Shown: one piece after another, positions 1-64,000 of the stretch
How the letters are laid out: the number at the start of each line of letters is the position of its first letter
Position numbering within the stretch: the stretch's first letter is position 1
Assembly (NCBI GenBank): GCA_026770025.1
Contig: JAMXDE010000023.1
Location: 248,001 to 312,000 of the forward strand
Source: Craspedostauros australis
Taxonomy: Eukaryota > Bacillariophyta > Bacillariophyceae > Mastogloiales > Achnanthaceae
DNA length: 64,000 nt
Reading direction: 5' to 3'
Position numbers and translations under genes: made by a program
The notes under the pieces: model-generated
The model's database searches: none
What the model saw: the letters and a program-made list of their open reading frames with translations, nothing else
Told to the model about the DNA's origin: nothing

Positions 1-1746
1 GCATTCGGCAATCACCTTGCGATAGCTCATATATCGGATTTCACGTGATACCTGTTCGTATTCATCACGTGCGGCGATGCCACGCGTCACTTCGCCGATC
101 CTTCTGCAATCAAAGCCAATGCCTATCTGATTGCAATATCGCTCCACGAAGTCGGCCTCAGCCCCTGATTCCGGACGGTTGGCATAGTCGATATGGACGC
201 CGACAACGTGCAGATTGTAATCGCAGCTGGTGCGGAGGTAAGAGAGTGCGGAGGCGATCACCATGCTGTCAACGCCGCCAGACAGAGAGACGATGATGGG
301 AGTAGGCAGTTCCGTGTTCGGTTGCACGCCCTCTCGTGTCAAGAAATCGATGATCGTCTTGACTACTGGATGATTCTTGGCCTCTTTCATGTCAGCCTCG
401 AATGGGAAGACTTCCAATATTTCCTCATCAGTGAAGGTGCCATCGACTGGGGAAGTCCCTTGCTGTTCCTTGTCATCTACCTGATTCTTGTAGTTGCTGC
501 TGCTGTTCGTGGTGGTGGTGGTGGAGGCGGCGATGTTCGAAGCGGCTTCTGCCGTCGTTGATAGGGTCGTAGCAAATCGGTTCGATGTCTCGCTCTTCAT
601 CTTCCCCACACGCCTTGCCTCGTCTTGAAGCACGGCCATGCGTCTGTTGGTGGCTTTGCGGAATCGGCTCAGCATGGCCTCCATCTGGCCGTTCCTATCG
701 GTACATTTATCAATCCAACCCTGCACGAATTGGACGCTTTCGACAGTGCTCGCATGGCGGAAGGGCATGAGGCTGAAGATGACCATGGGCAGCGGTAGCA
801 TGCCGCACTCGATTTCGTTCTTGTGATTGTCAAATAGGCGCTGCGCTGTTTGGAATGCGATCAAGTCGAGGTCGACTTGGTACGGCATGTCGATGCTGGT
901 CCTCCCGCATTCATTCTCCGCATGGACGTACCGATGGATGTGGCGAGAGAACTGATCGAGGACGATGATGGCGGCCACCTTGCCATGGATCCCGTAGATC
1001 TGCTGGTCATCCTTCGCCCATTCTTTCCATCGCGAACCCGGTGTCGTCGTCGTCGTCGTCGTTTGGCAGTACAGTTCGAGCAGAAGGCCGCCGAATCGTT
1101 CGGTGATCTCCCGGTCCACGCGACTGCGCAGGTCCGTCGATGACGATGCAATCATCCACAGATTCTTCTGCGATTCTTTGGGCGTGTACTGCCCGTACCA
1201 GTACTTGAGCACTTCCTGGATCAACCGCTGATTTTCAGCGATGCGCTCAGCTGAGGTCGAGTATGCGGAAGATGATGGCTGCGGCGATGGCAGTGATGAA
1301 GAGTTCTGATGCAGCAGGGTGCCCTTCGTTGACGTGTCATCATGACGACCGGCTGCATGACGGCCATGCCACTCGTCATCGTCATCTTCCCCAACAGCGC
1401 GATCCATGGAGTATCCCGCTTTATCAGTGCCTTGCGACGCCAGCAGCTGAGATGGTGGCTCCAAGCGCAGCAGGGAGAACAGGCCTGAGCGCTCAAGCCA
1501 TGCCAACATCCTTCTACCGGTTCCGATCTGGGAGATCCACGTCCACAGCGCCCGTCGATCACGATTGCCATCCTTACGCCAAAAGCGTATCAAGAAGAGC
1601 AGAGCCGCGACTCCAAGCGCAGCTGGTCCACCCCGTGCGGCGGAGCTATCAAGGCCTTCTCCCAAGGCATTCGAGGACATGGAGGACCTTGAATGGGTGA
1701 GGTAGGAGTTGCGCCGCAACGGCGCGAACGGTGATTGCGCTGTCAT
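1..1746 (-). CDS. DUF924 / TilS-like PP-loop ATPase fusion, membrane anchored (3' partial)
   Basis: The frame is open from an ATG at 1746 to the left edge, giving 582 residues without the C-terminus. An in-frame TGA lies just upstream of the ATG. Residues about 41-56 form one hydrophobic stretch followed by R-F-W-R-K, a likely single membrane anchor. Residues about 165-400 resemble the DUF924 (COG3803) family: Y-G-I-H-G, V-L-D-Q-F-S-R-H-I-H-R, F-S-L-M-P-F-R-H-A, and R-F-R-K-A-T-N-R-R. After a Ser/Thr-rich linker comes a PP-loop nucleotide-binding site, S-G-G-V-D-S (residues 489-494). It is followed by H-I-D-Y-A-N-R and R-D-E-Y-E-Q-V-S-R-E-I-R-Y, as in the TilS-like ATP_bind_3 group found in protists and large viruses. 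That group adenylates its substrate, and in bacteria TilS makes lysidine in tRNA-Ile. The actual substrate here is inferred and unproven. No intron is needed in the visible part. Confidence 0.8.
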   Translation of the reverse strand, partial: MTAQSPFAPLRRNSYLTHSRSSMSSNALGEGLDSSAARGGPAALGVAALLFLIRFWRKDGNRDRRALWTWISQIGTGRRMLAWLERSGLFSLLRLEPPSQLLASQGTDKAGYSMDRAVGEDDDDEWHGRHAAGRHDDTSTKGTLLHQNSSSLPSPQPSSSAYSTSAERIAENQRLIQEVLKYWYGQYTPKESQKNLWMIASSSTDLRSRVDREITERFGGLLLELYCQTTTTTTTPGSRWKEWAKDDQQIYGIHGKVAAIIVLDQFSRHIHRYVHAENECGRTSIDMPYQVDLDLIAFQTAQRLFDNHKNEIECGMLPLPMVIFSLMPFRHASTVESVQFVQGWIDKCTDRNGQMEAMLSRFRKATNRRMAVLQDEARRVGKMKSETSNRFATTLSTTAEAASNIAASTTTTTNSSSNYKNQVDDKEQQGTSPVDGTFTDEEILEVFPFEADMKEAKNHPVVKTIIDFLTREGVQPNTELPTPIIVSLSGGVDSMVIASALSYLRTSCDYNLHVVGVHIDYANRPESGAEADFVERYCNQIGIGFDCRRIGEVTRGIAARDEYEQVSREIRYMSYRKVIAEC

Positions 1747-4700
1747 TGTCAACGTCGATTCCAACGCCAATGCTCATGCCACGTCTCAAGTGGCAGTGTC
1801 TGCAATGGCAAGCTGCTCACAATGCCCCCGAATGTGTTGTCGCTTGATCACAGCTGAGAATCGAGCGCTTAGGTCTTCTCCAGTGCGGCATGTACGGCAC
1901 GAGCAAGAGTATCAGTGATGATCCAACCAGCGAGTCTCTTTCGGTTGGTTCGTTGCTTGCGGTATCTTGCGGTTGGTTATGGTTGGTTGCATTTGTGATG
2001 TCTTCGTGTGGAGACAGCCACAACCGAAATGCGCGGTCGTCCCGCGAGCGCGTTTGCACACAGTTCCTCTTGTGTTCGGACGAGCTGGTTGGTTCATTGA
2101 TTGATTACCTCTTTGTTAGGTCGAAATGGACAACGTGATAGTATTTATTTAGAATGCACATATTTGCGCATATGTATGATCACCGGATACGATACTCCAC
2201 ATGTTTAGTACCGTTGGTACTCTTGACTGCTTCGTTGTGCGACCCTGTCCGATACAGACAGTCTCGTTCGTTATTGTTTGTTCTGCAATTCTCCATAAAG
2301 ACGATCATTAGTCCGATACAAAGTGATGAAACAAACACAATTCGATGAAGACATCGTTCGCTGTCATCTGTGCCCAAACCAAATTGTCATATATTCAGTC
2401 CGTCCATCAGACGATGAGGCCGACATGCAAAAAGGAGAATTCTCTCAGCACAGACATCTTTGTACACATGGCGGCTTCACACCACGAGGGGCTGTAGAGT
2501 AGGTATCATACCATATGCGCCATGCATATATGCAACAGTTGTACCTGCTTTGTTGGCTTCCTTGGTGGTGAGTATTGGCGACAGGAACCGAAGAATGGTG
2601 TCTTGATCGTGGTGCTCTGCAAACAGCAAAAGGTCTTGAATGCTCGCTGGTGTTGTCGAATTCAAAAGTGTGCAATCGTGATCGTATCAGCATGGCATGT
2701 CCCAGTTCGGAACCAGAGGGCCACCCTTGTCTCGGATGGCAGACATGAAGAATGAGCAGAGGGGCTGCTCACACGACCGATGGAGACGGAACTAGGAGCC
2801 TCCTTGGATTCCGACAGATGCCGCTCCCCGTTCTCTCTCGTTCCACAGGATCAATCCAAGACCAAGCCTGATTTGTGCACATGGTCCACAAAATCCTAAA
2901 CGGCATTTGACATTTGCTCTGGAAGTGTCGCGAGAGCATACCAACGAGAAAACAGATCTCTTGGCCAAGACAATGACAAATCACCATTCGATCACCCTTG
3001 TGCACAAGGAGGGCAGTGGTTGGGAAGGATCATTCCATGGGATACAATCAGCTGCAATTAAAAAATCAAAGGGACAGCAAAGCAAGTAGAAGCCAAGGGA
3101 AGAAGTAGCAAGTGTCTCGCAAGAGTACAGAGTTGAACACTGACCACCGACCACCAACCACCGACCACCAACCAACAGGCAGCAAGCAACAAGCAACACA
3201 TGACCACCACGCTGCCGTGCGGTACACCATTGAGTGATCCTGTCTCTGGATGAAGACAGCCTCCCCAGATGGCGGTTTTCCTTGACAATCTCTCTCTCTC
3301 TCGTGCCACGGAATGTTATTCAATCTGTCTCTTCTACGTCCCGGATCTTGGGCAAGAATGAGGATCTTGCGTGGTTATGTGGAGATTAAGCAAGAAGAAT
3401 GGGAAATTCTCCATTGTCTCCGGAAGCGGATTTCCTTTCGTTGGTGCTGTTCCTTGGTTTGGTTGCGCAGGGAGAGGCGCATTGATGTTTCTGCCTCAAT
3501 CCATCATTCCATGTCACAATTGGGGCAAGACGCATGGATACTTTCCTCTCGTCCCTCCTTTATCAGAGGTAGTCACTCTTGTGCGGCTTCTGTTGCCGCT
3601 GCCACTCTCTTGGATGCTGGAGATACAAGCGCTCATGGCATGGAATTGCACAAACTGTTTGGATGGGAATGGCAATGTGAGTCATCGAACTCTGCATTCG
3701 TCATGTCGCGCGGTTGAAGACGACTCACAGCACCATGGCGTGACGAGCCGAGAGATCGCATGGTACAAAATGGCGCGTTGCACACTCACATGCGAAAACT
3801 CGTAGCTCGCAGAGTGATGTGCTCTTGTCCCCAATAGCAAGTGTGGTGATGCTGACATTGACTGATACTTGGCAAGAGATGGTGTGTGGGTTCGTTTTGT
3901 GAGCGGCGTAGGGTTCGATTCGTCCTCTTGTATGTGTGTGCGTATTTGTCTGATTGTGTCGAATTTGTCTTTCCTCCGCTGTTGGTCGTTGCCTTCTTCT
4001 TTGCGGTTGCCGCTGGCTGAACAAGATCCCTCTTTGATTGCTACGCCGTGCCTCTCACAACCTGAGATATCCCTTGTCTATCCCCTGCTGTGGCAGTGTG
4101 TGCATGTTGGAAATCTGGGGTACCCCAGTCTCTAGTAGTAGTCTCTGGTTACCTATTCATGTTATTGCATTGTTGGAACTGTGAGTACAACATCTCCATT
4201 TCTTTCAATTCCATTTGCCAAAGCATACATCATCCACAGTAGCACACAGTCTCGCCCTTGCTCATGTAGTGCTGTCCCTCTGCTTCATCATGTCATGCAT
4301 CATGTACTTCATGTACAGTTCATCTTGCAGCATTGATGCATCCCATCATGCATCTCAGATATTCCATCTCCTGCTCTCTACCAATAGTTTTGTTAGTGTA
4401 GACAGCGTTGATTCACAGGCATTCTTGACTCACTTCAATTGATGAGATTGCCATCTCCATGTTTCACAAAAGAGCTTGGACAATTGCTCCCAGTCTTCTC
4501 ATCCTGGGACATCTCTGATACTTCACTGATACTTTACCAATCCATCACCAGTTTGTCATCAGGGATTCGTTCACAGGCCATCTCACACTTCGTTGCACCA
4601 TCCATCTTCGAATCCTCCTTTTCTTGTTTGTTGCGACATAGGGTCTGTAGTCTCATGTATCATGATGCTGGTCATGAAACCAACATCCCTGCCCCCTGTG

Positions 4701-7700
4701 ACATACATGTGTGATTCCTGTTCCTGCATTGAGGTCACGAATGTCATAGTTTGGTTTGCATTTGGCACATGGTGTTCTCCTCCACAAGACGCATGTAGCT
4801 CACATTTTCTGTCACAAAGATCCAAATTGGGAGTCGCGGTAATATAAAATTCAAAATGCTCAACTCCACTCTAGTGGGAGGTGCGACAATTTGGTGTTTC
4901 AGTACACCCGATTCCTGACATGCGCAAGCCACGCGTACGAGGACAGCATGGTGTAGAAGTGTATGTGGGTGGGTGGGTGGAAATGTGCAGTTGGAAGCGC
5001 CAAACGCAGCAAGATCGATGTCACGATTGTCACCTGCAAGAATGTCTTGTTTCGTCCTCACGGCTTCGCTTCTTCCACTGGCATGGCGATTCCGTCCTCG
5101 CATTTATCCGGTGACGCCCCATGATGGGCTTCTCCTCTCTGTGGTTGTCTTGTGATTTGCGCAATCGGGCTTTGTCTTGACCTTCGGATGTTGGCCGTTT
5201 TGTCCCCTGTGGCAGGAACAGGGTCTTGCTTGGACAATCCTGAGGATGGGCATGACAAAAAGAAGAGACGAGCTGGATGATCCCAGATGAAACCACCCAG
5301 GGGTACTAGTCTGTTTGCGCTTGGACGAAGATGTGCTCTACGAGCGCGTAGATGTGTGAGTGCTGATACTGGCAACATGTGCACACGTATCCTTGCATTT
5401 GGTACGTGCCTTCCCATCGCTTTGGACAGATCGCATTTGGGCTCTGTGCGGGTACTCTCAGCTCGTAGGCCCAACACCCCTCCACCAAGCTTGTTTGTGG
5501 TGCTGGTGGAGACGGCATCGCTGCGGCACACACGCAGTAACGAACAATCAGGACATACCACCAATCCTGCCAATGTGCGAGGCCAAGAGCCAGGAGGTAT
5601 GCAAGGTATGCACATGGTGCCCCCATGCATGCGATTACCCAAACCGCAAAAGCAGAGGCAAAGTTCGGTTGTCACCACAACAGAGATAGCAACAGGTACA
5701 ATAACTTATATAGCGCGGCTGTGGTGCGATTGTGTTCCTTTGGGGGACATGGATGTCTACAAGGGTATGCAGGCATGTGCAAGAACGAAGGGACGAACGG
5801 GAATCCGATAATGTGTGAACAAAGGAAGGGAGACTGAGAGAGTCCATCCACTCCGCACGAGTAGTCGTACGTGATGTGGTGCTATGTCGACCGTGGGCCA
5901 TTCTCTCCCGTGCGTCTTTCATGCTCTCTGACAACCCGCCACGAGGGTTTGAGAAAGACGGGCCCTGTGGCACGCACCCTTGACGATGGGCCCAAGAGAC
6001 GCGGTTTCGCTGTTGTTGATTTTCGCTTCCTTTTCGAACGTTGCATCTATGCAACCTGTACGAGGAGAGAGAGAGAGAGAGAGAGGGTACACTCCCTCCC
6101 CGTACTCCACTCGGCCTTCCAGACAACTCGCTTCCTTCCCCGCCGCACCTTCGATAAACGACATGTCTGGAGATGGAGAACCTCCGTGTGGAGAGTGCCA
6201 TTGGTCGTATAGTACTCGTATACGTACATCGGTCGGCCGTCTTTTCGTTGCCCAAAGCTGATGTCGAGACACGTACCCATGATGCGACAGATCCAGCGCC
6301 TTTCAGAATCCAGGAGCAGCCAGGTCCATGGCAGTTTACGATCTCCTCAAGTTGCTCTCCTCCCTTGACGTCTTCGTCGGACAAGGAGCACAAGGCAGAT
6401 CACGTCCAGACATGTGTGAGTGTGTACATGCTACTACTCTGCATACGAGTAGAGCGTGGCAGGTCCGTTCTTGCGCACTTTCCTCGCCAACGAGGCTCCA
6501 CGTCTCAAGGATTAATACATCCATCAGGGCTACGTGGATCTCTGGGACCCGCCAACCCTTAATACACCGTATTCTGCAGCACCCGTGGCGCAATAGAGTC
6601 CAGACTGTTCACTCGGACCGTGACCTCATCGTAATCGTGCATGTTTTCACGATTTCCTTCCTCTCTGCCGTACGAATAGTTCCACGAAATGAAACGATGT
6701 GAAGCGAGTTGCAGATAGGGTGCAATATGTAATAGTGTTGCTAGTCTATAGCTGGTTTATTTTACAAGATTGTACCGCCATGCCAATTGCAAGTACATAG
6801 CGATGATGGATGTTGTTGGAGTTGGCCACACTCCACGGCAGAGTGGAAATCCAGTCTGCGAGTATGCAATTTAACCGCATGCTCTTTGATCTGATTCTGT
6901 TGCTTTCTGGGTGTTGGCGATGCATGCTTCCCTTGCGTCAAGACCGAAAACGACGCCAGGGAGACTCATTGGTGTGTATGGCGTGGCTTGGCATGTCTGG
7001 CTGAACTCAAGATGTACCAATGCACGCCGTGCGTGTCTCGCGTTATGCATTGCTCTGCCTCGGATGGCAAGAATACCAAGTATGGCATGAGCACTCGTGG
7101 CATTAGCAAGAGAGTAGTAGAGCTTGTGCCGTGTGTTATATCCAACGATATTGCACGACACTGCATCATTCCACGCCACGCCATAGCCGCATCGCGTGGA
7201 ACAGCCAGCTTCATCCGATGATTGCGAATCGGCTGGCAAGTAGCGCACCATCGCATGTGCAAGTATCAACGCGGCACCCGTTGGCAAGAGACGATTGCCA
7301 ACACCAGCGAGCAAGATGAGAAGCTTGCTGAGCTCTTTCTCCATGCCAACTTGTCCGTGCAGCCCTTGCAGATGTTGCAAGTAAGCATGATGTCAACTCA
7401 TCATCGCGCATCATCTGAGGACGGTGCATCGCTGGTCCGTGCTGAGCTCATGAAAGTCTCGTCTCCAATATCTTGCTTGGCCTCATGACGAACGTGTCGT
7501 TGCATGCAGATGTGAATGTGCATGCTCGAGTGATGTTGGGTTGGTACGAGATGAAGCATGACCTGGGTGATGGCCAAGGCCCTTCGATCTCCGCATTGGT
7601 TCCATCCTCACCTTGGCCTGAGCAATTGTCATTGTCCATCCTCCATCGCCTTCTCTCTCGAGTGCTTTTGTGGTACCTGTGCTCGCATGTAGTGTTTGTT

Positions 7701-7997
7701 TCTGGCCAAGAGAAAGAGTCGCATTGACTATGCACTCATCCACGCATCCATCCGTCTCTCATCTGGGCTCGAAAAAGAAGCAGTCGCCTTCTTCGTTAGA
7801 GACAGATGACTTGGAGTACTCCAGTCGAACTGTTGGTTCGTTCGTCGGATCGTTTGTGGGTTCGTTGTTCCATGCACAGCACCGAAGCGTTCGTTGCTGC
7901 TTCTCCTGCACAAGAGTTCTCCCCTCGCGAGCTTTCTGCCTATGATGTAATTGGATGTCGTGTTTTGCTTGTGGGATCCCTCGTAGATGTTGGACAG
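1747..7997. other. gene-free stretch (6.3 kb)
   Basis: No reading frame here has recognisable domains or coding-like composition. The longest open frames (minus 5058-5678 and 5635-6393) read as random sequence. Visible content: a GGTT-rich patch near 1930-1990, an imperfect CCACCGACCACCAA tandem repeat at about 3141-3175, CAT-rich DNA at 4215-4420, and a (GA)n run at about 6065-6087. The part next to 1746 should hold the promoter of the DUF924/PP-loop gene. Confidence 0.5.
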
Positions 7998-9746
7998 TCA
8001 CAAGGTGTTGTTATTGGTGTTGTTAGATGGAAATATCGCGTTGGGTTCGAAGAGGAGTTCGCCGGAACGTTGCCTGCCTCCAGCTGCGACGTTTCTGCCG
8101 GCGGGTGTTCCTCGCGCAATCGCGACTCCCGGCAGTTGCATGGCGGCGGCTCCTTGTTGCTGTGCCAGGCGCTGTTGTGCGTCGCCCAAAAAGTCCCACC
8201 CATTTTCGCCTCGCGTTATCGTGTGGCCGAAGCCTGCGACGAGGCCGTGCGGGTTGGATTGGGGGATGTCGGGCCGTTGTTGAGGCGACGCGTCCGTGGG
8301 GAGTCCACCGACAGCGCCGTTGTTATTGTTGCCATTGGCGTTCTGGAGGCTGTGGTTATGGCTGTCGTTGTCTGCGGATGCCGCCATCGCACCGTTCGCA
8401 CCGTCGAGGGCATGGAAGGCACCTCCTCCAAGACCCAGGAGCTTGTTGCCGCTGTGCGCGTCGAGCGTTGGACCGAGCGAGACGTGGGAGAGGGAGTCGC
8501 GGTGCTGGCTGTGGGGGAAGCTGCTGATGCCCATTCCCATGCCGATGCCTACACCCATTCCCATGCCCATACCGGCTGCTGCGGCAGCGGCCGCGGCTCC
8601 TGAGGCGCCTGTGCTGGCACCGAAGATGCTGCTGAGGTCGTCGTGGTGGTGGTGGAAGTGGCCGACACCGGAGCCGCCTTCGGCGTTGGATGAGGTGGCA
8701 GCAGCCCCGGCCAGGCTGCCATCGGTCGGCAGGCCTGATCCGGTGGAAACCTGGTAGTCTAAGCCGCTGATGCTAGCGGCCGAGGCGGGCGTGGCACCAC
8801 TCAGCCCACCTGCCTGCTGCAGCGAGTTGTAGGCCCTGACTGCGGCAGAGTTGCGCATCATGGCCAGCGAGCCCACAACATCGTCGTGGCTCGGGGCGTG
8901 CGACATGGCCTGGCCCGAGAAGATGGATCCCATCTGGCCAGGCGCGCCCGTGGTGCCAGAAAGACTGAAAAGCCTGGACGGCATGGCCCTCGAGCCGATC
9001 TGCGAATCGGCCGAGAAGAGCTGGCTCGCTGGGTTGTTGACGCCCGCGGCGCTTGCTGGGTGGTGGAAGGGGCTGGAGGCCATGGCCCCGGAGGGCATCT
9101 GGGCCGAGGTCGATGAGAGACCTCCGGCGCTGAGGTTGGCGAGGCGCTGCCTCTGGGTGGCCAGCAGCGCCGCGGTCTCCGGGTCCAGACCGGCGAAGGA
9201 GGCCTGGGATGCGTTCATGCCCATGTTCATGTTGACGTTCATATTCATGTTCATGAGATGACCGGCGTTGTGATGACCGGCAGCGGCCGATCTCATCATG
9301 GCGGAGGCCGCGGCGTTGGCACCGCCCGCGCCCATCATGCCCATGATGCCATCGGGACTGGCGACTCCCGCACCTCCGGCTTCGGCTGCCCTCCTTTTCT
9401 TCTTGGCCATCGCCTCCTTGGATGGCTTGAGGAGGTTCTTCTTGCAGAGGCTCTGGTACTGGTCTCGCACGCAGTGGGCCACCTTCGCCCTGATCTCAGG
9501 CTGCGTGATCTCGTACCAGCTGCCGTTGTCCTTGTCTTCCTTGACGAAGCGGAGCTGGCGATCCCTGGCCTTGGAGACTACGGCCTCGACCACGCGGCTC
9601 TTGGCTGTCTTGGTGGGAGCGTTGGCGTACTCCGGCAGGTGGGCAAGGACGATCTCTTTCAGCTTCAGGTTGCCGGGCGAGTTCCATCGTCCCTTCCCTC
9701 GGCCGCAGAAGATATCGTTGTCTGAGCTTCTTTCCATCATCAGCAT
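7998..9746 (-). CDS. DUF6824-domain protein with long Ala/Gly/Met-rich tail
   Basis: Protein of 582 residues. The open frame reaches 9767, but only with GTG; the first ATG is at 9746, eight residues before the conserved block. Residues about 10-95 hold F-C-G-R-G-K-G, then S-P-G-N, then a helix-rich segment ending W-Y-E-I-T-Q-P-E-I-R-A-K-V. This is the domain I know as DUF6824, greatly expanded in diatoms and of unknown function. A basic patch (K-K-K-R-R) follows at about residue 120 and could be a nuclear signal. The remaining 450 residues are low complexity, with Met-Asn repeats, His runs, poly-Ala, and Gly-Met repeats. A nuclear or regulatory role is possible but is inference only. No intron is seen. 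Confidence 0.85.
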   Translation of the reverse strand: MLMMERSSDNDIFCGRGKGRWNSPGNLKLKEIVLAHLPEYANAPTKTAKSRVVEAVVSKARDRQLRFVKEDKDNGSWYEITQPEIRAKVAHCVRDQYQSLCKKNLLKPSKEAMAKKKRRAAEAGGAGVASPDGIMGMMGAGGANAAASAMMRSAAAGHHNAGHLMNMNMNVNMNMGMNASQASFAGLDPETAALLATQRQRLANLSAGGLSSTSAQMPSGAMASSPFHHPASAAGVNNPASQLFSADSQIGSRAMPSRLFSLSGTTGAPGQMGSIFSGQAMSHAPSHDDVVGSLAMMRNSAAVRAYNSLQQAGGLSGATPASAASISGLDYQVSTGSGLPTDGSLAGAAATSSNAEGGSGVGHFHHHHDDLSSIFGASTGASGAAAAAAAAGMGMGMGVGIGMGMGISSFPHSQHRDSLSHVSLGPTLDAHSGNKLLGLGGGAFHALDGANGAMAASADNDSHNHSLQNANGNNNNGAVGGLPTDASPQQRPDIPQSNPHGLVAGFGHTITRGENGWDFLGDAQQRLAQQQGAAAMQLPGVAIARGTPAGRNVAAGGRQRSGELLFEPNAIFPSNNTNNNTL

Positions 9747-10100
9747 GATCCTTTCTGCGTAGAGCACGATCTATGTTCTGTATGTATGTGAATGTTGTGT
9801 TTGTGTATGTGTGTGTGCCTGTGCCTGTGTCTGCGTTGACTGAGCGCACCGAGTGTATTGTGTCAGTGGTTGGCCTGTTGCTTATTCGGGCGTATTGGTA
9901 GAATATGGTAGAGTATGGTGGGTTATGGTAGAGTATTGTACGGTGTGGTATGTATGATGCAAGTCTGGATGGAACGACGGTTGTGCACAATAGTATGACT
10001 ACTCTACTGCAGAGTACTGTCTCTCTCGCTGGTTGGGGCTTTGGCGGTTACCTTTGTTCGCGCTTGCCGTTGGGTTACGGATGCTGGTATAGTAAGCCTC

Positions 10101-10130
10101 GTTGCGTTGCGTTGCGTTGCGTTGTGTTGC
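10101..10130. repeat. (GTTGC) pentanucleotide array
   Basis: Six tandem GTTGC units, one carrying a C-to-T change, upstream of the DUF6824 gene. Confidence 0.9.
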
Positions 10131-10427
10131 GTCGAGCGAGTTTGAGGATGAATAGGTCGATGGTTGTGGTTGGTGAGGAGATGGGATCAGCACGTCTGTG
10201 TGTGTGCGTGCCTTCGCTGTTCGACTGTTCCCTGCTCGGGTTTGTTGTCGCTCCTGTCGATGTGATTTGCAATCGGATTCACCCCTTGTTGCCTGCGATG
10301 GTGCTGTTACGTTGTTCGTTTCTTGTCGCTTGCGATTCTCAGTTTTGTGTGGCCGTTCGTTCTGGATTCAGGAGCCTCTTCACTCGCGATGTTTCGTTTC
10401 TTTTGTGGTGTGTGCCTTGCGGTTGGT

Positions 10428-10463
10428 GTTGTCGCTGATGTTGTCGCTGATGTTGTCGCTGAT
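10428..10463. repeat. 12-bp tandem repeat, three units
   Basis: Three exact copies of GTTGTCGCTGAT lie end to end. A GTT microsatellite follows at about 10485-10512. Confidence 0.9.
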
Positions 10464-11688
10464 GTGGTGACTGTGAGTGCTACAGTTGTTGTTGTTGTTG
10501 TTGTTGTTGTTGCGCGTGAAGCGTTGTGAGGATTGTATTTGGGATTTGTGTGAACAAGAACGGATGCCCTCAGTGCTGGACGAACGATTTGCCCCACGAT
10601 ACCGCTGTGTAACAGAGGGAGTTGGTTGCAGTGTTCTGGCCAAGAAACTATTCCTTCCTTTACCAGCAGCTTTTTGTGCAAGGAGGCGCCTGATTTGGTG
10701 ACCGAAATTTTCTTGTCTTGAACGCGCGTGTAACCCAAGGTAGGATTGGTAACACATGAGCGTGTAGAGGGGTATTCGTCTGAGCGTTCGGTTGTTCGTT
10801 CGGTTGTTCCATTCGCTGTGGCAGCAGCATCGCGTTGTCCGTACCGCGTTCCCAGTGAAGCATACCAATAACTCGTACCCGCAGCTAAGCCACAGACAAA
10901 GGCGGGGCTATCCAGTGCGGATACACATCAGAACAAATACTCTACTGTGCCAGGCTGTTCGCGCACGAGCGCTCTACGTTACCCAACTTGATGCGTTCCA
11001 AACAGTACCGCGCACCAGCAACACGGCGATTTGTGTCCGCCCACTGCCAAATGAGAAACGTAACCACATTATCGGAACCTACTAAGAGAAGTGGTCGGTT
11101 ATCTCTTGCGGGACGAAGAGAAACTGCCGAAATGCATCAAATAAGGGAGCCACAATCATCCTTCCCCCTTACTTAACCAGTATTCCAGACATGGACCCTT
11201 TACGTTTGCTCCGACAACACCCTCGTGAATTCCACAAGGACAACAGCTGCGTTCTCGCCCTTGCCCTCCCCATCGATTCGGCACCTCACAATCCTTGTCG
11301 ATCTCGCACCTTCCCCGCCACCGTCGCGCTGCGAAAAGGAAAGGTCAAAAAGCACCTGCAGCAGTACCAAGAGAAGAAGAAGGACAATGACAAAATTGCA
11401 GCGGGCCAAACAACGGACAAATTGGCAACGAAGTAGAAAGTCGATGATCAACACTTATCGGCCAACTATCATATGATATTATTGAGGCAAGACCACCTTG
11501 TCAACAAACAACCCCCCTGGCCTTCTTTCGTGTTCTGATTGGACCAATTCTGTATTGGTTCTTGCCAGATCGAATGTGATGATGTGTGGCGAGGTGCGGA
11601 ACGCCTTTGTTGACCGCCTTCTTTGCGCTCCGCGGGCTGCCATCGCTCTCTGATTTGGGATTCGCAGCATTTTATACGCTCGTCGGGT

Positions 11689-11731
11689 TTAAGACCCCAT
11701 TCAGCGAAGTCGTGTAGTATCCTGCGGATTT
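11689..11731 (+). repeat. left terminal inverted repeat of the outer TTAA element
   Basis: Begins TTAAGACCCC and is an imperfect inverted match (about 33 of 43) to 22843-22885. Confidence 0.65.
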
Positions 11732-12432
11732 GACATCGTAAAACGTGATATTTTTAGATCATGATTTTGCGTGTTGTCCATTAGGGTTCGATTCATTTAG
11801 CTAGCTTCTACGACACAACAACATGGCTGGCTTGTCTTCACCGCAGACGAAAATGATGACGTCATTGACAGTCGATGTCAGACTGCGATGGTATCCAACT
11901 GTATGATGGTGAAATTGTGACGGATTCGGTGTCGTGTTGATTCCTCACGTTGTTGGTGATTTGGCTTGGTTGGACGTTCCTCGCTTGTGCGTGTTGTGTC
12001 AAACAGCACAGCGTTGGTGCTGGCATCCCTGCGCGTCTGCTGCAACAGCGACACTTGCGAGTGCTACACAACATAACATCATGCAATGGAGCGCAGTGAC
12101 TTATCCTATGGTATGCAAATATAGTATAATATTGTGTTACACCAAGCTTAGTTTGTTAGTACAAAGTCCTGTGTAACCTGCTTTGCTCCGCTTGGACATG
12201 GGATACCGAGGTCATCTGCTGAGCTGTTGGCATGGTGCGGAAAGAGGCTGATGGCGGCAGTGTTGTTTACCTTGTTATACTCGACCTAGCCTGCGCCGTA
12301 AGGCCTGTACGGGTGAGTCTAATGGCCTCGGGGCATTCCCTACTATGGGTTTAGTCATTGTGAGTTATTATTATGATTATTATTACCTTGTTGTTTCTCG
12401 TGTTGTGATTGGAGTACGTGCAGGTTCATTGA

Positions 12433-12594
12433 TGACAGCTTTCACTGTACTTCTTACCTTTTTACTAGTCGTATTAATCCAAAATACTGGTTGGAGATCG
12501 TCCTCGGACGACTCACAATAAAACACAAGAGCTCCGACCGGGGCATGCACCAATGGGCCAATACGTCTTCTGTAGTTACTTGTGCAGTTTGACA
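12433..12594 (+). repeat. 5' LTR of copia element
   Basis: 162 bp, TGACAGCT...TTTGACA, preceded by target duplication ATTGA. About 89% identical to the 3' LTR. Confidence 0.95.
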
Positions 12595-12648
12595 GGTTTA
12601 GAGTTGTGGTTTACCACCAAGCTTACCACTTACAAACAAACCTTCACC

Positions 12649-13706
12649 ATGGCAAGAGCAATCAACAACAGAACTGTTGCACCCATCATCAAGGAGCTAG
12701 TCCAGCTTGACTACTAGGAGATGACCTTCATCACATCCACCCTTGGGCGCATCGACCAAGCCATCCAGCATCCAGATGGCGCAATTGTGGCTTCCTTGAC
12801 CTTTGCACCAACCCTCACCGCAATCAACATTGGAAACATCCAACACATCTGTGCATATGCCAGATCCAATACAATTAACTCCACCACCAACTGGACTGCC
12901 GTTGATGCATACATTGAACAGACAAACTATGTGCCTCCAAAGATCAAGACCCCTGTTACAAACGCAGCGGCTTGCACAAGAACTGAGATGGCCATCAAAG
13001 ACGCAGCGATGGTGGAGCCCCCAGTGGCAAACAATGAGATAGCCATGATGTCTCCATGACACGGAGCCACCCTCGCACAATCACCCTCAACACCAACAGG
13101 TTGGTGCTAGGACAAGGTATCCATGCCCAAAACTCTGACCTTCTCTGGACTGAACAAAGCCTGGCACGATTGGAAGATCACATTTGCCAGATCGATGGCA
13201 ACAATGAGATATGTGAAGTATATAGAACCCAAGCAACCAAGCAACTACAATTCACAGATCAACAACCAATTGTACACCATCCCCAATAGCAAGACCTATG
13301 AGGTGACACGGATTTCATCGTGTCATCACACATTGGCAGTGGTCATGACACCTTCCAGGCACTGGTCTGGATGTACAAATTCAAGGACAACAAGGCAGAG
13401 ATCGTAGCTGAGCAGGAAGAGCTCCTGGCAAAGCCTATCTACAATGGATCAGAGCTGTTCAGCAAGTTTGTCAGTGCCTTCTCGAAGTCCATCTGCACAA
13501 TGGAAGACAATGGAAAGGTCATGAACAAAAAGGAGACCACTGCAAAGCTCTTTTCCAACATCAATGACAAACAATTCTTGAGTGAGATTTCTTGGCTTCG
13601 CGACGTCAATCAGTCATTTGACTGGATCCGCAACGAGTTGATGAGACATGACAGCTCCATTGCCAACTCCAAGATCGAACAATCCCCATGGCGCAACCAG
13701 TGCTAA
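12649..13706 (+). pseudogene. gag: copia gag, broken by stops and a frameshift
   Basis: The first ATG after the 5' LTR is at 12649. The frame meets TAG at 12715-12717 and then stays open in the same frame from 12721 to 13059. It reopens from 13123 (same frame) and shifts frame before 13320, running to 13706. The part from 13123 contains a capsid-like segment: F-S-G-L-N-K-A-W-H-D-W-K near the start, then helices with E-E-L-L-A-K-P-I-Y-N-G-S-E-L-F-S-K-F-V-S-A-F, as in UBN2/gag_pre-type copia Gag. Gag would form the particle that packages element RNA. A clean C-terminal zinc knuckle is not visible in the degraded 13707-14220 interval. Confidence 0.8.
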
Positions 13707-14227
13707 CAGCAGAAGAAGGACAGGTGAACCAACCATAAGCGTCGCTACGAGGCGCCAACAGCGGACCAAAGGCCCTCAGCGATGTTCCAGCTGATGGACA
13801 GCGTCTTCTGCCGGCTTCAGACCCACACGCAGGTGCTCGTTGTGGAGTCTGCGCTTTACTTCCGCAAACACAGCAAGCCAATCAACGAGGACACACCCAA
13901 GAAACTCAAACTAGCGGAGTACACAAAGAACCTCCAACTTCCCACCACATGAAGATCTCACAAGAGAGTCTGGACCAAAGCTTCCCTGGCGTGCAGTGGA
14001 AAGGAATACGGACCATGCAACAACAGCTCGTGACAATCAATGACAGACACAACTCGCTACCAGTCAGAGATCGTCATACATATCAAGCCCTGCGACTGTG
14101 GGGGAGACGCGCACAGCTGCGGAGAGAAGACCCAGGTGTGCATGCCTGGAGGTACTACAAGAGTCGGCACCAAGCGGAACCCACCCGACCGTCGAACACT
14201 TTCTTTGCAGGGCAAGAGTAACAAGTT

Positions 14228-14803
14228 GTAGCCAAGGCTACATCAGTTGACTCAGGGGCAGACAGCGACATCGTACATGAATCCGGATGGGTTGCGACCT
14301 GACAACACCAACAGACATTCCATGCTCACAGGGCAACGATGGCCTCACCAATCAAGGCATTCCAGATGGTCAACGCGGTGGCAGTATATGAATCTCCAAC
14401 AGGCGATGTGATCCTCATCAAGGCAAAATATGTGGCTCTGGATAAGCACCCACATCAGACAGAATCATTGTTTAATACACATCACATGCGCGTGCCTGGA
14501 CTGAATGTATACGATTGCCTCATCCAACACCAGGGGCAACAGCGCAATGCATCAGGCGACACCAGCATCCCACTGGTCAACCATGGTGGCAACACCCTGC
14601 GCATCCCCATTTGGAAATTCACAGCTCATGAGCTAACACTCAATAAGCATATCACGATATGTTACAGACACCAGCACCTTTGGCAAAATAACCAGGGAAT
14701 CCATTTCAATGATGTCATCAAACACTTCCCACACCAGGTCGTCAAGAAGACAATGATGGCATCCACCCAGCTGGCGGACAGACCAATTGAGCCACATTCA
14801 TGA
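14228..14803 (+). pseudogene. copia aspartic protease region, with in-frame stop
   Basis: The catalytic motif D-S-G-A is encoded at 14249-14260 in the context S-V-D-S-G-A-D-S-D-I-V. The frame meets TGA near 14300 and continues open from 14339. The downstream protein segment runs to 14803 and includes the H-x-x-x-L-F-N-T-H-H region that links protease to integrase in diatom copia elements. The protease would release Gag and Pol products. As it stands the reading frame is not continuous, so this is a relic. Confidence 0.75.
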
Positions 14804-15795
14804 GCCATCCCATGGCAGTACCGAACACAATGAGCTGGAGTGCTCCAGCCGCAACGAATCCACGGCCGAGTCAATACGGACCCCTTCTTTTCCACAGTGC
14901 AATCAATTTTGCATTACAAAGTGCTTTCAACTCTTTGTCCACAGCAAACCAAAATTCATCTGGGCAAAGCCACTCCGAAGAGAGGCAATGATGCCAGGGG
15001 CGCTCACAGACTTCATCCTCAATGTTGGCACACCAGATACCCTTGTGTCAAACAACTTGCAGGTCCAATCAGGAAAGGCCTGGAAGGCAATCACATCCAA
15101 GCACATGATCAAGCACTCCTTCACTATGCTCATGAACCAGAACCAGAACAGAGCGGAACGCGCAATCGGCGACATCAAGTGGCATGCTTATCAATTGATA
15201 TGGGCGGCGTCTGTGCCACTCGAATTCTGGTGTTTTGCATTGCAGCATGCCATCGACATGTGGAACTATACGGACAAGGGCAGCATCCAGTGGAGGACAC
15301 CGATTGAACTTGTTCATGGCAACACGCCCAACATTTCCATGTTCCAATCCACTTTCTTCCAGCCTGTGTTGTTCTTCGGGCCAATGACAAAGTTCCCTGA
15401 GCATCCATTCAAACCAGGCTATATCCTGGGCATCGCGTGGATTCACGGGGATCCATTCACTTACCATATCTGGTCGCCACAAGACGAAGATATCAAGTGG
15501 GGCACAGTCCTCATGCGCAACATCGCCAAGCCGCATATTCTGGAATACGCAGACACTCCGCGCATCAGCAATGGAGACATACAACGAATCGCGAGGCTCA
15601 ACCTCATTGACGCAACCACAAACAGCGCTTCGGGTGGCAGGGCACAAACAAAGACTATGCCAGCTGAGCTCGCTCGACAGGTCCAAGAGGCTGTTGATGC
15701 GATTGCTGTGTGGTCAGGGGCAGCATCTTGCATCCCGGAACCTGGTCCAACGAGGGTCAGGAAAATCAAGGTCAACGCAAACACAGCTTCACTAG
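14787..15795 (+). pseudogene. copia integrase, frameshifted and with Asn at a catalytic Asp
   Basis: The integrase core can be placed by its acidic triad. The first Asp (in N-T-D-P-F-F) is at 14879-14881 in one frame. After a frameshift the remaining core is open from 14787 in another frame. The second catalytic position is an AAC codon (Asn) at 15051-15053 in S-N-N-L-Q. The Glu at 15156-15158 in Q-N-R-A-E-R-A-I-G-D lies exactly 35 codons later, the standard D35E spacing. The conserved W-N-Y region and C-terminal half follow. The frame runs without a break to the CTAG target site at 15792, where the piggyBac-like element enters, and resumes at 19742. Confidence 0.85.
15792..15795. repeat. CTAG target duplication, left copy
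   Basis: CTAG lies directly outside the left inverted repeat and matches CTAG at 19738-19741. Keeping one copy restores the interrupted copia frame. Confidence 0.8.
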
Positions 15796-15855
15796 TGCCT
15801 ATCCGCTTTTTGTGTCGCCCCCATTTGGGGCCACAAGAGGCCACAAGGGGCTACA
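15796..15855 (+). repeat. left terminal inverted repeat of piggyBac-like element
   Basis: TGCCTATCCGCTTTTT followed after a short spacer by a GGGGCCACA/GGGGCTACA block. The inverted partner is 19674-19737. Confidence 0.9.
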
Positions 15856-16240
15856 GGGTCGAAGTAGTCGAATCCTGGTACAACTCTACGGAGCCGCTAC
15901 GAGGGAAACAGCACCAACTTGCAAAAAAACACCAACATCCGCACTCTTTTGCTCCGGATTAACATTCACTCAATCCTACCAACACTAAAATTTACCAGCT
16001 ATCTGTCCTGCATCTGCTGCATCCCTCCCCGAAGTTTGGTGTTCACATCTCTTCTCCTCGTCGAGTTCTGCCACATCCAATATCGTCGGGTCCAGTCACT
16101 GGAAACCGGTGGCATCGCTTCTTCCTGCTGATCATCCCCCCTGCAGCGTTTCACTTCCTTTCCTGCATTGCATTGGCTTTTGCATACGATCCATTGAACA
16201 TAGAAAGAGTTGTGACACAGACTTCTTCACTCATCTTTCT
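15856..16240. other. 3' non-coding part of the piggyBac-like element
   Basis: About 385 bp between the left inverted repeat and the transposase stop codon. No gene is seen. Presumably it contains the transposase polyadenylation region. Confidence 0.6.
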
Positions 16241-18901
16241 TTAACTATCTGTCATGGTGTCTGGGTGTGTGGAACTACGCGACCTTGATCCTGCATGTTT
16301 CTCTGCATGGATTTCGAAACATCGTCGAAATATTCCGTCGTACTCCTTCATTTCGCAGCACCAAACAGTTTGGCCTGGAGACCCTGTTCGACAGTTCAGG
16401 CAATGGTACCTTGACGAGTTCGTGCACACACAGCATCTGCCTCGTTTCCCTCTTGTCATGAACCTGGCGATCCCCTGCTTCGTATGGTCAATCTTCCCGT
16501 TCCGGACTCTACCTGGGTGCTTTACCAAGTGGTGGCCATTGATCAAGTCTGCTCGGGGCCACTCAGCCACCTGTGTCGTCGCACGGGCCACCTGTGTTGT
16601 CGCATGGGCTGGACTGTCGGTTGTCAACAAAGACAAGGAGCCACCATTGCCACCACATTGCACTTCCGATGGCTGGTTGCTTCTCATCCTGGCAAATGAG
16701 CTTGGTGGATCAGGGGCTTCGTTGTTGTGGAGCATGTCTTTGACCATCATGTTCACGAAATCCATGAGAGGCACATTCTTGTGTCGGTGCTTGCCCGCCA
16801 AGTGGCATCGGTATGCCCTCCATGCATCCACAACGGTTATCCCAAAGAGAGTCGTGACAAGCCTGAAGTATCCGTCGCGTGTGGGCCAAGTTCTCTCCAG
16901 ACCGAGGATGTCCTGTCGAGCCTGGTTGTGGACGTCGACCTTGTTGCAGCTTTCAAAGTACTTCGAAGCGACACTTGGCCAATCCACTTTCTTCGTCATG
17001 GGGCGCCCATTGTCCAAGATCCACTTCGACAAATACGGCGCCCCGCAGCCTGCATGCCCAGCTCCCGCGGAAAAGACGAAGCAGAGTACCTTAGCCTTGC
17101 AGTACTTGTACCCCAGTGCGTAGTACTTGTGGCCGCCGCACTCGCTTTCCATCAGCAGCTGGCTTCCGGATGGCCACACCTTCATTGTGGTCTCCAGGAA
17201 GACTTTGGGGTACAACCGATGAGCCGTCTTCACGATGCCGATGAACTTCGCACCCAGCTCTGTTTCAAGCGCCTTGGTGGCCTCCACAGACGCGAACCAC
17301 GAGTCTCCCAGGAAGATGCTCTTGCCCTGGTTGAACTGCGGATCATCCGGAGATTTCGAAGGATCGGTGCAGACGTTGGTTGCTGCTGCCATGCGAAGGG
17401 TGCATGCAGCGTTCTTACCCTTCACCCTGTCAAGGAAGGCCGCACCCTCCATTCCCTCCTTGCCCCATTGGATCTCCAAGAACAGCATGATCCCTGTCTC
17501 TCCATCGGCAACGGTCTTGAATTCCACGCCCAGCGGCTCAGGTTTGCGGCGGACGAAGGATAGGTGAGGAAGGTTCCCATTCTTGGTTGTTCGTGTCTTG
17601 AAGGCACTCATGGATTCATCCATCACCTTCAGTGTGCTCGCGCACATGATCTCCGCCCGCTTCGCGTTGAAAGCATCCACACCTGGTTGAATTTGCCACC
17701 ATGGATCCGAGAATTGCTTGGATGCATCCGCGAAGATGTGTGGGATCAGTGATTCTCGGATGGCACGAAACCGATAATTCTTCATGTGGTCGGTGACGTC
17801 CATTGGCTGTTTGAATCCTTCAGTGTCTCTGTCGCCCCACAGGCAAGATGTGCCTTCGATAGTGCCCAGAAGGAGCAATCCAAAGAACACCCAAAACTCG
17901 TGATGAGATATGAGGTGATTGTCAATCTGATCCTCTGATATTCTTGTGGGAAGTTGCCTTGTGATGATCCTTTGATTGAGCTTGTCAACCTGGGCCTTCC
18001 AGTTGCCAGGCCACATGTGCTGTAGGAGATGCAGCATGTTGATACGTTGGTACCTGCTGTCCCTGCCCCTGCCCGCGACGGTTAGGTTGGCGAAGTCAAA
18101 GTTTGCAACCCCCACCCACTCCCGTGAAGATCCATCTTTGGGGCTGCCAATGTGGTCATCTGGTACAACCTTCCATGTCATTATGTCGGCTTGAGATCCC
18201 ATGCTGATGGAGGTGTTGTCGGAGATCAGTGTGGCCTTCTCTGCATGATGTGGTTCATAGTGGAGGATTTGTTCCTCCATCTCAATTGCATAATTCAACA
18301 CATCGTTGTCAAAGTTGTTGTCAATGTTGCAATCCATAGATGCGTCATCCTCCGGCTCTTTGGATCCGCCGTCAATACTGACTTTGTTGGTTGGGGGCGT
18401 GCGCAAAGAGTTCGTTGGTTGGGAAGTCGCGGCCAGAACGTTGGTCAGGTGAATGTTGATGGGAGGAGAGTTCAGTGGTAGAGAAGTTGCAGCTGGATTG
18501 TTGCTCGGGAGAATGTTGCTGGATGGAGAGTTTGTCCCAACACCCAAGTCTTGGCTGACTGCAGGCGCATCCGCCGGTCCAGTGATCGCCTCTGGTGGCA
18601 GGAGGAATCTGTGGCTCTTCGCAAAAGCATCCAATGCCGCAACTCCTTTTCCAACGAAGATGGTTTGAATGTATTCTTTGACCTTGGTGTCGGGAAGTGG
18701 ACTTTCATTGCCTTCCAGGTGAATGAGGGTTTGGGAACTGTGTTGGCATACGACACCCAAGGATTCCCAATGGACGATCCAGTTGTGTTTGGGAAGAACC
18801 TTGATCGTGCGTCCCACGATGTAGCCATGCTTTTTGCGAGGTGCGTTGGACCGACGAGGCCCGCATCTGCAAGCGACCTTGGCTCCAAGAGTGATCCTCA
18901 T
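16241..18901 (-). CDS. piggyBac-like transposase (DDE_Tnp_1_7 family), intact
   Basis: 886 residues, uninterrupted from an ATG at 18901. Residues about 1-60 form a small basic module (G-A-K-V-A-C-R...H-G-Y-I-V-G-R...H-N-W-I-V-H-W-E) that may be an SH3/Tudor-like fold. A Ser/Asn-rich linker follows to about residue 260. The core then shows piggyBac landmarks: F-W-V-F-F-G-L-L-L-L-G and the three acidic sites Asp428 (V-M-D-E-S-M), Asp533 (L-G-D-S-W-F) and Asp656 (K-V-D-V-H-N-Q). Residues 820-869 are a Cys/His-rich zinc-binding tail with C-C-x-C, H-C-x2-C, C-C and C-x3-H, as in the C-terminal finger that binds piggyBac ends. The enzyme would cut and rejoin the element. All catalytic positions are present and no stop or frameshift is seen, so it may still be functional. 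Confidence 0.93.
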   Translation of the reverse strand: MRITLGAKVACRCGPRRSNAPRKKHGYIVGRTIKVLPKHNWIVHWESLGVVCQHSSQTLIHLEGNESPLPDTKVKEYIQTIFVGKGVAALDAFAKSHRFLLPPEAITGPADAPAVSQDLGVGTNSPSSNILPSNNPAATSLPLNSPPINIHLTNVLAATSQPTNSLRTPPTNKVSIDGGSKEPEDDASMDCNIDNNFDNDVLNYAIEMEEQILHYEPHHAEKATLISDNTSISMGSQADIMTWKVVPDDHIGSPKDGSSREWVGVANFDFANLTVAGRGRDSRYQRINMLHLLQHMWPGNWKAQVDKLNQRIITRQLPTRISEDQIDNHLISHHEFWVFFGLLLLGTIEGTSCLWGDRDTEGFKQPMDVTDHMKNYRFRAIRESLIPHIFADASKQFSDPWWQIQPGVDAFNAKRAEIMCASTLKVMDESMSAFKTRTTKNGNLPHLSFVRRKPEPLGVEFKTVADGETGIMLFLEIQWGKEGMEGAAFLDRVKGKNAACTLRMAAATNVCTDPSKSPDDPQFNQGKSIFLGDSWFASVEATKALETELGAKFIGIVKTAHRLYPKVFLETTMKVWPSGSQLLMESECGGHKYYALGYKYCKAKVLCFVFSAGAGHAGCGAPYLSKWILDNGRPMTKKVDWPSVASKYFESCNKVDVHNQARQDILGLERTWPTRDGYFRLVTTLFGITVVDAWRAYRCHLAGKHRHKNVPLMDFVNMMVKDMLHNNEAPDPPSSFARMRSNQPSEVQCGGNGGSLSLLTTDSPAHATTQVARATTQVAEWPRADLINGHHLVKHPGRVRNGKIDHTKQGIARFMTRGKRGRCCVCTNSSRYHCLNCRTGSPGQTVWCCEMKEYDGIFRRCFEIHAEKHAGSRSRSSTHPDTMTDS

Positions 18902-19673
18902 GTTGATGTTGTTCGTGTTGCGGAGATGTTGGGAGGGGGATGATCAGAATGTGTGCGATGAAAGTGTTCATGTCTCAATCAAATGTTGTGTGCATGTTGA
19001 TGTGCAAGAAGTGATACAGCGTCACGCCCCAACAAATCGAGCGATCGCCGACTGTTATGGATCTGTTGCACTGCTCTGAAACCATTGTCGCCAGCAACGA
19101 TCATTGATAGATGGTGGCAACATCTTGGAATGGCCTCATGTTCATTGCTGCATGTGAACATTGGATTCAAATACAGGTGTTGGTGTGTTTGAAGTCGCCG
19201 ACACGACAAATTTCGAATCACGAGCCGAGAGCACCAACTTCAACGGCACACAAGGGGCCGACGAACAACACACAGCAGGCAACCACCACACCACCGCAAC
19301 CGGAAGAGACTCGCGATTCCATCGATGCCACGAACAGGTCCAACAGACGAAACAAAGTGCCAACCGGGGATGGAAGAGGCTTGCGCGCCTGTTTTGAACG
19401 GGTTCCGAAAATTATTTTGTACCAGGGCCCAGTAGAATTGTACGTGTAGCCCCTGTGTAGCCCCTGCGTTTTCCACCGTTTTTTTTTTCGCGGTCGGTTT
19501 GGGGAAAACCTCCAAAATGGGGTCAACACAAGCAATAAAATGGAATCCAAGCGATCAACACACAGCAAGTTTGACAACATCATCAGATAGATCTCACTCT
19601 TGGCTTTCAATTGATACCATTATATACACATTGTTGTTGGTGATAAGGGTTGGTTGTTTTTATCCGGGAAATT
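18902..19673. other. 5' region of the piggyBac-like element
   Basis: About 770 bp upstream of the transposase start and inside the element. It has no supported gene. It contains two adjacent GTGTAGCCCCT motifs near 19446-19465 and a short T run at about 19481-19490. It is the likely transposase promoter. Confidence 0.55.
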
Positions 19674-19737
19674 TGTAGCCCCATGTGGCCCATTGTAGCC
19701 CCTTTGCGCCCCTTTTCGGCAAAAAAGCGGATAGGCA
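19674..19737 (-). repeat. right terminal inverted repeat of piggyBac-like element
   Basis: Reverse complement begins TGCCTATCCGCTTTTT. The outer edge abuts CTAG at 19738-19741. Confidence 0.9.
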
Positions 19738-21282
19738 CTAGAGGACCAATGGTTTGGACAGCCAAATGTTGTGCCTGATGACAAAGACACGAGCGGAAAT
19801 GATGCTGCAGATGTGATCTTGGACAGTGATGATGATGGTGACAGCCAAATACCTGGCGACGTCTCTGGGTGGCTCAATAATTTGGCGGCAGTACCCATGC
19901 TAGATCCTTTGGAGCACCGGACTCAGGGGCATCAAAGCACTCTCGCAGAACAAGAGCACAACGAGATGTCCCAAAATCAAATTGAGAAGGCCAACAAGAA
20001 CGAACCTGAAATCACCAGCATCACAGGACACAGCTTTCGCGATGGACACCTACACCTCAATGCCAAATAGGGAATGGAGACAAGAACATGGTTCCAATAT
20101 GACATCATTCGAGCAGACCATCCGGAGCTGGTGGCGTGGTACATCATCGCAAACAAACCAACTCGGCACGGACGACACAATTGGCAATCGCAACTGATGC
20201 TACAATGGACCAATCATGCAATCCGGGCAATCAAGTGGCGCATCCAGCATAGCAAACTCACATACCAATTCACGATCGACGGCAATGACAATGTCACTGT
20301 ACTACAGCGGATTCGACCAGGCAAAAAGAAGCCGAAACGGGACTTCTTCGACACAGTATTCCAGTACAGGGGGCGAAGTGCTACGAAACATGAAGCATAC
20401 ACTACAACTCGACCAAGCCAACAACAACGACATGTGGAAGGCGGAAGCCAAGAAGGAGATTGATGCACTCATCAACCTTGCCTGCTTCAAGTTTCGTCCA
20501 TCCACATATCGACCATCAACTGAATACCAGAGCACAAAGCTCAGGCTCATCTTCATGGTCAAACGAGACCTGCGGCACAAGGCAAGGCTCATAGCTGGAG
20601 GACACCTCATCAAGCTTGTAGACAACATACGCATGTCCTCATCAACAGTCAACGCCACCAGCGTGCGTATCCTCCATGTAATTGCAGATGCGAACAAATT
20701 CCAGCAACTCTGCAGCGATATTGGCAACACATTTGTCAACACCTACACCAACAAGAAGATATATGCGAGAGCAGGAAAGGAATTCAATCACAGAGAGGGC
20801 CAGACAATTGTACTCAAGAAATCATTGTATGGACTCTGATCCAGTGCCCAACGATTCCACGCTCACTTTGCCAACACACTATCTTCCATGGGATTCAAGC
20901 CATCGCGTTACAACCAAGATGTATGGATCAGACTCCGAGACAAATCCGGAGACAACTACATCTGCACACATGTCAACAATTTCAAGATTGTACCGAAGGA
21001 CACAAATCAATACATGAAGTCAATCCAACAGATCAACACAATCAAGGATATTGGCCCACCCATATACTATCTCAGGAATGACTATTCCAGAAATGCAAAA
21101 GGCAAATGGAGCACCGGATGCAGAAAATGCATCTCAAACGCACTGGACAAAGGCGAGCGCCAGCATGGATCACTTCACAGCCAACATGTTCCCATGAGGA
21201 ACAAGGACCATCCGGAAACGGATGACTCCAAACTACTAACACCTGGCAAGCAACAAAAATCCAGCAGTTCATTGGCATGCTA
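19738..21282 (+). pseudogene. pol: copia integrase C-terminal linker and reverse transcriptase, broken
   Basis: Copia pol resumes after the nested element. 19742-20067 encodes an acidic linker and the H-S-F-R-D-G-H-L-H-L segment, then TAG at 20068-20070, then the same frame continues with H-P-E-L-V-A-W-Y. A frameshift before about 20400 leads into RT: K-A-R-L-I-A-G-G-H, the D-I-G-N motif, and K-K-S-L-Y-G-L followed by TGA at 20837-20839. After the stop come S-S-A-Q-R-F-H and T-H-V-N-N-F, where the catalytic Asp-Asp pair is expected but two Asn codons stand (20975-20980). The frame shifts again before RNase H. Reverse transcription by this copy is not possible as written. Confidence 0.85.
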
Positions 21283-22059
21283 AACTGGGCTGTCCAGCTT
21301 GGACATTTCAACGTCGCATTTGCAACTTCCTCACTTTCACACTTCACTGCATCACTACGGAAAGGACATCTTGAACGTGCACTCAAAGTATGGGGCTACC
21401 TCAAGCACAAGTCCACTCTGCAAACACAGATCGATTCCAGGCCAATGATATTCGACAACTTCAATGCAACGCCATCACACCCAGAACTGGTAGCACAGAT
21501 GAAGGAGGAATATCCCAAGGCCACAGAAGACATTGATGACAGATCACCAAAGCCAATCTACTCAGAGCTACCAATGTATGCATTTGTGGACGCAGACCAC
21601 GCTCACGATCTGGTGACCAGGAGATCCAACACAGGCATCATACGATTCCTGGGTAGGACGCCAGTATACTTCTCCAGCAAGCAACAAACATCCGTCACAA
21701 CATCCACATACAGCACGGAATTCAACGCAATGAGATCAGTGAACGAGGAGACTGTTTCACTGAGATACGCACTCCGATTGCTGGGAGTCCAAGTCAAGTC
21801 TTCGGTTATCACATTATGCGACAACAATGCTGTGATCTCGAACAAGACAATCGCAGACAGCCTGCTACAAAAGAAGCAAGTGGCAATATCATTCCACAAA
21901 GTGCGTGAGTCTGTGGGAGCCGATATACTGGTTACAGTATACGTTTCATCAGCACAGAACCTTGCGGATATGCTCACAAAGGCATTGGCGCAGCCAACAC
22001 TAACCACTTTCATCACAGCTCTGTTCCACAGGGGTCATTCTCAAGATCAAGGGGTGTGA
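21277..22059 (+). pseudogene. copia RNase H domain, open frame
   Basis: 260 codons, open into the first three bases of the 3' LTR, which supply the TGA stop. It carries the copia RNase H landmarks: F-V-D-A-D-H-A, S-S-K-Q-Q, S-T-E-F-N-A, L-C-D-N-N-A, and a final A-D-M-L-T-K-A-L. RNase H removes the RNA strand during reverse transcription. The frame itself is undamaged but is separated by a frameshift from RT, so it would not be made as part of Pol. It is listed as a pseudogene because the parent element is dead. Confidence 0.85.
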
Positions 22060-22219
22060 CAGCTTTCACTGTACATCTTACCTTTTTACGATTCGTATTA
22101 ATCGAAAATACTGGTCAGAGATCGTCCCCGAACGACTCACAATACAACAACAAGAGCTCTGACCAGGGCACGCAACAACGGGCCAATACGTCTTCAGTAG
22201 TTATGTGTGCAGTTTGACA
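22057..22219 (+). repeat. 3' LTR of copia element
   Basis: 163 bp, TGACAGCT...TTTGACA, followed by target duplication ATTGA. It differs from the 5' LTR at about 17 sites plus one gap. Confidence 0.95.
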
Positions 22220-22842
22220 ATTGATACCGAAATGCAAAGCTGAGAGGAGAGCAGATGAACAGCGGCCAGAAGCCAACAATGGCTGTTGGCGACGACTAGC
22301 GGAGAGGAGGTCCAAACACACAGGCAGGGAATAGACCTGAATCGAGGACGAAGCTGTACCATAGAGTAGACATATGGAGGGAAGGCAGTGTGTGCTGATT
22401 GGGAAGAGGACGATGTTCAACGTCCCAGTGCATGAACAGCGGCAGAACCGAGAACAAGACAGTGTGAAAGTCAAGCTGGGGGTCAAGATCTGGATTACCC
22501 ACCAACCCAAAACTCTAGATTTCGACCACTGATCCACGGTTCAGACGAAGTAGCAGCCTCATTATGCCTACCGCTAGCACGCAATCCTCAACATTTCATC
22601 GAAACCGACCACCTAACCCACGCGAAATGTGGGAGTGTCGACAATAGACACGACTGGACAGCAAGCCGAAGCACGACTGGCGATTCCGAACCACATTTGC
22701 CCCTTGACGTCTGCATGCTTGGCGTTTTTAGACGTAGACTACTGCGAAAAATATAAACTTTTTAACTACGGGGCCCAGGATCTTGTTACTTCACACATAT
22801 ACTCTCTACAAAATAATAGGATGATCTAAGTGTAAATCTCAA

Positions 22843-22885
22843 AAATCCGCAAATGACTACATGAGAACCCTGAACGGGGTCTTAA
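22843..22885 (-). repeat. right terminal inverted repeat of the outer TTAA element
   Basis: Ends GGGGTCTTAA. Imperfect inverted match to 11689-11731. Confidence 0.65.
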
Positions 22886-25800
22886 GTGGAGACAATTTTG
22901 TGCAAGACTAAGTGACGACGTGCGCATCTCGCGGGCCCTGAAACTATCGGTACCGCACTTCGGGGATCGGAATCTGCACTTAGGGGAGAAAGCGGAGGAC
23001 GTCTTGGTTCAAGCGATGCATCCTATAGCCCACATCGAGAATACTTAGCGACATCACGGTGTCAATCTTGTTCGGACACTCACATGGGACTACAGAACAT
23101 TCGTGGACAGATGGAGTATAAATGTACCTGAGTTCCTCGTCCAGACGCTACCTTCGCCTTCGCCGTCGCCTCTTCACTGGCTGTTGGGCAGAACCATCCC
23201 ACAACCAGAAAGTGGTGTTTCCATACCTTACCATACCATACCACACCATACCATACTCGAATGCACTCCACCCAATGGACGTTCCATACTTGCGGAGAGT
23301 ACTGGCACCAGCGCGTCCGCGCATCATGTTCCTTGTTTTGGCGCAAACATTTGCGTGCGTGGAAGAGGGAGAGGGAGAGAGAGACAGAGTCAGCCTGATG
23401 TGCACACACGAGTCTGCACTTCCAAGATAGAGCAGAGCAAGCACGAGTATATAGGTTTGATAATGTCATCATAATCGTCATCGTCGCCACCATCGTCACC
23501 ACCATCGTTATCTCACTGCCACCGCCAGCACAACCAAAGGAGCAAATAATCGATGACACGGCTCGCCAGCCCTCTTCCGCGTGATCGTTTGTGTTTCAAG
23601 TTTGGACCTATTTCTCTTGGTTGCTGGCTCGTCTGGTGATGCGAGTCCGGAGAGAGCGGAGTGTGTGTCTGATGTTCGCCACATTGTGGTTCACATTGGT
23701 TGATCGTATTCCATTCTTGATCCATTCTTGGTCTACTCGTACCTTTCCGGGGGCCATGATCGATGTTGTTCATGTCTCAAATGAATTTGTATCGGTGGAC
23801 CGATGCTCTCTGGCGAGGTATTGTATTATTCTATTGTATTGCTGCAGCTTGTATGATGGAGCGTACCATACCCCACCGCGCATGACGTAGCCCATAAAGA
23901 TGCACGTCCTCCCCTCTCCTCTTCTCCAAAGGATCTACGTGGCCCCTCGTCTGCATGCGGGTTTGCAAACACGTCGACAACCAAGCAAATTCGTGCTGCC
24001 ATGCAGCGTACGATTACGACCTATTCTATTCTATTATACACCATACAAGATGATGAGAGTTCTGTCCAAGGTCTCGCCCAACGAAGATGGGATAGTCTCT
24101 GCCAATGCATTCACAACATGTTACACTTTACATCATATTATACTCTGCTCTGCTCTGCTCCTCACGATTTCTGGAGTTCGATTTTGTTGTTTGGATGCCT
24201 CTGTGGGTGGGTGTGTGGGTGGCTTGGCGGCACGCAACTCCACGCGAACACAAAACAACAAAACATGCCCACAACGCAATGAACATTTGCTGACCACACC
24301 TCTCTGCCATCGATTGGCTCTTCACAGCGAAGGTGATAGAGTCAGAGCAACTTGTTGGCGAAGCGCTAAATTGAGCTGATTTACACTTGGGTGCATTGAC
24401 GACATTTCTACCTGCCAATAGTGCTCGTGGAGAGCTCTGTGTTTATGGTTTGCATCATGTCTGAGAAACGCGAGTGAACAAGTTGTCCGCAACGCAGTAC
24501 AGGAGAACCGTCCATTGATACTCGACTATTCCTCCAGCGCGTCGACAATTGATTGTTGGTAATAGCTTCAGAAACGCACATGTTGCGAAATCGCATCGGG
24601 AGAGTTCATGGGGAGTGATACCGATGTGTGTCTGGAGCTGCCCTCCACAGCCTCGCATCAACCAAGCAGATGGCGACGGCCACATGCGCGATAACGCAAC
24701 AGCAGTATGCACCGTATGGCCGTCCAAGCACTGGCCAGCGATGTCGTAACTTCTGCGCGCAAACACCACACCGCATTGGAGGTAAGCCAGTGGTTGCGGC
24801 TGTTTGGGAGCGGAATAGAGCATTGTCATCAGCGGACGTGCGCTGCCAACGAGCGAGGGTACGTGCATGCATTGCTGCTCGTCAGCGGAGTGATTCGGTA
24901 TCCAACACTCCCAAGGAGAAGAAGATCCTTCCGCGATGAACGAGCATCGGGTAGACGTGCACAGAGGGCAGCGAAGCTCGCCACATGCAAGTGTTTGGGC
25001 CATTTCATCCATGCGCCTTGGCGCACTCGGAATGGACGAGCTGCGTATGCAAGACACACATAGCACCGATACTCGCGCAAGTAACTGTCGAGCTGAGCGC
25101 GCCTCAGAGCAGTTCGCACTTGTGCGGCTACGAGTTTCTTCGACCCATCATTTGTCGGTCATACTTGTGCTCGATCGAAATCCTTTCTGCGTGCGGGGCA
25201 TCCAACTGTGCTGTTGTTGGATAACAGCATCCTCGGTTGTGCTAGTGCAAACATCCATGTTCGTCAAATTACTTTGGACTGATCGTGGACCACGTGCCAA
25301 AAGGAGTGTCCTCAGTGCGACCGCCCCTGGTCTCATCTTGTTCATGTTGACGCTGTGTCTCGGTCGTATGGACCCCTCGGCGACAATCCGAGATTGCGGC
25401 AGACTCGCACGTATGGTACCTTGCAATACTGATCGCCGCCTCCGACAAAGAAGGAGCGATGCCCAAATCACCACAGGTCACACTCGTCGTACCTTTGTGG
25501 CATGGCCACTCTCTAGGACAGCATTGCACGCAATGGCCGTGTGCTCCAACATCCATGCTTGTACTCGCACGAAGACCTGTTCATGTATGTACCAATGGAG
25601 CGGCAATGCCCGGAGATCGTCCGCGTACAGTGGATCACATGAGAACGTCGAACTCACGCTGAGATCTGCACAATCTAAACCTTCGCCTTCGTGTGATGCG
25701 CGTCGCTTCGAGCGAATTACTGCACTGTCATGCATTGCGGGTCTTACTACTAGTCGTACACAGCTCGTGCCACACGTTCTCGTATGATCTGCGATAGCTC

Positions 25801-28800
25801 CAGCACAATCTGAATTGCTCGAGAGCAGAGAGAAGCGCACAGATGGGGAGAGCCGTCAAACCCAACAACAGTCTACCAAGATTCATCGGTACTCGTGGAG
25901 GGGAGGGGGTGGAGCTCCTTGTCATTCCGGTGGCCTTCCACTCGGCATACGCGTGCTGGCCAGTCACGTCGATCGTTGACAATCTCCAACAGTTGTTGCG
26001 CCGTCGACGACATGAGTTCGGCTGGCAGGGAGGCCGAGCTGCGTTGTGAAGGTGATCGGCTTGCCTTCATGCGACGATTACGATTACCCCGTGCGTGAGG
26101 AGCTGTGTGCCATGTGGTAAGTATGTACTGATATGCACGTCATGTCGATCTGGATCAACCTTGTGGTCTTGCATTCGTGGTGGCAACAAGACCTACCCGA
26201 AGGCCTCCTTAATGTAGCCGTCTCTGTTTTCACATAGAATCATGTCAAGAATTAATCATTCGCAAACTCGTTTGGGTCCCATTGCGCGCCATTTTATCTG
26301 TCCATCGTACCTGGTCCCAGCCAGCCAGCCAGCGAGGCTGCGGATGCGGATTCTCTCCCTGTTGGTACGACCTCTCCCTTGCTTCTCTGTCTGCCTCTGC
26401 TCACTTTTTGATGCAACTTGTTCGTTGCGAACGCAATTGATAAACACAACCAAGATACTCACGGGATGAGACGAGATTAAACGTAGCTCGTGCAATCGAC
26501 CAAGCTATTCGGCGGCAAGTGTCGACGTTCTGTGCGACGGAAGCCACGGACACCGTCCTTCAAGCTTTCCAACTTATGAGGACAGTCGTAGGTAGCGTGT
26601 TGGCTCGGCTGTTTGCATCACCTTGTGCGGGCGAAACATTCCCGCTTTGGCCAGCGATCATCATCATCTCGATCTTGCAAATCCGAGAGGGAGAGAGAAG
26701 CAACTCCTCGCGGAGACAATCTGTCACATACATGCAACGAGCATGCGTGTGCTGAGACGACCATCTCGGCACAGGTCGCATCACGATGTGAACACTAAAA
26801 CGGCAAAAGCTCCTTGGGGAAGCGCCATCACCATCACCACCAGCATCATGATCATGATCGTGATCATGTGGTCAGCATCAACAACATCAGGAACAACAAG
26901 AACCACATGAAGGGCCGCAGCAGGAACCGCATCAGAAACTACCACGCCGATGAGTGGCTGCAGGACACGGACCGGAGGTGGGGAACCTGCCTAGAAGAGA
27001 GACTCACAGGTACGAGGTAGGTGAAGGGGGTACTTGTGGGGGACTACGAGCTACGTCGGCGCAAGATGCTCTCTCAGAGCAGAGAGAACGTCCAACCCGA
27101 ATACTCTGCCGCTGTCAACTGTAACCACAGCTGCAACAGAAACAGTGATAGCAGTACCAACTGCGACTACCTTGTCCTCCTGCGCGCACTCCCACAAGCG
27201 CTGCAGCTCAAGTGAGTTGTATACATGCACTCTTGTATCTGCCAGGAGCATCAACGGTATCAAAACTGATCAAAACGCAGGAGCAATGCACGAACACCAC
27301 CAAACATTGAGGTGATACAATCCCCTTATCAACGCAACGAATTGCAATAGTCTTGCCCAAGACTGCCGTTGACATGCCCAGGGATCACCTTACATAACAA
27401 CTAAGAATGAGTTGATCGTGACAGCTCGTGATTTCATATCAAACATGTACTATAGCGGCTCGCACCTCATCCGCTTACCGCAAGTGGTGGTACACACGCA
27501 AGCCGCCTCTATCGGCTCAAGTCTGGGTGAACAGTGCTTTATCGAGGCCCACCATGGCGCATCTCCACATGATCGCACCAAAGTGCAAGATTTGTGGAGA
27601 AGAGCCCAGAATGATCTCTTTTCTGCGCGAGTGCGAGTACAATCGAGTAATAGCTCCTAAACTGCTCCAGCAGAGGAGAAGCCAAGCTCGTCTCCCAGGC
27701 TTTCCGCTTCCCGATGTTGCTGCAAACTCTCTTTTGGGACAGTCTTATTGCGCCATCCATCTCACGCGCTATCATGAGCCATGATAGCGGATGAGTCGCC
27801 GCCTTTCTTCTCTCGCATCGGAACGGCTTCCATTCTGTAATCTTGGGATGTGGGAATGAAGTTCAGTTGGGTCTGCCACACCAGCTTAGAATATGCCAAC
27901 CCGTAGTACTCGTACGACTAGAGTACAGATTCCCAACCAACCAATGTCCGTCAGAAGCGACGATCCTGAGCCAAAGCAAGTTCCGTCCACGCCGTCCTCA
28001 TCTCCCTCTTCAGACACGTAGATGCGATCGAACCAAATAGTTCTTCGAACTCCCGCTTCTGTCGGTTTGACTGATTCTTAGTACAGTGCTGGGCTCTTTC
28101 GTTGTGTGGCGTTGCCCAGCGACCACAAAGACGCCGATTTCTGCCTCCAAAGCAATGAGGCTGATGACTCTCCATGATGCGGTTACGATCAGAACGTTCT
28201 CGGGGTAGAGAATGTAGTGGCATCAGGAGCCGCTGTTATTCCCATCGACTCCTACATGCTCCCAGAATCCGAACATGCTGACCCCCTTGTCCAACGTCAT
28301 CACGCTTCGACCTACTGGTACCTGTCTGAGCAGAATTGCCACAGACCAACTGATCCAGAAGGGCAGCGATGCTATTGGCGCTGCTTTGAAAGCTGTGCGA
28401 AACGCTGTGGCATCCTCGCTTTACTCGTACCTGTGCAACCTGCGGATCTAAAAAGCCACTGGGAGGACATCTTGTGCAACAAGCGTAGTGGGCTTGATTC
28501 TTGCAGAAACGGACAAAGCTTTCAGAGATCATCATCCGATGAGAAGCAGACAGTACGGGTAGAGAAGAAGGAGAAGAAGGAGAAGAGTTGACAAAATGGA
28601 AAGGGAGAGGGTAGTCCTCATGCATACCCGCACATACCTGGAGTCGTGCGACCTCTGGCTCGTACCCATAGGTACATCAGAGAACATCACAGCACACCAC
28701 AACACCACAACATCGCAGGATCCTCCTCATGCGCACTTGCGCGCACAGGAGGAAGTCGTTGACGATTGAAGATTCACGAGGTGATGACGATACCGGACAT

Positions 28801-29464
28801 ACATGCTATACTCGGGCCTGAACATGCAGTACACGTTTTTCAGAAGGCGCAGCTTTGTGCTCTTTGCTTGGGCCAAGAAAGCTGGAAATCGTGCCTCTCG
28901 TTTGTCTCTGTGCATGCAGAACTGCTGATCCGGTTCATGATCTTCAGATGCACGTGTTCATGTATTGGAGCAGAGCGCGAGCCACTTACCACACACAAGA
29001 ACTACACTCGTATTCCGGAAAGTAATATCAAATTGTGGTCGATTGGGGTGTAAATGTCGGTATCTTACCATCAGGAGGGCGCCCCGCCTCCTCCGTTTTC
29101 TAATGCTTCTCCTTCGCCCCGGATGTTGGTATCCCTGGAGCAATCGAACAGGGCGCAATGTATAATTTAACACATATAGTGCGGATGAGGATGCTGTGTG
29201 GCACATATAGTAGGCCGTAGTGTTCCATGTTTCTCTGCTCATTGCCGCTATGCAAAGTATGATACTCTGCAGATGATCGCATAGGTACATACGTACTTCC
29301 GGAGTGTGTGTGTGTAAAAGCTCGGAGAACAAGTGCACCCCGTTGCCACCAAGCCAAGGGGAGAATGTGCGCCATGGTAGGTACTTGTACGTATGGTTCT
29401 ATGCGAGCCAGTATGATGGCTCGCTGGGGTCTCATCCAACCGACTCAGGGAATCTCCAGCACCT
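22886..29464. other. gene-free stretch (6.6 kb)
   Basis: No gene could be supported on either strand. Visible content: an ACCATACCATACC repeat at about 23222-23258, a GTCATCGTC/GCCACC tract at about 23480-23515, GT/GG-rich DNA near 24200-24230, and a His-codon (CATCAC) run near 26830. Open frames of 200-280 codons at 24455-25787 have Cys/Arg/Ser-rich, random-looking translations. 29046-29464 is the 3' flank of the next gene. Confidence 0.45.
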
Positions 29465-32400
29465 TCAGTGCGCTGCCGCCTCTTCGCTCTCCGTGGATTT
29501 CTCGGCCAGCCGGTAGATGTACTCCGGGATCGGCATCTCATCCTGCGCCGCGTAGGATGCCACCGATCTCAACGACACCGTGTACAGCAATGGCAGTTCC
29601 TCCCCGTAGATCTCCTCGGCCTTCTCGATCAGCGTGAAGTCCAGGATGGTGGCCGCGAGGCTGGGGCAATGCAGGAAGGAATCGGTGAAGGCGTCGTACC
29701 AGCGCAGGGTGTATGCCGATGATTTCACCGCTGCCTCGCGGAAGCAATCGGCCACCTCGTCGTCCATGATGTCCTCCAGCTCCTTCTCCTCCACGTCGAG
29801 GATCATCTTGTTGATCTCGTTGAGAACCAAGCGATCGCGGTCGATCCGAGTGGTCTTTGACGACATTGGCATCACCTCGACGTCGTCCTTCGCGTCGCTC
29901 TCCTTGACATCTTGATCGTCCTTGTTCTCGATAGTCTCGTCTGGGATGCTGCTGCTGCCGTTCTGTGTGTTGCTGCTGCTGCTGTCGCTGCTGCTGCTGT
30001 TGCTATTGCTGTTGCTGTTGCCAGCATCCATGTCGATGGCAGCACCAGTATCCACACCGTCCTGCTCGACGTGATTGCCGGCGTTGTCGCCGATGCCATC
30101 CTCGTCGTCGGCATTGCCAGTGTCTGCAGCGGTGCTGCTGGGCGGATCTGGTTGGCTCTGATTTCGCGGTCGCTGGTCTTGGAGCTGTTGCCACGAATGC
30201 TTGATACTGCAGGATTTCGCGATCGGTGCATCCGGGTCCTTCTTGGGCCTGGCCCTGCTGCGGCGCTTCTTGGTTTTCTGCGCCGTCATCGTTTTCGTTT
30301 GTGCGGGCTGGTTCGTGTGTGCGTCGTCGTGCAGTTGCGAATCCTGCACGCCATCGACACCCGTTTCACGTTGCTTCTGCCCCTGTCGCGTGGACGGATG
30401 GGGCTCGGTCGCAGTAGCCAAGGCGGAATTGGACGACGAAGACAGAGGCGGCGGATTCAGTTGCATGAGATCCATCAGGTTGCCACCGACGTCATTGCCA
30501 TCGCCGTGTTGACCGCCGTTGCCACGAGCCCGAACCGATGACTTCTTGGTCTTGGTGGGAGTGAAATGATCGAGCTGCCTGCTACGGCGGCCAGTGGTGA
30601 ACCTCCGCTTGGGGAACTTCAGCTCGTCGCTGGTTTCGTCATCGGGTTTGTTCTTGCGTTCGTCGCCTGCCTTGCCGTAATTCGTGCCGGCCTTAGCTGG
30701 CGATCTGATCTTGCGCGATGCAGCGCTGTCTTCGTTCGCCTTGATTTGACGTTCGAAGATGCTGCATTGATTCAAAATGTTGCGTCGTGGGGATCGTGTC
30801 TTTGGCACGTCAGCCTGCGGCCGCTTGTAGGAAACGTCCTCCGCCTTCTCTTGTACTGATTGCGGAGGTGCATCGTCTCCATGGAACGACGGCTTAATGG
30901 TTGCACTCATCTTGGCAGTGTCGCTTTCCTGGGAAGCCAGTGGTGCTGTATTGACGTTGCTTCGTGCGGATGACGATGCGATAGGCAATCTCTCCTTCGG
31001 ACTTGCTGTGGGGACATCGTGGGCACCACCCTCATTTCGCGGTGGAGTGCGCGTGAGCGGAGGCGTGCCAGAACGCACTGTCGGTTTTCGCTTTGGCGAT
31101 CGACCGCCGCTGCTGTTCCTCCTGCTTGCCTTTTTGTTGGCCCCGGCGCTTCTGCTGCGTCGCTGCGACTTCTTGCTCTTCTTGCGTCGTGTGCGTTCCG
31201 GTGATGGCGTCCGGTCCACAATCTGATCACTCGATTTCTTGGTCCTGGGGAGCGGCGAGTCGTCAAGGGCCGGCAGGATGATATCCCGCTTTGGATTGGG
31301 TGTTGCTGCGCCCTTTGGCGTCGACGATCGTCGCTTTGACGATTTGTCCGTCTTGGTGGAAGCCTGGGCCTTGTCGGTGCGCTTCTTTTTGGTGCTGTCA
31401 GCGGCGGCGTGAGCAGCGGCGGTGCTGTCCTTGTTGGCGGCAGCAGCGCCATCATCGGTAGTGCTATGAGCCCCAGAAGTACCGGCAGGAATAGCAACAT
31501 CCTCAGATTTTGCAGCGACAGCGTCGGCAGATTCGGCATCTGCGCCCTGCAAGTCGGAGCGATACACCTTGGGGGGTGGTGGAAGATCACCGTACTTGGA
31601 TCCGTCGCTGTTGGCGTCTTTCTCTCTGTTCTTGCGGTCTGCGTCTCCGCCTGGCGAGGAGGACGCGGCGGGTTTGGGCGAACGCGTGGGCTGTTGGGAG
31701 GGTGGACTGTTGGCACTGCCGTCGTTTTTGCTTGTGACGCTGGTCCGTTTCTTCGCTGCATGCTGCTTGTGTTTGGCATCCGGCGGACTGTGGGAAATGA
31801 TGAAACCGACGAATCGATGCGAGCTGCTGGTGGTCTCACTGGTGCTCCCCGGGTGTTGGTCGGGATGGAGATACTCTTCCTCGGCTGCCAGACTATGGAG
31901 GATGGCGGACGCGCTGACTTTGCGCTTGGCATCTTCGCTGGATGCATCCTGGGTTGCGGCCGCGGCTGCGGCTGCATCGTCGCTGGTCTTCGTGCGTTCC
32001 TTCTTGCGTTGCTCCTTGATGCGCATCTTCCTCTTGATCATGGTGGGGCTTGCGTACATGTTGAGCCGATCCACGGCCGTCTCATGCGGCAACGACGTGG
32101 TCGATTGCAGGCTGCGGTTCCTGCGCGGATGCTTGGAGCGATCTCGTGCTTGGGCATCATCCTCCTTGTGGGACGATGACTTGTGCAAGACATGGATGGC
32201 ATTCGTCGTGGCCTGCAGCGACGTCTTGCGCCACTTCATGGGATGCACGGCCGCCGACTTGTCGGACATGCGTGCCGCCCTTGGGCTCACGAGGATGTCG
32301 ACCATGGAGGCGCTGGTGAAATCTGCATTCTTGCTCGTCGGCGAAGACGGAGCAGACTTGCGTGACGACACGGACCCCGCCGTCGTGCTATGCCGCCGCC

Positions 32401-32800
32401 GCGAACGAGGTCGCAACGATTCCTTGACGGACTTCGGCGACAGAGCGCCTTCGCCGTTGAAGCTCATGCCGGCATCCTTCGCCACGGTCTTGCTCCTCTC
32501 CTTGTGCACATTGGGATCGTCAAGGCCTTCCTTGCCACCATCGTCTTCGTCGTAGAGAAAGTCCAGCGCCGAGAGGCTGTTGTGATGCGCATTGTCGCGC
32601 GTGGCATGACGCCGAGATCCCTTGCTGATGCTGCTGCTCCTGCGCTTGCTGGCAGTGTCCGGGACATCGCGCGAGGCCCATTTCCCGAGCAGATCACGGA
32701 AATTGTTCTTCTTGCGGCTGGGTGGTGGCGGTGTGGTGCTGCGCTTGTCATTGCTGCGCGCATCTTGCGGTGCCATCGGTTCCATCATGGTGCCGCTCAT
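29465..32800 (-). CDS. large basic, mostly disordered protein with a conserved-looking C-terminal helical segment
   Basis: 1111 residues from the first ATG at 32800. The frame extends to 32971 only with a GTG. No known family is recognised. Most of the protein is Ser/Lys/Arg/Asp-rich low complexity with many R-R-R-S-S, K-K-S and S-P-x-R motifs, several possible nuclear signals, and poly-Ala, poly-Gln-like and poly-Ser tracts. The last 110 residues or so differ. They are balanced and helix-prone (L-V-L-N-E-I-N-K-M-I-L-D, D-E-V-A-D-C-F-R-E-A, W-Y-D-A-F-T-D-S-F, P-E-Y-I-Y-R-L-A-E-K) and look like a folded domain. A nuclear or cytoskeletal scaffold role is possible but is inference. It is divergent from the topoisomerase gene, across a 1.1 kb spacer. 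Confidence 0.75.
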   Translation of the reverse strand: MSGTMMEPMAPQDARSNDKRSTTPPPPSRKKNNFRDLLGKWASRDVPDTASKRRSSSISKGSRRHATRDNAHHNSLSALDFLYDEDDGGKEGLDDPNVHKERSKTVAKDAGMSFNGEGALSPKSVKESLRPRSRRRHSTTAGSVSSRKSAPSSPTSKNADFTSASMVDILVSPRAARMSDKSAAVHPMKWRKTSLQATTNAIHVLHKSSSHKEDDAQARDRSKHPRRNRSLQSTTSLPHETAVDRLNMYASPTMIKRKMRIKEQRKKERTKTSDDAAAAAAATQDASSEDAKRKVSASAILHSLAAEEEYLHPDQHPGSTSETTSSSHRFVGFIISHSPPDAKHKQHAAKKRTSVTSKNDGSANSPPSQQPTRSPKPAASSSPGGDADRKNREKDANSDGSKYGDLPPPPKVYRSDLQGADAESADAVAAKSEDVAIPAGTSGAHSTTDDGAAAANKDSTAAAHAAADSTKKKRTDKAQASTKTDKSSKRRSSTPKGAATPNPKRDIILPALDDSPLPRTKKSSDQIVDRTPSPERTRRKKSKKSQRRSRSAGANKKASRRNSSGGRSPKRKPTVRSGTPPLTRTPPRNEGGAHDVPTASPKERLPIASSSARSNVNTAPLASQESDTAKMSATIKPSFHGDDAPPQSVQEKAEDVSYKRPQADVPKTRSPRRNILNQCSIFERQIKANEDSAASRKIRSPAKAGTNYGKAGDERKNKPDDETSDELKFPKRRFTTGRRSRQLDHFTPTKTKKSSVRARGNGGQHGDGNDVGGNLMDLMQLNPPPLSSSSNSALATATEPHPSTRQGQKQRETGVDGVQDSQLHDDAHTNQPAQTKTMTAQKTKKRRSRARPKKDPDAPIAKSCSIKHSWQQLQDQRPRNQSQPDPPSSTAADTGNADDEDGIGDNAGNHVEQDGVDTGAAIDMDAGNSNSNSNSSSSDSSSSNTQNGSSSIPDETIENKDDQDVKESDAKDDVEVMPMSSKTTRIDRDRLVLNEINKMILDVEEKELEDIMDDEVADCFREAAVKSSAYTLRWYDAFTDSFLHCPSLAATILDFTLIEKAEEIYGEELPLLYTVSLRSVASYAAQDEMPIPEYIYRLAEKSTESEEAAAH

Positions 32801-33140
32801 TTGATGGAGTTCGGGACTTTTGATGTTGATGAACAGGTTGTGTGGGAAAGGTGCTCCAATGTGCGCGTTTTGTGGGAAGTGGTTCGTCGCAGACTGAAAT
32901 GTGCGGTTGTGGTTGTCAGAACTTGCATGATGAATGAGTTGTGACGGGTGTGTCCTCTTCGAGGATCTCACAATACGTTTCTCTGCAGAGTTGTGATACT
33001 CCGCCCTGACCTGTCTCTTGTGTGTGATCCTTCGCGCTTTCGCGCGCGCGAGTGTTCAACCAGGATCATGTTGACCGAAGGCAGAGCATCAACGGCATCA
33101 ACGACATCAACGACATCAGCACAGCCCATGCATCCACCAC

Positions 33141-33175
<35 letters not shown>

Positions 33176-33918
33176 CCGTTCCTGTTGTCCCCAACCACCC
33201 ACACACCACACACACCGTGCTCGCGTTCGCTTCTGGAACGGAAATGCGGCGACAGTTCCCACATCACGAATCACAACAATTGGAAATAATGAGAACGCAG
33301 CCCCCTTCGATTCACGAACCAGCCTCTGCGCTCTAAGTGGGCGCGTTGCTTTCAATCGTGTTGACACCCACTGCGTCTTGGGTGGATACACCGCCGCAAC
33401 TGCCCACATGCCCACCATGAGACGGATGGATGAATTGGTGAATCATCGACACATTCCTCCTAACGATCCGCGATGTCCATGTACCCGATGCTTTGTGTCC
33501 TTGTCGTCTCCATCCAACGCAGTTCGTTGCTTGCCGAGGATACCTTTTTCTTGTTGTGCCTGGTGAGAGGGACTGCATCAGTCCAGCGAAAGATCCGTTT
33601 TGGCGCGAACCGTTACAATCGATTCAATCGACCACAACCGAAAACACCAAGATGCGATGAAACGGCGAAAACCTGGAAATCGTTGGCGCCAAACAAGACG
33701 ACCAACAAACAAACAAACACCATTCCGCATGAATTCTCTCTGTGTGTGCACAAGTGTGATCGATCATAGTTCGAATAGTAGAATACATGAACCATATTAT
33801 TGTAGAATAGTAATCTCATACCCATAGATCGTCCGTCAGCGAACAAGATCACAACAAGCACGGAGACAGAGACAAGGAGAAACCTGATTGAATCGCCATA
33901 GGACAGCCCCCGAACGAC
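32801..33918. promoter_or_regulatory. 1.1 kb divergent intergenic region
   Basis: Lies between the start of the minus-strand disordered protein and the plus-strand topoisomerase VI B gene, so it should hold both promoters. It contains a (GAT)n microsatellite at about 33142-33175. No TATA-like element or known operator could be assigned. Confidence 0.5.
33142..33175. repeat. (GAT)n microsatellite
   Basis: Eleven uninterrupted GAT units in the divergent spacer. Confidence 0.9.
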
Positions 33919-36870
33919 ATGCCCCGCAAGTCGTCCTCCGGCGCATCGACGCCCAAACGGAAGAAGACCAAGAAAGGCAACAACGCGGAGATCCAGCAGC
34001 AGAAGTCGCCGGCCCAGTTCTTCGCGGAGCATCAGGCCATCGCTGGATTCGACAACAAGGGCAAGTCGCTGTACACCAGCATCCGCGAACTGGTGGAGAA
34101 CTCGCTCGACGCGTGCGAATCCATCGGTCAGCTGCCGTCCATCTCCGTCAACATCCAAGAAATCACGACGGACGAGTTCAATCGCAAGCAGGGGATAGAA
34201 TTTGCCGCCAGGTACGAAGAGGAGGCCAACAGCAAGAAGCCCAAGCAGATCTCTGCTGATCATGTTCCTGCGGTTGCTGATACTGACGCCATTGCTCACG
34301 TTGTGGGGATTAACAATGGTGACATTGACGACGACATGAACCAGAACAACGAAGAACTTGCACTGGACTCTGCACTGCCACCATCTCTGCAGCAACGGGA
34401 GACGGCCATAGATGGTGACAAAGATGCCATCGCTTCGGAGCCATCTGCTGATCCACCGCCGGAAACGCCAAAATCCAAAGGCGCCGCTGCTGCCGGCAAA
34501 ACCACCAAATCATCGGCCAAAGGATCGACGCCGAGCAAGAAGCAAGCATCCAAACGATCCCAAAGCAGCTACTTCATCATCCAGGTCCGTGACAACGGCT
34601 GCGGCATGGACCACGACGCCATTCCGGACCTGCTGGGCCGCGTGTTGAGTGGCAGCAAGTACGGCGTGCGTCAAACGCGCGGCAAGTTCGGACTCGGTGC
34701 CAAGATGGCCTTGATTTGGAGTCAGAAATCGACCAACATGCCGATCCGCGTCGTCACGGCACATCGTGCCAAATCGCGCAAGCACATGCTGGCGGACGAT
34801 GAGACGATTCCCAAGTACAAGTCGACGTGCGTGTTGGATATCGACATTTCCAAGAACTGTCCGAGGCTGCACAAGCATGTCAAGGAGAAGAACGATGAGG
34901 AACGGTGGATCGGGACGGAGCTGGAGCTTTGTATCGAAGGCAATTGGACCACATAGTGAGTAGACGAGAGCATGAGTGCGAGTACGAATGCGAGTATGAA
35001 TGCTGTGATTATTGCTCTGCATGCGTTGGGGCATCAACATTGGCGCAGTGCTATTCTATTCGATGTCCACTTCTGTGTGTGCAAGTATTTCAACTATTGC
35101 TAAAAAATGGCATAGCATCTCACAACTTCACTCATCCCAACGATCGCCAACATTGTCATTCTTCAACTCACGCACCACCACCACAACAACAATAACAACG
35201 ACGACGACAAATGAACAAACAGCAAAGCACGCATCGTCAAGTACTTCCAGCAGCTGGCCATCATCACACCGTACGCGCAGCTGGAATTCCAGTACTCCCA
35301 CAGCCAGAGCGATCATCTCAACTTCCAAATCCGCTACGACCGCCGCAGCGAGCAGATGCCGGAGCCTGCCAGACAGGTCAAGCATCACCCCACCAGCGTC
35401 AACAACCTCGTCATCCAGCAGCTCATGGAACGCGTGGATGCCAAAATGACCCTGCACAAGTTCCTCACCTCCGAACTCTCCAGCATCTCCCCGGCCATCG
35501 CAACCAGAATGATCAAGGATTGCAGCTGGGTCAACACGAAGACCATATCCTCCCTGTCGGACCTGGACATCACCAAGCTCGTTCAGGTGCTGCGTCGCAC
35601 GAACGTCAAGGCGCCCGACGGCAACTGCCTCAGCCCGCTCGGCGAGTACAACCTCAACCTCGGCATCCGCAAGGTGCTGAATCCGGACTACGTCGCCACG
35701 TCACGTGACAAGCCGGGAGCCTACGACGGCCATTCCTTCCTCGTGGAGGCCGCCGTGTCGCTGGGCGGCAGCGGCAACACGTCCTCCAACACCGGCGCGC
35801 ACACAAACGCAACGGCCATCGTCAAGGAGGGCATCACGGTCTTGCGCTTCGCCAACCGCATCCCACTGCTCTTCGAAGGCGCGGCGGACGTATCCACGCG
35901 CGTCGCCATGACCAAGCTCAAGTGGGCCAACTACAAGATCGATCCCAAGCGTGACAAGATCGGTGTCTTCGTCAGCATCGTGTCGACCAAGATTCCATAC
36001 AAGGGCACGGGCAAGGAGTACATCGGCGACGACATCACGGAGATATCCACGTCCGTCAAGCGCGTGCTGCAGATGTGCTGTCAGCAGCTGCGCACGGTGC
36101 TGATCAAGCGCAATGCGCTGCGCGATCAGCGCGATCGCAAGAGCAAGCTCACGAAGTATATTCCAGATGTCAGCCGCGCTCTGTTCGGGTTGCTGGCGGA
36201 GATGAGGCAGAGGCGCATCGATGATGGCAATGATGGCCGAGACAAGCGGTCGCCCGCTCGTGGTCGCAGAGGTCGATCCAAAGACGATGGTGACGACGAT
36301 GCATCGCCTTCGAAACGCCGCCGCACATCGTCCGTGTCGCAGGCCTTCTACCAATCCACGATGGAGGAGTTGGAGGCTGGTGATCTCGATGAAAAGATCC
36401 TCTCCAAGAAGCTGCATGAGGCAGTTGTGGCATCCACCACAATGGGTGACGGGGAAGGCGGCGTGGGCGACGGCGGATCGAATGGCCGGCAGAATGGATC
36501 GCACGGATCTAACGACAAGGACGTGGACAGGATCCCGTTGTATTTGAAGCAATTTCCTTTGCACGAGTATCTGGCGCAAGACATTGAAATCGTGAGGGAA
36601 GGTGAAAGCATGCGGAAAACACCAGCGGTCATCACGGAAACCGAACCACAAGCAAGCCAGAAGGGGAAGAAGAGCAAGGACGACGATGGCGACAGCGATT
36701 ATGATGATGGCATGGCTGTCGATGTGGATGCGAATGCAGATGCGGACAGGCGCGAAGCAAACCAGGATCGGGATGATCACGGCGACGACAGCATGACCGT
36801 TGGGGCTGTGAATGGCAAGATGCGCGTCGTGGATCATCCCTTCTTCGTGTTCCGACCCATGCTGCAATAG
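33919..36870 (+). CDS. TOP6B: DNA topoisomerase VI subunit B (two exons)
   Basis: Exons 33919-34955 and 35223-36870 give 894 residues, with a total length divisible by three. The GHKL ATPase shows the N-box E-L-V-E-N-S-L-D-A (from residue 57), the G1 box D-N-G-C-G-M-D (residue 225) and the G2 region G-K-F-G-L-G-A-K-M-A (from residue 255). The sequence around V-R-Q-T-R-G-K-F matches the eukaryotic form. Exon 2 carries T-P-Y-A-Q-L-E-F and the transducer domain to about residue 665. Topo VI B binds ATP and, with the Spo11-like A subunit, passes one DNA duplex through another; in plants it is needed for endoreduplication. Unusual points: an acidic, Lys/Ser-rich insert of about 115 residues (95-215) inside the ATPase fold, and a disordered tail (670-894) with a K-R-R-R-T nuclear signal. 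The A subunit is not in this window. Confidence 0.95.
34956..35222 (+). other. intron of the topoisomerase VI B gene
   Basis: 267 nt, GTGAGT at the donor and AAACAG at the acceptor. Joining the exons completes a Tyr codon and gives the conserved W-T-T-Y-K-A-R-I-V-K-Y junction. Without splicing, the frame stops at the donor. Confidence 0.92.
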
Positions 36871-39667
36871 GGCGATAGAGAATTCGGCCGCGTAAGCAAG
36901 TGTAGTCAGTCATTGCATTTCCATCGAGCAGCAATAGAAGGAACACGATACGATGTCATACATTCACTGTTGTCGGCATGAGTCTGGTGGTGGAGAGCCA
37001 TGGGCAATGGTCAGGGGGCAGTGAGCACACAAGGCAAGATACAGCATCGCCACTGCAGTCCACGGCCTCCGAAAGCACCATTCCGCTGCCGTTGCAGAGT
37101 GAGCAATAGCATAGACCGCATGAAACCGTAACATCACGATGCCGTGGAGGTACGACCGATGATAACCGCGGTTGCGAGGGCCATTGTCGCTTTGCACGAT
37201 TGATGGAGCCCCATGGGCGATGTGCGCTGTTTCTGAGACGCAGAATGATGCCTTGTGTGGGAAAGTTCACTTACGTACGTCACATGATGGAGAACAGACG
37301 AAGGTCATCGAGGCCATGCACACAAAAGAGAGAGAGGCTTTCCAACCCTCTGAATGCTTCACGAAAAGGTGTTTGTCAACGTCCATCGGACTGCCAACAC
37401 AGAGACACAGAGTGAGTGAGCCTTGGGTGAGCGGGTGGGCGAGTGAGTGAAAGCGGTTGATGACGACGGAATGCTGCGAGTATCGCGCTCCTGTCATGAC
37501 AGACGAGCCAATGAAGTGCGAATGGTCATTGTGACGGAGTTCACCGCGTGGAGTACCGTGTCGGAGAGTCGAGTATCATTGACCACGATGTCGACCGTGA
37601 TGATCGTCGTCGCTGTGCCAGAGGTTGGCACGCCTTGAGCGAGGGTCGATCCACAATGCCGTTCTGTGATGCCAATGAAGACTTCGCCAACTGTTCCTTG
37701 CATACAACCATGTACGTACCTCATGAAAGTCGGCAGCACCCCAGAGAGCAATCGTGGGAGCGCGAGGATGTGGATCAAGTTCATGAGATGGTGTCGGAAG
37801 CAGATGGAGCAAGTGCGCGCACCTCCCTCCAGCATCAAGGCACATCGAAGTTGGCAAGATTCTTCGTTCTCGCTGCGCGTACTGAAAGCGCGAGGGAGAC
37901 GGCGAAGGATAGCAGAGAGGCCACTCAACGCAAAAGCGAAGGAAAAAGTGGCGATGGACATCTCATCTGTTTGTGCTGATGGGCCTGTTCGATCTGCTTC
38001 CGACAAGCCGTCAGGTGTCACTTGTCTGCCGGAGCTTGGCACTTTTGCGATTTCAATGTCAGATGAACATATACATTGTATTAGTACATGAATACATTAC
38101 TAAATACTTATGGCCAGTTTTCAAAAAATTGGTACATAGGATGTCCCGCGTTGAATGAGAGTGATTTAGCCGATTCATTGGGCATAGTGCGGTCTTTTGT
38201 ATCCATCGTTGTGGAGCCACAAGAAGCACGGTGGAAATTTCATTGCAACCATTTTCCCGCGCTTTCGTGTGGTGCGTGCTGAGCCGTGCGATATGATAGG
38301 CTGCAGTAGGAATTTACAGGAGGGCACAATAGTGACGCCATCGTAACCAGGGAAAGCAGCAACACTGCAGAGCGATAAGTGTGAATGCGCGAGTTTGGCA
38401 CGCAACTGCCCGACGAATGTACGCCCTGGTAGCAATACTACGCGTACTTGAATGCCAATACTCTGTGCCAAAGTGCGGAACAACAGCACGAACACATGCC
38501 ATCACGAAAAAAGCACGCACACGGACTGCAAGAAGGGAAAACACGCGGAACGATAGCGAGCGCTGATGTGTGGCAAGAAAAGAAACAGCAAGAAACCAAC
38601 GTGGGAAAGCTGTGCACAAACCAAGGCAAGAAGGGAAGAAGGCAAGAGAGCAGCCAACCAAGAAGGAAGGCAAACAAGAAAGAAGAACAGGCGGCAAACA
38701 AGAAGAGTGACAGAACCCGAAAAACGAACGCCAACGCGGAGACATCTGGGAAAGCGACACACGAAGGAAGGCGTCCCAACAAGAAACACGCCACTCGTGC
38801 TCGTCCTGCGCCCGCAACAAACGTCAACCACCTCCAACACGACAAGATCAGCGAAGAATCGGCGCTCGACGAATCGAAACGACAGGATCACAACCACATG
38901 CACGATCCCCCTCTATCCTGATCACAACCACATCGAAGCACATCCAAGCACATCGAAGCACATCAACTAATCAGGAACATCGTCGTCGTCCAGGAACAAC
39001 ATCATCCTCATCATCATCCTCATCATCATCATCATCATCGTCGTCTGGAAGACTTCACAACACACAAACGCTGAAACGGAGAGGAACCATTCTGGAGTCT
39101 CCCGCATTCTCAACGGACACACAATACGCACAACATCTCCCTCTGCGACGACGAACCAGTGGCAATTGCCGAACGACTGCGCCTTGTGTTTGATCTTGGC
39201 TTTGCCTGAACCTCAACTGCGCCGCACCACGCTGGATCGAAGTATAGTAGGGCAGAGCAACCTTGGGCTGTAGAGGAGCTACGCGCACATCCACCCGACA
39301 CGCGCCACACTGGAACAACGATCGTACAACCGCTCGTACAGTACAGTACAATACGTACAAGGACAAGCACGGTGCGACCTGCCATACTGCCAAATCGTGA
39401 AGGTCGACGCCCGCTCCACACACAAAACATCATACTCGTGCATCCTCGTGCATACGTAGCGCATTCTGCACTGTTGAAGCAGACAGAGCACCGGTGCTGA
39501 CAACCGAAGTTTGGATCAGACGAACCCTGTCGTCAGCCTCCACAGCACAAAAGTGGCTATCTCTGACACCAACTCAAGAAGCCGAACTGTTGGGTTGTGC
39601 GCTTTGTGGCCATTCATCAACTGCTCCATTGCAGGCACCATCTTCGATCACCACTGCTGCTGCCACA
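36871..39667. other. gene-free stretch (2.8 kb)
   Basis: No supported gene. 38448-38921 reads as a Lys/Arg/Thr-rich low-complexity translation. Repeats of the type CACATCGAAG lie at about 38931-38965, and an (ATC)n-rich tract at about 38999-39046. Confidence 0.5.
38999..39046. repeat. (ATC)n-rich microsatellite
   Basis: Interrupted ATC/TCC units followed by GTC units in the spacer before the 374-residue hypothetical gene. Confidence 0.85.
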
Positions 39668-40792
39668 ATGCATCATACAGCATCACAACACAACATCCAA
39701 GGCAAAAGGACTGGCACAATCACGGAGCCACAGGGACGCCGAATGGACTCAATCAAAGCGAAGCCAACGAGTGCGGCAAGTCACATCGCCTTCTTCTGCG
39801 ATGACAAGGGCAGCAGGCTCAGCAACAGCATCCAACCCCACGCGGATCCAGATCCAGACGCAACAGTACCGCCCAACAAGGACACAAACACAAACGCACT
39901 CACAGATAAGGACACAGACACAGCAACAACCAAACCAACCACAGACAACGCGACGACAATGATGACGACGATCACCACAACGCAAAACCACGAATTCAGC
40001 GACTCCATCCTGACGTTGGTCACGCCATCAGCCTTCTTCGTCTCCAGCGTGGGAGACGATGGCGACAGCGACGCGCAATACTTCCGCCAGCACCGACACT
40101 ACCAACAGCACTACGATGAAGATGAGGATGATTGCTACTACCGTTCGCACGCAGCAACCGCGTTCAAGCACGAGCATCAACGCGAACGGGACTGCATCAG
40201 TCACGAACAGTACATCATGTACGACGGCGTGCATCACAGCCTGTACAACGATACATCGTCCACGTGCACCTCGCTGTCCTCCTCGTCCGCCTCCATGCAG
40301 GAGCAGCAACAATCAGAGAATGACAATGGTTCGAAGACGGCAGACAGTGGATTGCTGATACCAGTGACGGCCGACGTCAGTTTGGGTGTCAAGAGGGATG
40401 ACACAGCGCGCATCGACGAGCTGCGGCATCGCCTTGATGATGACGCCGAATCCATCTTTCTGCCCTCTCCGCCATGTTCCCATCATCAGCGGTTGGACAC
40501 CCCGTTGCGTTCGCAGGACGACACGACCCAAATGCACCCCAACAACCACGAAGAAGTCATCTGGAACCTGCCGCACTACCACCCCGACGACGCCGTGGAC
40601 AACTACCTCTACTATTACTACGACGATGTCGAATGCTGCTCCTTCGGCAAGGGCTTTCTGCAGCTGTGGAGCAACGTCCTCAAAGGTCACCAACGGCGCA
40701 AGCGTCAGCGTATGCATCGTCAGCTGCAACAGCAGCGCCAGCAGATGGAGTTGCAACGGCATTTGCATGTGTTGGCGCATCGATTAGAGTAG
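39668..40792 (+). CDS. hypothetical His/Thr/Asp-rich protein
   Basis: 374 residues from the first in-frame ATG at 39668. The frame opens further upstream only with non-ATG codons. No family is recognised. The N-terminal 110 residues are Thr/Asp/Asn repeats. The middle has a Y-F-R-Q-H-R-H-Y-Q-Q-H-Y-type His/Tyr segment and Ser runs. The C-terminal 75 residues look more ordered: W-N-L-P-H-Y-H-P-D-D, then Y-L-Y-Y-Y-Y-D-D, then F-L-Q-L-W-S-N-V-L-K, then an Arg/Gln-rich helix (R-R-K-R-Q-R-M-H-R-Q-L) to the end. The basic end could be nuclear or RNA-binding (inference). The gene converges on the membrane protein gene with 312 bp between them. Confidence 0.6.
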   Translation: MHHTASQHNIQGKRTGTITEPQGRRMDSIKAKPTSAASHIAFFCDDKGSRLSNSIQPHADPDPDATVPPNKDTNTNALTDKDTDTATTKPTTDNATTMMTTITTTQNHEFSDSILTLVTPSAFFVSSVGDDGDSDAQYFRQHRHYQQHYDEDEDDCYYRSHAATAFKHEHQRERDCISHEQYIMYDGVHHSLYNDTSSTCTSLSSSSASMQEQQQSENDNGSKTADSGLLIPVTADVSLGVKRDDTARIDELRHRLDDDAESIFLPSPPCSHHQRLDTPLRSQDDTTQMHPNNHEEVIWNLPHYHPDDAVDNYLYYYYDDVECCSFGKGFLQLWSNVLKGHQRRKRQRMHRQLQQQRQQMELQRHLHVLAHRLE

Positions 40793-41104
40793 AGTAGAGT
40801 TAGCCGCTTGCTTCATTCTTAGTTAGAATCATTACAATGACAGAACTATGCATGTTGAGTGCGCAGAAGAGAGAATGATGGAATCTGGTGTCCAGACGGA
40901 CGAATCTCCGTATCCGGCTGGCAGCTGTTGCTCATCCAAATTCTCTGCTGGATCGGTGAGGTTGTTTCACGTCCACTTCGGATGGAACCTGCCTTCTGCA
41001 GAATCCTGATATATCACACAATCAAGAATGGCACCATAACACTTGTGCATGTAGAGTACTCGACTGTTCCTACATAGGTGGATCATGTCTACGCTACGCT
41101 ATTC
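40793..41104. other. 312-bp convergent spacer
   Basis: Lies between two 3' ends. No gene is seen. It presumably holds both polyadenylation regions. The short repeat TAGAGTAGAGT overlaps the stop of the hypothetical gene. Confidence 0.5.
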
Positions 41105-44100
41105 TTACTGATCATTGCCTGCCTGCTTCGTCGCCGTCAACGTGAAATCACCGCTGCGCGTGCCGTACCCCGTCACGAGGATATGATACATCGTGCCCTT
41201 CTTCGTTGTGAACGATACGCTCTCGTTGCAGTTCATCGTGATGGACGGGCTCACGTGCTTGGCGCAACGCAATGATGGGCAGTCGTTCTCGTAGACGAAG
41301 ATGCGCGAGTCGAACCTGCAGCCCTGGTCGGATGTCGTCGTCGTCAGCGTCCACAGCTCGTCGCTCGCGGCATTCTGCATCCTGTACCAGACGCCGGGCG
41401 ATGTGGAGTACTCGGCTGCCGTCGTCGTTGTGCACATCTGGACGGTGGCATCGATCGTGGCGCCCTGCGTCGTGGCTTCCAGGGTCATCTCGTCCTCGAG
41501 ATCCTGCGCCGTGGAGCAGTAGTTGTTGTCCGGGATGCCGTGGGGCCGAGACAGCTGGGAGTCGCCGACGGTCAGCTGGAAGTCGAATGCGGGGACATCG
41601 TGCGAGATCTCCGCCAGCTTGCGGCCATCGTTCTTGTTCTGCAGCTGCGACGGTGTCGTCACCAGCACGTAGTATCGCACCGCGGGTTGCGCAAGCCACC
41701 AGGCGGTGGCGTGTCCGCGCGACGACGGACCGGCAGTGACTGCATTCATGCATTTCAGCTGGCTGCAGTCCTCGCCAGCGAAGATGGAGACCGTGCCGTA
41801 GTCCACGGAACGTCGAATGTAACGCTCGAAGAACACGTCCGCCACCATGTAGTCATCGATGCCCATGATCTCGTACCAGGTGCCTCTCGAGGTTGGCAGC
41901 AGAGCGGCGATATCTTCCGGGGCTTCATTCTCGCCCTCGTCCCCGCCGCCACATGGCTCCACGATGGTGAAGCCACTGGATTGGAGAGGTGACAATCGCG
42001 TCGTGCCATACTCGGTAGAATCAAGGATCATCTTCTCAGCCGTCTTGCACACCGTGTGGTGAGTCTCAACAGTGCTCAACGTCAGCTGGAAGTTGCCCGT
42101 CGCGCGTTGGTACCCGTTGACATGGATGTAGTACGACACCCCGGCTTGCGCGTACCATTCCACGAGACTGCCGCCTTGCAAGCAGGACCTGTGCTGGTCG
42201 TTGAATGTGATGCATGTGAACTGCGTGTTTGCTTCGTCGCACACCATGTCGTCGCCCAGTTCAGGTGGTGGCAGCGTCATGGTGATGTCGCTGGCTGCCA
42301 GGACCGTCAGCTCCGTGTCGAAGTTGGTCCCGCTGCCAAGGACGCCGCCGCAGGTGTCCGCCTTCATCGCGATGTCCTCGGTGGGTGTGAACACGTACCA
42401 AGCACCTTCGCTGGCATCTCCCGTCGCTGCCGCTCCGATGCTGGAGGAGAAAGCGCCGCAGGTCTCAGCAAACACAGTGTTGTGCGTCGAATCTGTCGCA
42501 CCGTTGATGTTGCGGGTGACAGCACCTGTGACAGTGCCGAGGGAGGGCAAGCGCAGAGCGTCGAAGCAGTTTTGAGCGGAGGAAACCTGGCTGCCTGACA
42601 AGTCGATGGTGGGTGCTTGAGTAGGGATCGTGGCCGGAGGTCCTTGGGATGCGGATGGTGCCGGTGTCTGCGTTGTCGCATCATATGCGGCGTCCGTTGG
42701 TGACTGTGTTGGCGAATCTGCACCCGTGGAGGTGGTCGGTGCCGTTGCGGTGGTTGTCGCTGCGGTTGTCGCCACTGCGTCTTTGTCATCGATTGTTGGC
42801 TCATCGTCGCTGTCCGAAACGTCCGGAGATGCGTCTGACAAGGAATCCGTGCCTTCATTGGAGTTATTGTTGCTGATGTTGCTTCTTCGCATCTGCAGAA
42901 CAACTACGGAAGATAGGACCCCAACGATGGCCACCGCAAGGCAGATGAACATCGCAATCATCCTGCGCAACCTCTTGTTCTTCGTGGCGTCCACATTTTC
43001 GAACGAAGGGACGTGGCTGCCATCATGATTCTCGTCGGACGGGAACATCTCGTCCATGGACTGGCCAATTTCTGCACCCGCTGCCACCCCGTGCGCGCTG
43101 CTCTTGTCGTTCAGGTGCGCTTCGATGAGCATGGCTTCCTCATCGAATGAATTCCCCGCTCCTGGTGCCGAGGCCGATGCGCTTGCTGATTGTCGCACCA
43201 TGGGGGCGAGCTCGAGCGTCATCGAAGGACCTTCACCGATCTTCGCTTGTGCGATCCCCCCTCTGTTCAGCCATTTCGAATAGGACCATGAAGAGCTCTG
43301 CGAATCGCCTGACTCATTGACATCAACATCATCCTGAACATCGCTAGTGTAGCTTTGATGTTCTCTGTCATCTTCCGAAATGCGGAACGAATGGGACGTC
43401 TGGTATGGAACAGATGGAAACACAGCCGGTGGATCCAACCCATCGTTGAGGCTCACATCTTCACCATCGAAAGGCAGCGAGTTCTGATCGTCGTCGTAGT
43501 CGTCGTTATCATCGGTTTGCATTTGGTAGAACTTCTTCGAACTCTTGCCACGCTTGGTTTTGCCGCTGCTCTTGTTCTTCTTGTTCATGCCAAGCTGTCC
43601 AAGTGATCGTTTCATCCATCCCATGCTCGCAATTTGAGTAATTGACGGCAAGGACATCATCGTCTTGACGTTCTTGAACCTGGGGGCAGCCTCGTCGTCT
43701 GCAGTAGCGGCTGTTGCGTCTTCTTGGTGTTCCGAATCCACGAATCCAGCCTCGGAGACAAGGTCATCATCGTCGATTGCCGTCAGGGAGGATGATGGAA
43801 GGTCGAAAACAAGAGGAGGGATGTGTCCATCTTCCATCTCCGACTGTAAGTCTTGCTTTGCATGCGGCTCTGGTGTTGTTGGCTTTTGTGTTTGCACTGG
43901 CGCTTGTGTCTGCGTGTGTTCCTCGCCTTCATCTTCGTCGCCTTCTGCGTTCTCGTTGTGGGCTGGAGGCATCGGCGCCGTCTTGGAATCTTCGACACAG
44001 TCAAATGGGACGGACGACACAGAGGATGCGACGATGGAAACATCTTCCTCTTCATAATCTATGTTGGCCTCATCGACATCGTCATCAAGTCTCATCCTTG

Positions 44101-45211
44101 CTGCCATCGACGAGGCGAAGAGCGCATTCGGTTTCAGGTGCGTGCGGGCGTAAGCAGAACAATGCTTGGACTTAGCGTCGTCAACGGATGGAGACAAGTC
44201 GGAGTTCGTGGACGGCGTGGCCGCTGCCATCGGTGATGTTCGAGCTTGGATAGGTGACGGCAGTGCCTCATCATCCAGATCGGCCATCGGTTCCAATTCT
44301 TCGCGTGGCATCACCATCATGGAATTGTCCATCGGTGTGCGTGCACGCATCTCTGGACTGGATCCATTCCCAAGGAGTACCTGTGGACTCAGATGAGACG
44401 ACATGGTATGAGTGCTGTCATCCATCAGCGCGGCGGAGATGGGCGAGAGAGAGTTGTTCATCAAGTTGCTCGAGCTTGGAACTCTGTTCTGTCTCTTGGG
44501 TGTTGGCAGATTGGACATGTCCTCCACGCCGAAGGCAGAATCATCCAATCCTTGGGAGGGAGATGCGGCGGTTCCGAAACTGTCATCATCACCAGCATCA
44601 TCACCAGCATCATCGTGATGCTGGATTGCTCCTGTCATTGGTGGAGTGCTGTCATTTGCGACGTCCTGTGGAGTGTATGCGTAAGTGGAAGCCAATGGCG
44701 AGGCCTTGTCAGGTGTCATGGGAGTTTCTCTCGCGAGCGGCGACGGAATCGCGTCGGTCGATTGCATGTCGTCCTTGGGAACATCCGTAGGCCTACTGCG
44801 CAAGGTTTCGGCCTGCGATGGTGAACTGACTGCCGCCTTGTTGCGCGACGCTGGTGTTTGTGCTACCTTCACATTGGCATTGCTTGGCGTTGGGCTTTGC
44901 ACTTCCGATGACGATGGCGGCGAATGCAGCTGATCCTCGAGACGTCGCACGTGCACGTTGCTCGTATCAGCAGATTTGTTGGAGTTGGTGGAATCGTAGC
45001 TGCTGTTTGCGCCAGACTGCTTGCTTGGTGTCCAGACGGCTTCCGGAGTCTCCGCGTGCGTCTCAGGGGTGTCGGCGGCGGCATCGGCGGCCGTGGGTTT
45101 GACGACGAGGTTGGGTGTCGCATTCTCCTTCTCGGCCAGTTGCGATTGCAGCGCCTCGATTCGAGTTGGGGTGTTGAACGCAGGTACGGATGATCGTGTG
45201 ATGCCTTCCAT
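41105..45211 (-). CDS. single-pass membrane protein with three PPC-like extracellular repeats
   Basis: 1368 residues, no intron. Residues 1-740 are Ser/Asp/Pro-rich and disordered. N-K-R-L-R-R then precedes one hydrophobic helix (about 746-768). The positive charges suggest the N-terminus is cytosolic and the C-terminus outside (type II). After a Thr/Ala-rich stalk come three related beta-rich units (about 884-1368). Each has W-Y near the start, a Cys-rich middle, an aromatic Y-Y/Y-H strand and a closing F-x-L-T strand: W-Y-V-F-T-P ... Y-Y-I-H-V ... F-Q-L-T-L, then W-Y-E-I-M ... Y-Y-V-L-V ... F-Q-L-T-V, then W-Y-R-M-Q ... Y-H-I-L-V ... F-T-L-T-A. This resembles the bacterial pre-peptidase C-terminal (PPC) fold. 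A surface adhesion or sensing role is plausible but inferred. Confidence 0.8.
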   Translation of the reverse strand: MEGITRSSVPAFNTPTRIEALQSQLAEKENATPNLVVKPTAADAAADTPETHAETPEAVWTPSKQSGANSSYDSTNSNKSADTSNVHVRRLEDQLHSPPSSSEVQSPTPSNANVKVAQTPASRNKAAVSSPSQAETLRSRPTDVPKDDMQSTDAIPSPLARETPMTPDKASPLASTYAYTPQDVANDSTPPMTGAIQHHDDAGDDAGDDDSFGTAASPSQGLDDSAFGVEDMSNLPTPKRQNRVPSSSNLMNNSLSPISAALMDDSTHTMSSHLSPQVLLGNGSSPEMRARTPMDNSMMVMPREELEPMADLDDEALPSPIQARTSPMAAATPSTNSDLSPSVDDAKSKHCSAYARTHLKPNALFASSMAARMRLDDDVDEANIDYEEEDVSIVASSVSSVPFDCVEDSKTAPMPPAHNENAEGDEDEGEEHTQTQAPVQTQKPTTPEPHAKQDLQSEMEDGHIPPLVFDLPSSSLTAIDDDDLVSEAGFVDSEHQEDATAATADDEAAPRFKNVKTMMSLPSITQIASMGWMKRSLGQLGMNKKNKSSGKTKRGKSSKKFYQMQTDDNDDYDDDQNSLPFDGEDVSLNDGLDPPAVFPSVPYQTSHSFRISEDDREHQSYTSDVQDDVDVNESGDSQSSSWSYSKWLNRGGIAQAKIGEGPSMTLELAPMVRQSASASASAPGAGNSFDEEAMLIEAHLNDKSSAHGVAAGAEIGQSMDEMFPSDENHDGSHVPSFENVDATKNKRLRRMIAMFICLAVAIVGVLSSVVVLQMRRSNISNNNSNEGTDSLSDASPDVSDSDDEPTIDDKDAVATTAATTTATAPTTSTGADSPTQSPTDAAYDATTQTPAPSASQGPPATIPTQAPTIDLSGSQVSSAQNCFDALRLPSLGTVTGAVTRNINGATDSTHNTVFAETCGAFSSSIGAAATGDASEGAWYVFTPTEDIAMKADTCGGVLGSGTNFDTELTVLAASDITMTLPPPELGDDMVCDEANTQFTCITFNDQHRSCLQGGSLVEWYAQAGVSYYIHVNGYQRATGNFQLTLSTVETHHTVCKTAEKMILDSTEYGTTRLSPLQSSGFTIVEPCGGGDEGENEAPEDIAALLPTSRGTWYEIMGIDDYMVADVFFERYIRRSVDYGTVSIFAGEDCSQLKCMNAVTAGPSSRGHATAWWLAQPAVRYYVLVTTPSQLQNKNDGRKLAEISHDVPAFDFQLTVGDSQLSRPHGIPDNNYCSTAQDLEDEMTLEATTQGATIDATVQMCTTTTAAEYSTSPGVWYRMQNAASDELWTLTTTTSDQGCRFDSRIFVYENDCPSLRCAKHVSPSITMNCNESVSFTTKKGTMYHILVTGYGTRSGDFTLTATKQAGNDQ

Positions 45212-46527
45212 GGTGGCTTGGATGGATCTTGATTACAAGCTGATGCGAGATGACAGATGACAGATCGAGGAATGGGACCTGAATCCGAGACTGGGAGGTT
45301 GCTGATAGGTCACAAGTGTGTCCAGTCGAGGTGAGTATGCCACTTTGGTATTTGTTCTTTCAGAGTTGGTCCTGGTGCGTTGTTGGTAAGTATGAACACT
45401 ATGAGAGAAACAATGCCAGGGTTGGCATGGTGCAGTACTACATCAAGATGTCTCTCCCGGCGAAGATTTCATGTTCTGTATCCTCAAGGCCCACTGCAAC
45501 TCCGTTGATTCCAACAACAACAACACCAGCAGCAACAGAATTGCCATCACCAAACACCAAACATTGATGTTGTCCACATTCAATCGATGTGCATGATCAA
45601 GGTGACTGACACACACAGAGGGAGCAGGCCTGGATGATCGATGGCGACAATCCAATTCAAACTTTCAATCACATGGTCGCCTGTAATGTTGTGGAATATG
45701 GTGCACAGCATCACCTCACCTTCATCGAGTCCCACGCACGCCATGCTTCCTTCCATGTACCACGATGCGCACTCGTGCATGTATCCATGATTCACAACCT
45801 CCCCATTCCGCGTGAATGGTGCTATGAAGCAACATGGTTGAGTTTGGCATAGTGGACATACTTGTACTTGTGCCATCTCTTCTCTCTGGAGAGAGCGAGC
45901 TATCGTTCGTTTTGGATCACTTGTACTGGTTCTTATCTCGAATTTGAGTTTCAAGTTTTGAAACCACCACGATCTCTCCAACCACACCCACAAACATGAA
46001 TCCAAAATGTGGCGCCAGATTCGAAACGATGAGAAGGTTCGGCGTTGCCAGAAGGCGGGAAAGCGTGCGTGTGCATGCTGTCCCAATCGTGGACATGATT
46101 GAACATCGATAGAGTACTTCATGAGTCTCGAATAAATCATTCTTGGTCGAATGGATCAAAATGAGATCTTTCCACAATCACGAAGAAGAAGGAATCCAAA
46201 CCCGACGACACGAACCGCCACAAACAAACACCAAGGCTGACCATCTGCCGATCCGCACAACACCACCGCGATGGAATGGGATCGAGAGGGGCCGATCCTG
46301 ATGTGGAATAGTCACACGAGGACTCTGGCGCGAACATAATCGTACTGCAGGAGGAGCATTGAATAGAGTAGGTCGAAGAGCACACCTGAAGCCGGAAGAG
46401 AAAGAGAGATAGAGAGAGGCGATTGATTCATCTAGAGAGGTATTGCGGAATACTGCCTTCTCTCTCTCTAGACCCGCCAAGTGGTCTTGCTGCCATCAGC
46501 AGATAGACACACTCTCTCTGTCTTGAC
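45212..46527. promoter_or_regulatory. 1.3 kb divergent intergenic region
   Basis: Separates the start of the minus-strand membrane protein from the plus-strand GTPase, so it should hold both promoters. CT/GA-rich runs lie at 46400-46475, directly before the GTPase start, perhaps in its 5' leader. No further gene is seen. Confidence 0.5.
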
Positions 46528-49014
46528 ATGATTGCCACCTCAACACTGCAGACAATCCGGTTGTCGTTGTCGACGAGGGCACGTGTGCGAGGATCATGCG
46601 CCAGGAGGTTCTTGGCATCGACACCAGACGTTGCACCGCAACCCAATGACAATGGCACGGCGACAGCGCCATCGCCAGCGGCGTTGCCAAACGAAACACC
46701 GCGCGGCATCTTCCGTCTGCTGGGCGCCAAAGAGCGCGCGTTGCTATCCGAACAGCAGACGCTGACGCAGCTGGCACGCCGCATCGCTCGCGAGGTGGGA
46801 TCGGTCGATGTGCGCAAATCGGAGAATCGACGATTCCTGGAGGAGTTCCAATTGGATTCCACCTTTGCGGTGGTCATTGCTGGCGAATTCAATGCTGGCA
46901 AGTCGACCTTGGTCAACGCGTTGCTGGGGCAGAAGATGTTGGACATGGGTGCCTTGCCCACCACAGATTGCATCACGATTGTCAGCAACCCGGTTGCGAC
47001 GTCGCCGTCGGTTGATTCGATCCATGCTGACACGCAGGATGGTAGCGACGCTACGACACCCACCAAGCAACAGCAACAGCGAGAACGCACATCGTTGCCG
47101 TCAGGCGTTGTCTTGCACCGCGTTGCGAAGGAGATGCCATTGCTGCACGATCTCACGTTGATTGACACGCCGGGCACCAACGCCGTGCTCACCGACCACA
47201 CGGCGCGCACACTGCGGTTGCTGCCGGCCGCCGATTTGCTGCTCTTTGTCACGTCGGCCGATCGGCCGTTCCCAGACAGCGAGCGCACGCTGCTCAAGAG
47301 CATCCAGGCCTTCCGCAGGAATATCGTCATCGTTATCAACAAGATGGACATCTTGGATTCCGCCGGCGGCGATCATGGCAAGGAGCAGAAGCAGCAGGTG
47401 GTGGACTTTGTCACGCACAATGCAAGCGAATTGCTCGGCGCGAGGCCCATTGTTCTGCCGATCAGCTCGCGCGATGCGCTGACTGCCAAGGTCATGACGC
47501 ACAGCAGCGGTTCGAAGAGTGACGGCAGCGCAGCAAGTGACGGCGAAGAGCGGTCCTCCAATTTGGGGATGCTGTGGGAGCGAAGTCACTTCGAGTCGCT
47601 GGAATCATTCCTCAAGGACACGTTGACGGCCGAAACCAAACTCAAATCCAAACTCACCAATCCGCTGGGCGTCATCGAGGGCATCATCGCCGAGTGCCTT
47701 CAGAAACTGGAACATCAGCAGAAGGACCTCGAGGCCGACGTTGCCACCCTCAACATATTCCAAAGCCAGTTCAATGGTTGGAAGAACGAGCTCCAGGCCG
47801 ACCTGGCCACGTCACGGCGAGACGTGTCCAACATGCTCACATCGCAAGGCGAGCGTTGCTCGACGTTGTTGGATCAAACGAGTTGGCTTGATCTGTACAG
47901 GATATCATTCGATCAATCGGCGTTTGACAAGGCGTGGAAGGACACGCGGTCCATCTCTACAGCGCAATCCCAGCAGACGATGAAAGACGATCTTCTGGAT
48001 CAGGTCAGAGACACAGCGTAAGTGGGCCGGTTTGAGAGTGTTTTGTGCAGATATTGGCGTGACATGTGAGATGGGGAAGGTTTGGAAGATGGCTTGATGT
48101 CGATCCATGCCTCCATGTGATTACGAATACCACCCATGCGATGAGTCTTGGTCTTGCCATTCATCCAAGGAAGGAAGCGTGCCATGCAGCTTGGCTGCCT
48201 TCTATCATACTATCTACCAAGGTTGATGCCCCAGCGGCATTGTCACCACGTCATCGGCATGATCATGAGTATGCTACCAAGATGCTGCAGCAACAAGTGC
48301 TCCGTTCGTGCAACGTACCCTGACTCACGTGATGTTTCAATGCTGAAATGGAAGCACCCACACGCGCAAAATTCAAATGCACATGGACATCTTCGTCGAT
48401 GCAGTGACTCCGTCGCAACAAGAGGAAGGGCACAAGGACAGGCCGTCATTGAGTACTTGGGAAAACGGCCAGCCATGCAAAATCAGAGCCTGATTGGAAG
48501 CGTGACATCCGCATCTCGTTTTGAAGACACCCGGAAAAGTTTAGAAGAACGCCTGTCAAATGCTGTGGTCGAGACGATGGACTTTGATGAAACGGAGGAA
48601 GTCGGGCGCGTCTTCGAATCACTCCGCAGTGCAGCGATGGTGTCGGCAGGATTGCAAATAGGTGCACTCGGATCGGTTGGCCTGGCTGCAATGCAGTCGC
48701 TGGATGTCATTGCGGCATCATCGTCAGCGCTGGCGTTCGTCGTCACGGGTGGGGCATGGCTGTATTCGGGCACGACGAGGATACGGGGGTCGTACCAGCA
48801 GACGTGGAAACTACGTGCTTCCAGGTTGGATGCAGCGTTGGAAGAGATTTGTTCGAAGGAGCTGGAACGGGTCAACAGGCGGATCCTTGATGGCGTTGCA
48901 CCGTACACGAGATTCGTCGAGACAGAACAGGAGAGAACAAGTGACCTCGTGGATCGATGCGAAGGCGTGCTGTCGTCCTCGAAGAACCTCCGGAGAAGGA
49001 TTGGCAAGCTCTAA
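46528..49014 (+). CDS. dynamin-like GTPase (FZL/mitofusin-like), probable mitochondrial leader, two exons
   Basis: Exons 46528-48017 and 48405-49014 give 699 residues, in frame. The first 35 residues are Arg/Ser/Thr-rich without acidic residues and end R-R-F-L-A-S, typical of a mitochondrial presequence. There is no diatom plastid A-S-A-F-type signal. The GTPase domain has G-E-F-N-A-G-K-S-T (119-127), a conserved T in L-P-T-T-D, D-T-P-G (213-216) and N-K-M-D (271-274). These fit the bacterial-dynamin/FZL branch that remodels organelle membranes. A coiled region follows. Exon 2 contains two hydrophobic segments (A-L-G-S-V-G-L-A-A-M and A-L-A-F-V-V-T-G-G-A-W-L), which could be the membrane paddle. 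Plant FZL is plastidic, so a mitochondrial location would be a difference. Confidence 0.88.
48018..48404 (+). other. intron of the dynamin-like GTPase gene
   Basis: 387 nt, strong donor GTAAGT, acceptor GATGCAG preceded by a pyrimidine-rich stretch. Splicing completes an Ala codon and keeps the frame into exon 2. Unspliced RNA would stop immediately (TAA in the donor). Confidence 0.85.
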
Positions 49015-50007
49015 TTTGTGTGATGCGTCAACTTCAATCAAATGGTTTTGCAACTGCCCGCAGATGGCACCTGTCTCCTTGGCGACACAGACAAACAACA
49101 GTAGAGTGAGTCCAGTGGAGTATTTGTACGAGAGTGCTATGTCCTAATACACAGCCCATGCTATCGCTCTCTCTCTCTCTGTAGAGGGAATAAGGCGCTG
49201 AGTGGGAGCGCCATCGTGCATTGGAATTGGTGCAATAGTATGGTATACTACAATCAAGCGCTCGCGCATAGAGCATGTGCCAGTACACACGAGGGATGAG
49301 GGCCGTTCGCAGAACAAGAATGCGATACGCTCTTGCGCCATGAGGCAAAGCCCGGCTGCGGTGTTGGTGCTCGGCCAATACGCACATATTATTCGTGCAC
49401 TTGCACTGTTGAGTACTTTCTTCTCTCCTTGCGAATTCCTGTCTTGTGGTGTCCCGCATGTTCGCCTTCCGACATTCAATGGTCCATCTCTCCAGCGTCC
49501 CGGCACGAATGCAAGTACTCGTATGTATAGAGAGCAATCAACAGGATACTGCTTGTACATGGCTCATTGAGTACTCGTGGTGCACGTGCGAGTGCATGTG
49601 CACGTGCGAGATGCTCACCAAGTAACGGTGACAAGTGTCACATCATTGTTGGCCTTGCGCGCCAACTCATGTCTGACTTGCTTCTCCCAACGAACTCCTT
49701 CGCTAGCTACGATAGTGCTTCCACCTCTGGACCCAAGAGGGCTGAGCGTTGTGCTTGGTCACGTACCAACATGCTGCAGGATCGCGCTCCCCAAGGCATC
49801 ATCATTGGTGTTTTCGCGGCAGTCCTGTTGTGTCTCGGTCTCCCGGATGCATGCCTCAACGGCTGGTCCATCACGATGACGGACACCACGCGATTACCCT
49901 TTTGGTATGAAGTAGTGCCACACTCATGTCTTGCTACGAGGACAGCATGCTTCGATTGACCTTGTAACTCCAACGAATGCTCAGAGGTGTTGATAATCAA
50001 GGAGGAT
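49015..50007. other. gene-free convergent spacer (1 kb)
   Basis: Lies between the 3' ends of the GTPase and the C-x2-C family gene. No supported gene. It contains a CT run at about 49168-49180 and two copies of AGTACTCGT (49514, 49570). Confidence 0.5.
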
Positions 50008-51795
50008 TCAACTCAAGTTGTAAATGCTCAGCTGGGGCGGACCCTCCTTGGTCAACTTGCTCCTCTCCGTTTGGGTGAGATGGTGGATGAAGCGAATTCC
50101 GTCATCGACGTCCACCAGGCCAATCTGGGCGGCGGTTTCTGCCCAGTACGTCCTCCCTGCACCCGAAGCGGTGCGTTTGGTCATGGACAGGCGGGCGAAT
50201 TCTTGCTTGATGTCCTCAGGCATTTGCTGACAAATACCAGTCTGCATGTGAGAGGTGCTCATGTTCTGTGCTGCCTGGTACATGCCACGGATAGATGCGG
50301 GAAAGTAGGTGGCCCCGCGATGGCGCGAGATCGTTGATAGGTGTTTGCAATGGCGGCACCGCATGCCGACCTGACCCCTGAGGATTGGCCTGTTTCTGCC
50401 ACGGGAACGCACGTTTGGCTCGTGCTCGCCCGCTATGAAGACCTCGATCTGGAGGCGGGTCAAGACCTGGTTTGGCGCGAGGCGTTTGTAATCGCCTAGG
50501 ATGCAGAGAATACGCGGCAGATCTCGAATTTGGGTGTCGACGGTTGGGATCGCTATTTTGCCGCCACTGGCGCCAGGTAACGACGAGCCGGTTATTGCCA
50601 GATGCCGTTTGGTCAATTCCAACTGAAGTTTGTAGTCAGAATGATTGTAGATACCTGGCTGACTTGGCTCGGGCGTCTTCAGCACTGACGGAACAGACGA
50701 GAGTGAGTTGCCGCGATTGCAAGGACGCTCGGTGCGTTTTTTCGTCGGTTTCCGAGGCGTTGGCTTACGAGTTAACGGCTGTGAACTGTTGCGAAGTGAG
50801 GATGAAGCCAAGACCTGATCTTCGGTTCGTTCGCGCCTCACATCCGAAGCTGTCGATGGTTGCTGCTGCATCGACTCGTTTGGAATTGACAAACGCGCTG
50901 CTGCTGATATTGGCATTCTCGCAGGTGGTCGCAATGGAGGGGATATCAAACCTGGCGGCTGTGAGTTTTGCGGCGGTTGTGCAAGCAGTATCGGCACCAA
51001 TGCTGGAGGTGTTGGTTGCGGGTAGGCGAAGCCTGGCCATTGCGGCGCATATTGTAGTGGTTGCATAGGCTGCAGTGTTTGCAGGTGGGGCTGTTGATAC
51101 AGTGACTGAGCAAACTGAATATGCGGTGCTACCGTCAGAGGGGCCCTCTGTGCCGTCGTGGCTGGGATCGGAGCGATGGGCAGGCCAGCAGGTGTGCGCG
51201 AGGGCACCCGAGGCTGAGCATCCATGACGGGTATAGTCTGCTGGGCTCCAGGACGAGCAGCTGGACCAGGCAGCCCTGTTGGGAATGGCATATTCAAATC
51301 AGTCAGAGGGTAAGGATTGGGCGCCGACATGAAGACTGCGCCATTGTTGCCAACCACAATCTGCTGTCCCATGCCCGGGGTTGCATTAATCATCACGAGC
51401 CTTGCATTCGCAACAGGGCTGTAGGGTTGTTGGATCTGTGCTTGCTGAAGCATTGGCGCAGGCAGCCCCTGACTGTTCGCTGTGAAGAAAAGCGGCTGCA
51501 CTGCTGTGACACTGGGCTGCGTCTGCAGACTTTGCGCTTCAGCCGCGGTCTGGGCGAGAGATTCGGCTGATGGATGATCGGCTTGGTGGCCAGATGGGGT
51601 GGATTTCACCGCGTCTGGAACAGTCTGGAGGCTGTTGGCGGGCACCATGGCTGCTGTGCCTACGTTGAGGATTTGGTGTTGCTGCAGGATGGTTGAGCCT
51701 ACTGAAGGCAATGCATCCAAGGAAGGACCGGCAGACGATGACAGAGACTCGTCGGGCGGTGGCACAGGTGATTCTCGCCTTCTTCTCTTCGCCAT
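50008..51795 (-). CDS. unnamed C-x2-C domain family protein, copy 1
   Basis: 595 residues from an ATG at 51795, chosen because it begins M-A-K-R-R-R-R, a nuclear-type signal. The frame extends to 52464, but that part reads as translated leader. Residues 20-400 are Pro/Gln/Ala-rich and disordered, like an activation region. The C-terminal part (about 430-570) is a compact conserved unit: L-Q-I-E-V-F-I-A, then G-Q-V-G-M-R-C-R-H-C-K-H (from about 474), F-P-A-S-I-R-G-M-Y, H-M-Q-T-G-I-C, R-T-Y-W-A-E-T-A and G-I-R-F-I. The pattern C-x2-C ... H-x4-C could bind zinc. The same unit ends the gene at 62288-64000. I do not recognise a named family. Role unknown; nuclear location is inferred. Confidence 0.82.
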   Translation of the reverse strand: MAKRRRRESPVPPPDESLSSSAGPSLDALPSVGSTILQQHQILNVGTAAMVPANSLQTVPDAVKSTPSGHQADHPSAESLAQTAAEAQSLQTQPSVTAVQPLFFTANSQGLPAPMLQQAQIQQPYSPVANARLVMINATPGMGQQIVVGNNGAVFMSAPNPYPLTDLNMPFPTGLPGPAARPGAQQTIPVMDAQPRVPSRTPAGLPIAPIPATTAQRAPLTVAPHIQFAQSLYQQPHLQTLQPMQPLQYAPQWPGFAYPQPTPPALVPILLAQPPQNSQPPGLISPPLRPPARMPISAAARLSIPNESMQQQPSTASDVRRERTEDQVLASSSLRNSSQPLTRKPTPRKPTKKRTERPCNRGNSLSSVPSVLKTPEPSQPGIYNHSDYKLQLELTKRHLAITGSSLPGASGGKIAIPTVDTQIRDLPRILCILGDYKRLAPNQVLTRLQIEVFIAGEHEPNVRSRGRNRPILRGQVGMRCRHCKHLSTISRHRGATYFPASIRGMYQAAQNMSTSHMQTGICQQMPEDIKQEFARLSMTKRTASGAGRTYWAETAAQIGLVDVDDGIRFIHHLTQTERSKLTKEGPPQLSIYNLS

Positions 51796-53877
51796 CCGAT
51801 GAGCAACATGATCATGCCGATGAGCTGCATCGTCGTCTGTATGAGCCAGCAGCCAACATGCCATGGTCAAGACAACGTCAGAAGTATTGCATGGTGTTAC
51901 ATTGCATTGCATCACATGGTCGAAAGTCGTCGATGCAGCAAGAAGATGACGGAGACGTACGCACCAGAAGGTACGAATAGAGGCGAGGAAAGGGGAAAGG
52001 AAGGCAGGGCAAACGAGAATGAGAACGGATGTCGAAGTATACAAGAGGTGGCCGCAGAATGTAAAACTCCATACTCTATTCTGCAGAGAGAGTGCACAAA
52101 CCCACAGTCCAAGCAGCCAAACTCTTGCCGCTGGCTGGATTGAAGTTGCAAGAATAGGGCAGTTCTTCCCGACACCAAACGAAGGCTGTGCAAATAGCTC
52201 CAAACACTCTGAAGCAGCAAGAAAAAGACGAAACAGCATCCATCTCACCATTGTGCACATGTCTCGTCGGACTGCTCCGCGAGTATGTTTCAACAGCCAC
52301 ACTGGTCGCCATGGCGTGTGCGGAGCCGGCGTTGGATTGACCAGCAACTGGAGGAATCCCATTTGTGGAGCCGTTACGCCCTGTTGCTTGCATCGTCGCA
52401 TCTGTGTGCCTGGAGGACGTAGGAACAAGGGGCGAAGGCATGTCTGTTGTGTGCGAGTATGCAAACGTATGGTTATCCTGCGAGGACATCAATGTCAGGC
52501 GCCGTCGTCGCTATCGTCACTATCGTCACCTTTGTCGTTGCTGCTGAAACTGTTCTGGTTTGCTCAAGAAGGCCCTCAAGTGAGCTTGTTTCACTCAACG
52601 CACGGATCTGTACGAGAGAGTGCCTGTACTTGCAGAGCAACACTCGCGATGGATGCAGTGCTTTCAATTTGGAAGTGAACGCGTCGTTGAATGTATCGTA
52701 GGTCGTAGTTTTGCACAATCGATCAAGCAAGGATCACCATTCCAACGATGAGATTGTGTTTCATCCAGGAGCAACTTTCGCTAGAGTGAGTTGACTTTCG
52801 GTGGTGTGATGAATGGAATGCCTGGGTACTCCACCGACGAACCTGACTGGAACATGCTCCCCGTTCTCGAGATTTCTGTGCTCTCGTGCCGCAGTTGCTC
52901 GTACTCTCAGGAGGATCTCCTCAGAGAGACGAGAGCAGATTTAGCAAGTGGCCTGTTGGTATTGGTTTGGTTGGACACGACGACGAGCTCATGCATTCCA
53001 ACGAGTAGTCTGTACTGTGGTTCGATCTGCAAGTATCCCTGAAGTACTCTAGAGTACTCGTGTACTGTGTGCTTGTGTCTTGCGCTTCGGCGATTGTCAT
53101 CTTGGTGCCAGCGCATCAGGGGAGCGAACATGCCGTTCTTTGCCTTCCCACAGGAATCGCAGGAGTTGCGCCTCTACGCGAGCATCCGCGTATTCGTGGG
53201 GGGTACGGTATAAACAATTAACATGTACATTTATCGCTTGCCATTGCCATTGTTACGTATATTGGCTTGATCACCAACAAGCATGTATTTTCCGTGTGTT
53301 CTCTGTGCCGTGACAAAACTCGAGAGCTTTTTGGCTGTTTCCACGAGTACTCGTCTTTGCATCTTGGCAACACAGGCACAACTGTCAATGGTTTGTCGTC
53401 AATCTCCGAGGCGTACACGCAGGGAGAACATGCCGTCGAGGGGTAATAGACCAGAAAACAATCAGAAGAATCCGACATTGAAAACTACACAGAGCCCCCC
53501 AGCGCGCACGTATGATACTGATCGTGTTGCAGCTGCTTGGGGTGTGCGTGTCGCGCCAAACAAGTGACGATGTTGGTGGTTGACGGTTTCGTGGAAGCGC
53601 ATGAGACAAGTCCGCCGGATCGTTCGCTACTGAGCGAGATAAGGGCTTAATTTAGGGCTGCAACTATTCGTAGGCCATTCTACGTCGCACCGCACGCTTC
53701 ACACGAGGAGAGCGGCACTGACGCACGAGACGTGTGGACCGTTCCGATCAAACAGTGCACGTGAAGGACTCACCTGAACAACCAGCGCAAAATGGGCACG
53801 GGTTGTGCCAGATAGCTCACGGCAGATGGTACGATGGCATCCTTCCTTGTGTTTCGTGCTATGTATTTCTGCGTTAT
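51796..53877. other. gene-free stretch (2.1 kb)
   Basis: Upstream of the minus-strand C-x2-C gene and downstream of the next minus-strand gene. No supported gene. Three near GTCACTATC/ATCGTCACC units lie at 52505-52540. AGTACTCGT occurs at 53053 and 53346. Confidence 0.5.
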
Positions 53878-56800
53878 TTAAAGATCGTAGGCGCCTTTGC
53901 GCGGAAGTCCCTTGAGGATCACGTCATTGACAAAATTGTTTGTGTACGTGATGTCGCATCGCGGATTTGATCCATTCTTCGTGCCACACAACCACATCCA
54001 GTTTTTCGAACACGAACGGCTGGGCACCTTCTTGTCGACTTGAATGCCAGTACCCGTGTCTCTCTCGGCCTGTTTTGCACGGATACGAGGCGCCCACTGG
54101 AACCTTGCCTCGCGGTACGAATAGGCTTGTTTGAGATCAACGCCTGCCCATTTCTGTGCGGGTTCGGAGCGCCGAAAGCGCAAATCGCGACATTTTGTCC
54201 CTTGTTGCGGAGGCCAGTTGTTGGTTGTTGCTGTTGACGCTGCTGGTACGCAATCTGCCAGTATCAGATGTCCATCAACGGCAGCAGCTGTTGTCATCGT
54301 CACATTCAACTCGTGACGTGCGTTGATTCGATAGGTACTCTCATGTTCATCTCCTGCGTCAGTTCTTCCCGATGTCTGCACGGTTGCATTGTGGATACGG
54401 TGAGGGCGATGACAATGGTGCGTCGAGACGGTCGGCTTGTTTTCAACCAGTCCCGTGCGTTCTTGGTATGCCAGAACCTGCTGGTGCGACGAGCTCCGTG
54501 GTGAGGACCTTTGGATGCTTGGTATTGACGGCGCTTCGTCAGTCAAAGGTTGGTGATCTGCCTTGCAAAAGTTGGTCTGCGCCAACCACAACGCGTCAGG
54601 CTGGGATGCAATCGTCTGAATTGCATCCTCGAACAAGATTGCCGTGGTCCCATTCGCTCCGTGCTGGAATCGACGCCGCTGCTGATCATCATCACCATGA
54701 TCACCATGAATCCACTTTCGTTGGTCTTGGTGACTGGCGCAACGCTGACTTGGCTTCGTCTCGTCACAATGTTGCTGCGCATGAAACGAAAGGGATTCAT
54801 CTCGGTCATGGCTGGACCTGCAGAGGTCATGAACGTCGAAATGCCCAACACATCCCGACGTTTCTGATGTAGAAGTATGCGTGCATCTTTCTTGGTCATT
54901 CTTGACGGGCGGCAATGGCCATGGGAAGGCGGATGTCAAGACGTCGCCGTCAAATGACATGGCACGCTGCTTACACGATCGTGCGCTCTTGGTGAAACTG
55001 TTCGCAGCTCCAAGGATGCTGACAGCGGTCGTGCAACCTTCATGGGTCCCACAAGATCGAGGGCTTGCTGCGTTGGGGGCTTGGAGGATACTGTTCGAGT
55101 CAACCTGGTTGCTCAGGCCATAATGAGAGCGCCTGTGCAGGTGGTGGACACTGCCAGACGAGCAAGAAGACCAGTGGTGGCTCCAAACACCTTCAACGAT
55201 TCCGTCATCCCAGTTTGTAAATGCGACAAAGGTGCTTCCCGCGATGGAAACGGCGCTTGCACCATGCAGAGCGTGAAAGGTGTCACCACATGTGGAGAGA
55301 GCTTCCGACCGTTCGCAGAGCAACTCATCTTGGTCCCGTTCCATGGTGCCGTCAGAGCAGCCTTCATCCATGATGAGTTCGTGTGCATTTGGAAAGAGTC
55401 CTGACATGCCAGTACTCACCACCTTCCACGTTAAGGTGGTACCATGAACGGACTCTACATGCAAGATTTGTCTTCGCGTGCGGCAGAAGGGCACCATGTC
55501 GCTTCCTACCACTGCCGGTGCGCTCGAGTTTGTTGTCAACCGCGGTGGCGGACCACCATGCGCATCCTCTGTATTCAGTTGCGTCTGATCTGAAATTGCG
55601 CAGTCCGATGTTAGGATCCAAACTTCAGGTGGTCGTGGTTGCAGCAGCATAGCTCTAGTACTGTGTGTGGTGATGGACTCCACCAGATCAACGATCTTCT
55701 TGCCCAGCGCATGTTCTTGGAATGATCTGGATGCATTGTGGAAATAGTCGGAAGAACGCTTCACGAATGGGTCGTACCATGCCATCTCCATCCTACTTGC
55801 CTGATTTCCTTTCATGAAGAACACTTCGTGTTTGGGCCCTAGTTGAGACCACACAGCTGTAGGATGTGTGGCGCTGTGCAACATTGCGCCAAGCAAGATC
55901 AGTCCGGATGCTGTCATGACCATGTAGAGCAACCTGCAAGAAGGCGCCTGGCGTGCCGCGATTGCATCCGTCTCATCGAAGCAACGGCCCATCGGCATGC
56001 CGTCCTCCCAACCACCGTCGCCTTGCGTATCACCCGCAGGCAACGAGCGTTGGCTCTCGTCAGCCGTCGTTCCTTCGTTTGTGATAGTCACGATAGGTCT
56101 TGGAGACCGAGCCAGGTTCTGCAACATTACCAACTGTGGCGATGACAACGAAGATGAAGAGGATGATGATACTGAAGAGATGGAAAGAGATGACGATCCT
56201 GCCATGAGAGGCCCATCCCTGTACGCGTTGCACAGTCCACCCTGCACCGATGACGGTGACATCGCGCACAGCTGTGGTACTGACAACGCGGACGGCGATT
56301 GAAAGTTTGCAGGCAGCATCAGCGTGAATGGATTGCGCGTCGCGGTCGCTTGCTTCTCTCGCAGCGCATCCAAGGCCGGTAGGGACGCTGCATGGGTGAT
56401 CTTGCTGTTGGTCGACGTGCTGCCGGCATCTGCAGGTCTTGAAGATGAAGGGAAGTTCAAGTTGGCCAGACGATCTATCTTGCGCTGTAATCGTGCATCC
56501 TCTCCATCGAAGCATTGGACAGCGCTTCGATCATCGACGAGCCGCCGAAATCGTTGCAGTGGGAAGGATGATGCCGTCGATGCTGTCGTTGCTTGTGGCG
56601 ATGATGACGTTGATTTGGGGGCAGTTCTGGTATGATGCGCGTGTTGATCGTGTTGGCACGAAACTGTGGATGCAATATTGATGGGTGCATCGATGCGCTG
56701 TGTGGATTCGTCTTTGCCAGTAACGCGGTGTGCATTGACTGAACCACTGCTGTGGTGTGTTGAACGAAGGTTGTGCTGGAGAGCTTGAGAGTGATGGAGG

Positions 56801-56913
56801 GTCGAGGAACCTGCCTGCAGCTCCACCCTGCTGATCCAAAGTTCCCTCAGTCTGCGCCCATCAAACGATTTGGATCCGCGCGCCTTGTTATTGTTGCTAT
56901 CGATATTCGACAT
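53878..56913 (-). CDS. single-pass membrane protein of unknown function
   Basis: 1011 residues from an ATG at 56913, no intron. No known family is recognised. The N-terminal 320 residues are Ser/Thr/His/Gln-rich with a poly-Ser run, probably cytosolic. One hydrophobic helix (L-L-Y-M-V-M-T-A-S-G-L-I-L-L-G-A-M-L, about 324-347) follows. The C-terminal 660 residues contain many Cys, Trp and His residues and N-x-S/T sites, which fits a lumenal or extracellular domain. Ordered-looking segments include P-P-E-V-W-I-L-T-S-D-C and S-T-F-V-A-F-T-N-W-D-D-G. The C-terminus is basic and aromatic (K-N-W-M-W-L-C-G). A type II topology is inferred. A secreted beta-propeller-like fold is conceivable but not shown. 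Confidence 0.7.
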   Translation of the reverse strand: MSNIDSNNNKARGSKSFDGRRLRELWISRVELQAGSSTLHHSQALQHNLRSTHHSSGSVNAHRVTGKDESTQRIDAPINIASTVSCQHDQHAHHTRTAPKSTSSSPQATTASTASSFPLQRFRRLVDDRSAVQCFDGEDARLQRKIDRLANLNFPSSSRPADAGSTSTNSKITHAASLPALDALREKQATATRNPFTLMLPANFQSPSALSVPQLCAMSPSSVQGGLCNAYRDGPLMAGSSSLSISSVSSSSSSSLSSPQLVMLQNLARSPRPIVTITNEGTTADESQRSLPAGDTQGDGGWEDGMPMGRCFDETDAIAARQAPSCRLLYMVMTASGLILLGAMLHSATHPTAVWSQLGPKHEVFFMKGNQASRMEMAWYDPFVKRSSDYFHNASRSFQEHALGKKIVDLVESITTHSTRAMLLQPRPPEVWILTSDCAISDQTQLNTEDAHGGPPPRLTTNSSAPAVVGSDMVPFCRTRRQILHVESVHGTTLTWKVVSTGMSGLFPNAHELIMDEGCSDGTMERDQDELLCERSEALSTCGDTFHALHGASAVSIAGSTFVAFTNWDDGIVEGVWSHHWSSCSSGSVHHLHRRSHYGLSNQVDSNSILQAPNAASPRSCGTHEGCTTAVSILGAANSFTKSARSCKQRAMSFDGDVLTSAFPWPLPPVKNDQERCTHTSTSETSGCVGHFDVHDLCRSSHDRDESLSFHAQQHCDETKPSQRCASHQDQRKWIHGDHGDDDQQRRRFQHGANGTTAILFEDAIQTIASQPDALWLAQTNFCKADHQPLTDEAPSIPSIQRSSPRSSSHQQVLAYQERTGLVENKPTVSTHHCHRPHRIHNATVQTSGRTDAGDEHESTYRINARHELNVTMTTAAAVDGHLILADCVPAASTATTNNWPPQQGTKCRDLRFRRSEPAQKWAGVDLKQAYSYREARFQWAPRIRAKQAERDTGTGIQVDKKVPSRSCSKNWMWLCGTKNGSNPRCDITYTNNFVNDVILKGLPRKGAYDL

Positions 56914-57551
56914 GCTTCCTCTGAAAGCGCAGGTGTGACACCTGCATCAACGGTCAATGATAACGACGGTGACGATGGCGATGATGATGAAGTTGACGAT
57001 GGGCGATGATGGCAATTGGATGCAGCACCTTGGTGTTGATGGATCGTGGGCGCGCTGGTGGGCGCGCTCTTGTCGTGAGAGGTTCCACAACACATCCAAG
57101 AGTTTGGTGATGTTTTTGTTCTCTCCCTCATCTCTTTTTGCGTTGTTGTTGCTGCCATCGCTGCGGCAGCAACACGCTTTTCTGCGAATGTCGTTTTGAT
57201 GTTCTGTTTTTGGTATCTTTCGTTTCTCGCGCGAGTTCTGTTGTGGTGACAAATCCGACCTCATTTTTCTGCCGAAACACGTTCTGGCAAGAGCAACAGG
57301 TCCCGCATGAGTGTAGTCGCACCATTGAACAAGAACAAGAACAAGGAGAGAGGGCCGAGTGCGAGTAGTGCGATCCAAGAGTCTCTGTGGTTGCTGCTTG
57401 TTGCCATGCACCAAAATGCTATTATATTGTATCTGATGCCACAACAACGACCTCCAGAACCAATTCGGTTGACAGTCATCATAATCTCCCTCATTTTATT
57501 TGATGACTTTGGAGAGTGTTCTGCATTGTTCTCTTCATCCTCCATCATGTT
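56914..57551. other. 638-bp spacer between tandem minus-strand genes
   Basis: Holds the promoter of the 1011-residue membrane protein and the 3' flank of the UBX gene. GACGATGGCGATGATGATGA-type repeats lie at about 56965-57010. No gene is seen. Confidence 0.5.
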
Positions 57552-59264
57552 TTACGCCTTGTTATCATCATCCTCATCATCATTGACTTCGACCACCACG
57601 AGACCTCTTGGCGACAACCCAACATCCTTGAGGTTATCAGAGCGATGCACCACCTTGTGACCAACCGGCAGAACCAGCTGCCATGACTTACCCTGCAGCT
57701 CCTCCAAGGTCTCCACCCAGCTGTAGATACCTTCGGCCGTGTCCAAACTTGCTGGAAAACGACGCTGCACCCGTGGTTTCTTGCAGAATCGCGGCAATTT
57801 CAATGCGATCGTCGTAATCCCGCTCGTCCCCGCCGCTGGCTCTTGCGGCAATGATTCAAGAGCCTTTTCACGGCGTCGCGCAGCTTCTTCCTTGGCCGAT
57901 TGCGCCAGAATTTGTTGTATCTGCGCTTCTTCTTCTTCTCTCTGCTTCGCGGCCTTCTTCTGCTCCTCCTTTTCTCTATCCTGTCTCAGGCTATTGTAGT
58001 ACTCGGCATCCTGCTCGTCGCGCACCATGCGGTTGGAGGCAGCGATGGCGTGCTGCATGTCGCGCTCGGTTGCCTTGCGTTCGTTGTCGCGGTGTCCCAG
58101 TCGTTGCATCTGTCGTTCTGCACGCGTGCTCGCGTTATGATGCCGTCTCGACGATCGTGGTCGTGGTGCATTGGGGAAGGGGTTAGTTCGACTTGCTCTA
58201 CTCGTACGGCGGCTACTGACACTGTCTTCATTGCTCGATGCCGGTGTCGGGTTTTGGTGAGATCTGCGCGGATTTGGTGGGAGCTTCGCATCGGCGGCAC
58301 TATCTGCATCGCAATCAATGCTCCTGTCAATCCCGCCACCCATGAAACCCGCGGGTGTCTGTGATACAACTGCTGTCCCAACTGCCGCGGCTTGTTCCGT
58401 GTCCGGAGATGAACGAGCACAAGCTTGCGGAAGCGAAGACGGGATGCTCGCAGCAGCACCTTCCTGCGATGCCGCTATCGCCATTGCGATTTGCTCGTCC
58501 TCTGACATCATTGCGAGTTGCGAATACTCCGATGGTTCCTCTCGTACTTGCTGTTGCGCGAGTGCATTGTCCATGAAAGATGGTACGTATGGATCTGTGC
58601 GGCGCTGCTTGGGCGGTCGCTCGTCACCGTGTTCATCATCGTCACGATGTCTGCGAGGTTGCTCGAAGTTGCTGATGGGCTGTGGCGTCGCAAACTTCAC
58701 ACCAACGCACTCAATCTCTTCCTCCTCGTTATCCTCATCATCGTTGTCCTCCTCATCATCATCATCATCAATATCATCGTCATCTCCATCGTCGCCATAC
58801 TCGTAGTTGCTATCATCTTTCAGATGTTGGACGCAGTCGCTTTCATTGCTGGAAGGGCTGTTGTTGACATCCTCCATCTCTATATCCATGGGCGCATAGT
58901 TTTCATCATCATAGTCCTCATCATCATCATCATCGTCATCGTCATGCGCATCACTGTTTTTGGTGGTTGTCCGTTTGGATGAGACCGAGGCGGCTCTTAT
59001 CAGTTCACTCGGTAACGTCGCAGCCATCGATGATAATGAGGGACGACACCGCCGCTCTTCTGGCGTGCGCAGATCTTCCATCTCGTGCAGCGGGGATTGC
59101 AAGGAAGATGGAATCGAAGGTATGTCCTGCGACTGGCGAACTGCTTCGGAATACTCACCGTCGTCCGCGCTGGATTGCTCGGAACCTCCAGGCGAATCCA
59201 GCAACGAGATCACTTCCGTCTCGCCGACTGGCTTCTTTGATCGATTGTGTGATCTTTGGGACAT
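57552..59264 (-). CDS. UBX-domain protein with UIM, probable Cdc48/p97 cofactor
   Basis: 570 residues from the ATG at 59264. The frame stays open to 59633, but that part reads as leader with CT-rich DNA, so the internal ATG is preferred. Order: a possible SUMO-interacting V-I-S-L-L-D near residue 17; long Asp/Glu runs (about 95-180); a ubiquitin-interacting motif (S-E-D-E-Q-I-A-M-A-I-A-A-S, about 254-268); Arg/Ser linker; Glu/Lys/Arg coiled coil (about 410-480) that includes Y-Y-N-S-L-R-Q-D-R; and a UBX fold to the end (about 484-570) with I-A-L-K-L-P ... R-R-F ... L-V-L-P-V-G-H-K-V-V. UBX domains dock on the AAA ATPase p97/Cdc48, and UIMs hold ubiquitinated clients. A role in ubiquitin-dependent extraction or degradation follows from the families. 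No membrane segment is seen, unlike UBXD8. Confidence 0.88.
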   Translation of the reverse strand: MSQRSHNRSKKPVGETEVISLLDSPGGSEQSSADDGEYSEAVRQSQDIPSIPSSLQSPLHEMEDLRTPEERRCRPSLSSMAATLPSELIRAASVSSKRTTTKNSDAHDDDDDDDDEDYDDENYAPMDIEMEDVNNSPSSNESDCVQHLKDDSNYEYGDDGDDDDIDDDDDEEDNDDEDNEEEEIECVGVKFATPQPISNFEQPRRHRDDDEHGDERPPKQRRTDPYVPSFMDNALAQQQVREEPSEYSQLAMMSEDEQIAMAIAASQEGAAASIPSSLPQACARSSPDTEQAAAVGTAVVSQTPAGFMGGGIDRSIDCDADSAADAKLPPNPRRSHQNPTPASSNEDSVSSRRTSRASRTNPFPNAPRPRSSRRHHNASTRAERQMQRLGHRDNERKATERDMQHAIAASNRMVRDEQDAEYYNSLRQDREKEEQKKAAKQREEEEAQIQQILAQSAKEEAARRREKALESLPQEPAAGTSGITTIALKLPRFCKKPRVQRRFPASLDTAEGIYSWVETLEELQGKSWQLVLPVGHKVVHRSDNLKDVGLSPRGLVVVEVNDDEDDDNKA

Positions 59265-62200
59265 TGTGGGGTTGTCTGCGCGACGAAAGAGTGCTCTGTG
59301 TTGACTTGGCGTGGTGTTTGAATCATTGGCGCCTCTTGCGTCCCACCTGGTGATCGGTCGTACAGTACGCGTGGCACTGCTTGCGGTGTGAGGAGCCGTT
59401 GTTTGTCGAGGATGATTCAGGGCGGTGTGATGTTCGGAGATGGTAGGAAGTTTTGAAACCTTTGCTGGATGCCGATCAATGCCGCAAAGAGAGTCAGAGA
59501 GAGTGAGAGAAACAGCGAGGTGGTGGCCTGTTTGTGTTTGTGGCAGTGTAGCTTCCTCCTTTCCCTCTCTTTCTTCTGTGTGGGTGTTGCCGTTGGTTCC
59601 CAGCCAGCGCAGTTTCGATGTGGCTTCGGCCAACCGTGCGACGAAAGAAGTCTCCGTCTTTTTGTGTTGTTTGTCGTTTTTGTGACAACAACCGGGTTCC
59701 TTTCGTTTCGGCCGTATGACTCAATGGACCAACATTGAACATTGAGGTCGCGATGAGACTTCGTATGTTCCGCCACACATGCATACTAGCATCTCGAAGA
59801 TAGATCATGCACAGTTTTGAAATCATCCAACTTCTCTCTTCTGCAACAGTTGTTCGTGGAGCGCGTGTGCAACGGGTGATTCTGAATGCTACTTAGATGT
59901 CACTTAGAGGTTCCTTCGGCTTTCATTGGTGGCTGCGGTTGTCTATTTGAATCCTGCAGTGACTAACGCAAGGTCTCCGGCGCATGTTGCATGCCGATCG
60001 AGGCAGTTCCAAGATGGGGCAACGGATCGTGGCATTCGGAACTGCAGCTTGGCTTTAAGTCGTGGTCTTCGCAGTTGAGCAGGGATACATACGGGTGGAG
60101 ATGGACGTCGAGTGTCGGTCGGTATGGCATGGCGCGGTGTGGTGTGGTGTGGACGAACGAGAGAGGGAGAAAAGGAGCTTCAGACAGAGATCCTCTTCCA
60201 GGACTTGGTGCAGTTGTCGAACGAGTGATTAGCTTGGAGGTTGAGCAGGTGGGCGCGAGCGAATGGGTGATTGAGATCATCTAGTGTGAATGTGTATGGT
60301 ACGGTCTACTCTTAGCGTTGGTATGGTAAAGCACCACACGCTGCAACAGAGTATTCGTATGGCTCTCCACTCTCTGCTATTCAAAGGGTTGTTTGTATGT
60401 GTGCATGTGTGTACGTGTGCACGTACGCGCGTCTGATTCCAGATGTACGAATGGCATGCCTTGCCTGCTTTTCGAAGACAAAGGCAACGACTGAAAACAG
60501 ATTGAGAAGGACGGAACTACGAATCAATCAGCAGAGCGACCAGGCGTGATAGTAGGCGATAGTTCGAATAAGCTGCACTCACGCGAACTGTCAACTTTGA
60601 GTAATAGTACTCTACTTTGTATCCGTAGGTCTTATCCGTGACGTGCTCTCTGCAGAGACACGAGTGAACGTGTTTGGTATGAACACAGAGTATTCGTGCA
60701 AGGGAAGGCAATACGCTTTGGGCAATCCTATCAGTAGTAGTACGACTGCCCAACCGCTCTCAAGAACGTGCTCATCTGGGGTTTCCTACGATTCGCTGAA
60801 CGGGGTTGTTTGGCGCATACGCGAACGAGTATGGTAGAGGAAGCACTCGTAACCGTAAATACCATACTCTGCTGTGCTCTGCGAGCATAGTGCACGCATG
60901 TGATGGACAATCCGGTCGCAAAGCCACCTCTCTCGTCTTCGGCCAACGGCCTTCACAACACCGACTCGTTGTTCCAGCAACGGCAATAGGAACGGCAACT
61001 TTGTGAGGTTCAAGTCGTGATGTTGGTTCGTTGTTGTTGCGACGCTCCGAATGAGAGATTGGCATGGACAATGCTGGACACACGCGTGACGACCCCAATC
61101 AAATCGAAAGAGAAATGGAAAGAGAAAGAGAGACGCACAACGACGTTCGCAGAAACTGATGTGTCCGATTGTCGGAGATGTGATGCGCTTCGCGCAGCTG
61201 GGTGATCGTGCCAATGTGGAGTGGCCAATTTTGAAAACAAATGACGCATTCGGAAGGGTCTTCCTGTGCGATGTTCATGATCCGACATGAAGCACATGTA
61301 AAAACGGCAAAGACGGTGAACCCGCAACTCGGTGGCCTGGTGCCGTTTGTCACATTTTAGATTCGTGGTGGTTCCCGTTTTGTTCTGATTTCGATCGTGG
61401 TGTGGAGATGTCCGTCACCTCGGTAGGCTCGTTTTCATGTGTGAGACTTAGTTTCCCAGGATTGGTTGCTTAAGGTGAGACGTCCGACGACATAACGACA
61501 ACGCCATCACTTCCGCTATTTGGCGTGCTCAATCCGTAACCGTTGCCCATCACATGCCAACCAAGCCATTTTCAAATTGCCGAACAAAGAAGTTTGAGAA
61601 AGATCGGAGTGGGAATGGAAATGAAATGAAAAATCAAAGCAAAGCCACCAACAGAAGGAGTCGTTCTCTCGACGAAAACGGAATGGGATGACCTCTCCAT
61701 CTCTCCATCTCTCTGTGTCGTTGGCAACTCCATCAATTTGTGGTGCATTGCTCATCCAGTGAGAGTGGGGAAGCACATGGGCAAGCACGACACGCAAGCA
61801 GGAGTGAAGCGATTTCTCCATTCGCGATCCACATGAAGATGCTCTGGTCCTGTGACGCGCCGTCATCCTCTTCTCATCAACAGCATCAACTGAACATTCA
61901 ACTGTGCAATCAACAACACAATCAACAACACAATCAGTCCAACCATCGATTGAACACCCACAACTAAACCTCCTGATTTGACATCACCATCGACCCCGAG
62001 ATCGACATCACCGTCAACAACAAGGGACAAGGGACAGAGGCAGACAGCCCCACTGACACAAGAGCACAAGAGCACAAAAGCCTGCAAAGGAGTAACCGCC
62101 AAAATCAGAGAAACACGACAGGCTTCCACCAATCTCCTCCACGCCCGCACCTGAGAGACCATCATCATCCACCCCCTCATCCTCGCACACATCCTCATAA

Positions 62201-62287
62201 TTCGCATCATCTCATCAACTTCAGTCCAGCAATCATCGCATCGCACAACATCCCATACCAGATCGCAACACAGCACAGCTCAGCAAC
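59265..62287. other. gene-free divergent stretch (3 kb)
   Basis: Separates the UBX gene start from the start of the last gene, so both promoters should lie here. AG/GA-rich DNA occurs at 59485-59515 and CAATCAACAACA repeats at about 61905-61940, in the likely leader of the plus-strand gene. No gene is recognised. Confidence 0.5.
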
Positions 62288-64000
62288 ATGGCAGCTCCAA
62301 TCACTCACCTCGCCAGCCCTCACTATTCCAGACAACCCCGTTCTCCGCTTGCAATTTCCGCGCCATCCGCCGCAGCAATAGCAACACCAGGAGCAACTTT
62401 GGCGGGAACCAACGGAGGCGCATCGAACGGGTATCGAACCATCATGGTTCCAATGCAGGTTCCTTTGCAAAACCCCAGTTCCCCCCAGTCACACGCAGCT
62501 CGTCATTTTCACCACCATAATCAACAGCAGCAGCACCACCAGCCACAACCACAGGCACAACCACAAGGATACCGCGCACTTCAATCACACCATCACAGCC
62601 ACAACCACAGTCACAACCATAACCTCAATCTCAATCTTTCGCATCCGCACTCGCACACCCACACCCACACTCAGCACCTCCAACAGTTCGAGTACGAGTA
62701 CGAGCATCAGCTGCGACAGAGGCAGAGACAGCTGGCCATGTCGAGACACCCGCAGCACTTGGCGCCGACGGCGGCATCTTCCGCGCCTCACTTCAGCTAC
62801 CACCCCAAGTACGTCTACAACGGGGCCCGTTGGATGCCCACCTCTGCTCGCGGACCTGCCATCCACACCACGGCACCCCCAACGCCAGCGCACCGCCCTT
62901 GCGTACAAACCTCGTCTTCTTACGCGGAATCGCCAGGAAAGGAGCACGTTTCCCACTTTGTTCCCAAGAACCAGGCTAGCCACGAGCCAAAGCCAGGCGC
63001 TGAGGAGCATGGCGGCCACGACGAACTGGTGGCTGCGAACGCTCTCATGAACCTCAAGCCAACCGGCAAAGCCAGCACCAGCGAGGCACGATCCGCCCAT
63101 GTCACTCCGAATCACCGCCCTGCCACCACGGGCAGGCCGCAGCTCTTCCGTCCCATCCGATCGGAGCAACCTGCCGCGGTCGGAACCCCCACGTCTGCCT
63201 TCGCGCCCGCCACCACGCCCACGCACGCACCATCGTCCTCCTCCCTGCTTCCGCCCAAGCACGCCCATTCCTACCTCTCCACGAAGGAGGGCCAGCACCG
63301 TCAGGGAAGGGTCACCCCGAGCTTCTCCTTCGAGTCTCCGCAGACGCACCGCCCGCTTTCCTACTCCTACCGCAATGAGTACGCCAGCGACGTCCCAAGC
63401 GTCGTGGAATCCGACATGGACTCGCCTCCTCCCACACCCTCCACTCTGGCATCTTTGCACACGGCAGCCACATTGCCAGCTTCGCCAACGGCCAAGGCAA
63501 GCGCGGAGAACCCCGAGTGGCACACCGGCTCCACGTCCTTGGCGCTGCCCGAGGATGAGGACGTCCTGTCGCCATTGCACTGCTTCATGAGACGGTACTG
63601 CGTCGAAGCCTTCGCTGCCACGGTCGACGACATCGCCACGCCGCGGTACGGCAAGTCGCACGGCGTCAAGGTGGTCGTGGGACAGGTCGGCATCCGGTGC
63701 GTCTACTGCAAGCACAGACCCAGCAACAACCGCCCGGAACGTGCCGTCTGCTTCCCATCGGCCCTGCGCAACATCTACCACTCCATCGAGACGTGGCAGC
63801 GCAGGCACAGCGTCGTGTGTCCGCACATCGCCCCGTGGGTCAAGAAGAACATGACGCAGCTCATGGAGTCATCCAAGTCCAGGGCCGGCGGCAGGCGCAA
63901 GTACTGGGAGGATTCCGCCCGCCGCCTCGGCATGGGCGACACCCCCATCGGTGTTCGGTTCATCCGCACTCCAGGCGCCTTGCCGGCCATTCCAAAGTCG
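62288..64000 (+). CDS. unnamed C-x2-C domain family protein, copy 2 (3' partial)
   Basis: Open from an ATG at 62288 to the right edge, giving 571 residues with no stop yet. Residues 1-400 are low complexity: His/Gln-rich (H-H-S-H-N-H-S-H), Pro/Ser/Thr-rich, disordered. The conserved unit lies at about 425-560: L-S-P-L-H-C-F-M-R-R-Y ... V-E-A-F-A-A, then G-Q-V-G-I-R-C-V-Y-C-K-H (from residue 465), F-P-S-A-L-R-N-I-Y, R-R-H-S-V-V-C, R-K-Y-W-E-D-S-A, and G-V-R-F-I. It aligns along its length with the C-terminal unit of the gene at 50008-51795. Potential metal ligands C-x2-C and H-x3-C are kept. Function unknown; the His-rich and Gln-rich leader resembles those of regulatory proteins (inference). 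Confidence 0.82.
   Translation, partial: MAAPITHLASPHYSRQPRSPLAISAPSAAAIATPGATLAGTNGGASNGYRTIMVPMQVPLQNPSSPQSHAARHFHHHNQQQQHHQPQPQAQPQGYRALQSHHHSHNHSHNHNLNLNLSHPHSHTHTHTQHLQQFEYEYEHQLRQRQRQLAMSRHPQHLAPTAASSAPHFSYHPKYVYNGARWMPTSARGPAIHTTAPPTPAHRPCVQTSSSYAESPGKEHVSHFVPKNQASHEPKPGAEEHGGHDELVAANALMNLKPTGKASTSEARSAHVTPNHRPATTGRPQLFRPIRSEQPAAVGTPTSAFAPATTPTHAPSSSSLLPPKHAHSYLSTKEGQHRQGRVTPSFSFESPQTHRPLSYSYRNEYASDVPSVVESDMDSPPPTPSTLASLHTAATLPASPTAKASAENPEWHTGSTSLALPEDEDVLSPLHCFMRRYCVEAFAATVDDIATPRYGKSHGVKVVVGQVGIRCVYCKHRPSNNRPERAVCFPSALRNIYHSIETWQRRHSVVCPHIAPWVKKNMTQLMESSKSRAGGRRKYWEDSARRLGMGDTPIGVRFIRTPGALPAIPKS

Follow-up and report, generated by a model that had tools for sequence, protein, structure and literature searches.

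The piggyBac transposon is a tool of genome engineering, and its choice of TTAA as a target has received a structural explanation. In a stretch of 64,000 nucleotides of the genome of the diatom Craspedostauros australis (positions 248,001 to 312,000 of contig JAMXDE010000023.1; this whole stretch is hereafter called the window), a transposon with a piggyBac-type transposase is bounded on both sides by CTAG, which raises the question of whether this tetramer is a target duplication and, if so, whether it reflects the preference of a lineage. Natural families that combine the 4-bp geometry with CTAG-like sites provide a comparative test of the residues that set the target, and CTAG-type families could supply insertion tools with other targets. 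We compared the element with its relatives in the 74.8-Mb assembly (90 contigs) of the same genome. This assembly contains numerous matches to PF00504, the chlorophyll-binding family; one of the proteins concerned matches PDB chains named fucoxanthin chlorophyll a/c proteins, and the four top hits of that protein carry the name LHCI. Taken alone, these matches make an alga with antennae of the chlorophyll a/c type likely and a diatom possible. The results very probably identify a cut-and-paste transposon with a piggyBac catalytic domain, which belongs to a group of families that duplicate a 4-bp target with the consensus CTAG.

The element and its transposase

The transposon, a member of what we denote family A, is 3942 bp long and occupies positions 15796..19737 of the window, as delimited from the sequence and from its copies in the genome. 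It starts with the terminal inverted repeat TGCCTATCCGCTTTTT on the plus strand (15796..15811) and ends with the perfect complement of this repeat on the minus strand (19722..19737). One copy of CTAG adjoins it on the left (15792..15795; placed by the sequence and by uninterrupted paralogous sites) and another on the right (19738..19741). The first-pass annotation had described perfect 16-bp inverted ends bounded by CTAG, and the sequence at 15792-15811 and 19722-19741 agrees. The 16-mer occurs exactly 35 times genome-wide, both ends of the window copy included. Subterminal repeats of the GGGGCCACAA type are located at 15819..15855 on the plus strand and, inverted relative to these units, at 19673..19712 on the minus strand; both arrays are putative transposase-binding sites. 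A promoter scan gave no signal above chance.

The minus strand has an open frame of 900 codons between 16241 and 18943; counted from its first ATG, at 18901, the uninterrupted transposase gene (16241..18901, minus strand) encodes a protein of 886 amino acids. This protein matches the Pfam model for transposases of the piggyBac type, PF13843 (DDE_Tnp_1_7; E 1.4e-13). Nine sequences were aligned, six from copies of family A, one from each of families B and C (see below) and one from a family D protein, and three aspartates that are predicted to be catalytic from their alignment are invariant among them, namely D428 (codon 17618..17620), D533 (17303..17305) and D656 (16934..16936), all encoded on the minus strand. 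When family D is included in the profile, D428 aligns with the TIDEQ motif of piggyBac (6x67), and the residues that follow it, 429-458 (17528..17617, minus strand), align to the piggyBac omega loop. The C-terminal segment comprising residues 823-866 (16304..16435, minus strand) is rich in Cys and His and has a conserved pattern, with C823, C826, C834, C837, C848, C849, C861 and H865 invariant across families A, B and C. The initial assignment to the piggyBac type, made from the acidic triad and the Cys-rich tail, is thus borne out by the PF13843 match and the C/H-rich tail.

The interrupted frame and uninterrupted sites

The insertion splits a retrotransposon-like open frame on the plus strand, the left part of which (14757..15791) has no Pfam match of its own and the right part of which continues to a stop codon, located by eye, at 19742..20070. 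It had been proposed that removal of the element plus one CTAG restores a copia frame across the join of 15791 and 19742. This join deletes both copies of CTAG and meets a stop after 24 codons; when one CTAG is retained, 109 codons are open. The copia identity of the interrupted stretch is a candidate assignment from one match to RVT_2 on the right-hand side of the insertion, whose score of 28.4 bits lies under the cut-off of 31.6; two other pieces of the host stretch gave no match in the Pfam scan.

A search of the genome with the joined flanks of 14 family A copies, in which scores were computed for 40 of the 599 initial candidates, yielded uninterrupted paralogous sites for four insertions, eight in total, all of them gap-free over 166-180 bp; among the candidates scored, there was none for the ten remaining insertions. 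Each holds one tetramer at the join: CTAG, CTAG and CTGG in the three paralogues of the window insertion stretch, CTAG for copy L011, CTAG and CTGG for L019, and GTAG and ATAG for L016. These eight sites show that insertion made a 4-bp duplication, and none of them points to a different duplication length. They fit a locus that was never occupied as well as one from which an element was cleanly excised. A 6-bp duplication (CACTAG), which the sequence of the window alone would also have permitted, is ruled out by other copies, which duplicate exactly 4 bp; the 4-bp reading that had been favored at the outset is upheld by these copies and by the eight uninterrupted sites.

Copies of family A

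By DNA search, at least 15 places in the genome carry a nearly full-length family A element: in addition to the window copy there are 14 with 92-99% identity, one of them short at one end. At least two further places are covered as far as position 3429 of 3981, and the remaining matches are fragments or distant. After removal of copies that share flanks, 14 distinct copies with both ends were retained. Those left out are L018, which is nested in another copy and has unequal ends (GTAG and CTAG); L020 and L028, which are end pieces about 32 kb apart on one contig (CAAG/CTTG); L024 and L025, whose flanks are those of L022 except for small differences; and the fragments L026 and L027. An exact 4-bp duplication flanks 12 of the 14 copies: CTAC/GTAG in seven, CTAG in four (the window copy included) and CTAT/ATAG in one. 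In the remaining two copies the flanks differ from each other (CCAG/CTAG and TTAG/CTAG). When compared with the pattern NTAG, 11 of the 12 exact duplications conform, as CTAG or GTAG/CTAC.

In seven family A copies the reading frame, counted from ATG, is open over 877-888 codons. Pairwise comparison of these seven gives pN/pS values of 0.23-0.36 for 20 pairs out of 21, the closest pair having 0.43; such values would be expected if the protein were under selection between transposition events. The annotated impression that the window copy looks functional is consistent with the several open frames and with pN/pS values under 0.5, and activity is accordingly a prediction from sequence. Small derivatives of family A were also sought: the 37 ends that had one mismatch or none all fell at places already known, and the 18 remaining matches with two mismatches were not in excess over a reversed control (15), so candidates of this kind were rejected.

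Families B and C

Relatives of the transposase that were found by protein search mostly share 40-52% identity with it. For family B, which shares 42% protein identity with family A, five copies found in this way are free of any query bias towards CTAG; their duplications are CTAG in three, CCAG/CTGG in one and CGAG/CTCG in one. A larger sample was obtained with a pattern consisting of CTAG and the family B repeat with at most three mismatches, the start of which favors CTAG. It matched 136 ends, against three in the reversed control, and 100 of the 136 were taken further. Together with one end from a search for ends lacking an initial CT, they made up 101 ends, among which partners were sought 500-5000 bp apart. 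Among the ends listed, the first pairing gave 39 pairs, 38 of them exact: CTAG in 26, CAAG/CTTG in three, CTAC/GTAG in three, CTAT/ATAG in two, and CTCT/AGAG, CTGA/TCAG, CTCG/CGAG and CTGG/CCAG in one each. The inexact pair (GCTA and ATAG) can be understood as CTAT that has lost one base. Unpaired were 23 of the 101 ends, one of which was later matched with a partner in the non-CT search. Two near-exact searches for ends with the TGCCTCRAAGAGCCRG repeat and no initial CT gave nine and seven ends, with TTAA absent from both sets; they offset the bias of the CTAG pattern for ends of this kind only. One extra exact pair, CACG/CGTG, with its ends 1.7 kb apart, has no CT half-site. In total, 40 insertions of family B could be paired, of which 39 have an exact duplication, CTAG in 26 cases; flanks beyond the tetramer were read for five copies, and the other pairs may include duplicated loci. 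The lengths of the 39 pairs fall into two classes, 943-985 bp (25 pairs) and 3751-4511 bp (14 pairs), the short ones being taken to be non-autonomous derivatives.

In family C, three copies were read, two of which have both flanks in common, and CTAG is present in all. All three families match PF13843 above its cut-off of 22.4 bits (A, 51.3; B, 60.9; C, 79.3), and their elements start with TGCCTATCC (A), TGCCTCAAA (B) and TGGCT or TGTCT (C).

The target preference

The 51 exact duplications of families A and B comprise CTAG (30), CTAC (10), CTAT (3), CTTG (3) and one each of CTGG, CTCG, CTCT, CTGA and CACG, read on either strand. A CT half-site is present on one strand in 50 of the 51, compared with a chance of 0.113 per tetramer of the window. 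The central TA is found in 43 (12/12 in family A, 31/39 in family B), and seven of the eight family B duplications that lack it retain CT (CTTG three times, CTGG, CTCG, CTCT and CTGA). TTAA is not found among the 51. Since the window contains TTAA about as often as CTAG (29 and 36 occurrences, respectively), the supply of sites there does not explain its absence.

A strict CTAG target is rejected, as CTAC is commoner in family A. The target is a tetramer with a CT half-site, of which CTAG is the symmetric form, and this preference is common to at least two families. The original claim of a CTAG target holds in so far as TTAA does not occur among the 51; as a fixed sequence it fails, given that only 4/12 family A duplications are CTAG while 7/12 are CTAC/GTAG. 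Similarly, the claim of a lineage with a changed target gains from family B, which has the same preference at 42% identity, and has to be reworded in terms of the CT half-site instead of CTAG alone. Tabulation of the flanking bases, in which neither TTAA nor unrelated 4-mers predominate, leaves the core of this claim intact. The target preference of the well-known TTAA relatives, long treated as nearly fixed, thus appears to have changed in nature, although the word "changed" assumes that TTAA is ancestral.

Place among known transposases and alternative readings

The connection to piggyBac was examined further by comparison with solved structures. A profile including family D matched piggyBac in the PDB (E 2.6e-7), with the three Asp motifs in the order of 6x67. 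With a profile of families A-C alone (A2), a PDB search with an E limit of 10 found no piggyBac chain; the window protein alone likewise matched none, and hhalign linked A2 to family D weakly (probability 1.2%, E 0.043). The elements resemble Trichoplusia ni piggyBac (6x67, 6x68) in the order and context of the three Asp residues, the Cys-rich tail, the 4-bp duplication and, usually, the central TA, whereas they differ in the target (CTAG-like instead of TTAA) and in the length of the transposase (886 against 594 aa). Two hallmarks of classical piggyBac elements, the TTAA duplication and ends of the form CC[C/T]T, are absent, the ends here starting with TGCC; the CC[C/T]T motif is given in PMC2872659. 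TTAA is best treated as a hallmark and not as a definition, since piggyBac elements with other tetramers have been published: according to PMC10813416, a few animal elements duplicate TTAG, CTAA, GTAA or other tetramers, including TATG for one element. Those duplications are exceptions there, in contrast to the single preference seen here in two families and 51 duplications. We therefore describe the families, on the strength of their sequences, as a putative CTAG-type lineage of the PF13843 group, apart from classical TTAA piggyBac. No CTAG-centred piggyBac lineage was found in the literature searched, a scope outside which lie Repbase, which may record such families, and most subscription papers. 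A search of viral contigs for relatives gave 24 pattern matches, of which none was confirmed.

Three other readings of the data have to be weighed. In the window copy taken by itself, CTAG and the 16-bp repeat form a perfect 20-bp inverted repeat, and in family C, with CTAG in all three copies, the tetramer could also belong to the repeat; CTAG might then be merely the end of this longer repeat, with no duplication or with another one. This is next to impossible, and for families A and B it is refuted, because non-palindromic direct repeats (GTAG/CTAC, CAAG/CTTG, CCAG/CTGG and CGAG/CTCG) stand beside the same repeat in other copies, which places the tetramer outside it, and because the uninterrupted sites hold one tetramer. 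Alternatively, the families could be ordinary piggyBac elements with a relaxed preference for NTAN, CTAG reflecting a mild bias in composition. The central TA in 43/51 would suit such a preference, as would Pokey of Daphnia, which takes TTAA in 88% of cases and TTAT, ATAA or CTAA in the remainder (PMC3849761). Pokey is a member of the piggyBac superfamily that shares the 4-bp duplication, some non-TTAA sites and small non-autonomous derivatives with the families studied here. Nevertheless, the absence of TTAA from all 51 duplications, despite its frequency in the window, and the eight of 39 family B duplications that lack TA, seven of them with CT, make this explanation very improbable; moreover, according to the same source, the middle T and A are the sole essential bases for Pokey, whereas in the families studied here TA is less well conserved than the CT half-site.

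A eukaryotic relative of another group of the IS4 clan, such as IS701 with its 4-bp NTAG, would offer a different solution, in which the preference is ancestral and the elements are not piggyBac. Published reports describe 4-bp repeats in nearly all IS701 elements (PMC2266710) and nTAG repeats in one Deinococcus strain (PMC10017437), and the ends of the diatom elements start with TG and not CC; the weak link to the solved piggyBac structures when family D is left out points the same way. On the other hand, PF13843 is the sole significant Pfam match in families A, B and C, and no other DDE domain appears in them, by Pfam scan only; the match to an NCBIfam model for an IS4 family falls short of significance (E 0.21), and the three Asp motifs are colinear with 6x67 in the profile with family D. 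An IS701-type origin is accordingly improbable, if less so than the two preceding readings, and the piggyBac-type assignment is retained in what follows.

A possible basis of the target choice

By analogy with the piggyBac structures, the 3'-OH ends of the element would attack the target 4 bp apart, hairpin ends would arise at excision, and the omega loop would hold the melted target tetramer. In the strand-transfer complex of T. ni piggyBac, as described in PMC7351741, the omega loop holds the TTAA target in an unpaired state, N1 of A3 bonds to N3 of T0, and A3 stacks on Y283. The CTAG consensus could be understood as two CT half-sites, at least one of which is nearly always retained (CTAG, CTAC, CTAT, CTTG, CTGG, CTCG and others). 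In our proposal, the single T0-A3 bond could also be formed between C0 and G3 of CTAG, donor and acceptor trading places, and CTAG would then be the natural alternative to TTAA. The outer bases are non-complementary in 15 of the 51 duplications (CTAC 10, CTAT 3, CTCT 1, CTGA 1), so this bond is not strictly needed. An AlphaFold model of the transposase, made with an alignment of nine sequences, was unusable (mean pLDDT 34).

It is possible, albeit doubtful, that the families constitute a deep piggyBac-type clade in which CT half-sites replace TT, C0-G3 replaces T0-A3 as a unit and an enlarged omega loop is causal; taken together with the NTAG of IS701, YTAR would then be the common target of a wider group, with strict TTAA as one of its states. 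In families A-C, the stretch after D428 is six residues longer than in 6x67 and in family D, and this longer omega loop may be the seat of the different target preference. At the positions of R275, Y283 and K290 of piggyBac, families A-C have K or Q, F or H, and P, respectively, as read by eye from the alignments, and the context of the first Asp is DES in these families versus DEQ in piggyBac.

A second PF13843 group in the genome

In addition to the transposon present in the window (family A) and its relatives in the source genome (families B and C), the genome contains a second PF13843 group, family D, one protein of which matches the domain at 171 bits in a Pfam scan. The end of this family, TATCCCTTMAYGACCC, is found at 75 ends in the source genome versus 1 in the control, with copies located, for example, at G000:C41:574372-577423 and others on G000:C28 and G000:C26 (L075-L081). 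No TTAA adjoins the family D ends among those listed for the source genome. The filled site of one copy reads CTAT|CCC...GGG|ATAG and five uninterrupted paralogues of that site read C-TATA-G (three) or C-CATA-G (two); these sequences fit a 2-bp (AT) duplication or none. Among 17 compared family D pairs, exact 6-bp direct repeats (GCACTC, TTATAT) bound two (G000:C34:194881-197945 and G000:C5:795041-798105), the flanking 6-mer of a third copy is repeated with one mismatch, and such a repeat is absent from the remaining 14.

Structure and copies of families A and B

In the AlphaFold model of the transposase encoded by the family A element at window positions 15796-19737, which is of low confidence overall (mean pLDDT 34), residues 1-100 form the largest part predicted with moderate confidence (block means 53-78); this predicted small beta-rich region is conserved across families A-C. 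Among the matches listed in the source genome, family B gave 39 paired insertions; 25 of these measure only 943-985 bp, a length that would suit non-autonomous derivatives.

At L018 (G000:C24:648151-655465), one family A copy appears to lie inside another, at a GTAG of the host element; its flanks are unequal, with GTAG on one side and CTAG at the far side. Two family A end pieces bearing CTTG and CAAG lie ~32 kb apart at G000:C29:377519-409982, as though they were the two halves of a single copy that subsequent insertions or a rearrangement had pulled apart.
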